Program-made: the position numbers and the translations under genes
Assembly: GCA_947646015.1 (NCBI GenBank)
Contig: CANSEY010000031.1
Coordinates: 1-51,103 of the forward strand
Direction of reading: 5' to 3'
Length of the DNA stretch: 51,103 nucleotides
Source of the DNA: an uncultured Bacteroides sp.
GTDB taxonomy: Bacteria; Bacteroidota; Bacteroidia; Bacteroidales; Bacteroidaceae
Shown here: positions 1-51,103 of the stretch, piece after piece
Position numbering within the stretch: position 1 is the first letter of the stretch
Layout: every line of letters begins with the position of its first letter
Notes under the pieces: generated by a model
Database searches by the model: none
What the model was told of the DNA's origin: nothing
What the model saw: the letters and a program-made list of their open reading frames with translations, nothing else

Positions 1-2
1 AG

Positions 3-68
3 GAAGATAGCCTGATGAGGGCTTTTAAGAGGTGGAGGAAGGCGATGAAAGATAATAGAAAATACTAA
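3..68 (+). CDS. Possible C-terminal end of a truncated gene
   Basis: An open frame enters from the left window edge and ends with TAA at 66-68. The visible tail of about 21 residues is strongly basic (MRAFKRWRKAMKDNRKY). Both other forward frames close within the first 15 bases. The stop lies just before a strong hairpin at 82-107, as expected for a gene end. No function can be read from so short a piece, and it could be chance. Confidence 0.35.
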   Translation, partial: EDSLMRAFKRWRKAMKDNRKY

Positions 69-75
69 TACATCT

Positions 76-107
76 AAAAAAGGGGCTGTCCGATTTTGGA
101 CAGCCCC
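76..107 (-). terminator. Rho-independent terminator of the GNAT gene
   Basis: A perfect 10-bp inverted repeat (ggggctgtcc at 82-91, ggacagcccc at 98-107, loop gatttt) is followed on the minus strand by six T residues (plus-strand A run 76-81). It lies downstream of the minus-strand gene ending at 200 and may also stop transcripts arriving from the left. Confidence 0.85.
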
Positions 108-199
108 ACACAAAAATAAGTCTTATATTTAGGCTGCACTAATAAAGCTACCTAAATCTTTATATATTTCCTCTATTTTAACAAACGACTATCAGGGAA

Positions 200-772
200 C
201 TATCTGTCCGATTCATCATCTCTCCAATGTTCAGGTTTGTTCAACTCATCCGAACACCTGATCTTTCCTTTATCCACATCAAATCCCTTCGGACTGATTG
301 CCTGAACCATCCAATAATCCGAGAACTGTTCCAGTATCGGGTAAGGAGCAGGATAACCCAGCCTGGCTGCATCCGGTATAAAACCATATTTTGGATAATA
401 TTCTTTATGCCCCAATACAAACACAAGGCACGAACCTTTTTCCTGCAACCTCTCTATACCTGCCCGTATCAGCATTCCGCCTATACCCTGCCGTTGATAT
501 TCCGGCTTGACAGCTAAAGGTGCAAGAATGTGCATCATCTGTTGTGCTCCCTGACCATCAAAATAGGCTCTGGTGAAGAGAATGTGTCCGACAGCCTCAC
601 CTTTGTAGAAAGCGAGCAACGAAACCATTGGTTCTGCGGTTTTGTCAGCCAGCAGATCGGCTACCAACTGTGCTTCTTTGTCATAGCCAAACGCTTGTTT
701 TTCAACAGTCATTATGCTGTCGAAATCATCTGTATTGGTCTCTCTGATTTGTATATTAATTGAATTTATCAT
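200..772 (-). CDS. GNAT-family N-acetyltransferase
   Basis: A 190-residue protein of the YhbS-like (COG3153) branch of the GNAT superfamily, which transfers an acetyl group from acetyl-CoA to an amine. The acetyl-CoA motif is clear at about residues 82-101 (LAPLAVKPEYQRQGIGGMLI, with the Q-R-Q-G-I-G pyrophosphate loop). The following 'GHKEYYPKYGF' is the usual YhbS motif B region. The N-terminus 'IQIRETNTDDFDSI' is a typical first strand and helix. There is no signal peptide or membrane segment, so it should be cytoplasmic. The start is an ATG at 772. It is transcribed alone, with its own terminator at 82-107. The substrate cannot be told from the sequence. Confidence 0.85.
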   Translation of the reverse strand: MINSINIQIRETNTDDFDSIMTVEKQAFGYDKEAQLVADLLADKTAEPMVSLLAFYKGEAVGHILFTRAYFDGQGAQQMMHILAPLAVKPEYQRQGIGGMLIRAGIERLQEKGSCLVFVLGHKEYYPKYGFIPDAARLGYPAPYPILEQFSDYWMVQAISPKGFDVDKGKIRCSDELNKPEHWRDDESDR

Positions 773-900
773 TTCATTGTTTTTTTGAGCATGTATATCT
801 TGCAGATAGTTATTATCCGCCTTATAGACATGCGATTATACTTATTATATAGAATATGAAAATAACTCTGACAAGAATATGCCAGAGTATGAATTAAGGG

Positions 901-928
901 ATAACCTTGACAGACTGCCAAAGGTTAT
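901..928. terminator. Weak hairpin downstream of the GH2 gene
   Basis: An 8-bp perfect inverted repeat (ataacctt 901-908, aaggttat 921-928) with a 12-nt loop sits 68 bp beyond the stop of the minus-strand GH2 gene. There is no clear T-run on either side, so it is only a possible terminator for the polysaccharide operon. Confidence 0.35.
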
Positions 929-995
929 TTACTTCACGGACTCCTTCTTAGCTTTACACATAGACCGCAAAGGTAATGCTTTCTATTGCATTATG

Positions 996-3044
996 CTATA
1001 GTTTGCAGCGAAAACTATCCATCAATTTTACTTTTTTATTGCTAGAAACTACTTTTATTTCATTCTCTCCCGGCTGCAACTCCACATTTTTCCATTCTAA
1101 AATAGCATACTGATCCGGCATTGCCTTACCATAGCTTTTTCCATTGACAAACAGTTCCGCCCCGGGCTGATTAGTGAATGCAGTAATCGTTTGCAGACGT
1201 CGGGAACGTACGGTGTTACGTTTTCCGGCCAGATAAAGCACAGGTTCTTCCTTGTTCCAGTTAGCCTTATAAAAGTAGAACGCGTCTTTACGTACTTTCC
1301 GGTCAAAGGTAACCAGCCCCTTATCATTAATTCCCGGACGATCGCCTTCCGTACGGTGAGCCGCACCGAAATCAAACATATTCCATACAAAGCTACCCCA
1401 TATATAAGGACGGGCAGAAATCGCTTTCCAGTTCTCGATATGATAATAGGTCTGCCAATTCTCCGGATGCCACCAACTGTTTGGCACGGATTTTACCAAC
1501 GAATCCTGCTGATGATAAATGCTGGCACCGGCACCATACTCACTGATGGCAATACGGATTTCCGGATAATCTCTATGCATACCGTCCAGCCAGCGTCCTA
1601 AATCGGCCGGGGTGCCTCCATACCATCCGTCGTACCGATTCCATGCGATGGCATCCGTTATGAAATTCAAGTCACCCATTTGATTACTTGCCGAAGTGGT
1701 AGGACGCGTAGTATCTTCCTGATGCGCCAGCTCATTTAATTCCTTGATATATTCCACCGGATTATCACCGGATTCAAGCAGTTCATTGAACAGCCCCCAT
1801 ACACAGATGGAAGGATGATTAAAATGTTGGCGGATCAGCTCCTTCAGCTGTTCTTTCCCATTAGCACGGAAAGAAGGCAGATTAACAAATCCTTTATCAT
1901 CATATCCTCCGGGACCGATAAAAGGTATTTCTGCCCAGACAATAATCCCATTCTTATCCATCAGATCATAGAAATAGGTAGCTTGCGGATAATGTGCCAG
2001 CCGAACCGCATTCACTCCCATTTCCAGCATCAGGGCTGCATCTTCTTCATGATGCTGAGGACGTAAAGCATTACCCACCTCACTCCTGTCCTGATGCCGG
2101 CAAACACCGTGAAGAGGCAGATGCTTACCATTCAAAAAGAATCCCTTATCCGGATCAATCCGATAATAACGAAATCCTAAAGGCTGCGTCACACAATCTA
2201 CCAGCTGCCCTCCTCTCGACAGAGAAACCTCCGCCTGATAAAGAAACGGGTCCTGACGGCCATTCCACAGATGAGGATTATTTATCTCAAATGTAAGTTC
2301 CTGCTGCAAAGCTGCATTCCCGGCAAGAGTAAGTGTCTGTTTCTGTTGCGCCACCACTTTCTGACCATCCAGCAAACGGATACCCAGTTCTACTTCCTGA
2401 CCGGCATTATTGCCATTTGCCAAATCAACGACCGCCCTTATTTTCGCATATTGATGACTGACACTATCCTGTATCAGACGAACTCCCGGAGAAGCATAAT
2501 TCAAAGGAGAAATACATGCCTCATCAGTGATCAGCAGATGCACATCCCTGTAAATACCGCCATAAAAATTAAAGTCACCCACCAAAGGCATCACGTCCAG
2601 TTGTTCTCCATTATTCACCCGCACTAATATAGAGTTCTCTTTTCCATAATTCACCTCTCCGGTTATTTCAAAGACAAAAGCTCCGTATCCTCCACGATGT
2701 TCACCGATATGACGGCGATTGATAAATACATCTGCTATACTGTTCGCCCCTTCGAAACGAAGGAAAAGACGCTTGCCTTGCCATTCGGGACGAATGAACA
2801 GTTTCTTTTCATAATTACCGATTCCCCGTTTATAGTCGATCTTTCCGGACAAAGCATCCTGTGTATTCCAGGTATGGGGCAGATCTACTCTTATTTCCGA
2901 CCCTTTCTGCACCTGATGCGAGAATCGGAACTTCCAGTTGTCGTTTAATAAAATATCCTGCCGCTGAGCAAATAGCGGCATACTGCAAAACAGAAATAAA
3001 GCAACTGCCATCAAACGGCAGCATGACATAATTGGTGTTCTCAT
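996..3044 (-). CDS. GH2 family glycoside hydrolase, probable beta-galactosidase
   Basis: A 682-residue exported enzyme; residues 1-26 form a signal peptide ending near FAQ. The layout is the GH2 one: a jelly-roll sugar-binding domain (about 30-175), an immunoglobulin-like domain (about 180-295) and a TIM barrel (about 297-600), with a short C-terminal beta domain. The 'HGVCRHQD' and 'MGVNAVRLAHYP' blocks are the family signature. The predicted acid/base is E421 in 'WGLFNEL' and the nucleophile E502 in 'SEYGAG'. It is shorter than LacZ (about 1000 residues) and matches the compact Bacteroides form. It is the last gene of the locus; its ATG (3044) is one base after the sulfatase stop, so translation is probably coupled. 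Beta-galactosidase is the best guess, but beta-glucuronidase or beta-mannosidase activity is not excluded. Confidence 0.85.
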   Translation of the reverse strand: MRTPIMSCCRLMAVALFLFCSMPLFAQRQDILLNDNWKFRFSHQVQKGSEIRVDLPHTWNTQDALSGKIDYKRGIGNYEKKLFIRPEWQGKRLFLRFEGANSIADVFINRRHIGEHRGGYGAFVFEITGEVNYGKENSILVRVNNGEQLDVMPLVGDFNFYGGIYRDVHLLITDEACISPLNYASPGVRLIQDSVSHQYAKIRAVVDLANGNNAGQEVELGIRLLDGQKVVAQQKQTLTLAGNAALQQELTFEINNPHLWNGRQDPFLYQAEVSLSRGGQLVDCVTQPLGFRYYRIDPDKGFFLNGKHLPLHGVCRHQDRSEVGNALRPQHHEEDAALMLEMGVNAVRLAHYPQATYFYDLMDKNGIIVWAEIPFIGPGGYDDKGFVNLPSFRANGKEQLKELIRQHFNHPSICVWGLFNELLESGDNPVEYIKELNELAHQEDTTRPTTSASNQMGDLNFITDAIAWNRYDGWYGGTPADLGRWLDGMHRDYPEIRIAISEYGAGASIYHQQDSLVKSVPNSWWHPENWQTYYHIENWKAISARPYIWGSFVWNMFDFGAAHRTEGDRPGINDKGLVTFDRKVRKDAFYFYKANWNKEEPVLYLAGKRNTVRSRRLQTITAFTNQPGAELFVNGKSYGKAMPDQYAILEWKNVELQPGENEIKVVSSNKKVKLMDSFRCKL

Positions 3045-3045
3045 A

Positions 3046-4494
3046 TTATTTTTTTAATGATGATTTCTTCACTTTGATAAAAGAAGAGAGTGATTCAACT
3101 TTACTCTTATATTTTTTCTCATTGACTCTATTTTTGTTTTCTTCTTTATCTATCCGATGATCGAACAGCATACTTGCTTTCTTCACGTCACCTTTCATCC
3201 ATTCGGCATAACTAAAACGTTGATCAACCGCATTGTCTCCCCCTTCCCACTGAATATAGACTTCATCCTTCGTCTTAGCCTTCAGATTGCTGAAAACTTT
3301 TGCAAAGCTCTGTCCATCCAACTGTTCTGCTGGTTGTGGTATCTGGCATAACTCGCACAAAGTAGGATACAAATCTACAAACTCAACCATCGACCGGGTC
3401 TTTCCTTTTTTCATTCCGGGCACACGGATAATCAACGGCACATGAGTAGAACGGTCCATCAGATTATGTTTACCCACAAAATCATGTTCGCCCAGATTCC
3501 AGCCATGATCTCCTAGCAGTACCACAATCGTATTCTCCGCCAGACCTAACTCATCCAGAGCATCCAGCACTTTTCCGATTTGTGCATCCACGTAGCTCAG
3601 GCAAGCATAATATCCATGCTTCACTTCCCGCTGAAAATCGGCATCCCCCGTATCAGTCACCCGTGCATAAGCATATATCTCACTCGAATTACGGACTTGT
3701 TCCGGCAAGCCTTCCGGTCTGAAACGGTTGGAAGCCAAAGGTATCTCTTCCCGCTTATACAAATCCCAATATTTCTTCGGAGCATTAAACGGCAAATGAG
3801 GTTTCCAAAATCCGCAAGCCAGGAAAAACGGCTTGTTCATTTCTTTCATACGCCGCAGGTCACGAATGGCACGTTCCGCCAATTTTCCGTCATCGTATGC
3901 CGTATCCGGAACATCCGCTGACTCGCAAAACGGTCCGCGCATAGTCTTGGGATTGATCGTCTTGCCCGATTCTGAGTTCATCCAAAGTTCCCATTTATTA
4001 TATTCCGCCCAATAGACATCGTATCCATCCGGATGATTCCGGTAGGGAGGTTCGCTCCACGATGCGGCATGATCGCTCATGTGGTGAAAAACTTTGCCAT
4101 CCGAAACTGTATGATAACCATTCTTTGTGAACCATCCGGAAAGAGGTATAGCCTCCGGACAATCCTTGCTGGCATAAGCCGAGAAATTCACAAAACGATC
4201 GGGATAGTGAGGATATACGCCTGTCAGAAGGCTGGCACGGGAAGCGCCACTCACCGGAACATTGCAATAAGCGTTCTGAAACAAGACTCCGCTCGATGCC
4301 AGACGATCCATATTCGGAGTCTTGACCGCCTCCACTCCGTAACAACCCAGTTCGGGACGCATATCGTCAGCCATCAGAAAAAGAACATTCATTCTGGAAA
4401 CATCGGAGACATTGTGCTGCGCCTGCACAGCAGAGGCCATACAGCAAGCTGTCCCGCAAAGAAGGGTATATTTTACCGAAATAGCGTTCTTCAT
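3046..4494 (-). CDS. S1-family sulfatase, iduronate-2-sulfatase-like
   Basis: The protein has 482 residues. A frame extension to a TTG at 4563 runs through an intergenic hairpin, so the ATG at 4494 with an immediate signal peptide (MKNAISVKYTLLCGTACC, cleavage near VQAQ) is preferred. 'NVLFLMADDMRPELGCYG' holds the metal-binding aspartates (D43, D44), followed by 'PNMDRLASSG'. The formylglycine signature is S-G-A-S-R (S82-R86), so this is a serine-type sulfatase that needs an anaerobic maturase (anSME) encoded elsewhere. 'GDHGWNLGEHDFVGKHN' is the second metal/sulfate-binding block. The closest resemblance is to iduronate-2-sulfatase-like enzymes. It removes sulfate from a glycan, presumably before the GH2 enzyme acts. 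It lies between susD and the GH2 gene in one operon. Confidence 0.9.
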   Translation of the reverse strand: MKNAISVKYTLLCGTACCMASAVQAQHNVSDVSRMNVLFLMADDMRPELGCYGVEAVKTPNMDRLASSGVLFQNAYCNVPVSGASRASLLTGVYPHYPDRFVNFSAYASKDCPEAIPLSGWFTKNGYHTVSDGKVFHHMSDHAASWSEPPYRNHPDGYDVYWAEYNKWELWMNSESGKTINPKTMRGPFCESADVPDTAYDDGKLAERAIRDLRRMKEMNKPFFLACGFWKPHLPFNAPKKYWDLYKREEIPLASNRFRPEGLPEQVRNSSEIYAYARVTDTGDADFQREVKHGYYACLSYVDAQIGKVLDALDELGLAENTIVVLLGDHGWNLGEHDFVGKHNLMDRSTHVPLIIRVPGMKKGKTRSMVEFVDLYPTLCELCQIPQPAEQLDGQSFAKVFSNLKAKTKDEVYIQWEGGDNAVDQRFSYAEWMKGDVKKASMLFDHRIDKEENKNRVNEKKYKSKVESLSSFIKVKKSSLKK

Positions 4495-4511
4495 TTTATA
4501 GTTTAAATTTT

Positions 4512-4546
4512 CAAGACCTGCAATATACAAAATATTACAGGTCTTG
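4512..4546 (-). other. Intercistronic hairpin between susD and sulfatase genes
   Basis: A 9-bp perfect inverted repeat (caagacctg 4512-4520, caggtcttg 4538-4546), extended inward by aatat/atatt after one mismatch, occupies the 73-bp gap between the susD stop and the sulfatase ATG. There is no proper T-run, so it looks like an RNA-stabilising or partially terminating hairpin that would lower expression of the enzymes relative to SusCD. Confidence 0.6.
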
Positions 4547-4567
4547 CCTCTGTTTTTACTCAAAAAA

Positions 4568-6373
4568 TTATTTAGTCCATACCGGATTCTGTTCCAGATT
4601 CGTATTCAGTGCCAGTTGCTTCAGAGGCAGCGGATACAGGTAATAATGTTCCTGCCATCCGAGCGGAGCGTCAAAGAAGTAAACATACCCTTCGTCATTA
4701 CTCGGTCCGCCGGTTACTTTCAGATTTTTAGCCGAAGCTCCCGTCACATATACTCCCAACGGGCGTTTATTGACATAGTCTCCTTTTTTCCATCTGCGAA
4801 GGTCATCCAGACGGAATCCTTCCCCCATCAGTTCCACACGTCTCTCCCTGCGTACCTCCCACAGAAGAGCAGGAACGGAAGGATCACGGGTCGTATCAAA
4901 ATCATCTGTAATGTCTTCGACCGTCATTTTCGCTACATGTCCGCGTGCACGAAGTTTATTAATGGATTTATCGGCAGCCGTCTGATCAAACTTACCTAAT
5001 TCGCACATGGCTTCGGCATAATTCACCATTACCTCTCCTACACGGAACAAAGGCGCATCTGTCGTATTCACTCCATTGGCATTGGTAGCTACGGTATGCG
5101 TATTATAGTACTTCCATACCCAGAATCCCATTTGAGAAGCATTCCAGCCCTGTCCCCAGTTCTGATTCTTGAAGTGCGGCTGCCCCTGCACCGTGAATCC
5201 TTTGAAGTTGGAAGACGGCAAACGATGATAAGTCTCACCGGAGATTGTAGCAAGAAGATCTATAAACTCTCTGTCCTGCGCATGATCCGTATATTTCCAG
5301 TCGGCCGTGCTCGGACCATTTTCTTTCTTTACCATATAGGGAGGACATATCGTCAGATACAACCGGTAATCACGGTCGCGGAACTGTCCATAAATCTCCT
5401 TATCACCGCCATACCGACTGGTGGTAGTACTTACCGGACGACCATCCGTACACAGATAACTGTCTACCGCATCCTTTGTCGCCTCAATATAAGATTCACC
5501 GGTACGCACCATACGTGTCAGACCATGCATCAACTGACCGGTTTCATAGGCTTTATACAAGATAATGCCCGTTACCCCATCCAAAGATTCCGAATTGAAA
5601 AGCTCGTCATACCGTGGATGCACATTCGGATAAACCTTCAAGACTTCTTCCGACGCACGTACACATTCTTTCAAGTAAGTCTCGGCATCAGACAATCCAT
5701 GATATTTCCGCCAAGTACCCTCGAACAAAGCAAAACGGGAAATAAGTGCCTGCACCACAGATATACCAATGGTGTTTTTGCCATCGTCCGCACCGATATG
5801 TGTCTCCGCATATTTCAGGTTGGACAGGATATTCGAAGCCACCAGATCGCGACTATCCCGTTTGCCGTACAGTTCCGGACTGTCTTCTTTCAACGCATTC
5901 TCCACCCAAGGGATATCTCCAAAGCGGGAAAGCATCTGAAAGTATTTATATGAACGGAAGAAATAGCCGACACTGCGCCAGTGCTCCTTCTCCGTATCAT
6001 TCATCTGCGAACCATCGATATTGTCCAGCATCAGATTTACCCGGCGGATATAGTCGTAATCCCATTCCTTGACTTCATCTGTTGCCTTCGCCTTCTGGTA
6101 TGCCCACTGCCCTTCATATCCGGACAAACCTTTGATCATATTGTCCGACTCAAAATCTCCGCGGAATATTTCGTCCGTCTGCCCCGTATCATACGTATAT
6201 CCGAAGAATACATTATATAATCCCCATGCATACGTTTTGAAGTTATCATAGGTAGTAAAGACTGTCGCTTCCGTCTGTTGTCCTTTCGGATAAACTTCCA
6301 GAAAAGAGTCATTCAAACAAGACGACATCAGCAAACAGAGACTAATGCCCGTACCCAGTATATATTTCTTCAT
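4568..6373 (-). CDS. SusD/RagB-family outer-membrane glycan-binding lipoprotein
   Basis: A 601-residue surface lipoprotein. The signal peptide ends in a lipobox with the acylated Cys at residue 19 (LLMSSC). The N-terminal TPR-like half and the C-terminal SusD_RagB region are recognisable, with the typical 'APLFRVGEVMVNYAEAMCELG' region written here as positions about 455-475 and the near-C-terminal 'LWEVRRERRVELMGEG', 'DLRRWKKGD' and 'YLYPLPLKQL' blocks that mark the family. SusD proteins cap the SusC barrel and capture the glycan at the cell surface. The gene follows susC by 29 bp in the same operon. The ligand cannot be predicted beyond the sulfated beta-galactoside suggested by the downstream enzymes. 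Confidence 0.95.
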   Translation of the reverse strand: MKKYILGTGISLCLLMSSCLNDSFLEVYPKGQQTEATVFTTYDNFKTYAWGLYNVFFGYTYDTGQTDEIFRGDFESDNMIKGLSGYEGQWAYQKAKATDEVKEWDYDYIRRVNLMLDNIDGSQMNDTEKEHWRSVGYFFRSYKYFQMLSRFGDIPWVENALKEDSPELYGKRDSRDLVASNILSNLKYAETHIGADDGKNTIGISVVQALISRFALFEGTWRKYHGLSDAETYLKECVRASEEVLKVYPNVHPRYDELFNSESLDGVTGIILYKAYETGQLMHGLTRMVRTGESYIEATKDAVDSYLCTDGRPVSTTTSRYGGDKEIYGQFRDRDYRLYLTICPPYMVKKENGPSTADWKYTDHAQDREFIDLLATISGETYHRLPSSNFKGFTVQGQPHFKNQNWGQGWNASQMGFWVWKYYNTHTVATNANGVNTTDAPLFRVGEVMVNYAEAMCELGKFDQTAADKSINKLRARGHVAKMTVEDITDDFDTTRDPSVPALLWEVRRERRVELMGEGFRLDDLRRWKKGDYVNKRPLGVYVTGASAKNLKVTGGPSNDEGYVYFFDAPLGWQEHYYLYPLPLKQLALNTNLEQNPVWTK

Positions 6374-6402
6374 AACAATTACTCTTTTAAATAGTGAAAC
6401 AA

Positions 6403-9400
6403 TCAGAATGAAAGGTTGATACCAAACGAATACTGCCGCATATACGGATAGGTAAAACCGCGTTGTCCCAAGTCATCCGTTACCGAACGTTCCGGATCGA
6501 GTCCTTTCGGCAAATGATCGAATGTATAAAGATTCTCACCGCTAAAGAAGACAGCCAGATTATTGACACCGATCTTAGTCATCCACTTGGACGGGAAATT
6601 ATAAGATAAGGTGATGTTCCGGATACTCAGGTAGGAACCATCCTGCAGATAACGGGTCTGAATACGTGTATTGGCAGCTGTATTTCCGGCAGCTTTCTCA
6701 TACAGACGGGGGAAATAGCTGTCTGTGCGCTCCGGCGTCCAGTAATTCAGTTGTGTGTCATATACCGTCGTCCATGCGTCATAGTGCGGATAGAACAAGT
6801 CATTCATAATCCACAAATCACGTTTGCCTACTCCCTGCAACAGGAAAGATAAAGAGACCCCCTTCCAGTTTGCACCACCGTGGATGCCATACTGATAACG
6901 ACGGGTACTATTACCGATGATCTTACGGTCGCCCGGATCTTTCGTCGTACTTGTACCTCCGTTGATAATATCGTTGTCATCCAGATCTTTATACAGGATA
7001 TCACCCGGATTCGGATTGTAGCCTTCCACTTTTGGAATGCCTGCTTTCAGCTTGCCATCGGCATCAAAATCATCAACAGTATACAGGCGGTCGGTAACAT
7101 ACCCCCAGATTTCACCCAGTTCCATACCTACACGGTAAGTATCTTTATCGTTCTTATCCTTGCCGAAGAGACCTGTCTCGTTATTATACTTGGTAATCTT
7201 GGTTTTAGCATCATAAAGGTTGAAGCCCAGATTGTATTTCACTTTTCCGATCTGATCATTCCAGTCTACAGTGATCTCCCATCCTTTGGAACGAAGATCG
7301 GCAGTATTCTGCAAAGGAGCACTTGCACCCAGCACAGCCGGTAATTCCGCTCCCGGAGCGAGCATACCTTTCGTATCACGACGATACCAGTCGAATACAA
7401 GATTCAGCCTGTTGTTCAATAAACCCAGATCAAAACCGACATCGACAGTCGTCACTTTTTCCCAGGTAAAACTGTTACTGACCAATGCAGCTGGTTTAAG
7501 GGTAGTTACCTTGATACCCGAAACGGTCCAGTAAGCCTGCTCGGCATCCATACCCGGAATATAAGCGTATGGAGTGATACTCTGATTGCCGATATTACCC
7601 CACGAAGCACGCAATTTTAAGTTAGACAATACGGATGTCAACGGTTTCATAAACGCTTCTTCGCTCACACGCCATCCGGCAGAGACAGAAGGAAAGAAAC
7701 CGAAGCGACTGTCTTTCGGAAATTTGGAAGAGCCGTCATAGCGTCCGTTCGTTTCAATCAGATATTTGCCGGCAAAGGAGTAGTTGATACGATAGAATAA
7801 TCCTCTTACTGTATAGCGTTCGAATTTATCTTTAGCGAAATAATCTCCTGTAGCCTGCGATATAGAAGGAAGGTCTTCGTTAATCATGTTCATACGCGAC
7901 ATTTCCGCATAGCGATAGTCACTGCTCTCCTGATTGAAACCTCCCATCACGGTGACTTCATGCTTGCCCCATGTGTTATTGTAGTTTCCGTAGAAGTTCA
8001 AGGCATTATAATCGGTAATGCCGTTGGAGTTTTCATACTTAGAGTTTGCCGTCGAAGTCTCTTTCACAAAGTTACCTCCGTGGGCATAATAGAACTTCTT
8101 TTCAAACTTGGTCTTTTCATTACTCAGATGGTTGTATGTATATTCACCCACCAGTTTGACGTTCTTCAAAGGAGTAATCGTCACCTTTCCGAAGATACGG
8201 ATATTGTTTTTCTGGATAGTCGTCGGATAAGCAAGATTAATCAGATTCCGGGGAGTATTGATCGGTAGTTCTTCTCCGTCGATATTCATTGTTCCGATAG
8301 GGAAATAAGACGGGAAGGCAACGGCTGCTCCCCAGATTCCATATCCTCCCGAAGTCTCCGGCAATTCTGATTTCGAGTTCGTGTATTTGATATCCAGTTC
8401 CGGAGTAATCCATGAGAATACGTCCGAACGGATATAAGAAGACACATTGTAACGTTTATACGCATCCTTGTCCGAGGCCAGCACTCCATTCTCATCGACC
8501 ATACCGAAAGAGAAACGATAAGATATATCTTTCGTGCCGCCACCTACAGAAAGATTGTGCGTCTGCTGGAAACCGGTCTCCATCATATCATCAAACAGAT
8601 TGGTTTCTGCCAGACTATAGCGCAATCCGTCCACCATTGCATACCCATCGGGATAAGCCGAAGGATTGGCATTGTATTCTTTCAATAAATCCAGCCACGT
8701 ATCCACATTCTGTCCACTCTGATAGTTGATGGTTCCCATGTCTTTATAAGCCTGCACCGTCTGAAGCGGTGTTGCCTTACGAGGCATATTGGCAGGTCTG
8801 CTAAATGAGAAATTGTTAGAATAATTAATAGAAAGCCTGGTTGAATCCGATCCTTTCTTTGTCGTAATCAGAATGACGCCAAATGCGGCACGTGCCCCGT
8901 AGATAGCCGAAGAAGCAGCATCTTTCAAGACCGTTACTGATTCAATATCATTCGGATCGAGCATATTGATATCCATTTCTACGTTATCCACCAGAACCAA
9001 CGGTTTGCCATTCTTATCCAGACTGTTGACACCACGGATATTGAAACTCATTTCCTCTCCCGGCCTACCGGAGTTACCCGTAATCTGCAAACCGGGCATC
9101 GCACCTTTCAAGGCATCGCTGACCGACACTACCGGACGGTCTCCCAATACTTCATCCATCTTCACACTGCTTACCGCACCGGTCAGATTCGCTTTCTTCT
9201 GTACACCGTAGCCTACTACCACCACTTCGTCAATCAGACGGCTGTCTTCTTTCAGAGCAATGTGCAAAGGAGTCTGATTTTTGACAACGACTTCCTGCGT
9301 AGCATATCCGATATAAGACACGGATAATCGTGCATTCGGAGTCACCGACAGAGAAAAGTTTCCATCCATATCCGTAATCGTACCTTCCGTAGAATTCAGC

Positions 9401-9819
9401 ACTTTCACATTGGCACCAATCACTCCTTCACCCGAAGGATCGGTCACTTTGCCTTTCAGGACAAACGCTTTTCCCTGTTCCTTTTCAGGCACTGCGGCAT
9501 GGAATATGACCACCCGGTTTCCGTTCACTTCATAACTGATCCCCGTACCAGTCAGCAGTTGGGCCATCACGTCATTAATTGTACCCTTGTCCACGTTCAC
9601 AGAGACTTTCTTATTCAGGTCAATGTCGTTATTGCGAATCAGAAAAGAATAATTTCCCTGCTTCCTGACTACTTCAATGGCTTCTTTCAAAGTAACGTTA
9701 TCTGCTTTGACACTGAACTTCTTGTTTTGTTCCTGTGCTGAAAGTTGAAAACCTGTCAGGACATTACTTAGGGACAAAAGCAGAAACATCAATAATGTTT
9801 TTCTTATTATCAATCTCAT
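6403..9819 (-). CDS. SusC/RagA TonB-dependent transporter with STN signalling domain
   Basis: A 1138-residue outer-membrane transporter. The ATG at 9819 is chosen over a GTG three codons upstream. A signal peptide (about 1-28) is followed by an STN domain (about 32-105, containing 'TLKEAIEVVRKQGNYSF'), a carboxypeptidase-regulatory-like domain (about 120-200, 'GKVTDPSGEGVIGANV'), a TonB-box-like 'IDEVVVVGYG', the plug ('IESVTVLKDAASSAIYGARA') and a C-terminal barrel ending in F ('YSFGINLSF'). It imports glycan fragments across the outer membrane using TonB energy. The STN domain is the part that signals to FecR-type anti-sigma factors, and exactly such a pair lies directly upstream, so this transporter probably induces its own operon when ligand is bound. 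Confidence 0.95.
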   Translation of the reverse strand: MRLIIRKTLLMFLLLSLSNVLTGFQLSAQEQNKKFSVKADNVTLKEAIEVVRKQGNYSFLIRNNDIDLNKKVSVNVDKGTINDVMAQLLTGTGISYEVNGNRVVIFHAAVPEKEQGKAFVLKGKVTDPSGEGVIGANVKVLNSTEGTITDMDGNFSLSVTPNARLSVSYIGYATQEVVVKNQTPLHIALKEDSRLIDEVVVVGYGVQKKANLTGAVSSVKMDEVLGDRPVVSVSDALKGAMPGLQITGNSGRPGEEMSFNIRGVNSLDKNGKPLVLVDNVEMDINMLDPNDIESVTVLKDAASSAIYGARAAFGVILITTKKGSDSTRLSINYSNNFSFSRPANMPRKATPLQTVQAYKDMGTINYQSGQNVDTWLDLLKEYNANPSAYPDGYAMVDGLRYSLAETNLFDDMMETGFQQTHNLSVGGGTKDISYRFSFGMVDENGVLASDKDAYKRYNVSSYIRSDVFSWITPELDIKYTNSKSELPETSGGYGIWGAAVAFPSYFPIGTMNIDGEELPINTPRNLINLAYPTTIQKNNIRIFGKVTITPLKNVKLVGEYTYNHLSNEKTKFEKKFYYAHGGNFVKETSTANSKYENSNGITDYNALNFYGNYNNTWGKHEVTVMGGFNQESSDYRYAEMSRMNMINEDLPSISQATGDYFAKDKFERYTVRGLFYRINYSFAGKYLIETNGRYDGSSKFPKDSRFGFFPSVSAGWRVSEEAFMKPLTSVLSNLKLRASWGNIGNQSITPYAYIPGMDAEQAYWTVSGIKVTTLKPAALVSNSFTWEKVTTVDVGFDLGLLNNRLNLVFDWYRRDTKGMLAPGAELPAVLGASAPLQNTADLRSKGWEITVDWNDQIGKVKYNLGFNLYDAKTKITKYNNETGLFGKDKNDKDTYRVGMELGEIWGYVTDRLYTVDDFDADGKLKAGIPKVEGYNPNPGDILYKDLDDNDIINGGTSTTKDPGDRKIIGNSTRRYQYGIHGGANWKGVSLSFLLQGVGKRDLWIMNDLFYPHYDAWTTVYDTQLNYWTPERTDSYFPRLYEKAAGNTAANTRIQTRYLQDGSYLSIRNITLSYNFPSKWMTKIGVNNLAVFFSGENLYTFDHLPKGLDPERSVTDDLGQRGFTYPYMRQYSFGINLSF

Positions 9820-9914
9820 TTTTATCACTATTAAAGGTTAACATATAGTTATTTATCGTAGCTGCGGACTGCCGGTATATCTATCGGCTGTGTCCATTTT
9901 CTTTCTCCTTCCTT

Positions 9915-10940
9915 TTATCTTACCCCCTTTCTTTTATCGGTAATAAAGATGGTGTCACCACTGACTTTCCACGTGTATTGTTTCTCAACGTTGATTTCGT
10001 GTAATATATCATAAATATTCTGATTGCTGTCGAAAGAACCGGAGAAGTGTTCGGCCTTCAGACGTTCGCTTTCTATGCTGATCTTCACCTGGAATTTACG
10101 TTCCAGACGATGGGCAATATCAGCGAATGAAGCATTCTCGAAGGTCAACCCGCCATCCAGCCAATCGCAGGCTTTACTTGCATTGGTCTTCAGCTTTTCC
10201 ATTCGTCCGGTGTTCTTGTTATACAGTGCCTGCTCATTCGGGAATAATTTCATCACAGAATTAGCAGACGCCGATAAATTCACCCTGCCTTCCAGCAGAG
10301 CCACCATCACATAATTATCGTCATCATAAGCACGGACATTGAATACCGTGCCGACTACCTGCACCTGCACATCGTTCGTCTTCACGAAGAAGGGAACCTC
10401 TGCATTTTTCGCAACTTTAAAGTATCCTTCGCCATCCAACGTCACATTACGTTCGCGGATACCAAACCCACGGTGATAGCGCAATACAGAACCTGCATTC
10501 AGAGAAACCTCCGTCCCGTCAGGAAGAACGATATTCGTTCTTGATCCGGCAGGAACCTTGATTTCGTAAGGAGAATCGGCGTTGGTATATACTTCCGTCA
10601 GATTTTCCGTATACGTATACCAGAAATAGTTGCAGCCGATCAGCAGAATAACGGCGGCAGCCACTTTCAGCCAGACAGGTATCAGTTTCCGGACAGGCTT
10701 CGAAGAGGCAGGAGCAGTCATTCTCTCCTTTATCCGCACTAAATTGGAGTTTTCTATTTCTGCAAACGACGGTACGGAAGAAAGTGCCCATACGGCAGAC
10801 ATTTCCCGGAAAGTCCGGGCAGCTGCTTCATTGGAAGCCAGAAAGGCAAGCAACGTTTCTTTTTCTTCATCGGTACTATTGCCCGACAAATAATTACTAA
10901 TCTGTAATTCCAGTTCTTCTTTATCGTAATATTCTATCAT
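9915..10940 (-). CDS. FecR-type anti-sigma factor
   Basis: A 341-residue single-pass inner-membrane protein. The N-terminal ~95 residues are the cytoplasmic sigma-binding region, one transmembrane helix follows (about 97-113, 'VAAAVILLIGCNYFWY'), then the periplasmic FecR domain (about 125-220, with 'VPAGSRTNIVLPDGTEVSLN') and a C-terminal DUF4974-like domain ending 'YTWKVSGDTIFITDKRKG'. It holds the ECF sigma factor inactive and relays the signal from the STN domain of the SusC protein encoded next. The gene lies 76 bp downstream of the sigma gene and 95 bp upstream of susC, all in the same direction. Confidence 0.93.
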   Translation of the reverse strand: MIEYYDKEELELQISNYLSGNSTDEEKETLLAFLASNEAAARTFREMSAVWALSSVPSFAEIENSNLVRIKERMTAPASSKPVRKLIPVWLKVAAAVILLIGCNYFWYTYTENLTEVYTNADSPYEIKVPAGSRTNIVLPDGTEVSLNAGSVLRYHRGFGIRERNVTLDGEGYFKVAKNAEVPFFVKTNDVQVQVVGTVFNVRAYDDDNYVMVALLEGRVNLSASANSVMKLFPNEQALYNKNTGRMEKLKTNASKACDWLDGGLTFENASFADIAHRLERKFQVKISIESERLKAEHFSGSFDSNQNIYDILHEINVEKQYTWKVSGDTIFITDKRKGVR

Positions 10941-11016
10941 AAACCGTTCTTTTTCTATGGTGTATATAACTAGATACGCAATAAAAAAAGAAACGTTTAA
11001 AAGAAAACCGTTTTTT

Positions 11017-11604
11017 TTAAAGAAACATCAAAATAGCTATCATATAGGGAGTACCAAGGGATTCGCGCAATTTAGTCAGCGCAATTTTCATCTGCACCCT
11101 GACGGTGGCGACATTAATATTCTGCTCTTCCGCAATTTCGCTGTACGATTTGCCTTCATACAGGCTCGCCTTAAAAACAGCACGGCATTTGGCAGGGAGT
11201 TCCTCTACTTTCCGCAGAATGATCTCGTTCATTTCACTGCTTTCCAATGCCTGCAATGGATTGTCGGAAGAAAGAATATGATTTTCTAGAAAAGCCCATA
11301 TTTCCTCCATCTGTTCGGTCATTATGCGCTCATTAAAAGCGGAAGACCGCAAATAACTGATACTTGCATTCTGTATAGCCCGACGAAGATACGGAAGGGC
11401 AGGATAAGTGATATGGTGGCGATTCTGCCAGAAAGAGACGAAGACATCATTGACTATTTCACCGGCGACTCTCTTGTCATGTACATAGTAAACAGCTATC
11501 GCACACAGGTATAAATAGTACGTATGATAAATTTTATCAAATGCTTTGGTGCTACCGTGATTCAGTTGTTCGATTAGTTTTTCAGAGACTTCTGGTAAAT
11601 TCAT
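11017..11604 (-). CDS. ECF-type RNA polymerase sigma factor
   Basis: A 195-residue sigma-70 family protein with region 2 (about 15-80, 'AFDKIYHTYYLYLCAIAVYY' and 'EIVNDVFVSFWQNR') and region 4 (about 125-180, 'LPAKCRAVFKASLYEGKSY' and the helix-turn-helix 'IAEEQNINVATVRVQM'). The longest frame would start at a TTG at 11634, but that TTG is inside the promoter -7 element, so the ATG at 11604 ('MNLPEVSEKL') is the real start. It should direct transcription of the susC operon downstream once released by the anti-sigma factor at 9915-10940. Confidence 0.93.
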   Translation of the reverse strand: MNLPEVSEKLIEQLNHGSTKAFDKIYHTYYLYLCAIAVYYVHDKRVAGEIVNDVFVSFWQNRHHITYPALPYLRRAIQNASISYLRSSAFNERIMTEQMEEIWAFLENHILSSDNPLQALESSEMNEIILRKVEELPAKCRAVFKASLYEGKSYSEIAEEQNINVATVRVQMKIALTKLRESLGTPYMIAILMFL

Positions 11605-11631
11605 TCGTTCTTTTTCTTTAAGGGACGGGTG

Positions 11632-11661
11632 CAAATATAGCGATTAATTCAGAAACTCAAA
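11632..11661 (-). promoter_or_regulatory. Bacteroides promoter of the ECF sigma gene
   Basis: On the minus strand TTTG (plus 11658-11661) and TATATTTG (plus 11632-11639) are separated by 18 bp, close to the Bacteroides consensus TTTG-N19-TAnnTTTG. Transcription would begin near 11627, about 23 nt before the ATG at 11604. Confidence 0.7.
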
Positions 11662-11662
11662 A

Positions 11663-11683
11663 TTCCGGTTATTAAAACCGGAA
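11663..11683 (-). terminator. Terminator of the kinase / regulator / AbgT operon
   Basis: An 8-bp perfect stem (ttccggtt 11663-11670, aaccggaa 11676-11683) with loop attaa, followed on the minus strand by TTTT, lies 15 bp after the abgT stop. The T-run overlaps the -33 element of the next gene's promoter. Confidence 0.7.
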
Positions 11684-11697
11684 CTTTGAATCGTGAA

Positions 11698-13152
11698 TTA
11701 TAACCCCATCGGTATCTTCAACAGATACCATACGATAAACAGCAATGTCCATGCTGCCAGAATGCACAAGGAGTACCTCCATGTATATTTCAGCAACGAT
11801 CCGTATGTGATCTGTTTGTCATATTGCCGCATATACGTCAACACCAGCGGCATATAGAATAAGAAAGGAGTAATGGCATTCGTCGAACTGTCTCCGATAC
11901 GAAAAGCACACTGCGTGACGTCCGGCGAAATCCCCATCTGCGCAAACATCGGGATGAAGATGAAAGACATAAATGCCCATTTGGAAGTGGCGGATACCAT
12001 AATCAGATTGATAAATGCCGTAAACAGGATAAACAAGATGAGTGCGGACAAGGGAGCCGGCTCAAAAGAAGAAAGCAGGTCCGCTCCCATAATCGCAAGA
12101 CACTTGTCCAGATGAGAATACTCGAAACAGGCAAACATCTGGGCAGCAAAGAAAGCAATAACGAAATATACACCCAGCAGTTTGATCGGCTGGGTAAGTC
12201 CTTCGATCACATCATTATCGCTGCGATAACGACCGGAACTGAACCCATAAGCCATCCCCGTAAAGCCTGCGCCCAGAGATAGCAGAAACAGGATACCGGC
12301 AATGAAGGGCGAATGCATCAAACCTCCGTTAACGCCACGCAGGATACCATAGGAAGAGAAAGTAAGCCACAAAATAAGGGCAACGTATATCCCTGCCACT
12401 ACGACAGCCACCATCAGCGCACGACGTTCTTTCCGTGACAAAGGGCGGTAGGCTTCGACTTTCACACTTCCCTCATATTTTCCTAAGTTCGGGAGAAGCC
12501 ATTTCTGAGTCACCCAATAAACGATCCCTGTAATTACCACTGTCGAAGCGCTCATAAAGAAGTAGTTGCACAGCGGCTCCGTGTTTCCCTGATATCCCAT
12601 CAGTGTGAGCGCGGCTTCCTGAGTGGTATGCGCCAAGAGCGGGTCCATCGTACTCAGTACGATATTGGCACTATATCCGCAGGCCACGGAAACGTAAGCC
12701 GTCACAATCCCCGCTATCGGATGAAGTCCCACCCACTGAAACAGCATGGCGGCAATGGGAAGCAGAATAATATAACCGCCGTCACCAATGACGTTCGACA
12801 GCAATCCGAGGACAATCACCCACAGGATAACTTTTCTTTTCTCTTTCCGGTTTCCCACTCCCAGACGGATGCACGCATCGATAAATCCGGAATGTTGGGC
12901 CACACCCAGTCCGAACATGGCGATAATCACCATGCCAAGCGGAGCAAAACCGGTAAAATTCTTGATAGCATTCCGCAACCACCAGCGAATTCCCTCAGGA
13001 CTCAGCAGGCTTTGCACCCGAATATCCTCCCCTGATTGCGGCAGCGTTACTTTCAGTCCGTAGATATCACATATCCACGAAAGAAAGACCACCGCCATTG
13101 TCAGCAGCAGGAACATCGTAGCGGGATGCGGCATACGCCATTTACTCTTCAT
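11698..13152 (-). CDS. AbgT-family membrane transporter
   Basis: A 484-residue polytopic protein with about 12 hydrophobic segments. It matches the AbgT/MtrF family: 'GFAPLGMVIIAMFGLGVAQHSGFID' region near residues 75-100, 'LLSNVIGDGGYIILLPIAAM', and the C-terminal 'SATSKWAFMSFIFIPMFAQM' and 'GDSSTNAITPFLFYMPL' blocks. AbgT proteins import p-aminobenzoyl-glutamate or export sulfonamide-like antimetabolites, using ion gradients. The longest frame begins with GTG at 13197; the ATG at 13152 is preferred because it overlaps the regulator stop by 11 nt, giving translational coupling. A further ATG at 13134 is also possible. It is the last gene of an operon with a double kinase and a regulator, so its substrate or stress may be what that system senses. 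Confidence 0.85.
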   Translation of the reverse strand: MKSKWRMPHPATMFLLLTMAVVFLSWICDIYGLKVTLPQSGEDIRVQSLLSPEGIRWWLRNAIKNFTGFAPLGMVIIAMFGLGVAQHSGFIDACIRLGVGNRKEKRKVILWVIVLGLLSNVIGDGGYIILLPIAAMLFQWVGLHPIAGIVTAYVSVACGYSANIVLSTMDPLLAHTTQEAALTLMGYQGNTEPLCNYFFMSASTVVITGIVYWVTQKWLLPNLGKYEGSVKVEAYRPLSRKERRALMVAVVVAGIYVALILWLTFSSYGILRGVNGGLMHSPFIAGILFLLSLGAGFTGMAYGFSSGRYRSDNDVIEGLTQPIKLLGVYFVIAFFAAQMFACFEYSHLDKCLAIMGADLLSSFEPAPLSALILFILFTAFINLIMVSATSKWAFMSFIFIPMFAQMGISPDVTQCAFRIGDSSTNAITPFLFYMPLVLTYMRQYDKQITYGSLLKYTWRYSLCILAAWTLLFIVWYLLKIPMGL

Positions 13153-13870
13153 CAGCTTCCAGATTATCCAGATCGATAATGCGCAATTCCAATGCACGGA
13201 CAGCCAGACGGGTCGCGTTCACTCCCACCCGTTCTCCATTCGGGAAGAGACGTCCGATCAGGTCATTCTGTCGTTTCTCCAGTGATTTCACGCCAAATGG
13301 CATCCCTTTCAGGTTGGCAATCATATCTTTGGTGTAGCCTAATGCCAGATGGCGAAGAAAACGCTCGTCATATTCATCAATATCATAGTTGATTACCGCT
13401 TCCTGACGCTTGGCATCATTCGCTACCGACTTTTTGAAACGATCTACGATCTTCTCCAGAATCGGATAGTTGAATACCAGCTTCTTGCCGTCCATCACAG
13501 CTTGTACGTCTGTCTTGGTCAGCAATTCTCCTGTTTTGAGAATAATGCCATCCGCTCCTGCATTCAGCACATCCACCCACAGTTTTTCATTCAGTATTTC
13601 CCCCGTAAAGATCAATACACGAACCCCCTTATAACGTTTGAAAATATTCCGGCAGATATCAACGCCAATCGTCGTAGAACCTCCCAGTCCCAAATCCAGC
13701 AAAACCAGATCGGGAAGCTGTGCTTCCATCAACGGCCAGAACTCGCTTTCTGTCATTGCCGTGCCGATCACTTCTGCGTTGGGTATCTCATGACGGAAAA
13801 TTTCTTCTGTGCCTTTCAATTCCAGTTTTACGTCCTCTACAATAATAACTTTAAACTTCTGTTCTTCCAT
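13142..13870 (-). CDS. Two-component response regulator with C-terminal HTH-like domain
   Basis: A 242-residue protein. The N-terminal receiver domain (about 5-130) has acidic residues E12-D13, the phosphoacceptor D59 in 'LVLLDLGLGG', T89 in 'IFTGE' and K111 in 'IILKTG'. The C-terminal half (about 165-230, 'RFLRHLALGYTKDMIANLKG' and the following 'SLEKRQNDLIGRLF') is a divergent LuxR/NarL-like DNA-binding region of the type often paired with large Bacteroides kinases. It sits 35 bp after the kinase gene and overlaps abgT, so it is almost surely the kinase's partner. Confidence 0.88.
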   Translation of the reverse strand: MEEQKFKVIIVEDVKLELKGTEEIFRHEIPNAEVIGTAMTESEFWPLMEAQLPDLVLLDLGLGGSTTIGVDICRNIFKRYKGVRVLIFTGEILNEKLWVDVLNAGADGIILKTGELLTKTDVQAVMDGKKLVFNYPILEKIVDRFKKSVANDAKRQEAVINYDIDEYDERFLRHLALGYTKDMIANLKGMPFGVKSLEKRQNDLIGRLFPNGERVGVNATRLAVRALELRIIDLDNLEADEE

Positions 13871-13905
13871 TTTATTTATCTAATAACTTTTATGTGTCTT
13901 CTTCT

Positions 13906-16900
13906 TTATCTGCGTGGGATGGTGAAGTAAACCGTAAATCCTCCCCCTTCTGCCGGTTCGGCATTGATACGGCATCCCCTGCGCCCCGCAAATTCATCAT
14001 GGTCACGGATTATCTGCTTGCATATCAGATATTCCGTTCCACGCAATTCTCCTTTTTCACCGGAAGTCATACGAGCCAAATTCGGATAGAACAACTGGTT
14101 CAGCTCCGTCACACTCTTCTCGCGTCTGGTATCCGTAAAAAGGAAACGGATATATTCGTTATCCTTACGAGCCTGCAAGCGTATCACTCCTTCTTCACGA
14201 ACCGCCAATGCTTCATCAATCAGATTCTCAAACAGGAAACGCAACTGATTCACGTCACCGATCACTTTGGCGTCCATCGGTTCTATGATTAGTTCTACCT
14301 TTTCCGTCCGATTTTTCGTGACCTTCCTGAAGTATTTTCCAGCAGCATCAAAAAGCTCCTGTACCGGAATCGTATTCCGGCGGAAAGTAACCTCCTCCAG
14401 CTGTCGGGCAGCGCATGAACTCAGAATCGTAAAGATCCCTTTATAATATTCTATCAGTTCTGTAATCGTTTCCACAGCTTCCCGTTCATCCTTTTCCGGA
14501 AGGTTCTGCGTATTCAACCGACCAATAATCTGTTTAATCTTGTTCGGATAATAAATTGTCTCATGTTTAATCGTTGAAAGGCAGTTATCAAGCACCATGT
14601 TCTGCACATGAAGCATACTGTCTTCCCACGAAGCACGGCGTGTTTCCTCGTGTGCCGACTCGATATCCCGGTATTGCGTGGCAAGCTTTACCACTGCATT
14701 GAACACCACAATCGATACATAACGTGCTACCAGCTCAAAAAGAAGATGATCCGTTTCCTGTTGCGTTCCTTCCCTCCGTTCCAGATAAAGCACACCTACA
14801 CATTGATGCTCACCTCCGGCTTCCACCATCAACGGAATCGCCTGCAAATTCTGTTCTGAGAGATATTCCCCTGTTTCAAAACATTGCTGCACCATTTCCG
14901 GCATTTCCTGCCCGGGACAGGAAGCATATTCCAGCCGATGCGTGGTTTCGTTATAAACAGCAATGCCCATCAGGCTGATTGTCAACAACTCATTTACTGA
15001 GCCAAAAGCCTCATTCACGATGCGCTGCGGAATCTCTTTAAGTGTATTTTCCTCTCTCTGAAGCGCTTCCTCGTTCTCCTGAGTCTGAGGTCTGACCAAA
15101 GAGGCGGCAAAAACTTTCTGATTTATCTCAAGCACCTGTTCCAGGTTCAGACGGTTCTGCAACATCTTCCTCATATACAAGAGATAATAGCCGATCAGAG
15201 AAACGATCAGCAAGACGAAACAGAGGATGATACCAACCGTCTTATTCGTGTTGGATCGTTCCAACTGCCTGCAATACCCTTCCAAAGTCTGGTCTTCTCC
15301 CTGTACCTTATATAAATCTGTAAAAGCAGAATTATTATAACTGTAGGCATCAATTTGTTTCAAAGCAAGGAATGCTACCGCCGCTTCATTTCTGATATCC
15401 AAAATCACATGATAGTCTGAATCAAAAAGTTCATTCCACCAAAACAGTTCGGCAGGGGTTCCTTTTCCCACCAGTTTCATGTATCGATGCGGCTTCGGGG
15501 TACGCGTATATTTCTTATAATGCTCATTCAGCGACATCATTGCCGAATCTATATACTGCAATGCTATTTCGTAGTTCTCATCCACATTGGCAAAATAAGC
15601 GGCATTGGCATAATCAGAGGCTGCATCAAGCAGATCTTCATAAGTAGAATCTGTAGTAATCGCAATGGAGTCACTATCCTGCAATATCGACGGAAGGGGT
15701 TCATGCAGACAAGAAGCCATTCCCAACGGAAGCAACAGGCAGAGCAACACGCCAATCACTTTACGTACTCCTGAAGGCAAGCGGAAATAAAAACGGCTTC
15801 CCTTTCCCGGTTCGCTTTCTATATCGAATACGCATACCCGGAACAGTTCATTCGTTTTCTTATATTTCTCTATGATTCCCTTGCAGTTCATCAAGCCAAA
15901 ACCGCTTCCCTTATTCTCTTTCAGTTCTTCCGGATCTGCCGCGTCTTTCATGCCGATAGCACGCGAATCATATACCTTTTCACCAATGATATGCGCGATA
16001 TCTTCTGCTGAAAGTCCTCTCCCATTATCTTCTACGGAGATTTCCACATACGCATCGGTAGCATGCGCATATACTTTAACCGTTCCCCCCTCAGGCGTAT
16101 ACTTACGGGCATTTTCAGCCAGTGTATTAATCATAAACAAGGTCAATGCACGATCGGCCTTTACCATCAGGGTGGTCGGTTCGATTTCCAGCTTTTGCTT
16201 TTTCATTTCAAAAGCACGCCGTCCTTTTCCCAGCAAATCAAACAATTCATTCAGACTGAATGTCTCAATGTTCAGACTAAGCGTACCTTGCTTCATCTTG
16301 ATCCAAAGTGCCAGAATATCATTGTATTCGTTGATGGTAGTCACCAGTTCATCAATGTACTGGTACTTCTCTTTCTTTATCTTGGTGTCATCAATATATC
16401 CTTTTTCCGTCAACTTATGTACTTCGTTCAGAATCCGGTCGATATAAGGATTAATCCCGTTGACGATGGCCATACAAGCCTTCTTTATCAGATTCTGACG
16501 TTTGTTTCCTGCAATATGCTGCTCGTAGATATACCGCTGTTTCTCCAGCTGATTTCGCTCGTCGCTCAACGTAGCCACCATTTGTTCATTTTCAGCAGCC
16601 CATACGATATAAGGTTCCACTACATGCACCAATGCCTTCTCGTCCCGGTTCAGTCGATGGGAAGAAGGTACCAGTGCAGCTTTTCCTTCTTCCGGAATTT
16701 CCAGCGTCAGACGTCCTTTCCCGAACAACTGGTCAATGCCTTGCTGAATCAGAGGTACGTTCATCGGTATGGAAGAAGTGATATCCCGACAAAGAGAGAG
16801 AATCCGTTGCAGACGCTCCACATCCACCTGATTCCTGATTTTGGAACGTTTGTTGAAGAACCACCAAAGGATAATCACCAGTACCAAGCCGACAATAACC

Positions 16901-18303
16901 AGAAAAAGAACGACCGTCATCTGTCGCGAACCTGCTTCCAAAGACAAATAACGGCTTTCCAACTCCTTATCCTGACGGGTAAAGTTCAAAATATCCAGAT
17001 AGATATTCCGGTTATAATCAGAAGCATCCTTCATCCCCAGCCCGGCATATGAAACGCTTAACTGCTCCCTTATCCGTGAGATCCATTCGGGAACGGTCTT
17101 CACCTTCTCCTGTCCAATCCATGGAACTCCGGTATAAGTAGTATCTCCCTCGGCAAACGTATATAATTTATCAAGCGTATCCACTTCATTATGATAATAA
17201 AGCATGTGATGATGGTTTACGCAGTTCAATGCTTTTGATAATGTATCCAAAGCTTCCTGATAACGTCCATGCGCATTCAGGTATTTGCCGATAGATACAT
17301 AAGCTCCGGCAATCTGATACAAGTCATTATATTCGCGAAATTTCTCCAGTGCCAGTTGGGCCAAACGCAAAGGGAACAAAGAATCTACCGGAAAATCAAA
17401 CTGATCCAACGCATGTGTACGCCTTGTCTTGAAAAACTCAAAATTAGACGGGGATGCCATCAGATTGGCAAGTCCCTGCATTCCATTCCCCTCAAAATAC
17501 GGATGCTTGCTCTTCACGGCTGTCCGCCAAGTGAAATAAAGTTCGTCAAACTCGCGGAGTTTCCGTTCTTCCGGAGTATTCGCTGCGACCAAAGAAGCCG
17601 ATCCTTTGAGATAATGATAATAAAGAAGCTGATTGGTATCGCTCAACGCTTCGTCTTCCTGAATATTATCGATAGAGGTTATCGCTTCCTGCCGTTGCTG
17701 GAGATAGTAATAGTAAATGGAGGAAACGAGAAAAAATTCGGTAAATGCGTAATCCAGCCGAAGCGCTTCGTGACGGTCGGCAAAGAGGTCGCTCTCTTCA
17801 CGGATACGCTTCATCCGTCGGAGGGCACTGTTCCGGTAATCATAAAATTCTTTGTTGAGCGCTGTCCGCTGGCAGATTTTCATCAGTCCGATGTCTGCTA
17901 TCAACAGTTCAAGCTCATTTTTAGTCAGCTTGTATACCTCTTTATGATACGCCTCGGCACGGTCGAAATCCATATTCATGAAAGCACAGAACCCCAGATT
18001 ATTGGAAGCTTCCGCTTTCCCCGACTTATATAGGTTTACTTGCCGATATGCTTTATAGGCGTATTTGTAGGAAGAGTCCAGATTACGGTAACGATAAGCA
18101 TACGCTTTTCCATTCAGCGAGTCGATAAGCCTCACTTCTTTTGTGGGCACCATGTCGGTACACGAAAAAAGGGAGGAAAGCAACAATACTCCTATTATAT
18201 ATAATGGAGAATGGAAAATGGAAAATGGAGAATAAAAAGACAGGCGATAACTATCTTTCATTCTTCGCTCTTCATTTTCTGTTTTTCGTCCATAATTCTT
18301 CAT
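13906..18303 (-). CDS. Tandem two-module sensor histidine kinase (DUF5112/DUF5113-like)
   Basis: A 1465-residue protein built from two consecutive sensor-kinase halves. Half 1: lipobox-like signal (Cys48), TPR-like periplasmic sensor (about 60-455), transmembrane helix (462-482), then a cytoplasmic kinase region. Its ATPase has the N box (N731), 'VEDNGRGL' (757-764) and 'KGSGFGL' (798-804), but the dimerisation segment (607-625) has no histidine where the H box should be. Half 2: a second hydrophobic signal-like segment with Cys865, a periplasmic part (about 870-1015), transmembrane helix (1022-1043), a GAF-like region (about 1085-1205), then an H box with H1247-E1248 ('IKHETIYYPNKI'). Its ATPase part keeps N1360 but has 'TDTRRE' instead of DxGxG and no glycine-rich G2 motif. 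The start may be the ATG at 18303 or at 18261. The partner is the regulator at 13142-13870. DUF names are given from memory. Confidence 0.85.
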   Translation of the reverse strand: MKNYGRKTENEERRMKDSYRLSFYSPFSIFHSPLYIIGVLLLSSLFSCTDMVPTKEVRLIDSLNGKAYAYRYRNLDSSYKYAYKAYRQVNLYKSGKAEASNNLGFCAFMNMDFDRAEAYHKEVYKLTKNELELLIADIGLMKICQRTALNKEFYDYRNSALRRMKRIREESDLFADRHEALRLDYAFTEFFLVSSIYYYYLQQRQEAITSIDNIQEDEALSDTNQLLYYHYLKGSASLVAANTPEERKLREFDELYFTWRTAVKSKHPYFEGNGMQGLANLMASPSNFEFFKTRRTHALDQFDFPVDSLFPLRLAQLALEKFREYNDLYQIAGAYVSIGKYLNAHGRYQEALDTLSKALNCVNHHHMLYYHNEVDTLDKLYTFAEGDTTYTGVPWIGQEKVKTVPEWISRIREQLSVSYAGLGMKDASDYNRNIYLDILNFTRQDKELESRYLSLEAGSRQMTVVLFLVIVGLVLVIILWWFFNKRSKIRNQVDVERLQRILSLCRDITSSIPMNVPLIQQGIDQLFGKGRLTLEIPEEGKAALVPSSHRLNRDEKALVHVVEPYIVWAAENEQMVATLSDERNQLEKQRYIYEQHIAGNKRQNLIKKACMAIVNGINPYIDRILNEVHKLTEKGYIDDTKIKKEKYQYIDELVTTINEYNDILALWIKMKQGTLSLNIETFSLNELFDLLGKGRRAFEMKKQKLEIEPTTLMVKADRALTLFMINTLAENARKYTPEGGTVKVYAHATDAYVEISVEDNGRGLSAEDIAHIIGEKVYDSRAIGMKDAADPEELKENKGSGFGLMNCKGIIEKYKKTNELFRVCVFDIESEPGKGSRFYFRLPSGVRKVIGVLLCLLLPLGMASCLHEPLPSILQDSDSIAITTDSTYEDLLDAASDYANAAYFANVDENYEIALQYIDSAMMSLNEHYKKYTRTPKPHRYMKLVGKGTPAELFWWNELFDSDYHVILDIRNEAAVAFLALKQIDAYSYNNSAFTDLYKVQGEDQTLEGYCRQLERSNTNKTVGIILCFVLLIVSLIGYYLLYMRKMLQNRLNLEQVLEINQKVFAASLVRPQTQENEEALQREENTLKEIPQRIVNEAFGSVNELLTISLMGIAVYNETTHRLEYASCPGQEMPEMVQQCFETGEYLSEQNLQAIPLMVEAGGEHQCVGVLYLERREGTQQETDHLLFELVARYVSIVVFNAVVKLATQYRDIESAHEETRRASWEDSMLHVQNMVLDNCLSTIKHETIYYPNKIKQIIGRLNTQNLPEKDEREAVETITELIEYYKGIFTILSSCAARQLEEVTFRRNTIPVQELFDAAGKYFRKVTKNRTEKVELIIEPMDAKVIGDVNQLRFLFENLIDEALAVREEGVIRLQARKDNEYIRFLFTDTRREKSVTELNQLFYPNLARMTSGEKGELRGTEYLICKQIIRDHDEFAGRRGCRINAEPAEGGGFTVYFTIPRR

Positions 18304-18330
18304 TCTTCATTCTCAGTTCTTCGTTCTTAC
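18199..18330. repeat. Low-complexity ATTCTTCATTC / ATTCTCCATTTTCC repeats
   Basis: Short degenerate units of 8-11 bases occur in two clusters: ggagaatggaaaatggaaaa around 18208-18232 and cattcttcattctcagttcttcg around 18298-18325, with a similar stretch at 18259-18290. They cover the start region of the double-kinase gene and encode its odd N-terminal residues (SFYSPFSIFHSP). Similar short tracts appear at 19398-19412 and 27112-27135. Confidence 0.6.
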
Positions 18331-18333
18331 TTG

Positions 18334-18341
18334 CAAATCTA
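18334..18341 (-). promoter_or_regulatory. -7 element upstream of the double kinase
   Basis: The minus strand reads TAGATTTG, a match to TAnnTTTG, about 31 bp before the ATG at 18303. No good TTTG is found at the right distance upstream, so the promoter may need an activator. Confidence 0.45.
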
Positions 18342-18391
18342 CAAATATTTCCGATAAGTTGGAGAGAAAATTATTTTTTCTACAATAAGTC

Positions 18392-18423
18392 TTTCTAAAT
18401 AATAAGAGAAATTCCTACCTTTG
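18392..18423 (+). promoter_or_regulatory. Promoter of prs
   Basis: TTTC (18392-18395) and TACCTTTG (18416-18423) are separated by 20 bp. Transcription would start near 18428, about 32 nt before the prs ATG. Confidence 0.65.
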
Positions 18424-18459
18424 CAGGCAAATTAACAAATAGGTAACATCTATTACAAA

Positions 18460-19398
18460 ATGAGCGAAAAAGCACCCTTTATGGTATTCTCGGGAACTAA
18501 CTCGAGATATCTTGCAGAGAAAATCTGCGCAAGTCTCAATTGTCCTCTGGGAAACATGAACATCACCCACTTTGCAGATGGTGAGTTTGCCGTTTCTTAC
18601 GAAGAATCAATTCGTGGCGCACATGTATTCCTTGTGCAGTCTACTTTCCCTAACTCAGACAACTTAATGGAACTTCTCCTGATGATCGACGCCGCCAAAC
18701 GTGCATCTGCAAAGAGCGTCGTAGCTGTTATCCCCTATTTCGGATGGGCACGTCAGGACAGAAAAGACAAACCTCGTGTATCTATCGGAGCTAAATTGGT
18801 AGCCGACCTGCTTTCAGTAGCAGGTATCGACCGACTGATTACCATGGATTTGCATGCAGACCAGATTCAGGGATTCTTCAATATCCCCGTAGATCACCTG
18901 TATGCATCAGCCGTATTCCTCCCCTATATCCAGTCATTGAAACTGGAAGACCTGGTGATTGCTACACCGGACGTAGGTGGTTCAAAACGCGCCAGCACTT
19001 TCTCCAAATACCTTGGTGTACCTTTGGTACTCTGCAACAAGTCACGTGAAAAAGCCAATGAAGTAGCTTCCATGCAAATCATCGGTGATGTGAAAGACAA
19101 AAACGTAGTATTGATCGATGACATCGTAGATACAGCAGGCACCATCACCAAAGCTGCCAATATCATGATGGAAGCCGGAGCCAAATCCGTACGCGCTATT
19201 GCCAGCCACTGTGTAATGTCTGACCCTGCTTCTTTCCGTGTGCAGGAATCCGGATTGACTGAAATGGTATTTACAGACAGTATCCCTTACGCTAAGAAAT
19301 GCGCGAAAGTGAAACAACTGAGCATCGCTGATATGTTTGCAGAAACAATCAAGCGGGTAATGAATAACGAGTCCATCAGTTCACAATATATCATCTAA
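18460..19398 (+). CDS. prs: Ribose-phosphate pyrophosphokinase (PRPP synthetase)
   Basis: A 312-residue cytoplasmic enzyme that makes PRPP from ribose 5-phosphate and ATP, feeding purine, pyrimidine, histidine, tryptophan and NAD synthesis. It has full family length and all main blocks: 'FSGTNSRYLAEKIC' at the N-terminus, 'HFADGEFAVSYEESIRG', the flexible-loop and catalytic region 'YFGWARQDRKDKPRVSI', 'MDLHADQIQGFFNIPVDHL', and the PRPP-binding loop 'VVLIDDIVDTAGTITKAA' near residue 212. It is monocistronic, with a promoter at 18392-18423 and a strong terminator at 19429-19464. Confidence 0.97.
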   Translation: MSEKAPFMVFSGTNSRYLAEKICASLNCPLGNMNITHFADGEFAVSYEESIRGAHVFLVQSTFPNSDNLMELLLMIDAAKRASAKSVVAVIPYFGWARQDRKDKPRVSIGAKLVADLLSVAGIDRLITMDLHADQIQGFFNIPVDHLYASAVFLPYIQSLKLEDLVIATPDVGGSKRASTFSKYLGVPLVLCNKSREKANEVASMQIIGDVKDKNVVLIDDIVDTAGTITKAANIMMEAGAKSVRAIASHCVMSDPASFRVQESGLTEMVFTDSIPYAKKCAKVKQLSIADMFAETIKRVMNNESISSQYII

Positions 19399-19428
19399 AT
19401 GAAGAATGATGAGTAAAGGATAAGATAA

Positions 19429-19464
19429 AGAAAGCCGGCTAAACTTGAATTTAGCCGGCTTTCT
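19429..19464. terminator. Bidirectional terminator between prs and the MORN gene
   Basis: A 15-bp perfect inverted repeat (agaaagccggctaaa 19429-19443, tttagccggctttct 19450-19464) with a 6-nt loop lies between two convergent genes. T-rich sequence follows on the plus strand (tatttat) and the minus side is also T-containing, so it can serve both genes. Confidence 0.85.
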
Positions 19465-19486
19465 TATTTATCTATAATTCTTTCTT

Positions 19487-20656
19487 TTAAAGAAGTCTTC
19501 CCATTTTATAGGTTCCTTTTTTGATCACCTTTCCGTCTTTATCTGTTTCCACAAAAGGGCCATCTTTCTTTCCTTGTTTGAAGAAGCCTTCGAAGCGGTT
19601 ACCGTCTTTGTCGATCTGAACGCCTTGTCCGTCTTCCAGTCCGTCTACGAAACCACCTTTATATTGCATACCGGCAACGGTTTTCAGAGAGCCCTGACCG
19701 TGAGGACGATTATTTTTCCAGTCTCCTTCGTAAACATCCCCGTTACTCCATTTATAGATACCTTTGCCTTCGCGTTTATTGTTTTTCCAGTCACCTTCAT
19801 ACACAGCACCGTTTGCCCACGTGAAGGTACCTTTTCCATCCTGCATACCGTCTTTGAAATTTCCTACATATTTATCTCCATTGGCATGATAGTAAACGCC
19901 TTCTCCGGTACGTTCTCCCAAAAGATAAGAACCTTCGTAGCGATCTCCCGTATGGAAAAAATAAGTACCTTTTCCATGCTGGATATCATCTGCCCAGTCA
20001 CCGTCATACTTGTCTCCGTTGGTATATTCGAATACGCCTTTTCCGTGACGTACATCATCTTTCCAGTCACCGTCGTACTTGCAGCCATCGTCCCAGTTCA
20101 TGGTACCTTTGCCGTTCTTCTTGTCATTCTTCCAGTGACCGCTGTATTTAGCACCGTTCGCCCACGTATAAGTACCTTCGCCTTCACGCTTGTCGTTCGC
20201 CCAGTTGCCCACGTATAAGTCGCCATTATGATAATACATCGTTCCGGCACCATGCTGATAATCCTGGAACCACATTCCGTCATAACGGTTATTATTCATA
20301 AAATAATAGATTCCTTTTCCGTGTTGCTGATCCTGGAACCACTGACCTTCGTACTTCTCTCCATCCGGAAAAGAATAGATTCCGTAGCCTTCACGTTTTC
20401 CTTTGATATATTCCCCTTCGTAGACATCCCCATTTTTAAAGACCGTTTTCCCTTTTCCGTTCGGTTTGCGTCCTTTCATCTCTCCTGTATAGACGCTACC
20501 ATCTTTGAAAGTATAATTTCCGATTTTTATTTCTGTAGAGAATGTGTCTTTCAACTTTCCGAAGAACCCACCTTTGCTGGTATTGTTATCTTGTGCCATC
20601 ACTCCTCCCTGTGCAAGAAGAGTCAAAAAAAGTGTAGTATATAGATATTTCCTCAT
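19487..20656 (-). CDS. Exported MORN-repeat protein
   Basis: A 389-residue protein with an N-terminal signal peptide (cleavage near VMAQ, residue 22) and then 14 consecutive MORN repeats of 23 residues, each with the pattern Y-x-G-x-W/F...G-x-G (for example 'YEGDWKNNKREGKG'). The last repeats are less regular (FEGFFKQGKKDGPF). MORN repeats form an extended beta-hairpin ribbon that can bind lipids or proteins; in bacteria the role is mostly unknown. There is no catalytic domain. It is a single-gene unit, with a -7 element at 20694-20701 and the shared terminator at 19429-19464. It should reside in the periplasm. Confidence 0.88.
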   Translation of the reverse strand: MRKYLYTTLFLTLLAQGGVMAQDNNTSKGGFFGKLKDTFSTEIKIGNYTFKDGSVYTGEMKGRKPNGKGKTVFKNGDVYEGEYIKGKREGYGIYSFPDGEKYEGQWFQDQQHGKGIYYFMNNNRYDGMWFQDYQHGAGTMYYHNGDLYVGNWANDKREGEGTYTWANGAKYSGHWKNDKKNGKGTMNWDDGCKYDGDWKDDVRHGKGVFEYTNGDKYDGDWADDIQHGKGTYFFHTGDRYEGSYLLGERTGEGVYYHANGDKYVGNFKDGMQDGKGTFTWANGAVYEGDWKNNKREGKGIYKWSNGDVYEGDWKNNRPHGQGSLKTVAGMQYKGGFVDGLEDGQGVQIDKDGNRFEGFFKQGKKDGPFVETDKDGKVIKKGTYKMGRLL

Positions 20657-20693
20657 TAGTTTTACTCGTTACTCATTAAAATTACAGTTTGGA

Positions 20694-20701
20694 CAAAGAT
20701 A
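20694..20701 (-). promoter_or_regulatory. -7 element of the MORN gene
   Basis: The minus strand reads TATCTTTG about 38 bp before the ATG at 20656. No TTTG is found 19-20 bp upstream. Confidence 0.45.
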
Positions 20702-20739
20702 CAACTTCTCTCCCAAAAAGTGCCATACCGGAAAGCAAA

Positions 20740-22023
20740 TTATGACAACTTTTTACCAGCAATGACCTCTTTTAATGTCTCTTTGCACAAATAGCGCTGT
20801 GCCAATTCCTGTATTTCCTGAGGTGTCACCTCATTTACAGCCTGCAAAGAACGGGAGAAATACTGGTCATCCAGCCCCGAAGTAGCAATAAAAATCCACG
20901 CATCCGCCAGCGAGAAAGGCGATTCATAGCTCCGGCACATTTCGCCCAGCATATAGTTGCGCACCATCGTCAGTTCTTCCATAGGAACAGGCTCCCGGTG
21001 TAGTTTGTCTATCTCATTATATACTTCCTGTATCAGCGGTTCCACGTATTCATTATCCGTTTCGGTCGAGATTCCCAGCAAACCGCTATCCGGATAGAAC
21101 ATAATTCCGGCAGAAATCCCATAAGTATATCCTTTCTCTTCACGGATATTAGACATCAGACGGCTGCCAAAGTATCCTCCGAACAGCGTCATCAGTACGC
21201 GTAATTTCAGATAGTCAGGATTCTGACGGGTAATGGTGGTACATCCCATCTTCACCGCACTTTGCAAAGCGTCTTCACGCTCTATGAATATTCGTTTTTC
21301 GGGAACGGCAACGAATGAAAATATCGGTTTTGATGCTTTCAGCTGATATTGTCCGAAAGGAGTCCCGAAAGCACCGGTCACCCGGCGAATGATATCTTCC
21401 GTCACCTTACCCGACAGGAAAATGGAACAGTTGCCCGAATGATAATGCCGTCCGTAGAAATCACGGAGTACTTCCGGTGTAATGGCATGATAATCCTCCT
21501 CCACTACAATTTGCCCGCATGGATGCTGTGTCCCGTAAAGCGCCTGTAACAGGCCACGGTGTGCAAGGAAGTCTACTTTAGAAGTATTGACCAGATATTG
21601 CTGGATATTCGTATCCAGGATGGTATGCAGTTCTTTCTCCGGAAACACAGGTTCCTTAATCATGGATTCCACGACTTCCAGCGTTTTTGCCAGATACTTG
21701 TTCAACGAGTAGACAGTGATATAAGCATACTCCGACGAACTGGACAGTTCGAGCCATGAACCATAATAATCCAGTTTCTCTGCAATGGTTGCCGCCGTAT
21801 ACTTCTGCGTGCCTTCGCGTAGCATCCGGTTTGTAAACAGCGCCTGCAACTTCTGCGACTGTTGCCAGCGCCCTCCGGCAAAAAGAATATCCATACGGAC
21901 CACCTCCTGTTCACCGGCATTGACAACCGTCAACGGGACACCGTTCGGCAAAGTAGTCCGGACGGGAGAAAGGATATGGAAATTTTTCAGGGCTTGTATT
22001 TCAGGTTGTATCGTACGATCCAT
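20740..22023 (-). CDS. M16-family peptidase-like protein, catalytically inactive
   Basis: A 427-residue protein with the two-domain M16 (pitrilysin/MPP) fold and no signal peptide. The zinc motif HxxEH that should follow the first helix is replaced: the matching stretch is 'ALFTNRMLREGT', with L62, N65 and R66 where H, E and H belong. The C-terminal domain retains the R/Y element of the family ('GYFGSRLMSNIREEKGYTYG' around residues 283-302), used to bind substrate in the partner subunit. Such inactive subunits usually pair with an active M16 subunit, but none is encoded nearby. It is the last gene of the PBP1A operon, 3 bp after kdsB. Confidence 0.85.
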   Translation of the reverse strand: MDRTIQPEIQALKNFHILSPVRTTLPNGVPLTVVNAGEQEVVRMDILFAGGRWQQSQKLQALFTNRMLREGTQKYTAATIAEKLDYYGSWLELSSSSEYAYITVYSLNKYLAKTLEVVESMIKEPVFPEKELHTILDTNIQQYLVNTSKVDFLAHRGLLQALYGTQHPCGQIVVEEDYHAITPEVLRDFYGRHYHSGNCSIFLSGKVTEDIIRRVTGAFGTPFGQYQLKASKPIFSFVAVPEKRIFIEREDALQSAVKMGCTTITRQNPDYLKLRVLMTLFGGYFGSRLMSNIREEKGYTYGISAGIMFYPDSGLLGISTETDNEYVEPLIQEVYNEIDKLHREPVPMEELTMVRNYMLGEMCRSYESPFSLADAWIFIATSGLDDQYFSRSLQAVNEVTPQEIQELAQRYLCKETLKEVIAGKKLS

Positions 22024-22026
22024 AAA

Positions 22027-22779
22027 TCAGCTTCTGTTCTTCAAAAATTCTTCTGCATGTTTCAGATCCTGCGGTGTGTCGATACCGATCGTTTCCACGT
22101 CACTGATGCCTACCTTTATTTTATATCCATTCTCCAGCCAGCGCAACTGTTCGAGTGATTCTGCCAACTCCAGAGAGGATTGCGGTAGAGCGGTGATCTC
22201 CTTCAATACTTCCGTGCGATAAGCGTACAGACCGATATGTTTGTAATAGGTATGTCCCTTCAGCCAGTCTTCCTTATCGGCATTGCGCTGAAAAGGTATG
22301 ATGGAACGGCTGAAATAAAGTGCGTTCCAATTCTTGTTGAGCACCACTTTCGGGGAGTTGACATTCTCCAGTACGGCAAACGGTTCATCGGCTGTGAAAG
22401 GCTTCACCAACGTAGCAATCTGCGTGGTAGGGTCTTCGAAACAAGCCTTTACAGCATTCAGCTGGGAAGGCTGGATGAAAGGTTCGTCCCCCTGTATATT
22501 GACTACCACATCAAAGTCGCCCCCGATCTTTGTGCACGCCTCATAGCAGCGGTCGGTACCACTTTTATGATCAATGGAAGTCATGACAACTTTTCCTCCG
22601 AATGCTTTTACGGCAGCTTCAATACGTTCGTCATCGGTAGCCACATAAGCATCATCCAAGATGCCCGCTACTTGTTCGTATACACGCTGTATCACCGTCT
22701 TCCCCCCCAGCATAGCCAATGGTTTCGCAGGGAAACGGGTGGATGCGTAGCGGGCAGGTATTATTCCCAGAAATTTCAT
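22027..22779 (-). CDS. kdsB: 3-deoxy-manno-octulosonate cytidylyltransferase (CMP-KDO synthetase)
   Basis: A 250-residue cytoplasmic enzyme that activates KDO with CTP for lipopolysaccharide core synthesis. The N-terminal nucleotide-binding block 'IIPARYASTRFPAKPLAMLG', 'VQNIQGDEPF'-type motif (here VVNIQGDEPFI, near residue 95) and 'GLYAYRTEVL' are characteristic, and the length is that of the family. Its ATG overlaps the stop of the upstream HPPK-like gene by 4 nt (ATGA), and the M16-like gene follows after 3 bp, so all are co-transcribed with PBP1A. Confidence 0.96.
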   Translation of the reverse strand: MKFLGIIPARYASTRFPAKPLAMLGGKTVIQRVYEQVAGILDDAYVATDDERIEAAVKAFGGKVVMTSIDHKSGTDRCYEACTKIGGDFDVVVNIQGDEPFIQPSQLNAVKACFEDPTTQIATLVKPFTADEPFAVLENVNSPKVVLNKNWNALYFSRSIIPFQRNADKEDWLKGHTYYKHIGLYAYRTEVLKEITALPQSSLELAESLEQLRWLENGYKIKVGISDVETIGIDTPQDLKHAEEFLKNRS

Positions 22780-23156
22780 ATCTGATTGTATTTTAATTCT
22801 TCTAATCCTTTCACAACATACTCTCTTTTCAGGTCTTCCGGCTTCAACACCCGGTCATCGAAAGAGAGCAAATCAATATCCAGACTGACTTTTTCTTCCT
22901 TCTTATCCTCCGGACGACGCCCGGCGGACTGCTCGATAGCTTTCAGCTCCTTGCGCACTCTTTCCTCCTCCGCTTCCGAGAAGAACATCGCCACCTGATT
23001 GGAGAACAATGCCGGACTTCTGAAAAACAAAGGGCGTGTCTCCTGTTCAGACGTAAAGCGGATGGTAGGAAACAAATCCACCAGTCTCCTGCGAGCCAGA
23101 AGAAGATTCTCTTTCCGGTTGTAGTTACTTCCGATACAAATGATACATTTATGCAC
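22776..23156 (-). CDS. Short HPPK-like (FolK-related) protein
   Basis: A protein of 126 residues if it starts at the GTG at 23156, just 10 bp after the PBP1A stop; the longest frame (to 23297) overlaps the PBP1A gene and is not plausible. It begins like HPPK ('CIICIGSNYNRKENL') and has the catalytic 'VSLDIDLLSFDDRVL' block with the two aspartates. The family is usually about 155-170 residues long; here the C-terminal P-H-x(5)-R-x-F region and the final segment are absent. It may be a pared-down 6-hydroxymethyl-dihydropterin pyrophosphokinase of folate synthesis, or a diverged paralogue. The ATGA overlap couples it to kdsB. Confidence 0.75.
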   Translation of the reverse strand: MHKCIICIGSNYNRKENLLLARRRLVDLFPTIRFTSEQETRPLFFRSPALFSNQVAMFFSEAEEERVRKELKAIEQSAGRRPEDKKEEKVSLDIDLLSFDDRVLKPEDLKREYVVKGLEELKYNQI

Positions 23157-23166
23157 GATGAGAGGT

Positions 23167-25506
23167 TTAATTAAACAAATCGTCCAGTCCCGTTTCTTCG
23201 AAGACTTCTCCGTCCGGTGTTTCCGAACCGGCACAAGGGTCAAAACCTTCGGGCAGTTTAAACGTTTCCGTCTGGCTGTATCCCAAAGTCGGGTCATCGT
23301 AGACTTTCTTCATATAAGTTGCCCAGATAGGCAATGCGGCGGCAGCCCCTTGTCCATAAGTCATTGTACCAAAGTGGATGTCACGTTCATCACCTCCTAC
23401 CCAGCAACCGGACACCAATGATGGAGTAAAGCCCATAAACCAGCTATCCGAGTTATCATTGGTCGTACCTGTTTTACCGCCCATATCGGCCGTAATTCCG
23501 TAACGGCGAACACGTCCGCCTGTTCCTTCATTGATAACGGAACGAAGCATTACCAACATCTTGTATGCGCTCGAAACACTGATAACTTCTTCCATCTGCG
23601 GTGCAAACGTAGAAAGCACATTGCCGTCACTATCTTCAATGCGGGTGACGAATAACGGAGCTACCCGAATCCCCTTATTGGCAAAAGCTGTATATGCGCT
23701 TACCATTTCACCGACAGAAATTTCGCAGGGACCCAAACAAAGTGAAACAACAGGGTCGATCGCCTTGTTTCGTACACCAAAACTATGAATCAGCCTTACA
23801 AGGTTATAAGGATTCAGTTTACCCATCAGGTAAGCCGAAATCCAGTTATCCGAATTGGCCAGTCCCCATTTCAGAGTCACCATTTCACCATAACGTTTAT
23901 TATTGGCGTTTCGGGGAGTCCATGCCTCTCCTGTTTCGGTAATCAGCGTTTGTTCTACATGACGCACCTGATCACAAGGTGAAAATCCGTTCTCCATCGC
24001 CAGTGTATACAGATACGGCTTGATAGTAGAACCTACCTGACGGCGTCCCACCATTGCCATGTCATATTGGAAATATGTATAATTCGGTCCTCCAACATAC
24101 GCCTTCACATATCCGGTCATCGGGTCCATCGACATGAATCCTGTACGCAGGAAGTGTTTGTAATAGCGAATAGAGTCCATCGGAGTCATAATCGTATCCT
24201 TCTCACCTGCCCAGGTGAAAACAGACATTTCCTGAGGAGTATCGAATGCTTTGCGAATCTCCTGTTCAGAAGCACCCGCTGACTTCATTACATTATAACG
24301 TTCGGTTTGTTTCATGGCTCTGGTCAGCAATTCTTCCACCCGCGCCTGCGGCAATGCCCTTGCATACGGGGCGTTCTTACTTCCTTGTTTTTCTTTAAAG
24401 AACAGAGGTTGCAAGAAGTCGCCTAAATGTTCTTTGATAGCATCCTCAGCGTATTGCTGCATATGCGAATTGATGGTGGTATAAATCTTCAGACCATCCG
24501 TGTAGATATTATAATTCGAGCCGTCTTTCTTTTTATTTTTGGCGCACCAGCCGTACAGCGGATTTGTTTCCCATGAAAGTGAATCTTCATAATACTTCTG
24601 CATCTGCCAGCCGCGGTACTCGCTCTTAACCGGTTTCTTGGCAGTCATCACACCACGAAGATATTCGCGGAAATAGGTTGCCAGACCTTCTTTATGGTCT
24701 ACACGGGTATATGCAAGTTTCAGCGGAAGTGCCTGCAAAGAATCACATTCCGCATCCGAGATGTAACCGGCTTTTTCCATCTGACGCAGTACGACGTTAC
24801 GACGTCCCAATGCATTCTCACGGATTTTCGGATTTCGGGATACCGGATTATAACGGGACGGATTCTGACACATTCCCACCAACATCGCTGCCTGCTCTAT
24901 TTTCAAATCTTTGGGTTCACAGCCGAAATAAGTAGACGCGGCTGTCTTTATACCGACAGCATTATTCAGGAAGTCGAACTTATTAAGATACATTGTCAGA
25001 ATCTCTTCTTTCGTATAGTAACGTTCCAGTTTTACGGCAATCACCCATTCGATCGGTTTCTGCAACAGACGCTGCATAGTATTGCTTGCCACCTTTTCCG
25101 TAAACAACTGTTTTGCCAGCTGTTGTGAGATCGTACTACCTCCACCCGCACTTTTCTGCAACAATAATCCACGCTTGACGATGGCACGGAAAAGTGCCTT
25201 CGCATCAATACCGGAATGTTCGGCAAAGCGAACATCCTCCGTCGCAATCAGCGCATGAATGATGTTGGGAGAAAGATCGGCATAGCTGCTGTATACACGA
25301 TTATTTTTTTCCATTGAGAAGGTACCCAGTACTTTCCCGTCTTCCGAGAATACCTCAGTTGCAAATTTATAATTGGGATTTTCCAGTTCTTCCACAGGAG
25401 GCATATAGCCTATCCAGCCCTTAGAGATAGACACAAAAACAACTACGATAGCTATTAAAGCAACTGCCAACAATACCCAAAGAGCGTTTATTATTTTTCG
25501 AATCAT
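23167..25506 (-). CDS. mrcA: Penicillin-binding protein 1A, bifunctional peptidoglycan synthase
   Basis: A 779-residue inner-membrane enzyme: one N-terminal transmembrane helix (about 7-29), a GT51 glycosyltransferase domain (about 55-235, with 'ATEDVRFAEHSGID' and 'GGSTISQQLAKQL'), a linker, and a transpeptidase domain with S-T-I-K near residue 493, 'SDN' near 560 and 'KTGTTNDNSDSW' near 677. It polymerises and cross-links peptidoglycan. It is the first gene of an operon continuing with the HPPK-like gene, kdsB and the M16-like gene, so wall and LPS synthesis are linked at the transcript level. A perfect consensus promoter lies at 25546-25576. PonA is an alternative name. Confidence 0.95.
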   Translation of the reverse strand: MIRKIINALWVLLAVALIAIVVVFVSISKGWIGYMPPVEELENPNYKFATEVFSEDGKVLGTFSMEKNNRVYSSYADLSPNIIHALIATEDVRFAEHSGIDAKALFRAIVKRGLLLQKSAGGGSTISQQLAKQLFTEKVASNTMQRLLQKPIEWVIAVKLERYYTKEEILTMYLNKFDFLNNAVGIKTAASTYFGCEPKDLKIEQAAMLVGMCQNPSRYNPVSRNPKIRENALGRRNVVLRQMEKAGYISDAECDSLQALPLKLAYTRVDHKEGLATYFREYLRGVMTAKKPVKSEYRGWQMQKYYEDSLSWETNPLYGWCAKNKKKDGSNYNIYTDGLKIYTTINSHMQQYAEDAIKEHLGDFLQPLFFKEKQGSKNAPYARALPQARVEELLTRAMKQTERYNVMKSAGASEQEIRKAFDTPQEMSVFTWAGEKDTIMTPMDSIRYYKHFLRTGFMSMDPMTGYVKAYVGGPNYTYFQYDMAMVGRRQVGSTIKPYLYTLAMENGFSPCDQVRHVEQTLITETGEAWTPRNANNKRYGEMVTLKWGLANSDNWISAYLMGKLNPYNLVRLIHSFGVRNKAIDPVVSLCLGPCEISVGEMVSAYTAFANKGIRVAPLFVTRIEDSDGNVLSTFAPQMEEVISVSSAYKMLVMLRSVINEGTGGRVRRYGITADMGGKTGTTNDNSDSWFMGFTPSLVSGCWVGGDERDIHFGTMTYGQGAAAALPIWATYMKKVYDDPTLGYSQTETFKLPEGFDPCAGSETPDGEVFEETGLDDLFN

Positions 25507-25545
25507 GTTTCTTCTAGCTTAAAAAAGATGCTTATAATTAAGCCG

Positions 25546-25576
25546 CAAAGGTAGATAAAATATAGCATACAGCAAA
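25546..25576 (-). promoter_or_regulatory. Promoter of the PBP1A operon
   Basis: The minus strand has TTTG (plus 25573-25576), a 19-bp spacer and TACCTTTG (plus 25546-25553), an exact match to the Bacteroides consensus. Transcription would start near 25541, 35 nt before the ATG. Confidence 0.85.
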
Positions 25577-25639
25577 CGAGTTTTTGATTTATTTGATATT
25601 TTAAAACCAACCGAAAAACGAATAAAAAGAGAAAAAAAG

Positions 25640-25669
25640 TTTGTATTTTACATTTTCTTCGTACCTTTA
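25640..25669 (+). promoter_or_regulatory. Promoter of pyrBI
   Basis: TTTG (25640-25643), an 18-bp spacer and TACCTTTA (25662-25669) lie about 43 bp before the pyrB ATG. The last base of the -7 element departs from the consensus. Confidence 0.6.
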
Positions 25670-25711
25670 CACTCCGGTAAAACAAGTTCTATCCACATAA
25701 AAGATAACAAA

Positions 25712-26653
25712 ATGGAAAACAGAAGTTTAGTAACCATTGCCGAACATTCTAAAGAAAAAATCCTCTACATGCTCGAAATGGCGAAGCAGTTTGAAATGAA
25801 CCCCAACCGCCGGTTATTGCAAGGTAAGGTAGTAGCAACCCTGTTCTTCGAACCTTCCACCCGTACCCGTTTGAGTTTCGAAACAGCAGCCAATCGCCTC
25901 GGCGCACGCGTCATCGGATTTACTGATCCGAAAGCAACCAGCTCCTCAAAAGGAGAAACACTCAAAGACACGATCATGATGGTTAGCAGCTATGCGGATA
26001 TTATCGTCATGCGACACTATCTCGAAGGAGCTGCCCGATATGCCAGCGAAGTAGCACCCGTACCCATCGTCAATGCAGGAGACGGAGCCAACCAGCACCC
26101 GTCACAAACGATGCTCGACCTCTACTCCATCTACAAAACTCAGGGAACACTGGAAAACCTGAACATCTTTCTGGTGGGAGACTTGAAATACGGACGCACC
26201 GTCCACTCACTACTGATGGCTATGCGTCACTTCAATCCTACATTCCACTTCATCGCCCCCGATGAACTGAAAATGCCGGAAGAATATAAGCTATACTGCA
26301 AAGAGCATCAGATCAAATACATTGAACATACCGAATTTACCGAAGAAATTATCGCTGATGCCGACATCCTGTACATGACCCGTGTGCAACGCGAACGCTT
26401 CACCGACCTGATGGAATACGAACGAGTGAAAAATGTATATATCCTGCGCAACAAGATGCTGGAGAACACCCGTCCGAACCTCCGCATTCTGCACCCGCTG
26501 CCCCGTGTCAACGAGATTGCTTACGACGTGGACAACAACCCGAAAGCATATTATTTCCAACAGGCGCAAAACGGTCTGTATGCCCGTGAAGCCATCCTTT
26601 GCGACGTATTAGGTATCACATTAGAGGACGTTAAAAACGATATTTTATTATGA
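25712..26653 (+). CDS. pyrB: Aspartate carbamoyltransferase catalytic chain
   Basis: A 313-residue enzyme that joins carbamoyl phosphate and aspartate, the committed step of pyrimidine synthesis. '[15 protein letters not shown]' holds the carbamoyl-phosphate binding S-T-R-T-R, '[12 protein letters not shown]' binds the substrate, and '[10 protein letters not shown]' is the C-terminal aspartate site. The family length is standard. It overlaps pyrI by four bases (ATGA), so the holoenzyme subunits are co-translated. The promoter is at 25640-25669. Confidence 0.97.
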
Positions 26654-27111
26654 GCGAAAATAAACAAGCATTGCAAGTAGCTGCCCTGAAAAACGGGACA
26701 GTGATTGACCATATCCCATCAGAAAAACTCTTTACTGTCGTACAGCTACTGGGCGTGGAGCAAATGAAGTGTAACATCACCATCGGCTTCAACCTCGACA
26801 GCAAAAAGCTAGGGAAAAAAGGCATTATCAAAATCGCCGACAAGTTTTTCTGCGACGAAGAAATCAACCGCATATCGGTAGTAGCACCTTACGTAAAACT
26901 GAACATTATCCGCGACTATGAAGTCGTTGAAAAGAAAGAAGTCAGAATGCCGGACGAACTGCACGGCATCGTAAAATGCGCCAATCCGAAATGTATCACG
27001 AACAATGAACCTATGCCTACGTTATTTCATGTGATAGACAAGGATAATTGCATCGTGAAGTGCCATTATTGCGAGAAAGAACAGAAACGCGAGGAAATCA
27101 CCATCCTCTAG
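26650..27111 (+). CDS. pyrI: Aspartate carbamoyltransferase regulatory chain
   Basis: A 153-residue allosteric subunit that binds CTP/ATP in its N-terminal domain and holds the catalytic trimers together through a C-terminal zinc domain. The four zinc ligands are C110, C115, C138 and C141, matching the E. coli spacing. The N-terminal 'NGTVIDHIP' is the nucleotide-binding start. Its presence means the pathway is feedback-regulated by nucleotides. ATGA overlap with pyrB. Confidence 0.97.
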
Positions 27112-27145
27112 TTTCTCCATTCCTCATTCTTAATTTTTTATTAAA

Positions 27146-27712
27146 TTGAAACAAGACTGGAAACCGGGAACGATGATCTATCCGCTGCCTGCCGTATTGG
27201 TGAGTTGCGGAAAAGATGAAAGTGAATATAATATTATAACAGTAGCATGGACGGGTACGATTTGCACAAACCCGCCCATGTGCTATATATCCGTACGACC
27301 GGAACGACACTCCTACGACATCATCAAGAAAAATATGGAGTTCGTCATCAATCTGACAACTAAAGATATGGCGTTCCCCACCGACTGGTGCGGAGTACGT
27401 TCGGGACGGAATTATCGTAAATTCGAAGAGATGAAACTCACTCCGGGACGCTGCACCGTAGTCAGCGCACCGCTGATCGAAGAGTCTCCCCTCTGCATCG
27501 AATGTCGCGTGAAGGAAATTGTTTCGCTCGGTTCGCATGATATGTTTATCGCCGATGTGGTAAACGTCCGTGCAGACGACCGGAACCTGAATCCCGAAAC
27601 CGGCAAGTTCGAACTGGCGGAAGCGAACCCGCTGGTATATGTGCACGGAGGATATTACGACCTGGGAGAAAAAATAGGGAAATTCGGCTGGAGTGTAGAA
27701 AAGAAGAAATAA
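27146..27712 (+). CDS. Flavin reductase family (FMN-binding split-barrel) protein
   Basis: A 188-residue protein of the DIM6/NTAB flavin reductase family: 'YPLPAVLVSCG', 'NIITVAWTGTICTNPPMCYI' and 'RHSYDIIKKNMEFVINL' form the FMN-binding split barrel, and 'TDWCGVRSGRNYRKFEE' follows. Related proteins reduce flavin with NAD(P)H or act as flavoprotein oxidoreductases; the substrate is unknown. The start is probably a TTG at 27146 (giving MKQDWKPGTMIYPLP); the alternative ATG at 27173 would remove part of the first strand. It lies 34 bp after pyrI and 16 bp before the next gene, so it may be co-transcribed. Confidence 0.85.
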   Translation: MKQDWKPGTMIYPLPAVLVSCGKDESEYNIITVAWTGTICTNPPMCYISVRPERHSYDIIKKNMEFVINLTTKDMAFPTDWCGVRSGRNYRKFEEMKLTPGRCTVVSAPLIEESPLCIECRVKEIVSLGSHDMFIADVVNVRADDRNLNPETGKFELAEANPLVYVHGGYYDLGEKIGKFGWSVEKKK

Positions 27713-27728
27713 AGAAAAAAGTACTGCC

Positions 27729-28466
27729 ATGAATATACTGCGCAACATAATTCTTTTCGGTTGGATGGCGATAGCTTGCACAGCTTTCGCCCAAGATCGT
27801 AACGCAGATAAAGTGGAACGTCCCAACACGAAGAAAATCAACTTCGGTATCAAAGCCGGATTTAATTCTTCCATGTTTATGGTATCCGAATTGAAAATCA
27901 AAGACGTAACGATCGACGAAGTACAAAATAATTATAAAATCGGTTATTTCGGCGCGATCTTCATGCGCTTTAATATAAAGAAGCACTTCATTCAGCCGGA
28001 AGCATCCTATAATGTCAGCAAAGGCGAGATCACCTTTGACAAACTTGGTTCGCAGCACCCTGCCATCGAACCCGATTATGCTTCCGTACAATCCGTACTT
28101 CACAGTATCGACTTCCCTGTTCTCTACGGATATAATGTAGTGAAAAAAGGACCTTACGGAATGTCTATCTTTGCCGGTCCCAAACTCCGGTATCTATGGG
28201 GAAAGCAGAACGAAATCACTTTCACAAACTTCGACCAGAAAGGGATTCATGAAAAGCTGTATCCGCTCAATGTCAGCGTCGTGATCGGTGTCGGCGTCAA
28301 TATCTCCCGCATCTTTTTCGACTTCCGCTACGAACAGGGGATAGGAAATATCTCCAAATCCATCGTTTATGACAATATCAATTCAGACGGCAGCACGGGA
28401 GTCAGCCCTATCATTTTCCGCCGCCGCGACAGCGCATTAAGTTTCTCATTCGGATTCATTCTTTAA
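27729..28466 (+). CDS. Outer-membrane beta-barrel (PorT-like) protein
   Basis: A 245-residue protein with a signal peptide (cleavage near AFAQ, residue 22) followed by alternating amphipathic strands such as 'FGIKAGFNSSMFMVSE', 'GYFGAIFMRFNIKKHFIQPE' and 'RIFFDFRYEQGIGNIS'. The general shape fits the Bacteroidetes porin-family / PorT outer-membrane barrels (OMP_b-brl_2). The C-terminus ends 'SFSFGFIL', an outer-membrane-type final strand. No substrate or enzymatic motif is visible. It follows the flavin reductase gene by 16 bp. Confidence 0.8.
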   Translation: MNILRNIILFGWMAIACTAFAQDRNADKVERPNTKKINFGIKAGFNSSMFMVSELKIKDVTIDEVQNNYKIGYFGAIFMRFNIKKHFIQPEASYNVSKGEITFDKLGSQHPAIEPDYASVQSVLHSIDFPVLYGYNVVKKGPYGMSIFAGPKLRYLWGKQNEITFTNFDQKGIHEKLYPLNVSVVIGVGVNISRIFFDFRYEQGIGNISKSIVYDNINSDGSTGVSPIIFRRRDSALSFSFGFIL

Positions 28467-28625
28467 AGAACATCCGACAGCCGGCTGATGAACTTTTGAT
28501 AGTCGGCAACCGGCAAAAACAGACACCTCCTATTCATTCCGTACGATAAATTATCCATTATCTATTAATTTCCTCCATTTACTAACATTTTTCTTATAGT
28601 TCCTTCGTTCTTTATTTATTTTCAC

Positions 28626-28633
28626 TAACTTTG
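28626..28633 (+). promoter_or_regulatory. -7 element of the glyA promoter
   Basis: TAACTTTG lies 54 bp before the glyA ATG. The region 19 bp upstream (cttc/ttcg) is only a weak -33 match. Confidence 0.5.
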
Positions 28634-28686
28634 TGCGCTTAAAATAGGTATCTCGAATTAAAAATTTAATCTTACTTATAAAAAGA

Positions 28687-29967
28687 ATGAAAAGAGACGA
28701 CTTAATTTTCGACATCATCGAAAAAGAGCACCAACGTCAGCTGAAAGGTATCGAGCTGATTGCATCTGAAAACTTTGTAAGTGACCAGGTAATGCAGGCA
28801 ATGGGTTCTTGCCTGACTAACAAGTACGCAGAAGGTTATCCGGGCAAACGTTACTACGGAGGTTGTGAAGTAGTTGACCAAAGCGAACAAATCGCTATCG
28901 ACCGCCTGAAAGAAATCTTCGGTGCCGAATGGGCAAACGTACAACCGCATTCAGGAGCACAAGCCAATGCAGCCGTATTTCTGGCTGTTTTGAATCCAGG
29001 CGACAAGTTTATGGGATTAAACCTCGCACACGGCGGACACCTTTCTCACGGTTCATTAGTAAACACTTCCGGCATTATCTACACTCCTTGCGAATACAAT
29101 CTGAATCAGGAAACCGGCCGTGTAGACTACGACCAGATGGAAGAAGTTGCTTTGCGCGAAAAGCCGAAAATGATTATCGGCGGTGGCTCTGCTTATTCCC
29201 GCGAATGGGACTACAAACGTATGCGTGAAATCGCAGATAAAGTAGGCGCTATCCTGATGATCGACATGGCTCACCCTGCGGGTCTGATCGCTGCCGGACT
29301 GTTGGAGAACCCGGTTAAATATGCACACATCGTCACTTCGACTACACATAAAACACTTCGCGGACCTCGTGGTGGGGTCATCATGATGGGAAAAGATTTC
29401 CCTAATCCTTGGGGAAAGAAAACTCCGAAGGGTGAAATCAAAATGATGTCTCAATTACTGGATTCAGCTGTATTCCCAGGTGTACAGGGCGGACCGTTGG
29501 AACACGTAATCGCTGCCAAAGCCGTAGCTTTCGGCGAAATCCTGCAACCGGAATACAAGGAATATGCAAAACAGGTTCAGAAGAATGCTGCCGTACTGGC
29601 ACAGGCTTTGATAGACCGTGGTTTTACAATCGTTTCCGGTGGTACGGACAATCACTCCATGCTGGTTGACCTGCGTAGCAAATACCCTGATCTGACAGGT
29701 AAGGTAGCAGAAAAAGCATTAGTTTCTGCTGACATTACCGTGAATAAGAACATGGTTCCGTTTGACAGCCGTTCTGCTTTCCAAACTTCCGGTATCCGTC
29801 TGGGTACTCCTGCCATCACAACCCGTGGTGCGAAAGAAGACCTGATGATCGAAATTGCCGAAATGATCGAAACTGTTCTGTCTAACGTGGAAAATGAAGA
29901 GGTGATCGCACAAGTACGTGCACGTGTCAATGAGACAATGAAGAAATATCCTCTTTTTGCTGATTAA
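28687..29967 (+). CDS. glyA: Serine hydroxymethyltransferase
   Basis: A 426-residue PLP enzyme that converts serine and tetrahydrofolate into glycine and methylene-tetrahydrofolate, the main source of one-carbon units. Motifs include '[17 protein letters not shown]', '[15 protein letters not shown]', '[12 protein letters not shown]', and the PLP-binding K222 in '[13 protein letters not shown]'. It is of normal length. It is monocistronic with a terminator at 30058-30097. The fhs gene for formate-tetrahydrofolate ligase is convergent just downstream. Confidence 0.98.
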
Positions 29968-30057
29968 GATTTCTTTCTTTGAGTAACCAAATGCCGGTAA
30001 TGTGAATTAGCAGCATTTGTGTTCAACATTTCATAAAGAATTTCTTTTGAATTTTAT

Positions 30058-30097
30058 AAGCCTGCTTTCTGTGAAGAAAACAGGCTTTTCTTTTTTA
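30058..30097 (+). terminator. Terminator of glyA
   Basis: The hairpin has an outer stem aagcctg (30058-30064) / caggctt (30081-30087) and an inner stem tttct/agaaa around a gtga loop, and is followed by ttcttttttattt. It lies 90 bp after the stop. The rest of the 385-bp gap (29968-30352) has no gene that I can support. Confidence 0.85.
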
Positions 30098-30259
30098 TTT
30101 ATTAACAGAATCAGACAAACTATCTGCTCGAAAAGATGTTTTCTTACTACAAAAAGAGAAATTGAAATACGCCTATACTCTTCCGGAAAGCAGCGACTTC
30201 AATCGTACAGTGTATCAGACAAGGTCAACATACCGGTACACTGGACTCTATATACAATC

Positions 30260-30301
30260 ATCCCCGTCTTTCCACTTCTGATAGTTTGGGAAGACGGGGA
30301 T
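30260..30301. terminator. Long hairpin downstream of fhs
   Basis: A 15-bp stem with one G-T pair (atccccgtctttcca 30260-30274, tgggaagacggggat 30287-30301) and a 12-nt loop lies 52 bp past the fhs stop. Neither flank is T-rich, so it may terminate weakly or protect the fhs mRNA end. Confidence 0.55.
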
Positions 30302-30352
30302 TTATATTGGATGATTGACAGTACAGAAATATACTAAATGAAATAGTAAAAA

Positions 30353-32020
30353 TCAGCTCAGTCCTTCAATTTCACCATCTACAATGTCGATATGCAACGC
30401 TTGCGGTTCTTTGGGCAATCCCGGCATACGAAGGATTTCTCCTGCAATCGCTACAATCATTTCGGCACCGTTATTAATCACTATATCCTTGATATGGAAC
30501 TCGAAATTATTCACGGCGCCATAAATCTTCGGATCGGCAGAAAAAGAGTATTGTGTCTTGGCAATACAAACTGGATAATGAGTGATTCCCATTTTCTCAA
30601 TCAGCTTGATACGGTTGCGGGCGATGCTGCTGTACGTAATGACGCTGGCTCCATAAAGGTTGGTAGCCACTTTCTCAATCTTCTGCTGTATGCTGTCTTC
30701 TTCTTTATACGTATAACGCAAAGGTTCGGACGGATTATTTTCTATCGTATCGACTACGAGGCGGGCCATATCTACCGCTCCATCACCACCTTCGCTGAAC
30801 GCATTATTGATGGCGTAACCTACCCCCAACTGTTCGCAGTGCTCGCGCAGCATTTCCATTTCCTCGTCCGTGTCGGTGGCAAACTTATTGAAAGCAACCA
30901 CTACCGTCTGCCCGAAGGAGCGAAGATTACGAATATGTTTATCCAGATTGCGCAATCCTTCTTTCAGTCCTTCCATGTTCGGTTCCTTGATGCGGTCGAG
31001 ACTGACACCACCGTGCATCTTCAGTCCTTGCGCCGTAGCGACAATCACAGTCAGTTTGGGCTGGAGTCCGCTTTTGCGGCATTTGATGTTATAAAACTTT
31101 TCAGCGCCGAGGTCTGCGCCGAATCCGGCTTCCGTAATCACATAGTCACCGAATGACATTGCCAGTTTGGTGGCAAGAATAGAGTTACAGCCATGAGCGA
31201 TATTGGCAAACGGTCCGCCGTGTACGAAAGCGGCGGTACCTTCGGTCGTCTGCACCAGATTCGGATGGATGGCGTCTTTCAGCAATACCGTGATAGCTCC
31301 CGCCACTCCGAGATCTTTCACCGTAAAAGGCTGGTCATCATATGTAAAACCAAGCAGAATATTTTCAATGCGGCGGCGCAAGTCTTCCACATCTTTGGAA
31401 AGGCAGAGAATGGCCATAATTTCCGAAGCCGGAGTAATATCGAAGCCTGACTCCTGCGTGATGCCGTTCGACTTGGGTCCGAGTCCGACTACGATGCTGC
31501 GCAACGAACGGTCGTTCACGTCGAGCACCCGACGCCAGAGAATTTCTTTCAATCCGAAACCTTTCGCCTGATTCTGATAAAGATAATTATCGAGCAAAGC
31601 AGAAATCATGTTATGCGCGGAAGTAATCGCATGAAAGTCTCCCGTAAAATGAAGGTTGATCTTCTCCATCGGAAGCACCTGTGCATATCCCCCACCCGCT
31701 GCTCCTCCCTTCATACCGAAGCAAGGACCGAGAGACGGCTCGCGCAAAGCGACAATCGCCTTCTTTCCGATTTTGTTCAGTCCCAGGGCGAGACCGATAG
31801 ATACTGTAGTTTTGCCGATACCCGCCTTTGTCGCTGTGATGGCAGTTACCAGGACAAGGTTACTTTTCTTCACTTTCTCCTCGTCGATCAGTTGTTCGGG
31901 AATCTTCGCGATGTAGCGACCATAATTTTCGACTTCTTCACGAGGGATTCCGATGCTTTCGGCAACTTGCTTGATCTTTTTCAACTCGACACTGCGAGCT
32001 ATTTCTATGTCTGATTTCAT
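30353..32020 (-). CDS. fhs: Formate-tetrahydrofolate ligase
   Basis: A 555-residue enzyme that forms 10-formyl-tetrahydrofolate from formate, ATP and tetrahydrofolate. The P-loop is 'TKAGIGKTT' (K70), slightly changed from the usual TPAGEGKTT. It is followed by '[20 protein letters not shown]' and '[16 protein letters not shown]', which are diagnostic. The longest frame starts with a TTG at 32053, but that lies in the -7 promoter element, so the ATG at 32020 is the start. Together with glyA it links formate, a fermentation product, to one-carbon metabolism. Confidence 0.97.
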
Positions 32021-32050
32021 ACAGAATATGATTAGTTTTATTTGAAGTGA

Positions 32051-32082
32051 CAAAAGTATAACAAAAAAGCGAAACTGAGAAA
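32051..32082 (-). promoter_or_regulatory. Promoter of fhs
   Basis: The minus strand has TTTC (plus 32079-32082), a 20-bp spacer and TACTTTTG (plus 32051-32058). Transcription would begin near 32046, about 26 nt before the ATG at 32020. Confidence 0.65.
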
Positions 32083-32226
32083 TTTAAGACGCTCTCTCGT
32101 TTGCCCGGGACTTCCGCACAATTAATTTATATTTTTAGAAACTATGACGATAACGTACTTAACCCACTAAACTCTTTTTGCACAAGAACTGTTGTTATGA
32201 ACATAACCTAAACAAGAACAACATAT

Positions 32227-33921
32227 ATGGAATGGATTATTAATCAACTCAGGGATCATCCCGAACTTGCCATTTTCCTCACTTTATTCGCCGGCTTCTG
32301 GCTGGGCAGATTCAAAATAGGAAAATTTTCGTTGGGAACAGTAACCAGCGTGCTACTGGTCGGAGTACTGGTGGGACAATTAAACATTAGTGTAGACGGC
32401 CCGATGAAAGCTGTCTTTTTCCTCCTGTTTTTATTCGCTGTGGGCTATAAGGTAGGTCCGCAATTCTTTCGCGGATTGAAGAAAGACGGATTGCCGCAAG
32501 TAGGATTTGCCGTCCTGATGTGCTTTGTCAGCCTCATCGCCCCATGGATACTTGCCAAAATCATGGGCTACCATGTAGGCGAGGCTGCCGGATTGCTGGC
32601 AGGCTCACAGACCATTTCCGCAGTAATCGGTGTGGCAAGCGACACGATCAATCAATTAAGCATCAGCGATACGCAGAAAGCGACATTTATCAATGCCATC
32701 CCCGTAGCATACGCTGTGACTTATATTTTCGGTACGGCAGGTTCCGCATGGATTCTGGCTTCACTCGGTCCCAAAATGCTGGGCGGACTGGAGAAGGTGA
32801 AAGCGGACTGCAAAGAGCTGGAAGCCAAAATGGGAACTTCCGAAGCAGATGAACCCGGATTTTACACCGCCCTCCGCCCCGTCGTATTCCGTGCTTATAA
32901 AATAGATAACGAATGGTTCGGCAAAGGAAAAACGGTCAGCGAACTGGAGAACTATCTGGTGGAAAACGATAAACGGCTGTTTGTAGAACGCGTACGGCAA
33001 AAGGGCGTCATAGAAGAAGTCACCCCGGATATGCTTCTACAACCGGGCGATGAAGTCGTATTAAGCGGCCGCCGTGAATATGCAATCGGCGAAGAAGACT
33101 GGATCGGTCCGGAAGTGATCGACGCCCAACTGCTCGACTTTCCGGCAGAGACGCTTCCGGTAATGGTCACCCACCGCACATTCGCAGGCGAAAAGGTCTC
33201 CACGATCCGTGCGCTGAAATTCATGCACGGAGTCAGTATCCGCAGTATCAAGCGAGCAGGCATCAATGTTCCGGTACTCGCTCAGACAGTGATCGACTCC
33301 GGCGATATCCTCGAACTGACCGGAACAAAACTCGAAGTAGAAACTGCCGCCAAACAGATGGGCTATATCGATCGCCCCACCAACCAGACAGATATGATCT
33401 TCGTGGGACTGGGTATCCTGCTCGGTGGTCTGGTCGGCGCACTTGCCATTCACCTGGGAGGTATCCCGATCAGCCTGTCCACCAGTGGAGGTGCCTTGAT
33501 CGCAGGACTCGTATTCGGCTGGCTGCGCAGCAAACATCCGACCTTTGGCGGTATCCCCGAACCTTCGTTGTGGGTATTGAATAATGTGGGATTGAATATG
33601 TTTATCGCTGTTGTCGGCATCGCTGCCGGACCTAGTTTCGTGACCGGTTTCAAGGAAGTAGGATTCAGCCTGTTTATCGTCGGTGCACTGGCAACCGCCA
33701 TCCCTCTTCTCAGCGGACTGCTGATGGGAAGATATCTGTTCAAGTTCCACCCTGCCCTCACACTGGGATGTACAGCCGGAGCACGTACCACAACCGCCGC
33801 ACTGGGAGCTATTCAGGATGCATTGGGAAGCGACACTCCCGCGTTAGGATACACCGTGACGTATGCAGTCGGTAATACACTACTGATTATCTGGGGAGTA
33901 GCCATCGTATTGCTCATGTAA
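32227..33921 (+). CDS. aspT: Aspartate:alanine antiporter
   Basis: A 564-residue inner-membrane protein of the AAE (AspT/YidE) family. It has two hydrophobic halves (about 15-180 and 395-564) that resemble each other, each with a '[13 protein letters not shown]' / '[15 protein letters not shown]' substrate-region motif, separated by a cytoplasmic part with two TrkA-C-like domains (about 220-385). AspT exchanges external aspartate for internal alanine; because one charge moves, the exchange contributes to the membrane potential. The decarboxylase that makes alanine from aspartate is encoded 60 bp downstream, which strongly supports the assignment. The ATG is at 32227. Confidence 0.92.
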
Positions 33922-33981
33922 ATGTCAGTATAATGAATGTATAGGAAATCAAAATTAAGTATCAAAACAATAAGAACCATT

Positions 33982-35610
33982 ATGGAAAAGAAAACAACTG
34001 GCACAGCTATCACCAAGAACTTTGCCAAAAAGATGGAAACGATCAGCCCTTTCGAACTTAAAAACAAGCTCATCGAAATGGCTGACGAGAGTATCAAGAA
34101 AATGGCCCATACCATGCTGAACGCAGGACGAGGCAACCCGAACTGGATTGCGACCGAACCGCGTGAAGCATTCTTCCTGTTAGGAAAATTCGGACTTTGC
34201 GAATGTCGCCGTGTCCAATCCCTGGAAGAAGGAATTGCAGGCATCCCACAACAGGAAGGAATAGCCGCCCGCTTCGAGGCTTTCCTCAAAGAGAACGAGA
34301 AAGAATCCGGAGCCAGGTTACTGAAAGAAACCTATAATTATATGCTGATGGAGCACGCAGCCGATCCGGACAGACTGGTTCATGAATGGGCGGAATCGGT
34401 CATCGGTGACCAGTATCCTGTCCCCGACCGTATCCTGCACTTCACCGAACTGATCGTACAGGATTATCTGGCACAGGAAATGTGCGACCGCCGTCCCCCT
34501 AAAGGCACATTCGACCTTTTCGCTACCGAAGGCGGAACGGCTGCCATGTGCTATGTATTCGATTCATTGCAGGAAAACTTTCTGTTGAATCAAGGGGATT
34601 CCATCGCCTTGATGATTCCTGTCTTCACGCCCTACATCGAGATTCCGGAATTACGCCGCTATCAGTTCGATGTTACCGAAATATCTGCCGATCAGATGAC
34701 ACCGGACGGGCTGCATACCTGGCAATATAAAGATGAAGATATCGATAAGCTGAAGAATCCGCAGATAAAAGCGTTGTTCATCACCAATCCGAGCAATCCG
34801 CCCAGTTATGCGCTGAGTCCGGAGACTGCCGCACGTATTGTCAACATCGTAAAGAATGACAATCCGAATCTGATGATCATTACGGACGATGTGTACGGAA
34901 CATTCATACCTCACTTCCGTTCGTTGATGGCGGAGTTGCCGCATAATACACTCTGCGTCTATTCCTTCTCCAAGTATTTCGGAGCCACAGGATGGAGAAA
35001 TGCAGTGATAGCCCTACACGAAGACAACATCTACGACAAAATGATTGCCCGCCTGTCGGAGGAGCAAACAGCAATCTTAAACAAGCGTTATGCAAGCCTC
35101 AGTTTACACCCCGAGAAGATGAAGTTTATTGACCGCATGGTAGCCGACAGCCGGCAGATTGCGCTGAACCATACCGCAGGACTCTCGCTGCCTCAGCAAA
35201 TGCAGATGAGCCTGTTCGCCGCTTTCTCCCTTCTCGACAAGGAAGACCGGTACAAGGCAAAGATGCAGGAAATCATCCACCGTCGACTGCATGCACTCTG
35301 GGACAGCACCGGCTTCACGTTGATAGAAGACCCGCTGCGTGCCGGATATTATTCGGAAATCGATATGCTGGTATGGGCGAAGAAATTCTACGGTGACGAA
35401 TTTGCAGACTATCTGCAAAAGACCTACAATCCGCTCGACGTTGTTTTCCGCCTTGCCAACGAGACTTCGCTCGTCCTGCTGAACGGCGGCGGATTTGCCG
35501 GACCGAAATGGAGTGTCCGTGTTTCGCTCGCCAATCTGAACGAAGCCGATTACGTAAAAATAGGACAAAGTATCAAGCGCGTACTGGATGAGTATGCAGA
35601 AAATAGGTAA
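33982..35610 (+). CDS. asdA: Aspartate 4-decarboxylase
   Basis: A 542-residue PLP enzyme of the aminotransferase-fold aspartate beta-decarboxylase family, releasing CO2 and L-alanine from aspartate. The PLP lysine is in 'YSFSKYFGATGWRNAV' at about residue 331, with 'FITNPSNPPSY' and 'IITDDVYGTF' upstream. The frame could be extended to an ATG at 33937, but the ATG at 33982 (MEKKTTGTAITKNF) preceded by an A-rich stretch is preferred. Paired with aspT, it makes a decarboxylation cycle. Its terminator lies inside the end of the convergent barrel gene (35623-35655). The symbol aspD is also used. Confidence 0.93.
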   Translation: MEKKTTGTAITKNFAKKMETISPFELKNKLIEMADESIKKMAHTMLNAGRGNPNWIATEPREAFFLLGKFGLCECRRVQSLEEGIAGIPQQEGIAARFEAFLKENEKESGARLLKETYNYMLMEHAADPDRLVHEWAESVIGDQYPVPDRILHFTELIVQDYLAQEMCDRRPPKGTFDLFATEGGTAAMCYVFDSLQENFLLNQGDSIALMIPVFTPYIEIPELRRYQFDVTEISADQMTPDGLHTWQYKDEDIDKLKNPQIKALFITNPSNPPSYALSPETAARIVNIVKNDNPNLMIITDDVYGTFIPHFRSLMAELPHNTLCVYSFSKYFGATGWRNAVIALHEDNIYDKMIARLSEEQTAILNKRYASLSLHPEKMKFIDRMVADSRQIALNHTAGLSLPQQMQMSLFAAFSLLDKEDRYKAKMQEIIHRRLHALWDSTGFTLIEDPLRAGYYSEIDMLVWAKKFYGDEFADYLQKTYNPLDVVFRLANETSLVLLNGGGFAGPKWSVRVSLANLNEADYVKIGQSIKRVLDEYAENR

Positions 35611-35616
35611 TACTTA

Positions 35617-37725
35617 TTATTTAAAGCGGGAAGTATCCACCTCTTCCCGCTTTTTCTCCTTGTATCCTCCGAATTTGTAGTTGAAGGAAATACCGAAGGC
35701 ACGGGTAGTCTTCATATAGTGATTCTTCACATTCTGTTGTCCGAAACGGACATTAGTCGAAATGGTGGAAGTATTAAATATGTCGTCGCATTTCAAGGTC
35801 AGTTGTGCTTTTCCCTTTGCGAAAGTATAGCGCAGGGCCGCATCCAGATTTCCCGAACGGGGAAGGTCGAAAATGCCTTGTATCGCTTTGTTCTGATAAA
35901 ATCCGCTTAGGGTAAACTTCAAATCAGGTTTGGTGGAGAGAGTGAAGGTATTGTTCATGGTCAATACAAACGTATATAGTTTGCGGTCGAACGGGATATC
36001 CCAGAAATCACTGTCTTTCTGACGGTAACGGAAGCCGATTGCCGTGATGCGGGAGTCCAGCCATTTCTTCACTTTAAAGGGAACTACCATTACCAAGCCC
36101 GCCTGTTCCGAGAAGTCGAAGTTAAAGCATTTATAGATCTCGACCAGACGTTCCGGAGACTGGTAAAGCGTCTGCATTTCCTTGTTTTTCGTGCGGCTGT
36201 AATAGGCGGTCAGCACATATTTACCTTTTAATATATAGCTAATGTTAGCTTCGTAGTTGGTTGCCGGTTTGAGGAAGGGATTTCCCTGAATCTCGGAATA
36301 AGCGCCCATGTAGGAAGTGGAGTTCTGCATACTCCAGTATTCCGGATATTCCTTGTCGCTGCTCAATGAAAATTGCAGGATATGTCCCGGAGCAGGCAAA
36401 TAAGTCAGGTTGGCAACCGGATACAGGCTCCATTCGTTCCACATATCCGTATGATATTGCTCGGCAGCCAGAGAGACATCCGCTGAAAGTTTCTCACCGA
36501 AGCTCTTGCTGAGTCCGGCATAAAAGTTCAGCGTCTGCTCGCGACGACGGGATTGCATGTTGTTGTCCGGCAGTAAAGTTTCCGTTTCGGGATCGAAATA
36601 CATTTGATAACTATTGTCCAATGCGGTCGTATAAGCAATACCATAATTCAATCCCCAGTCTGCGCCCAAAGTATGTTCTTGTCCGGCATAGAAACGCCAT
36701 TGGTTGATCCGTTGGTTATCTTTGCTCAGGAAGTTCAGTGTTTCTTCTCCCAGTGTGCTGTAAAGCAGCTGACTGCCGGGAGCATGATAATAGGTAAATT
36801 CCGCTCCGGCTTTCAGTCCGAAAGGAGTCTGATAGTCGAGTTTGGCATTATGGAGCTGTCCTTCCGAGTGCGAATCGGTGACCGAGTTCTGCGCACCGGT
36901 GACTGTGGCGTAAGGTTTGACATCGGTGAAAGCAGTGGTATAAACCAAGCTCAGCAAATGCTTGTCGGTAAAGGCATAGTCCATCCCAAGGCGTATCTGG
37001 TGATTGTTGTGGCGGGAAGTAGTGATATCATACATATTCATCGGATGCACCGAACCGTCGGCGAGCGTGTGAAGCGCTTCCTTGTCTGTCTCCCTCCGTT
37101 CGCGGCTGTAAGAGTAAGAGTAGAGAAGATCAGCAGAAAATTTGCGTCCGGAGTATAGAAGGCTCGCACGCTCTGCCAGAGATTCGTAGTGTAATTGGCT
37201 GTAAGCGGTATATAGTTCTCCCTGAAGAGAAGGTTCTTTTCCCATGCCCGAAGTCAGTATCAGATTGATCATCGGTCCGCGCACCTGATAACGTGCCGGA
37301 GCGGAATACATCACTTCCGCCTTTTCAATCCGACTGACGGGCATTGATTTCAGCAGGTTGCTTAATTGCTCTACAGAGAGGGTGGTCACTTTTCCGTTGA
37401 TAACCACAGTGACCGGTTGCCCTCCCAACGTCAGGGCATCATTCATGGAGACAACTCCCGGCAGGTTCTTTACTGCATCATAGGCATTGTCTACCGGCAG
37501 GCTGCCGACCAGTCTCGGAACGTCGTATACCAGTTTCCCCTGTTCGGCTTTTACTACCGGACGTTCGCCGGTGATCATGACTTCGGGAAGTTCCCGATAC
37601 AGGCTGTCTATATAGGCTACGTTTTTTACGCTGTCGGCAGGTTCCTGCGCTGTCTGTACCTGCTGTGCAGAAGCGTACATCCAATACATGAAAAGTAACA
37701 AAAGCAGTAAATAAGTTCGTTTCAT
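35617..37725 (-). CDS. TonB-dependent-receptor-like outer-membrane beta-barrel protein
   Basis: A 702-residue outer-membrane protein. The signal peptide ends near ASAQ (residue 21), a plug-like domain covers about 48-155 ('LPEVMITGERPVVKAEQGKL', 'VSMNDALTLGGQPVTVVING', 'SRIEKAEVMYSAPARYQVRG'), and a large barrel (OMP_b-brl_3 type) follows. There is no SusD partner and no STN domain, so it is not a classical SusC. The substrate is unknown. It is divergent from the RprX/RprY-like sensor system at 37859-40081, a possible regulator. The gene ends 6 bp from the convergent asdA stop and includes the asdA terminator hairpin in its last codons. Confidence 0.85.
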   Translation of the reverse strand: MKRTYLLLLLLFMYWMYASAQQVQTAQEPADSVKNVAYIDSLYRELPEVMITGERPVVKAEQGKLVYDVPRLVGSLPVDNAYDAVKNLPGVVSMNDALTLGGQPVTVVINGKVTTLSVEQLSNLLKSMPVSRIEKAEVMYSAPARYQVRGPMINLILTSGMGKEPSLQGELYTAYSQLHYESLAERASLLYSGRKFSADLLYSYSYSRERRETDKEALHTLADGSVHPMNMYDITTSRHNNHQIRLGMDYAFTDKHLLSLVYTTAFTDVKPYATVTGAQNSVTDSHSEGQLHNAKLDYQTPFGLKAGAEFTYYHAPGSQLLYSTLGEETLNFLSKDNQRINQWRFYAGQEHTLGADWGLNYGIAYTTALDNSYQMYFDPETETLLPDNNMQSRRREQTLNFYAGLSKSFGEKLSADVSLAAEQYHTDMWNEWSLYPVANLTYLPAPGHILQFSLSSDKEYPEYWSMQNSTSYMGAYSEIQGNPFLKPATNYEANISYILKGKYVLTAYYSRTKNKEMQTLYQSPERLVEIYKCFNFDFSEQAGLVMVVPFKVKKWLDSRITAIGFRYRQKDSDFWDIPFDRKLYTFVLTMNNTFTLSTKPDLKFTLSGFYQNKAIQGIFDLPRSGNLDAALRYTFAKGKAQLTLKCDDIFNTSTISTNVRFGQQNVKNHYMKTTRAFGISFNYKFGGYKEKKREEVDTSRFK
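35623..35655 (+). terminator. asdA terminator embedded in the convergent barrel gene
   Basis: An 11-bp perfect stem (aaagcgggaag 35623-35633, cttcccgcttt 35643-35653) with loop tatccacct is followed by tt. It starts 13 bp after the asdA stop and lies wholly inside the 3' coding end of the minus-strand barrel gene (residues KREEVDTSR). Confidence 0.8.
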
Positions 37726-37845
37726 ATCGCATTTATTTTTGAGTATGCTGCAAAATACGGGAGAAAAAACGAAACTTTACGTTATCGCCGGCTTATCTAG
37801 TGTTATTTAGTCTTATCAAAGAGAAGAAAAATAACAGTTTCATAC

Positions 37846-37853
37846 TATCTTTG
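37846..37853 (+). promoter_or_regulatory. -7 element next to the sensor kinase start codon
   Basis: TATCTTTG lies only 5 bp before the ATG at 37859. With this element a transcript would start at or next to the ATG, giving a leaderless mRNA. No good TTTG is found 19-20 bp upstream. Confidence 0.5.
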
Positions 37854-37858
37854 TCCGT

Positions 37859-39373
37859 ATGAAACTACCGTTGAAACATATCATTATCCTTGTCATCTGC
37901 TCGCTGACAGGCATCTTTGTTTACCAGACATATTGGCTGACAGGGCTTTACCGCACGATGAAGCAGGAAATGAACAATAATATAAAAGACGCCATGCGTA
38001 CGAGCGACTTTAATGAAATCGTGCTTCGCGTCAACGAACTGCAAAAGGATAATGTGGAACATGGTTCGGTCACCGTTTCCGCCGGATATGGTGCAGACGG
38101 CAAGTCGCTGGTGACAAGCCAGACTGTCTCTTATACAGACAGTACCTACAAAGACACCCTGCATACACGCACGGAAACAGCAGTAGATACCCTGGCCGTC
38201 AATGACAATGATCCGGATGCCAGCGCCGTTGCCTCCAGCGAAAGCGGACTCGATGTATTATTAAAGAGACAGGACTCGATGAAAGAACTCATACTCAGCG
38301 TCCAACAGGGTATGCACTCCGGCGTGGACACCTACATCGACATCAACCTGCAAAAATATGACAGTCTACTGACCGATGTACTGAAAGCACACAACATAGA
38401 TGTACCTCACCACACCTTATATATATACAGCGGAGCCACTCAGGATTCATCCCAGACATTCATAGATACACTGGGCATCGCAGGAGACAGCACCTATATC
38501 CCCAGCCCGAAAGCCATCCGCTACGATTACGAATTCAACAGGCATCACAGTCAACGCTACCAACTGATAATGGAACCCATCACCTCACTGGTATGGAAAC
38601 AAATGACCGGCATCCTGGTCACTTCATTTGTCATCTTCCTCATCCTCGGATTTTCCTTCTGGTTCCTCATCCGCACACTGCTGAAACAAAAGACGCTGGA
38701 AGAAATGAAGAGCAACTTTACGAACAACATCACGCATGAGTTAAAGACTCCGATTGCCGTGGCGTATGCCGCCAACGATGCGCTGCTGAATTTCAACCAG
38801 GCGGAAGAGAAGAGCAAACGTGACCAATATCTGCGCATCAGCCAAGAACAGCTACAGCGCTTGAGCGGACTCGTCGAACAGATTCTTTCCATGAGCATGG
38901 AAAGCCGCAAGACGTTCAGACTGCACCCCGAAGAGATTTGTCTGAAAGAACTGATTACTTCTTTAATAGAGCAGCACCAGCTAAAAGCGGATATCCCCGT
39001 ACACATAACACTGGAAACAGAACCGGAAGCACTAACGATAGTAGCCGACCGCACTCATTTCAGCAATATCATCAGTAACCTGATAGACAATGCCGTGAAA
39101 TATTCGAAACAAGAAGCAGAGATTACGATTCAGTGCCGCCAAACGGAAGAAACGGTGACTATCACCGTCTCTGATCATGGAATAGGTATTCCGCTGGATA
39201 AGCAGAAACATATATTCGACAAATTCTATCGCGTTCCGACCGGGAATCTTCATAACGTGAAAGGATACGGCTTAGGGCTTTTCTATGTCAAAAGCATGGT
39301 CGAAAAACATGGAGGCACCATCACCGTCAAAAGTGAATCCGGCAAAGGAAGTACATTTACCATTACTATCTAA
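37859..39373 (+). CDS. Sensor histidine kinase, RprX-like
   Basis: A 504-residue inner-membrane kinase. Transmembrane helices lie at about 8-27 and 250-271, framing a periplasmic sensor of about 220 residues rich in S, T and D. The cytoplasmic part has the H box 'NNITHELKTPIAV' with H293, the N box 'NLIDNAVKYS', 'SDHGIGIPLDKQ' and 'GYGLGLFYVKSMVEKHGG'. All catalytic motifs are intact. The response regulator follows after 12 bp. The layout fits the RprX/RprY pair of Bacteroides; the signal is not known. It is divergent from the barrel gene at 35617-37725. Confidence 0.92.
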   Translation: MKLPLKHIIILVICSLTGIFVYQTYWLTGLYRTMKQEMNNNIKDAMRTSDFNEIVLRVNELQKDNVEHGSVTVSAGYGADGKSLVTSQTVSYTDSTYKDTLHTRTETAVDTLAVNDNDPDASAVASSESGLDVLLKRQDSMKELILSVQQGMHSGVDTYIDINLQKYDSLLTDVLKAHNIDVPHHTLYIYSGATQDSSQTFIDTLGIAGDSTYIPSPKAIRYDYEFNRHHSQRYQLIMEPITSLVWKQMTGILVTSFVIFLILGFSFWFLIRTLLKQKTLEEMKSNFTNNITHELKTPIAVAYAANDALLNFNQAEEKSKRDQYLRISQEQLQRLSGLVEQILSMSMESRKTFRLHPEEICLKELITSLIEQHQLKADIPVHITLETEPEALTIVADRTHFSNIISNLIDNAVKYSKQEAEITIQCRQTEETVTITVSDHGIGIPLDKQKHIFDKFYRVPTGNLHNVKGYGLGLFYVKSMVEKHGGTITVKSESGKGSTFTITI

Positions 39374-39385
39374 AACATCAGAACC

Positions 39386-40081
39386 ATGAGCAAAAACGAC
39401 ATTACAGTATTGTTGGTGGAAGACGAGCTGACACTCGCCATGATTATCAAAGATACGCTCGAGGAAAACGGTTTTACCATCCATACCGCCTCCGACGGCG
39501 AAGAAGGATTGCATCTTTTCTTTGAACTTCGGCCGGACGTGCTGGTGGCCGATGTGATGATGCCCAAAATGGACGGCTTCGAAATGGTACGCCGCATCCG
39601 GCAGACGGACAAGCAGACACCTGTACTGTTTCTGACTGCCCGTTCGGCCATCAACGATGTGGTAGAAGGATTCGAACTCGGAGCAAACGATTATCTGAAA
39701 AAGCCTTTCGGCATGCAGGAACTGATCATACGTATCAAGGCGCTGATGGGAAAAGCGTTCAGCTTCACGGAGACAAAGGTATCCAGCCGTTTTGAGATAG
39801 GAAGTTATCTGTTCGATCCGGTCGCGCAGACATTGCTGCATGCCGGAGTGAGACAGGAACTCTCCCACCGCGAGTCGGAAATACTGAAACGGCTTTGTGA
39901 GAACCGGAATCAGGTGGTCAATACGCAGGACGTTCTGCTGGAACTTTGGGGGGATGACAGTTTCTTCAATTCCCGGAGTCTGCATGTATTCATCACGAAA
40001 CTGCGGCATAAGTTGTCGCAGGATGAGCAAATACGTATCGTCAATGTGCGGGGAATCGGCTATAAACTCATTGCAAACTAA
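39386..40081 (+). CDS. OmpR-family response regulator, RprY-like
   Basis: A 231-residue protein: a receiver domain (about 7-120, acidic pair E12-D13, phosphoacceptor D56 in 'VADVMMPKMDGF', K107-P108 region 'LKKPFG') and a C-terminal winged-helix domain (about 135-230, 'LSHRESEILKRLCEN' and 'RSLHVFITKLRHKL'). It is the partner of the kinase 12 bp upstream. Repeats of ATAGTGTCACTAT lie directly after the gene (40090-40168) and could be its binding sites. Confidence 0.93.
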   Translation: MSKNDITVLLVEDELTLAMIIKDTLEENGFTIHTASDGEEGLHLFFELRPDVLVADVMMPKMDGFEMVRRIRQTDKQTPVLFLTARSAINDVVEGFELGANDYLKKPFGMQELIIRIKALMGKAFSFTETKVSSRFEIGSYLFDPVAQTLLHAGVRQELSHRESEILKRLCENRNQVVNTQDVLLELWGDDSFFNSRSLHVFITKLRHKLSQDEQIRIVNVRGIGYKLIAN

Positions 40082-40089
40082 GCTCTAAA

Positions 40090-40168
40090 ATAGTGTCACT
40101 ATCCTACTGGCATAGTGTCACTATCCCCACAGGATACTTACACTATCTTAGTGGGATAGTGACACCAT
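40090..40168. repeat. Three copies of a near-palindromic ATAGTGTCACTATCC element
   Basis: The sequence atagtgtcactatcc occurs at 40090-40104 and 40112-40126, and once inverted with one change at 40154-40168 (ggatagtgacaccat). The core ATAGTG-T-CACTAT is itself a palindrome. Copies two and three can pair into a hairpin with a ~20-nt loop. It sits between the RprY-like gene and the orphan secreted gene. Confidence 0.75.
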
Positions 40169-40253
40169 CCCGACGAGACAGCAGCACACTCCTTTTTAAA
40201 GGATTTTTCTCTAAGAAAACATAACGGAAGCAGGCAGTCAGACTAAAAATCTC

Positions 40254-40261
40254 TATCTTTG
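40254..40261 (+). promoter_or_regulatory. -7 element of the orphan secreted protein gene
   Basis: TATCTTTG lies 22 bp before the ATG at 40284. The expected -33 site shows no TTTG, hinting at activated transcription. Confidence 0.5.
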
Positions 40262-40283
40262 TCATCAATCAACCTTTACGAAG

Positions 40284-40820
40284 ATGAGAAAACTGATTCT
40301 ATTTCTTTCGCTGATATTATCGGTCGGTTTTGCATCCGCACAGTCGGAAGTTCCTTCCGATAGTATTCGTCGTGCTCCGTCGAGCAATATAAAGGAATTC
40401 GGTGGCTTCCTGCTCGATATGGGATTAATGAATGTGGCCCCTCCCAAACTTCCGAAATTCAGTCTCGATGTACCGGATGTAAGTAAAGACTATAATCAGA
40501 TATTCCGTCTGAATACAGACGCGACCTATACGCAGGGATTCACCGACGCATTTTCTTCCCCTTTCTCCGGTTTCGGATATGGGTATGGCTGGGGATTGTC
40601 GTCTTCACCGCAGTTCATGCAGATGGGTACCTTCAAACTGAAAAACGGATGGAAAATCAATACATACGGAGACTATGACAAAGACGGATGGAAAGTGCCC
40701 AACCGTAGTGCCATGCCTTGGGAGAAGAATAATTTCCGGGGAGCATTCGAACTGAAGTCCTCCAATGGTAATTTCGGTATCCGGATAGAGGTTCAGCAGG
40801 GACGGAACGGTCTTTATTAA
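40284..40820 (+). CDS. Secreted protein of unknown function
   Basis: A 178-residue protein with a signal peptide (cleavage near ASAQ, residue 20). The mature part has a proline-rich stretch ('VAPPKLPKFSLDVPDV'), a glycine/aromatic-rich stretch ('FSGFGYGYGWGL' at about 96-107) and a C-terminal region that looks beta-structured ('TFKLKNGWKINTYGDYD', 'GNFGIRIEVQQGRNGLY'). I recognise no family or catalytic motif. It is a single-gene unit between two palindromic elements (40090-40168 and 40853-40922) and next to a two-component system. It is probably periplasmic or bound to the outer membrane. Confidence 0.75.
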   Translation: MRKLILFLSLILSVGFASAQSEVPSDSIRRAPSSNIKEFGGFLLDMGLMNVAPPKLPKFSLDVPDVSKDYNQIFRLNTDATYTQGFTDAFSSPFSGFGYGYGWGLSSSPQFMQMGTFKLKNGWKINTYGDYDKDGWKVPNRSAMPWEKNNFRGAFELKSSNGNFGIRIEVQQGRNGLY

Positions 40821-40852
40821 CTACGCTACTCATTATGATCGACTTGTTTCGG

Positions 40853-40922
40853 CTATTAGCATATCCTGATTAGCTATTAGCATAATCCGATTAGCTAATA
40901 GCTAATCAGGATATGCTAATAG
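40853..40922. repeat. 29-bp perfect inverted repeat with a 12-nt loop
   Basis: The left arm at 40853-40881 and the right arm at 40894-40922 are exact reverse complements; the loop is ataatccgatta. Each arm contains shorter units (gctattagc, itself a palindrome around a central T). It lies between two convergent genes. There is no T-run, so if it terminates, it does so by its stem alone. Confidence 0.9.
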
Positions 40923-40970
40923 GATATTTCAATCATCAATAACAAGATGAGTTATTTACTCAACTAACGT

Positions 40971-41987
40971 TTATTCTGCTTCAAAAGCTCTGTCTGCCGC
41001 AGCCATCGCGTCGGCTACACGGTCGCACCATGAATCGAACTCCGGATCAGGAGTCTGTGTTTCGGGGTGCGAAAGCATATATTGCACTGACTGCCTTAAA
41101 CCATCCGCCATCGAAGTTGTACAGATAAAGTCCGGCACAAGGCGTTTTATTTTCGAATTATCAAAGACTACCGTTGCGGCTTTATCCCCCAACAGTTCGC
41201 CCCGAAAGTCATAGTTCCCGCCATGTCTCGCAAGAAAATCGGAAGCCACATGAAGTGCGTTCAGAGGTTTCCCCAGCGCATCGGCAATGGTTTGATAAAT
41301 CTGATTCCAAGTCATACTCTCATCTGTGGTGATATGGAAGGCATTCCCGATGGCATGAGGGTTAGCCATCAGTCCTACATATCCTTTGGCAAAATCTTTG
41401 GAATGTGTCAGTGTCCACAAGGAACTTCCGTCACCGGGGATAATAACCGGTTTCCCGTCAAGGATACGTTTAAGTATCTGCCAGTTCCCCTTATTTCCAT
41501 GCAGGCTTACAGGAGGTTTCGTTCCATTATACGTATGGCTGGGACGGACAATCGTAATCGGGAAACCGGTGGTACGGTATGCTGTCATCAACACTTCTTC
41601 GGCGGCAATCTTATGCCGTGAATATTGCCAGTAAGGATTCACTAAAGGGGTACTTTCCGTGATACGGTAATCAGCCAACGGTTTTTGGTAAGCGGATGCA
41701 CTGCTGATAAAAATATATTGTTTCGTCTTATTACGGAACAGACGGATATCACGTTCTACATCTTCTGCCGTGTAAGCGATGAACTGAGCTACGACATCAT
41801 AACTTTCATCTGCAATAGCTTTCGCCACAGCTTCCTCATCGTGAATGTCGGCAATGATACTGCCCACACCTTCCGGCAGTTTTTTTGAGCCCCGGTTAAG
41901 CAGTGTTATCTCCCACCCTCTCTGTTGAGCCAATTCTACTACATCGGTACTGATCGTACCGGTTCCTCCAATGAATAATGCTTTCAT
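40971..41987 (-). CDS. NAD-dependent epimerase/dehydratase family protein (SDR)
   Basis: A 338-residue Rossmann-fold protein. The nucleotide-binding motif is at the N-terminus ('ALFIGGTGTISTDVVELA'), and the catalytic Y-x3-K is 'YSRHK' (about residues 120-124) with 'SSASAY' before it. 'PITIVRPSHTYNG' and 'TLTHSKDFAKGYVGL' follow the extended-SDR pattern. The substrate is unknown; the sequence resembles the isoflavone-reductase/epimerase-like SDRs common in Bacteroides. It is divergent from two AraC-type regulators, which may control it. Confidence 0.85.
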   Translation of the reverse strand: MKALFIGGTGTISTDVVELAQQRGWEITLLNRGSKKLPEGVGSIIADIHDEEAVAKAIADESYDVVAQFIAYTAEDVERDIRLFRNKTKQYIFISSASAYQKPLADYRITESTPLVNPYWQYSRHKIAAEEVLMTAYRTTGFPITIVRPSHTYNGTKPPVSLHGNKGNWQILKRILDGKPVIIPGDGSSLWTLTHSKDFAKGYVGLMANPHAIGNAFHITTDESMTWNQIYQTIADALGKPLNALHVASDFLARHGGNYDFRGELLGDKAATVVFDNSKIKRLVPDFICTTSMADGLRQSVQYMLSHPETQTPDPEFDSWCDRVADAMAAADRAFEAE

Positions 41988-42015
41988 AAAACAAGTCTTT
42001 TTAAATTCGCAGGAA

Positions 42016-42023
42016 CAAATATA
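42016..42023 (-). promoter_or_regulatory. -7 element of the SDR gene
   Basis: The minus strand reads TATATTTG about 29 bp before the ATG at 41987. No TTTG is seen 19-20 bp upstream. Confidence 0.45.
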
Positions 42024-42203
42024 TTAATTCTACTATTCACATCCCGTGATTATCCCGTTTTTTTGTTTCCGACACGCTGATATTTAGCTGGAAAAAGTGA
42101 GTTTGCCTCCTACTGCCCGCCGGCATTGTATACAAATTACTGAATCTTATACCCAAATTACTGTTTTGCAAATCCGGAATGAGAAAGATACATTTAAAAG
42201 CTT

Positions 42204-42211
42204 TATCTTTG
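42204..42211 (+). promoter_or_regulatory. -7 element of the first AraC-type gene
   Basis: TATCTTTG lies 24 bp before the ATG at 42236. There is no clear -33 element, as is usual for regulated Bacteroides promoters. Confidence 0.5.
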
Positions 42212-42235
42212 TGACAGATCAAAACTGTAAGCCGT

Positions 42236-43138
42236 ATGGAAGAAATAACAAAAATTGAAAGCATTGACCAGTATGACCAACTGTTCGGACTAGAGACCTT
42301 GCACCCGCTGGTAAACGTGATCGACTTTTCGAAAGCGACAAAGACGGTAGACTACTATCGTATGAATATCGGATTCTACTCTCTGTTTCTGAAAGACGCA
42401 AAATGTGGCGATCTCAGATATGGACGGAAGTATTATGACTATCAGGAAGGAACCGTTGTCTGCATGGCTCCGGGACAGGTTATCGGGATAGATAACCGCA
42501 AGCAGACACCAATTCGTACAAAATCTATCGGTCTTTTATTTCATCCCGATTTAATCCGGGGAACTTCTTTAGGGCAGAACATCAAACACTATAATTTCTT
42601 CTCTTACGAAGTGAATGAAGCACTGCATCTCTCCGAACAGGAAAGGGAAATCGTGACCGACTGTATCCACAAAATACAAATCGAACTGGAACATGCCATC
42701 GACAAACACAGCAAGCAGCTCATTGTCCGCAATATAGAACTATTGCTCGACTATTGCATGCGCTTCTACGAACGGCAATTCATCACCCGTAATCAGGCGA
42801 ATAAAGATATCATCGTGAAGTTCGAACAGTTATTGGACGAGTATTTTCAGAATCAGACTGCACTTACCGAAGGACTTCCTTCTGTAAAATACTTTGCGGA
42901 CAAAGTCTGCCTTTCTTCCAATTACTTCGGAGACCTGATCAAGAAAGAAACAGGAAAAACGGCACAGGAATATATCCAGCACCGGATCATAGAACTTGCC
43001 AAAGAACGGATATTAGAAGGCAGCCAGACGGTCAGCCAGATTGCGTATGAACTGGGGTTCCAGTATCCGCAGCATTTCAGTCGGTTGTTCAAGAAGAATG
43101 TCGGATGTACGCCAAACGAATATAAGCAACAGAACTAA
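42236..43138 (+). CDS. AraC-family transcriptional regulator (first of a tandem pair)
   Basis: A 300-residue protein. The N-terminal part (about 20-150) is a cupin-like sensor region with 'LETLHPLVNVIDFSKA' and 'GLLFHPDLIRGTSLG'. The C-terminal AraC domain has two helix-turn-helix motifs: 'SVKYFADKVCLSSNYFGDLI' and 'VSQIAYELGFQYPQHFSRLF', ending 'CTPNEYKQQN'. It is a close paralogue of the next gene. It is divergent from the SDR gene at 40971-41987, a natural target. The ligand is unknown. Confidence 0.9.
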   Translation: MEEITKIESIDQYDQLFGLETLHPLVNVIDFSKATKTVDYYRMNIGFYSLFLKDAKCGDLRYGRKYYDYQEGTVVCMAPGQVIGIDNRKQTPIRTKSIGLLFHPDLIRGTSLGQNIKHYNFFSYEVNEALHLSEQEREIVTDCIHKIQIELEHAIDKHSKQLIVRNIELLLDYCMRFYERQFITRNQANKDIIVKFEQLLDEYFQNQTALTEGLPSVKYFADKVCLSSNYFGDLIKKETGKTAQEYIQHRIIELAKERILEGSQTVSQIAYELGFQYPQHFSRLFKKNVGCTPNEYKQQN

Positions 43139-43172
43139 AAACAGCTCCACTAATCAGGATATTAGTTACGTC

Positions 43173-44072
43173 ATGGGAGATAAAGTACTTAAGATAGGAA
43201 GTGTGCATCAATGTAATTGCTGCATGGGGAGTAAGACGCTGCACCCTCTGGTCAGTGTCATCGACCTTTCAAAAGCCGATTTATCCTCCCATACGGATTT
43301 CAAATTCGGATTTTACACGATTCTGTTGAGCGAATGCAAATGTGAAGCCTACAGATACGGACATCAGTACTACGACTTCTCGGACGGGACACTTCTCTGT
43401 CTGACTCCCGGCGAGTCAATCAGTATGAAGGATAGTGACAACACATGTCCTTCCAAAGGATGGATACTGGCGTTTCATCCCGACTTGATCTGCGGCACTG
43501 TGCTTGGAGCGAACATTCGTGACTATACTTTCTTCTCTTATCGTCCCGAAGAAGCACTGCATGTTTCATTACGTGAAAAGCAGGTCATACTGGAACTTCT
43601 GGATAAAATAAATGAAGAATTGCAACGCTGTATCGACTGCTATAGTCAGAAGATCATTTCCAAATACATCGAACTACTGCTTGATTATTGCGAACGCTTC
43701 TACGAACGCCAGTTCATCACACGCAATGAGGCTAACAAAAAGATTATCGAACGGTTTGACCGTCTTTTGGATGATCATTTCAATACTATACAAAGTCAGT
43801 CCTCCGATCTTCCCACTATTGAGGAGTGCGTCAGAGTACTTCGTCTTTCTCCCGCATATTTCAATGATTTGCTGGAATATGAAACGGGGAAATCGTACAA
43901 AGAATATCTTCAGTTCAAGCGTTTCGAGATAGCTAAAGAGTGGTTGATAAATACAGATAAAACACTCAGCCAGATAGCGCAGGAACTCGGTTTCCGGAAT
44001 CCGCAATATTTCAGCCGCCTGTTTAAGAAGATCACCGGTTGTTTGCCGAATGATTTCAAGATGCCTAACTGA
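43173..44072 (+). CDS. AraC-family transcriptional regulator (second of a tandem pair)
   Basis: A 299-residue paralogue of the preceding regulator; the frame can be extended to 43041, but that overlaps the first gene, so the ATG at 43173 (MGDKVLKIGSV) is chosen. Shared stretches include 'TLHPLVSVIDLSKAD', 'FHPDLICGTVLG', 'ELLLDYCERFYERQFITRN' and the second HTH 'LSQIAQELGFRNPQYFSRLF'. The first HTH ('EECVRVLRLSPAYFNDLL') is more divergent. The gene lies 34 bp after its neighbour and is probably co-transcribed. It directly abuts the left 183-bp repeat. Confidence 0.9.
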   Translation: MGDKVLKIGSVHQCNCCMGSKTLHPLVSVIDLSKADLSSHTDFKFGFYTILLSECKCEAYRYGHQYYDFSDGTLLCLTPGESISMKDSDNTCPSKGWILAFHPDLICGTVLGANIRDYTFFSYRPEEALHVSLREKQVILELLDKINEELQRCIDCYSQKIISKYIELLLDYCERFYERQFITRNEANKKIIERFDRLLDDHFNTIQSQSSDLPTIEECVRVLRLSPAYFNDLLEYETGKSYKEYLQFKRFEIAKEWLINTDKTLSQIAQELGFRNPQYFSRLFKKITGCLPNDFKMPN

Positions 44073-44150
44073 CTTTTCTCTTAATAAAAATAGAATTGAG
44101 AATTCAAATTCTTAATCAATGTTATAAAACATACTATTTTTCTTGGATAA

Positions 44151-44181
44151 TTTGCAAAGTTCACAGAAGTCCGTATCTTTG
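44151..44181 (+). promoter_or_regulatory. Consensus promoter in the left repeat
   Basis: TTTG (44151-44154), a 19-bp spacer and TATCTTTG (44174-44181) match the Bacteroides consensus exactly. Confidence 0.85.
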
Positions 44182-44185
44182 CAAT

Positions 44186-44249
44186 GTGTTTTTCATAGTA
44201 TTAGATTTAAGGTTAACAAAGGTTGGAGCAAGGCGTTGCTCCTTTTTTT
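44186..44249 (+). ncRNA. Predicted ~64-nt small RNA (left copy)
   Basis: Between the consensus promoter (-7 element ends at 44181) and a strong terminator lies a transcript of about 64 nt. The terminator stem is ggagcaa (44225-44231) / ttgctcc (44236-44242) with loop ggcg, followed by seven T. The 5' part is A/T-rich and single-stranded-looking (catagtattagatttaagg). No convincing ORF is present. It could be a free small RNA or an attenuator leader, but the terminator is followed by 172 nt before the next ATG. Confidence 0.7.
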
Positions 44250-44306
44250 ATGTCCATACGTGAGCTATTGGACTTTCGTATATAGTAGAATTACGTTATT
44301 TTTCAG

Positions 44307-44314
44307 TAGATTTG
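44307..44314 (+). promoter_or_regulatory. Possible -7 element of the clostripain-like gene
   Basis: TAGATTTG lies 107 bp before the ATG at 44422. The -33 region is poor. Confidence 0.35.
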
Positions 44315-44421
44315 CAGTAACACTTGAAAAGGATACATTCAGATTATATTCTGAATATATAAATCAAAAAGTGCTCTTTTTACGTTATATATCAAGAAGT
44401 AACTTTAATCCTGACAAAACA

Positions 44422-45603
44422 ATGAAGACAGAGCGGAAATATCACCATTTGATTAAATCAGTTATCATCGTACTATTCCTTTCTTTTGGCATGACTTCGT
44501 GCGAAAAGGAAGAGCCAGTTCCGGTACCTACAGAACAAACGGTATTCATGTATCTCCCCTGGTCTGATAATCTCACATCCAATTTCTATCAGAACATCAG
44601 CGACCTTGAAAGTGTAGTTGAAAAGAATATCCTGAATGATGAACGGGTAATTATTTTCATGTGTACCACAGCAACAAAAGCCACTCTTTTTGAACTCGCT
44701 TATGAGAACGGCAAGAGTGTGCGTAAAACTCTAAAGAACTATACAGATCCTGCATATACCACAGCAGAAGGTATCACATCTATCCTAAATGACGTGCAAC
44801 GCTACTCTCCCACCAAACGCTATTCGATGGTTATCGGCTGTCATGGCATGGGATGGATACCCGTATCAAATTCTAAATCACGTAGCGGTCTTCCTACCAA
44901 AATGCACTGGGAATACGAAAATGTACCAATGACACGCTACTTCGGAGGATTAAATGCCCAATATCAGACTGATATAACCACACTTGCCAAAGGAATATCC
45001 AATGCCGGACTTAAAATGGAATATATACTCTTTGACGACTGCTATATGTCAAGCATTGAAGTAGCCTACGCTCTCAAAGATGTGACTGATTATCTGATAG
45101 GATCTACAAGTGAAGTGATGGCGTATGGTATGCCATACGCCGAGATAGGTCAGTATCTAATTGGGAAAGTAGATTATGCCGATATCTGTGACGTTTTTTA
45201 CTCTTTTTATTCCACTTATAGCACACCCTGCGGAACAATCGCTGTCACTGATTGCTCAGAACTTGATAACCTGGCAACTATTATGAAAGAAATTAATCAT
45301 CGATATACTTTTGATCCTTCACTAACCAGTTCTTTACAGAGACTGGACGGATATTATCCGGTTATCTTCTTTGACTATGGTGACTATGTTTCAAAATTAT
45401 GCCCCGATGAAACTCTAGTGGCACAGTTCAACGAACAGCTCAATCGTACGGTGCCATTCAAAAGAAATACAGAATATTTCTATTCGATGAGCAGAGGACA
45501 AGTGAAAATAAATACCTTCTCCGGTATCACAATCTCCGATCCAAGTACGCACTCACTGGCCTCAAAAAAAGAAGAAACAGCGTGGTATGCAGCTACTCAT
45601 TAA
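44422..45603 (+). CDS. Clostripain-family (C11) cysteine peptidase lipoprotein
   Basis: A 393-residue protein with a lipoprotein signal ending at Cys27 (FGMTSC), so it is anchored in a membrane facing the periplasm or the surface. The C11 caspase-like fold is indicated by the catalytic His in 'MVIGCHGMGW' (H141) and the catalytic Cys in 'FDDCYMSSIEVAY' (C207). Such peptidases cleave after Arg or Lys. The longest frame (to 44143) runs through the small-RNA terminator, so the ATG at 44422 is used. Base composition is visibly more A/T-rich than in the neighbours. The gene lies alone between two direct repeats of 183 bp, which suggests a mobile or recombined segment. Confidence 0.85.
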   Translation: MKTERKYHHLIKSVIIVLFLSFGMTSCEKEEPVPVPTEQTVFMYLPWSDNLTSNFYQNISDLESVVEKNILNDERVIIFMCTTATKATLFELAYENGKSVRKTLKNYTDPAYTTAEGITSILNDVQRYSPTKRYSMVIGCHGMGWIPVSNSKSRSGLPTKMHWEYENVPMTRYFGGLNAQYQTDITTLAKGISNAGLKMEYILFDDCYMSSIEVAYALKDVTDYLIGSTSEVMAYGMPYAEIGQYLIGKVDYADICDVFYSFYSTYSTPCGTIAVTDCSELDNLATIMKEINHRYTFDPSLTSSLQRLDGYYPVIFFDYGDYVSKLCPDETLVAQFNEQLNRTVPFKRNTEYFYSMSRGQVKINTFSGITISDPSTHSLASKKEETAWYAATH

Positions 45604-45700
45604 GAACAAAAGATAAGATCAGGAAATCTCTTAATAAAAATAGAATCGAGAATTCAAATTCTTAATCAATGTTATAAAACATACTATTTTTCTTGGATAA

Positions 45701-45731
45701 TTTGCAAAGTTCACAGAAGTCCGTATCTTTG
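45701..45731 (+). promoter_or_regulatory. Consensus promoter in the right repeat
   Basis: TTTG (45701-45704), a 19-bp spacer and TATCTTTG (45724-45731); identical to the left copy. Confidence 0.85.
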
Positions 45732-45735
45732 CAAT

Positions 45736-45799
45736 GTGTTTTTCATAGTATTAGATTTAAGGTTAACAAAGGTTGGAGCAAGGCGTTGCTCCTTTTTTT
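45736..45799 (+). ncRNA. Predicted ~64-nt small RNA (right copy)
   Basis: Identical in sequence to the predicted RNA at 44186-44249, with the same terminator (45775-45799). Here there is no intact gene downstream on the plus strand for 350 bp, so a role as a 5' leader is unlikely for this copy, which supports a free small RNA. Confidence 0.7.
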
Positions 45800-45828
45800 A
45801 TGTCCATACCTCATCTCGTCAGCTTATT

Positions 45829-45990
45829 TTATCCTTTGATCACCGCCATAGGCGCCAATTCCACCAAAGGCTTCACTAAATCCCGCTCATTAGCGATTAC
45901 CCGCGCAATATCTTTGTAAGTTCCAGGTGCTTCATCCAATCCATCCGGCATACACATCGGGCATGATAGCGATATGCTTAAACGCGAAAG
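45829..45990 (-). pseudogene. rtcB (RNA ligase) remnant with a large internal deletion
   Basis: On the minus strand, one frame from 45951 to the TAA at 45829 encodes the C-terminal end of RtcB ('LDEAPGTYKDIARVIANE', ending 'APMAVIKG'). The overlapping frame just upstream (about 45943-45990) encodes the N-proximal RtcB block 'FKHIAIMPDVYAG', resembling the conserved MPDVHxG motif. The middle of the protein, including the catalytic His, is missing and the frame changes at the junction. It is a deletion relic of an RNA-splicing ligase gene. Confidence 0.75.
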
Positions 45991-46022
45991 GAAGCAAAGT
46001 AAAAAGGGAACTACGAAATCTA

Positions 46023-46053
46023 TTTGCGTAACTAAAATTATTTTCTACTTTTG
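46023..46053 (+). promoter_or_regulatory. Promoter of the RmlD-like gene
   Basis: TTTG (46023-46026), a 19-bp spacer and TACTTTTG (46046-46053) form an exact consensus promoter. The predicted leader to the ATG at 46152 is about 93 nt. Confidence 0.8.
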
Positions 46054-46095
46054 TGAAAATAAATATAGAAAAACCATATTTCTGAACCGAAACTC

Positions 46096-46128
46096 ACTCA
46101 TGTGACTGAGAAAAACTCATATGACTGA
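46096..46128 (+). repeat. Two 14-bp leader repeats ACTCATRTGACTGA
   Basis: actcatgtgactga (46096-46109) and actcatatgactga (46115-46128) are spaced by 19 bp within the transcribed leader of the RmlD-like gene. They could be a protein- or RNA-binding site. Confidence 0.6.
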
Positions 46129-46151
46129 AACGAACGACTATAAAACAGCCC

Positions 46152-47060
46152 ATGAAGAATATAATGATTATCGGTGCCAATGGATTCACCGGACGCCAAA
46201 TACTGAATGACCTGTCAAGCAAGGCACAATATAAGGTAACAGGATGTTCCCTGCATCCGGATATCCTTCCGAAGAATGAAGGCAATTATCATTTCACCAC
46301 CACAGATATACGGAATGAAGCAGCTGTAAAGCAACTTTTCAAAGAGGTACAACCCGATGTGGTCATCAACAGTTCCGCCTTATCCGTCCCCGATTATTGC
46401 GAAACGCATCACGAAGAAGCCTGGCTAACAAATGTTACAGCAGTAGAACAATTGGCACATCTTTGCGAAAGTTACAAAAGCCGGTTCATTCATTTATCTA
46501 CAGACTTCGTCTTTGACGGAAAGATAGACGAGAAGTCCGGACAGCTTTATACAGAAGAAAGTCTCCCCGCTCCTGTCAACTATTACGGTTTCACCAAATG
46601 GAAAGGAGAAGAGAAAGTGGCTGAAATCTGTAGTAACTATGCCATTGCCCGCGTAGAGATTGTCTACGGAAAAGCACTACCAGGACAGCATGGAAACATC
46701 GTGCAACTGGTGATGAATCGTTTGAATGCAGGACAAGAAATCCGTGTCGTATCAGATCAATGGCGCACGCCCACTTATGTAGGTGACGTATCAGCCGGAG
46801 TGCAACACCTGATGGAAAATGCCGCAAACGGAATTTTTCATATCTGTGGCGACGAATGCCTGACCATCGCAGAAATTGCTTTTCAGGTAGCAGACTACAT
46901 GAAGCTGGACCGTTCGCTCATTCATCCTGCCACAACAGAAGAAATGCAAGAAGCTACTCCCCGTCCCCGTTTCAGTGGGATGAGTATAGCAAAAGCCCGG
47001 ACTATACTTGGTTACCAGCCACGAAAGCTGAAAGATATTCTCATGGAGTGGAAACATTAA
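46152..47060 (+). CDS. dTDP-4-dehydrorhamnose reductase-like (RmlD-type) SDR protein
   Basis: A 302-residue cytoplasmic Rossmann-fold protein of the RmlD substrate-binding family. The N-terminal 'IMIIGANGFTGRQIL' binds NAD(P)H, 'NSSALSVPDYCETHHEEAW' and 'FIHLSTDFVFDG' are diagnostic, and Y-x3-K is 'YYGFTKWKGEE'. 'VVSDQWRTPTYVGDVSAG' follows the family pattern. No other dTDP-rhamnose gene lies nearby, so the substrate may not be dTDP-4-keto-rhamnose; a general sugar-nucleotide or metabolite reductase is possible. It has its own consensus promoter and a repeat-containing leader. Confidence 0.85.
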   Translation: MKNIMIIGANGFTGRQILNDLSSKAQYKVTGCSLHPDILPKNEGNYHFTTTDIRNEAAVKQLFKEVQPDVVINSSALSVPDYCETHHEEAWLTNVTAVEQLAHLCESYKSRFIHLSTDFVFDGKIDEKSGQLYTEESLPAPVNYYGFTKWKGEEKVAEICSNYAIARVEIVYGKALPGQHGNIVQLVMNRLNAGQEIRVVSDQWRTPTYVGDVSAGVQHLMENAANGIFHICGDECLTIAEIAFQVADYMKLDRSLIHPATTEEMQEATPRPRFSGMSIAKARTILGYQPRKLKDILMEWKH

Positions 47061-47257
47061 CCGGCATATCCTATTATCAGATTGTTTGCCCAAATGAAAG
47101 TATGTGCCCTATACAACATAACAATTCGGCTCAGGCATCAAACTGTCATAACCATATAAAATAATAATATAAGCACATATTATATAAAGGTTAAGGTCTA
47201 CATTACCAACTTTTTACAACATTCCATTCCTTGTTTCAACAACTTTACCGATTTTAA

Positions 47258-47290
47258 TTATTGCATATTTATTTTGAAAATATGCAATAA
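47258..47290. promoter_or_regulatory. 13-bp palindromic operator overlapping the lysO promoter
   Basis: The perfect inverted repeat ttattgcatattt (47258-47270) / aaatatgcaataa (47278-47290) has a 7-bp loop. The -33 element TTTG (47273-47276) lies in the loop and the right arm fills the promoter spacer, so a bound dimer would block RNA polymerase. The preceding 197 bp (47061-47257) hold nothing else I can identify. Confidence 0.75.
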
Positions 47291-47303
47291 GTTCTTATCT
47301 TTG
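47273..47303 (+). promoter_or_regulatory. Promoter of the leader ORF and lysO genes
   Basis: TTTG (47273-47276), a 19-bp spacer and TATCTTTG (47296-47303), an exact consensus. Transcription would begin near 47308. Confidence 0.85.
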
Positions 47304-47326
47304 CACCCGAATTAAAGAACCAAAAG

Positions 47327-47434
47327 ATGAATCAAACATTACAATTACATAACGCCCTTATATTTCATGCGGAAATTCCCAATTTCTGCACGTCATGTTG
47401 CGTGCATGTACATTGGTTCAGCGGATTCATCTAA
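47327..47434 (+). CDS. 35-residue Cys/His-rich leader ORF upstream of lysO
   Basis: The ATG at 47327 follows an A-rich start region (aaagaaccaaaag) about 19 nt after the predicted transcription start and the frame closes with TAA at 47432-47434. The peptide ends in a segment with three Cys and two His (FCTSCCVHVHWFSGFI). It lies 158 bp before the first lysO gene, in a 285-nt leader. It resembles an attenuator leader peptide, but no clear terminator/antiterminator pair is visible. Confidence 0.5.
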   Translation: MNQTLQLHNALIFHAEIPNFCTSCCVHVHWFSGFI

Positions 47435-47592
47435 ATTCCCCTTACTCATTCTTACCCCTAACTGCCTGTTGACTTATTTCGTTACTCACAGACAGTATTT
47501 CCATCTGATTGTCAATAAGATGTATGTCTTTTTGGGGATTATCTATGCTATTTATGAATTGTTTAACCTAACCAACTAAAATATATTACAAT

Positions 47593-47871
47593 ATGTTCTC
47601 TATTATATCTACCATGTTTTTGGGAATCGGTATCGGATACGGATTACGTAACTGGAGTATCTTACAAAAGACTGAAAAGACAATTTCTCTTACAATATTC
47701 CTGTTACTCTTTATCCTTGGAGTATCCATTGGCTCTAATAGCCTGATTGTGAATAATCTTGGTAAGTTTGGATGGCAGGCGATCATTCTTGCCGTATCCG
47801 GCGTATTAGGGAGCCTGCTTGCTGCCCGACTTGTATTACAACTATTTTTCAAGAAAGGAGGTAAACAATGA
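47593..47871 (+). CDS. LysO-type lysine exporter, N-terminal half
   Basis: A 92-residue membrane protein with three hydrophobic segments (about 1-20, 30-50, 60-85) corresponding to the N-terminal part of LysO/YbjE (Lys_export family). In E. coli LysO is a single protein of about 300 residues; here it is divided in two, with an ATGA overlap to the second half. The signature 'TIFLLLFILGVSIGSNSLIV' matches the second half's 'LMLQVGISIGSNKNLKA', showing the internal repeat of the family. Confidence 0.8.
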   Translation: MFSIISTMFLGIGIGYGLRNWSILQKTEKTISLTIFLLLFILGVSIGSNSLIVNNLGKFGWQAIILAVSGVLGSLLAARLVLQLFFKKGGKQ

Positions 47872-48488
47872 AAGGAAGTCTTATTGTTATCGTATTTTTC
47901 TGTGTAGGCTGTATCATGGGAGTTTTTAATAAATTCCAATTCGATACACATACTGTTTCCATGTATATACTATATGCGTTGATGCTGCAAGTAGGAATCA
48001 GTATCGGTTCCAATAAAAACCTGAAAGCGATCATCTCACATTTGCACCCGAAAATGCTGCTGATTCCATTGGGTACCATTACCGGCACATTGTTGTTTTC
48101 TGCCTTGGCAAGCATTTTGCTAAGTCAATGGAGTGTATTCGACTGTATGGCAGTAGGAAGCGGATTCGCCTATTATTCGCTATCTTCCATCCTGATCACT
48201 CAGTTCAAGGAACCGACCATCGGAATACAGTTGGCTACAGAGCTGGGTACCATTGCCCTGCTGACTAATATCTTCCGCGAAATGATGGCACTTCTAGGTA
48301 CACCGCTTATCAAGAAGTATTTCGGAAAACTTGCTCCCATTTCGGCGGCAGGAGTCAACTCAATGGATGTATTATTACCTTCCATCAGCAGATATTCGGG
48401 AAAAGAAATGATTCCTATCGCTATTTTGCATGGTATTCTGATCGATATCAGCGTGCCTGTATTCGTTTCTTTCTTCTGTAACTTATAA
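47868..48488 (+). CDS. LysO-type lysine exporter, C-terminal half
   Basis: A 206-residue polytopic membrane protein that matches the remaining part of LysO ('GFAYYSLSSILITQFKEP', 'NIFREMMALLGTPLIKKYF', 'AAGVNSMDVLLPSISRYSG'). It should work with the 92-residue half as one exporter of L-lysine (or its toxic analogue). A strong Shine-Dalgarno sequence, aaggaggt at 47855-47862, precedes the ATG by 5 nt, unusual for this genus and probably needed because of the 4-nt overlap. The stop is one base from that of the convergent helicase gene, and no terminator is seen. Confidence 0.85.
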   Translation: MKGSLIVIVFFCVGCIMGVFNKFQFDTHTVSMYILYALMLQVGISIGSNKNLKAIISHLHPKMLLIPLGTITGTLLFSALASILLSQWSVFDCMAVGSGFAYYSLSSILITQFKEPTIGIQLATELGTIALLTNIFREMMALLGTPLIKKYFGKLAPISAAGVNSMDVLLPSISRYSGKEMIPIAILHGILIDISVPVFVSFFCNL

Positions 48489-48489
48489 C

Positions 48490-51048
48490 CTAACGCCCCA
48501 CCGTCGCCAACACAAAACGAATATCAGCGTAAGAAACGTCATCTCCCAATGCAGCTTTAATAGCCACCACTCCCATAAATTCATGGGTCTCCAGATAAGT
48601 CCGGACCTTCTTTATCTTGTCCGCTGTCACTACCTGTTCCAACTTTATTTTATCTTCACGGAGATAATGTTCCAGATGAGTAGCAATCGTTCCTGTCACC
48701 AAATCACGAGCTTTGGCTATCTCTTCTATCGTCATCCCCTGGCAAAACATTTCATAACTCACCAGCTTTGAATCTTTCTTCTTCTCTTTCTGTTTCTCCT
48801 TCTCCTCATTATGCTGTGCATCCAGCTTTCTTTCCCTTGCATCCTCTTTCCCCGAAACAGAAGTAAAAATCTCCGGTCGTTCCAGTTTGTTCTCCTTCAT
48901 ATATTTGCGCACAATGCCCAAAATCTCAAGTCCGTACTTCTCCACTCCTTTTGCGCCAAAATAAGGTATCGCTTCCAAAGCTGCCGGTGTATCCGGCAAC
49001 AGATTCACAATACCCATCAATGCCTTTTGCTGCATGATCACATAAGCCGGCATATTCACTTCGCGCGTCTTTGCCGTTCTCCATTCCGACAGAGCACGAT
49101 AAAGTTCCGGATGCAGAATATCCGTCGGAACTTCTACTTTCACCTTTCCTGAATTGCTGCGAGTGCGTTCTTTCCGTTCTTTTTTCTCCTTCGGAGCCTT
49201 GGTGGAAGAACCGGAAGAAGCAGTTTCCCCTTCGAGATTCAACATCACTTTCGCCTTCCGTTTCAGATAATCCGTTACCGTAAATTTCTCCGTCCGCATC
49301 GCATCCAGCAAAGACTCTTTAATCCATAAAGCATCGTCCAATGCCTGCAAACGTTCATTCAGTTGTTTCCGCAACTCTTTATTATCAAGAGGCATACTGG
49401 TCTTGTCAAACAGCGCCCGGACAGGAAGCAATGCTTCACAAAAATAAGCAGCACCGGAATGAATCCTTTGCTGTAGCTCCTCATTTCCGGCATAATTTTC
49501 ATTCTCGTTAATCAGACGCGTATATTGATTACGAAAGCGATTGGAAACTTCCACCACCTTCTCTTTGAGATGCGGAGCCAGTTCTTTATACTCGGCAAGC
49601 AACTTCGGATAAAGTTTATAAAGCTCTTCATCCATCATCCGGAGCAACCGCTTATAAGCCTGCTCAAGCGAATAGAAATTAAATAAATCATTCAACAGAT
49701 CATAGAAATAAGCCTTTTGCATGTCGTTCAACTGCTTGCTCCCCGGTTTATTCTGTTCCACATCTCTTGTGAAATTATCTACAATGCTATCGCTGATTAT
49801 CGCCTCCCTACGCAAAGGAGTCTCCAACACCATTCCTTCCAGAGTCTTGCAACGGCTCAATGCTACATACGTCTGCCCATGAGCAAAAGAGTTACGAGCA
49901 TCGATAATCGCCCGCTCAAACGTCAGACCCTGACTCTTATGAATCGTGATAGCCCACGCCAGACGGATGGGATATTGCCGGAACACACCTTCTATTTCTT
50001 CCGTGATCTCCTTCGTTTCTTCGTTCAGCACATACTTATAATTCCCCCATTCTTCGGGCAACAACTGAAAGACATCACTACTGTCTTTTCCACGTACGGA
50101 CATTCCTTTTTCGTCAACACTCATCACTTCGCCTATCATGCCGTTATAGTAACGTTTTTCTGATGAAACGTCATTCTTAAGGAACATGATCTGTGCTCCT
50201 TCTTTGACTGTAAGCACTTCATCCGCAGGGTACGAGTACTCAGGAAAATTTCCCTCTATCTCCGCCCGAAAACTATAAGCCCGTCCAGACAGTGATGCCA
50301 GTTCACGGTCGTTCACCTGCTGGGCCTGATAGTTATGCGTTGTCAGTCGGATATACCCTTCTTCTTTCCGTGGACGAAAACCGGGCTGATAACGACGATT
50401 CAATTCGTTCAACACTTCATCATCTGCTTTATTTTCGCGTATCTTGTTCAGAAGAGAAAGAAAGAAAGTATCACTCTGACGGTAGACTTTCTTTAGTTCA
50501 ATGGTCATATACACCGTTTCCTTCAGTGCACGGCTGGCAAAAAAATATGGAGTCTCGTAATGATTCTTCAGTAGCTCCCATTCATTGTCTTTTACCACAG
50601 GAGCCAACTGCTGCAAGTCGCCGATCATCAGCAACTGCACACCTCCGAAAGGTTTTTCACGGTCACGATAACGACGTAAAGCCGCGTCCACAGCGTCCAG
50701 CAAATCTGCACGTACCATACTGATTTCGTCGATAACAAGCAGATCCATGCTGCGGATAATATTCCGTTTCTCTTTGCTGAAACGGTAGTGCATCTTGGCA
50801 GAATTGAAAGTCGTTTCCGGCACAAACGGAGCAAAAGACAACTGAAAGAATGAATGAATCGTCACCCCTCCGGCGTTGATAGCTGCGATTCCTGTTGGAG
50901 CCAATACGACCATGCGCTTGGGGGTATGTTCTCTCAATCGTTTTAGAAATGTAGTTTTTCCGGTTCCGGCTTTTCCGGTAAGAAACAGATGCGTGCCTGT
51001 ATTTTCAATGAACTGCCAAGCTAGTTGTAGTTCAGGATTATTTTCCAT
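48490..51048 (-). CDS. PIF1-like DNA helicase with HRDC and HTH domains
   Basis: An 852-residue superfamily-1 helicase. The ATG at 51048 is preferred to a GTG at 51093. The N-terminal helicase has the Walker A 'TGKAGTGKTTFLKRL' (K31), Walker B 'LLVIDEISMVRADLLDAVD', 'LMIGDLQQLAPV' and the C-terminal motifs 'LAWAITIHKSQGLTFERAII' and 'YVALSRCKTLEGM'. After about residue 640 come an HRDC domain ('LYRALSEWRTAKTREVNMPA') and a C-terminal HTH_40 domain ('MTIEEIAKARDLVTGTIATH') usually seen in RecQ-type proteins. It should unwind DNA or G-quadruplexes in replication or repair. The combination of PIF1 core with HRDC and HTH is characteristic of Bacteroidetes. Confidence 0.93.
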   Translation of the reverse strand: MENNPELQLAWQFIENTGTHLFLTGKAGTGKTTFLKRLREHTPKRMVVLAPTGIAAINAGGVTIHSFFQLSFAPFVPETTFNSAKMHYRFSKEKRNIIRSMDLLVIDEISMVRADLLDAVDAALRRYRDREKPFGGVQLLMIGDLQQLAPVVKDNEWELLKNHYETPYFFASRALKETVYMTIELKKVYRQSDTFFLSLLNKIRENKADDEVLNELNRRYQPGFRPRKEEGYIRLTTHNYQAQQVNDRELASLSGRAYSFRAEIEGNFPEYSYPADEVLTVKEGAQIMFLKNDVSSEKRYYNGMIGEVMSVDEKGMSVRGKDSSDVFQLLPEEWGNYKYVLNEETKEITEEIEGVFRQYPIRLAWAITIHKSQGLTFERAIIDARNSFAHGQTYVALSRCKTLEGMVLETPLRREAIISDSIVDNFTRDVEQNKPGSKQLNDMQKAYFYDLLNDLFNFYSLEQAYKRLLRMMDEELYKLYPKLLAEYKELAPHLKEKVVEVSNRFRNQYTRLINENENYAGNEELQQRIHSGAAYFCEALLPVRALFDKTSMPLDNKELRKQLNERLQALDDALWIKESLLDAMRTEKFTVTDYLKRKAKVMLNLEGETASSGSSTKAPKEKKERKERTRSNSGKVKVEVPTDILHPELYRALSEWRTAKTREVNMPAYVIMQQKALMGIVNLLPDTPAALEAIPYFGAKGVEKYGLEILGIVRKYMKENKLERPEIFTSVSGKEDARERKLDAQHNEEKEKQKEKKKDSKLVSYEMFCQGMTIEEIAKARDLVTGTIATHLEHYLREDKIKLEQVVTADKIKKVRTYLETHEFMGVVAIKAALGDDVSYADIRFVLATVGR

Positions 51049-51066
51049 GTTTCCTCTAATTTTCGG

Positions 51067-51074
51067 TAAAGGTA
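51067..51074 (-). promoter_or_regulatory. -7 element of the PIF1-like helicase gene
   Basis: The minus strand reads TACCTTTA 18 bp before the ATG at 51048. The -33 position falls at the window edge (TTCG). Confidence 0.4.
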
Positions 51075-51103
51075 CTGAATAGATTCCAACCACCGAAATT
51101 GAA

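Follow-up and report, generated by a model that had tools for sequence, protein, structure and literature searches.

Why does a Bacteroides genome keep two almost identical copies of a short unit, facing the same way, on either side of a single peptidase gene? The window, i.e., the whole stretch of 51,103 nucleotides analyzed here, comes from an uncultured Bacteroides sp. and contains a direct repeat at 44077-44266 and 45627-45816, with a start-to-start distance of 1550 bp. An earlier note on this DNA had described a 183-bp unit occurring twice with one base different, and re-reading proved this exact: the single mismatch in the first 183 bp of the repeat is T at 44097 against C at 45647. The small RNA (sRNA) body is the same in copies a and b (67/67), and the upstream part agrees at 108/109 positions, a match of a length far beyond chance. 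From the repeat comparison and site counts between genomes, the homogenized units were placed at 44077-44259 (copy a) and 45627-45809 (copy b), both on the forward strand.

Each unit carries the promoter TTTG-N19-TATCTTTG on the forward strand (44151-44181 and 45701-45731), which has the canonical sigma-ABfr form. The promoter is followed by a predicted transcript of about 64 nt, as the earlier note had proposed, and the terminator that it had named was likewise found directly in both copies, namely a 7-bp stem (GGAGCAA/TTGCTCC) with a GGCG loop and seven T. The computed fold forms this stem, and the minimum-energy fold adds a weak helix in the 5' part; with z = -1.18 for the entire 63-nt strand, overall folding is unexceptional. 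The contexts of the copies had been called different. This was right for the flanks, since an AraC-family gene (stop at 44072) precedes copy a, whereas a clostripain-family (Peptidase_C11) gene at 44422-45603 on the forward strand (PF03415, E 1.1e-16) precedes copy b and an rmlD-like gene comes after it. However, the copies point in the same direction, each lies 3' of the stop codon of a same-strand gene, and jointly they flank the clostripain-family gene.

The RNA itself has a name. Both 67-nt bodies, at 44186-44252 (copy a, with seed region, terminator hairpin, and T run) and 45736-45802 (copy b) on the forward strand, matched Rfam RF04319 (BTncRNA_FopS) at 77.8 bits against a gathering cut-off of 56, and the alignment was full length (1-71). 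The proposal of a free-standing small RNA gene and not a leader thus gained a family, through the very scan that had been suggested. Judged by this match, the window copies are new members of the known FopS family, and the function published for the family would already account for theirs. According to the text of Ruttiger et al. 2025 (PMC11697453), FopS is a multicopy Bacteroides sRNA family with 14 paralogues in B. thetaiotaomicron, where RbpB association and a response to bile salts are reported for the paralogues, along with bands of about 65 and 70 nt. FopS pairing near the start codon represses susC translation, and RbpB counteracts this repression (PMC11697453). The window copies resemble FopS of B. 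thetaiotaomicron in sequence, terminator structure, sigma-ABfr-type promoter, length, and the many copies per genome; unlike there, two same-direction copies surround one gene. The sibling sRNAs LhrC, Qrr, OmrA/B, and those of Neisseria are also multicopy (PMC11697453), and no relationship to them is claimed.

By analogy with the published family, the sigma-ABfr promoter, under some regulator, would make an RNA of ~64 nt, the 5' part of which (GUGUUUUUCAUAGUAUUAGAUUUAAGG) would pair around the translation starts of susC-type mRNAs, thereby blocking translation. The RRM protein RbpB would antagonize this repression, and the hairpin would terminate the transcript. Our target search was for near-full-length complementarity to the FopS 5' part, and it found no complementary susC start: at up to three mismatches in 22 nt, all 10 matches were FopS or GibS-like loci. 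Five further antisense sites had one mismatch in 15 nt; none of these heads a recognizable susC, judged by eye, and two head open frames of merely 17 and 9 residues.

The genome of the window (4.9 Mb, 74.7% complete, 100 contigs) contained 13 matches to RF04319 at E <= 0.001, including 10 over the cut-off, so that the window pair is ordinary in its identity. Seven copies share the 67-nt body base for base. With the window pair set aside, their regions -110 to -38 agreed only at 0.34-0.66 in ungapped comparison (8 of the 13 loci compared). One of the three matches below the cut-off, on contig C45, has a longer 3' part than FopS and, judged by that part, looks like GibS itself. For the window copies, membership of GibS (RF04182) was rejected at 40.5 bits against a gathering score of 115; they align with it best across the first ~30 nt, and the text of PMC11697453 separates the two families in that FopS is without the second seed and GibS uses promoter motif 2. 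Matches to TarB and BTnc231 were far under their cut-offs and were taken as chance. The same genome has two RRM_1 matches.

We searched genome contigs with the neighboring LysO-like protein and obtained 33 loci. The order araC-araC-FopS-C11-FopS-rmlD was found in five of them, namely those of B. faecis (L136), B. xylanisolvens (L138), Bacteroides sp. GM023 (L140), B. congonensis (L141), and an uncultured Bacteroides (L137) that is 97.5% identical to the window. Four other loci, from B. acidifaciens (L139), B. finegoldii (L142), B. faecalis (L143), and B. faecichinchillae (L144), show FopS once and lack the C11 gene at this place; in B. finegoldii, araC and rmlD were likewise not found at the locus. 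The other 24 of the 33 loci gave no FopS at the sensitivity used and within the stretch covered. Read from this gene order, the window pair is old, an ancestral duplication, with the same clostripain-type gene between the copies in five further Bacteroides records.

This synteny bears on the simplest accounts of the repeat. A recent segmental duplication of the 183-bp unit within this lineage would readily leave copies with one base different in 183, but five records keep the same pair at the peptidase gene, some of them only 79.5-81.5% identical to the window over the aligned parts; unless the lineages each made their own duplication at these two sites, the synteny of the pair around the same gene elsewhere makes this explanation extremely improbable, and we reject it. 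Of the two causes that the earlier note had offered for the near-identity, recent duplication therefore falls with the pair's presence at the same place in five other records, and gene conversion is supported by the homogenized sites and hairpin counts given below. Just as hard to credit is an attenuator or leader of the downstream gene. The peptidase gene does come downstream of copy a, and the rmlD-like gene downstream of copy b, but both copies have their own promoter and a complete terminator with seven T, and they belong to a free-standing sRNA family with identical RNA at other loci. A mobile element that repeatedly re-seeds the loci is only a little less improbable. The FopS seed is exact in 13 IMG/VR contigs, parts of the unit (33-64% of the query) occur in 5 phage records, and similar stretches occur in 19 plasmid records, 8 of which cover at least 80% of the query. 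However, the synteny of the loci holds across genomes even though their flanks have diverged, and positions 43500-46500 contain no inverted repeat of at least 20 bases. In two of the viral copies (L179 and L186), the promoter-side sequence is nearly that of the chromosomal locus in genome G021, which makes prophage or binning the likely explanation of these two.

Exchange between the members of the pair was examined in the seven genomes that have both (the window, L136, L137, L138, L140, L141, and G021). Summed over the 21 genome pairs, which are non-independent, 69 sites grouped orthologues and 123 grouped the copies within a genome. Homogenization sites outnumbered orthology sites for the window against B. 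faecis (6 vs 2), B. xylanisolvens (5 vs 1), G021 (9 vs 0), GM023 (8 vs 1), and B. congonensis (7 vs 1). Close genomes retained orthologue signal (18 orthology vs 0 homogenization sites for L140-L141, 8 vs 1 for L138-G021, and 3 vs 2 for window-L137), suggesting that conversion is slow relative to the closest splits. Where L138/G021 were compared with L140/L141 upstream of the sRNA, the orthologue sites were distal (columns 19-48) and the homogenized sites were adjacent to the sRNA (columns 78-98), as expected were exchange to begin in the conserved gene. These site patterns support gene conversion as the process that homogenized the window copies near the sRNA.

The single copy of B. acidifaciens suggests another outcome of exchange. 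It shares 397/400 bases upstream with copy a of B. congonensis and 397/400 bases downstream with copy b, and identity with the opposite copy drops to background past the shared unit. These flanks alone do not separate a deletion from an ancestral single copy, as both give the same flanks. In its flanking genes, B. acidifaciens has its closest counterpart in B. congonensis (97.4% for rmlD, 99.0% for lysO, and 98.7% for the upstream dehydrogenase-like gene) and the next in GM023 (95.5%, 96.1%, and 90.8%, respectively), and both of these keep the pair. The unrooted rmlD and dehydrogenase-like trees unite the three records with a support of at least 0.998, and the lysO tree (0.999) agrees. Only B. 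acidifaciens and B. congonensis, among seven records compared, have FopS 23 bases before rmlD. Because the records closest to B. acidifaciens keep the pair, deletion is the more economical account for this species: its FopS probably holds a deletion junction, the peptidase gene having been lost by a crossover between the copies. An ancestral single copy is equally likely in B. faecalis and B. faecichinchillae, whose records branch away from the others in the trees. Beside the FopS junction, at 7293-8191 of the B. acidifaciens record, two neighboring AraC-family genes are seemingly fused, as if by recombination between paralogues.

Exchange was also sought among dispersed copies. In 11 Bacteroides genomes, 135 matches were counted and 110 copies were read, the remainder including GibS-like ones; L135 (G011) was omitted from the counts, and the orthologue and motif counts use 106 copies, without those that have an extra T (L103, L126, and two in L127). 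The hairpin contains GCG in 72 of the 110 copies, and its two arms vary jointly. Within a genome, one form usually prevails among the GCG-type copies: GAGCAAGGCGTTGCTC in G000 and G001 (7/8 each), G009, G012, and G021 (7/7 each), and G014 (4/6); GAGTCAGGCGTGACTC in G003 (7/7); GAGCAAAGCGTTGCTC in G017 (5/5); and GAGTACAGCGGTACTC in G018 and G022 (4/5 each). G007 has two subtypes, four copies with GGGCTC(A/G)GCGGAGCCC and three with GAGTACAGCGGTACTC, all three with the extra T. A pattern search gave matches in 12 of 14 further genomes. Other hairpin types appeared there, such as GGGATAC/GTATCCC (four G011 copies and two G023 copies), and G016 has three GGGCTC copies together with one GAGTAC copy. 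The extra T lies in the seed (AGATTTTAAGG) and accompanies a GAGTAC-type hairpin in four copies, at L126 and L127 in G007 and at L103 in G014; these copies are possibly a subtype with other targets.

Clustering by nucleotide flanks merged several loci into a group of 34, and the orthology was therefore reworked with flank proteins. Six of the 11 genomes have a common modal hairpin and are little informative. In the genomes with divergent hairpins G003, G017, G018, and G022, paralogue pairs drawn from separate locus records were identical in 37 of 45 cases. The corresponding figure for G007 was 4/20, because its seven GCG-type copies fall in two subtypes, and the five divergent genomes including G007 gave 41/65 with a mean of 2.58 differences. 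In the 106-copy set, orthologue pairs were identical in 66 of 77 cases when the genomes shared a modal hairpin and in 2 of 50 (mean of 4.62 differences) when they did not, the latter figure being partly fixed by the choice of genome pairs with different modal hairpins. The locus OG1 was read in all 11 genomes, and flank proteins put nine of these in a single group. Its hairpin recurs in a paralogue of the same genome in 8/11 genomes (all except G000, G014, and G018), against a shuffled mean of 3.1 and with 8 reached in 23 of 20000 shuffles, which disregard kinship among genomes; without the four extra-T copies, the shuffled mean was 2.9 and the count 14 of 20000. Nine of the 11 OG1 copies have the locus-specific 5' end TGATTTTTTTCATAG, whereas hairpins generally go with the genome, a pattern suggestive of partial conversion tracts. 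The subtypes of G007 weakened the reading of concerted evolution, and the flanking-gene comparison strengthened the reading.

Two further explanations are weighed against these counts. Selection, for example through a co-evolving RNA-binding partner, might fix the whole RNA including the hairpin in each species without recombination. The 5' seed part is nearly invariant among the copies read, so selection very likely acts on the seed, and the subtypes coexisting in G007 could mean different functions; yet the hairpins vary between genomes and on both arms jointly, and in the window pair, sharing within genomes extends to bases upstream of the transcript. We consider this explanation unlikely. 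Slightly less unlikely, though still doubtful, is that all single-copy records, B. acidifaciens included, keep the ancestral FopS and that the peptidase gene and second FopS were inserted later: the single-copy flanks are equal under insertion or deletion, and B. faecalis and B. faecichinchillae, the most distant in the unrooted flanking-gene trees, have one copy. The position of B. acidifaciens among pair-bearing records argues against this, and the later insertion may well hold for the other two.

We thus favor recombination. Very probably, the two copies are fopS genes, dispersed fopS genes recombine, mostly by conversion and sometimes with deletion, and the window pair is ancestral and kept near-identical by conversion. 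As deduced from the sequences, dispersed fopS genes would swap sequence by homologous recombination; the exchange would mostly be gene conversion, by which copies in the same genome stay alike and flanks stay different, and an occasional crossover between neighboring copies would delete the intervening gene.

Upstream of the promoter, both copies contain a conserved element, TTAAnnnATGTTATAAAACA, on the forward strand (44112-44131 in copy a and 45662-45681 in copy b), supported by motif counts and with a putative function. The near-palindrome ATGTTATAAAACAT in copy a lies at 44119-44132, centered at about -60.5 from the sRNA start, and about half of the copies read have the near-palindrome ATGTTATAWAACAT at a fixed place ~60 bp upstream. 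A site with at most three mismatches from ATGTTATATAACAT was found upstream in 65 of 106 copies, where mononucleotide shuffles expect ~3.5, and none within three mismatches in the remaining 41. Of these sites, 55 start at the same place within one base; the other 10, from one orthologous group, are ~32 bp closer, at the expected place of the -33 box. Over 92 copies, the information content of the element is about that of the -33 box and exceeds that of the surroundings. In four genomes (G000, G003, G017, and G021), all 20 sites of TTAAnnnATGTTATAAAACA at up to one mismatch are upstream of FopS, a result that is partly circular because the motif was derived from FopS loci; at up to two mismatches and with the TTAA extension, the same genomes had 34 sites vs 26 for the reversed control. 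The bare palindrome with two mismatches occurred at 10 places in the window's own genome vs 12 for the reversed control and is uninformative alone. Promoter motif 2, as given in the text of Ryan et al. 2020 (PMC7366714), is near-palindromic and centered at -10 and -30, and its position makes it a different element, with the group of 10 sites as a possible exception. The portion of PMC10994844 considered here added nothing on the upstream element. The element is a candidate site for the fopS regulator.

Toward a broader reading, in which conversion spreads hairpins as a mark of species or subtype, crossovers delete genes, and the upstream operator is the site of a co-inducing regulator, we lean only slightly. 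The main text of PMC11697453 raises the question of why many near-identical sRNA copies persist and leaves the regulator of fopS unnamed, and it mentions neither gene conversion, concerted evolution, nor recombination, nor palindromes or inverted repeats. Among the papers listed, none dealt with gene conversion or concerted evolution in sRNA genes of bacteria, judged by titles and abstract openings. Relative to that main text, three results appear new: the concerted evolution of the family, the probable product of a crossover in B. acidifaciens, and the element upstream of the promoter. Recombination can keep near-identical sRNA copies alike, which bears on the persistence of FopS copies, and exchange between copies may confound per-copy deletion and read mapping. 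In addition, the upstream element is a concrete DNA handle for finding the fopS regulator.

Some copies are arranged or built in other ways. In genome G000 (C32:4857-5066 and C32:23838-28091), an RRM_1 gene is located ~19 kb away from a cluster of three FopS copies. Four viral contigs (L183, L187, L188, and L191) have a distinct FopS variant, which differs in the sequence upstream and in a lengthened stretch ahead of the hairpin. Three FopS copies stand in a row with 244-bp spacing at L097 (G003 C2:2378960-2379600).
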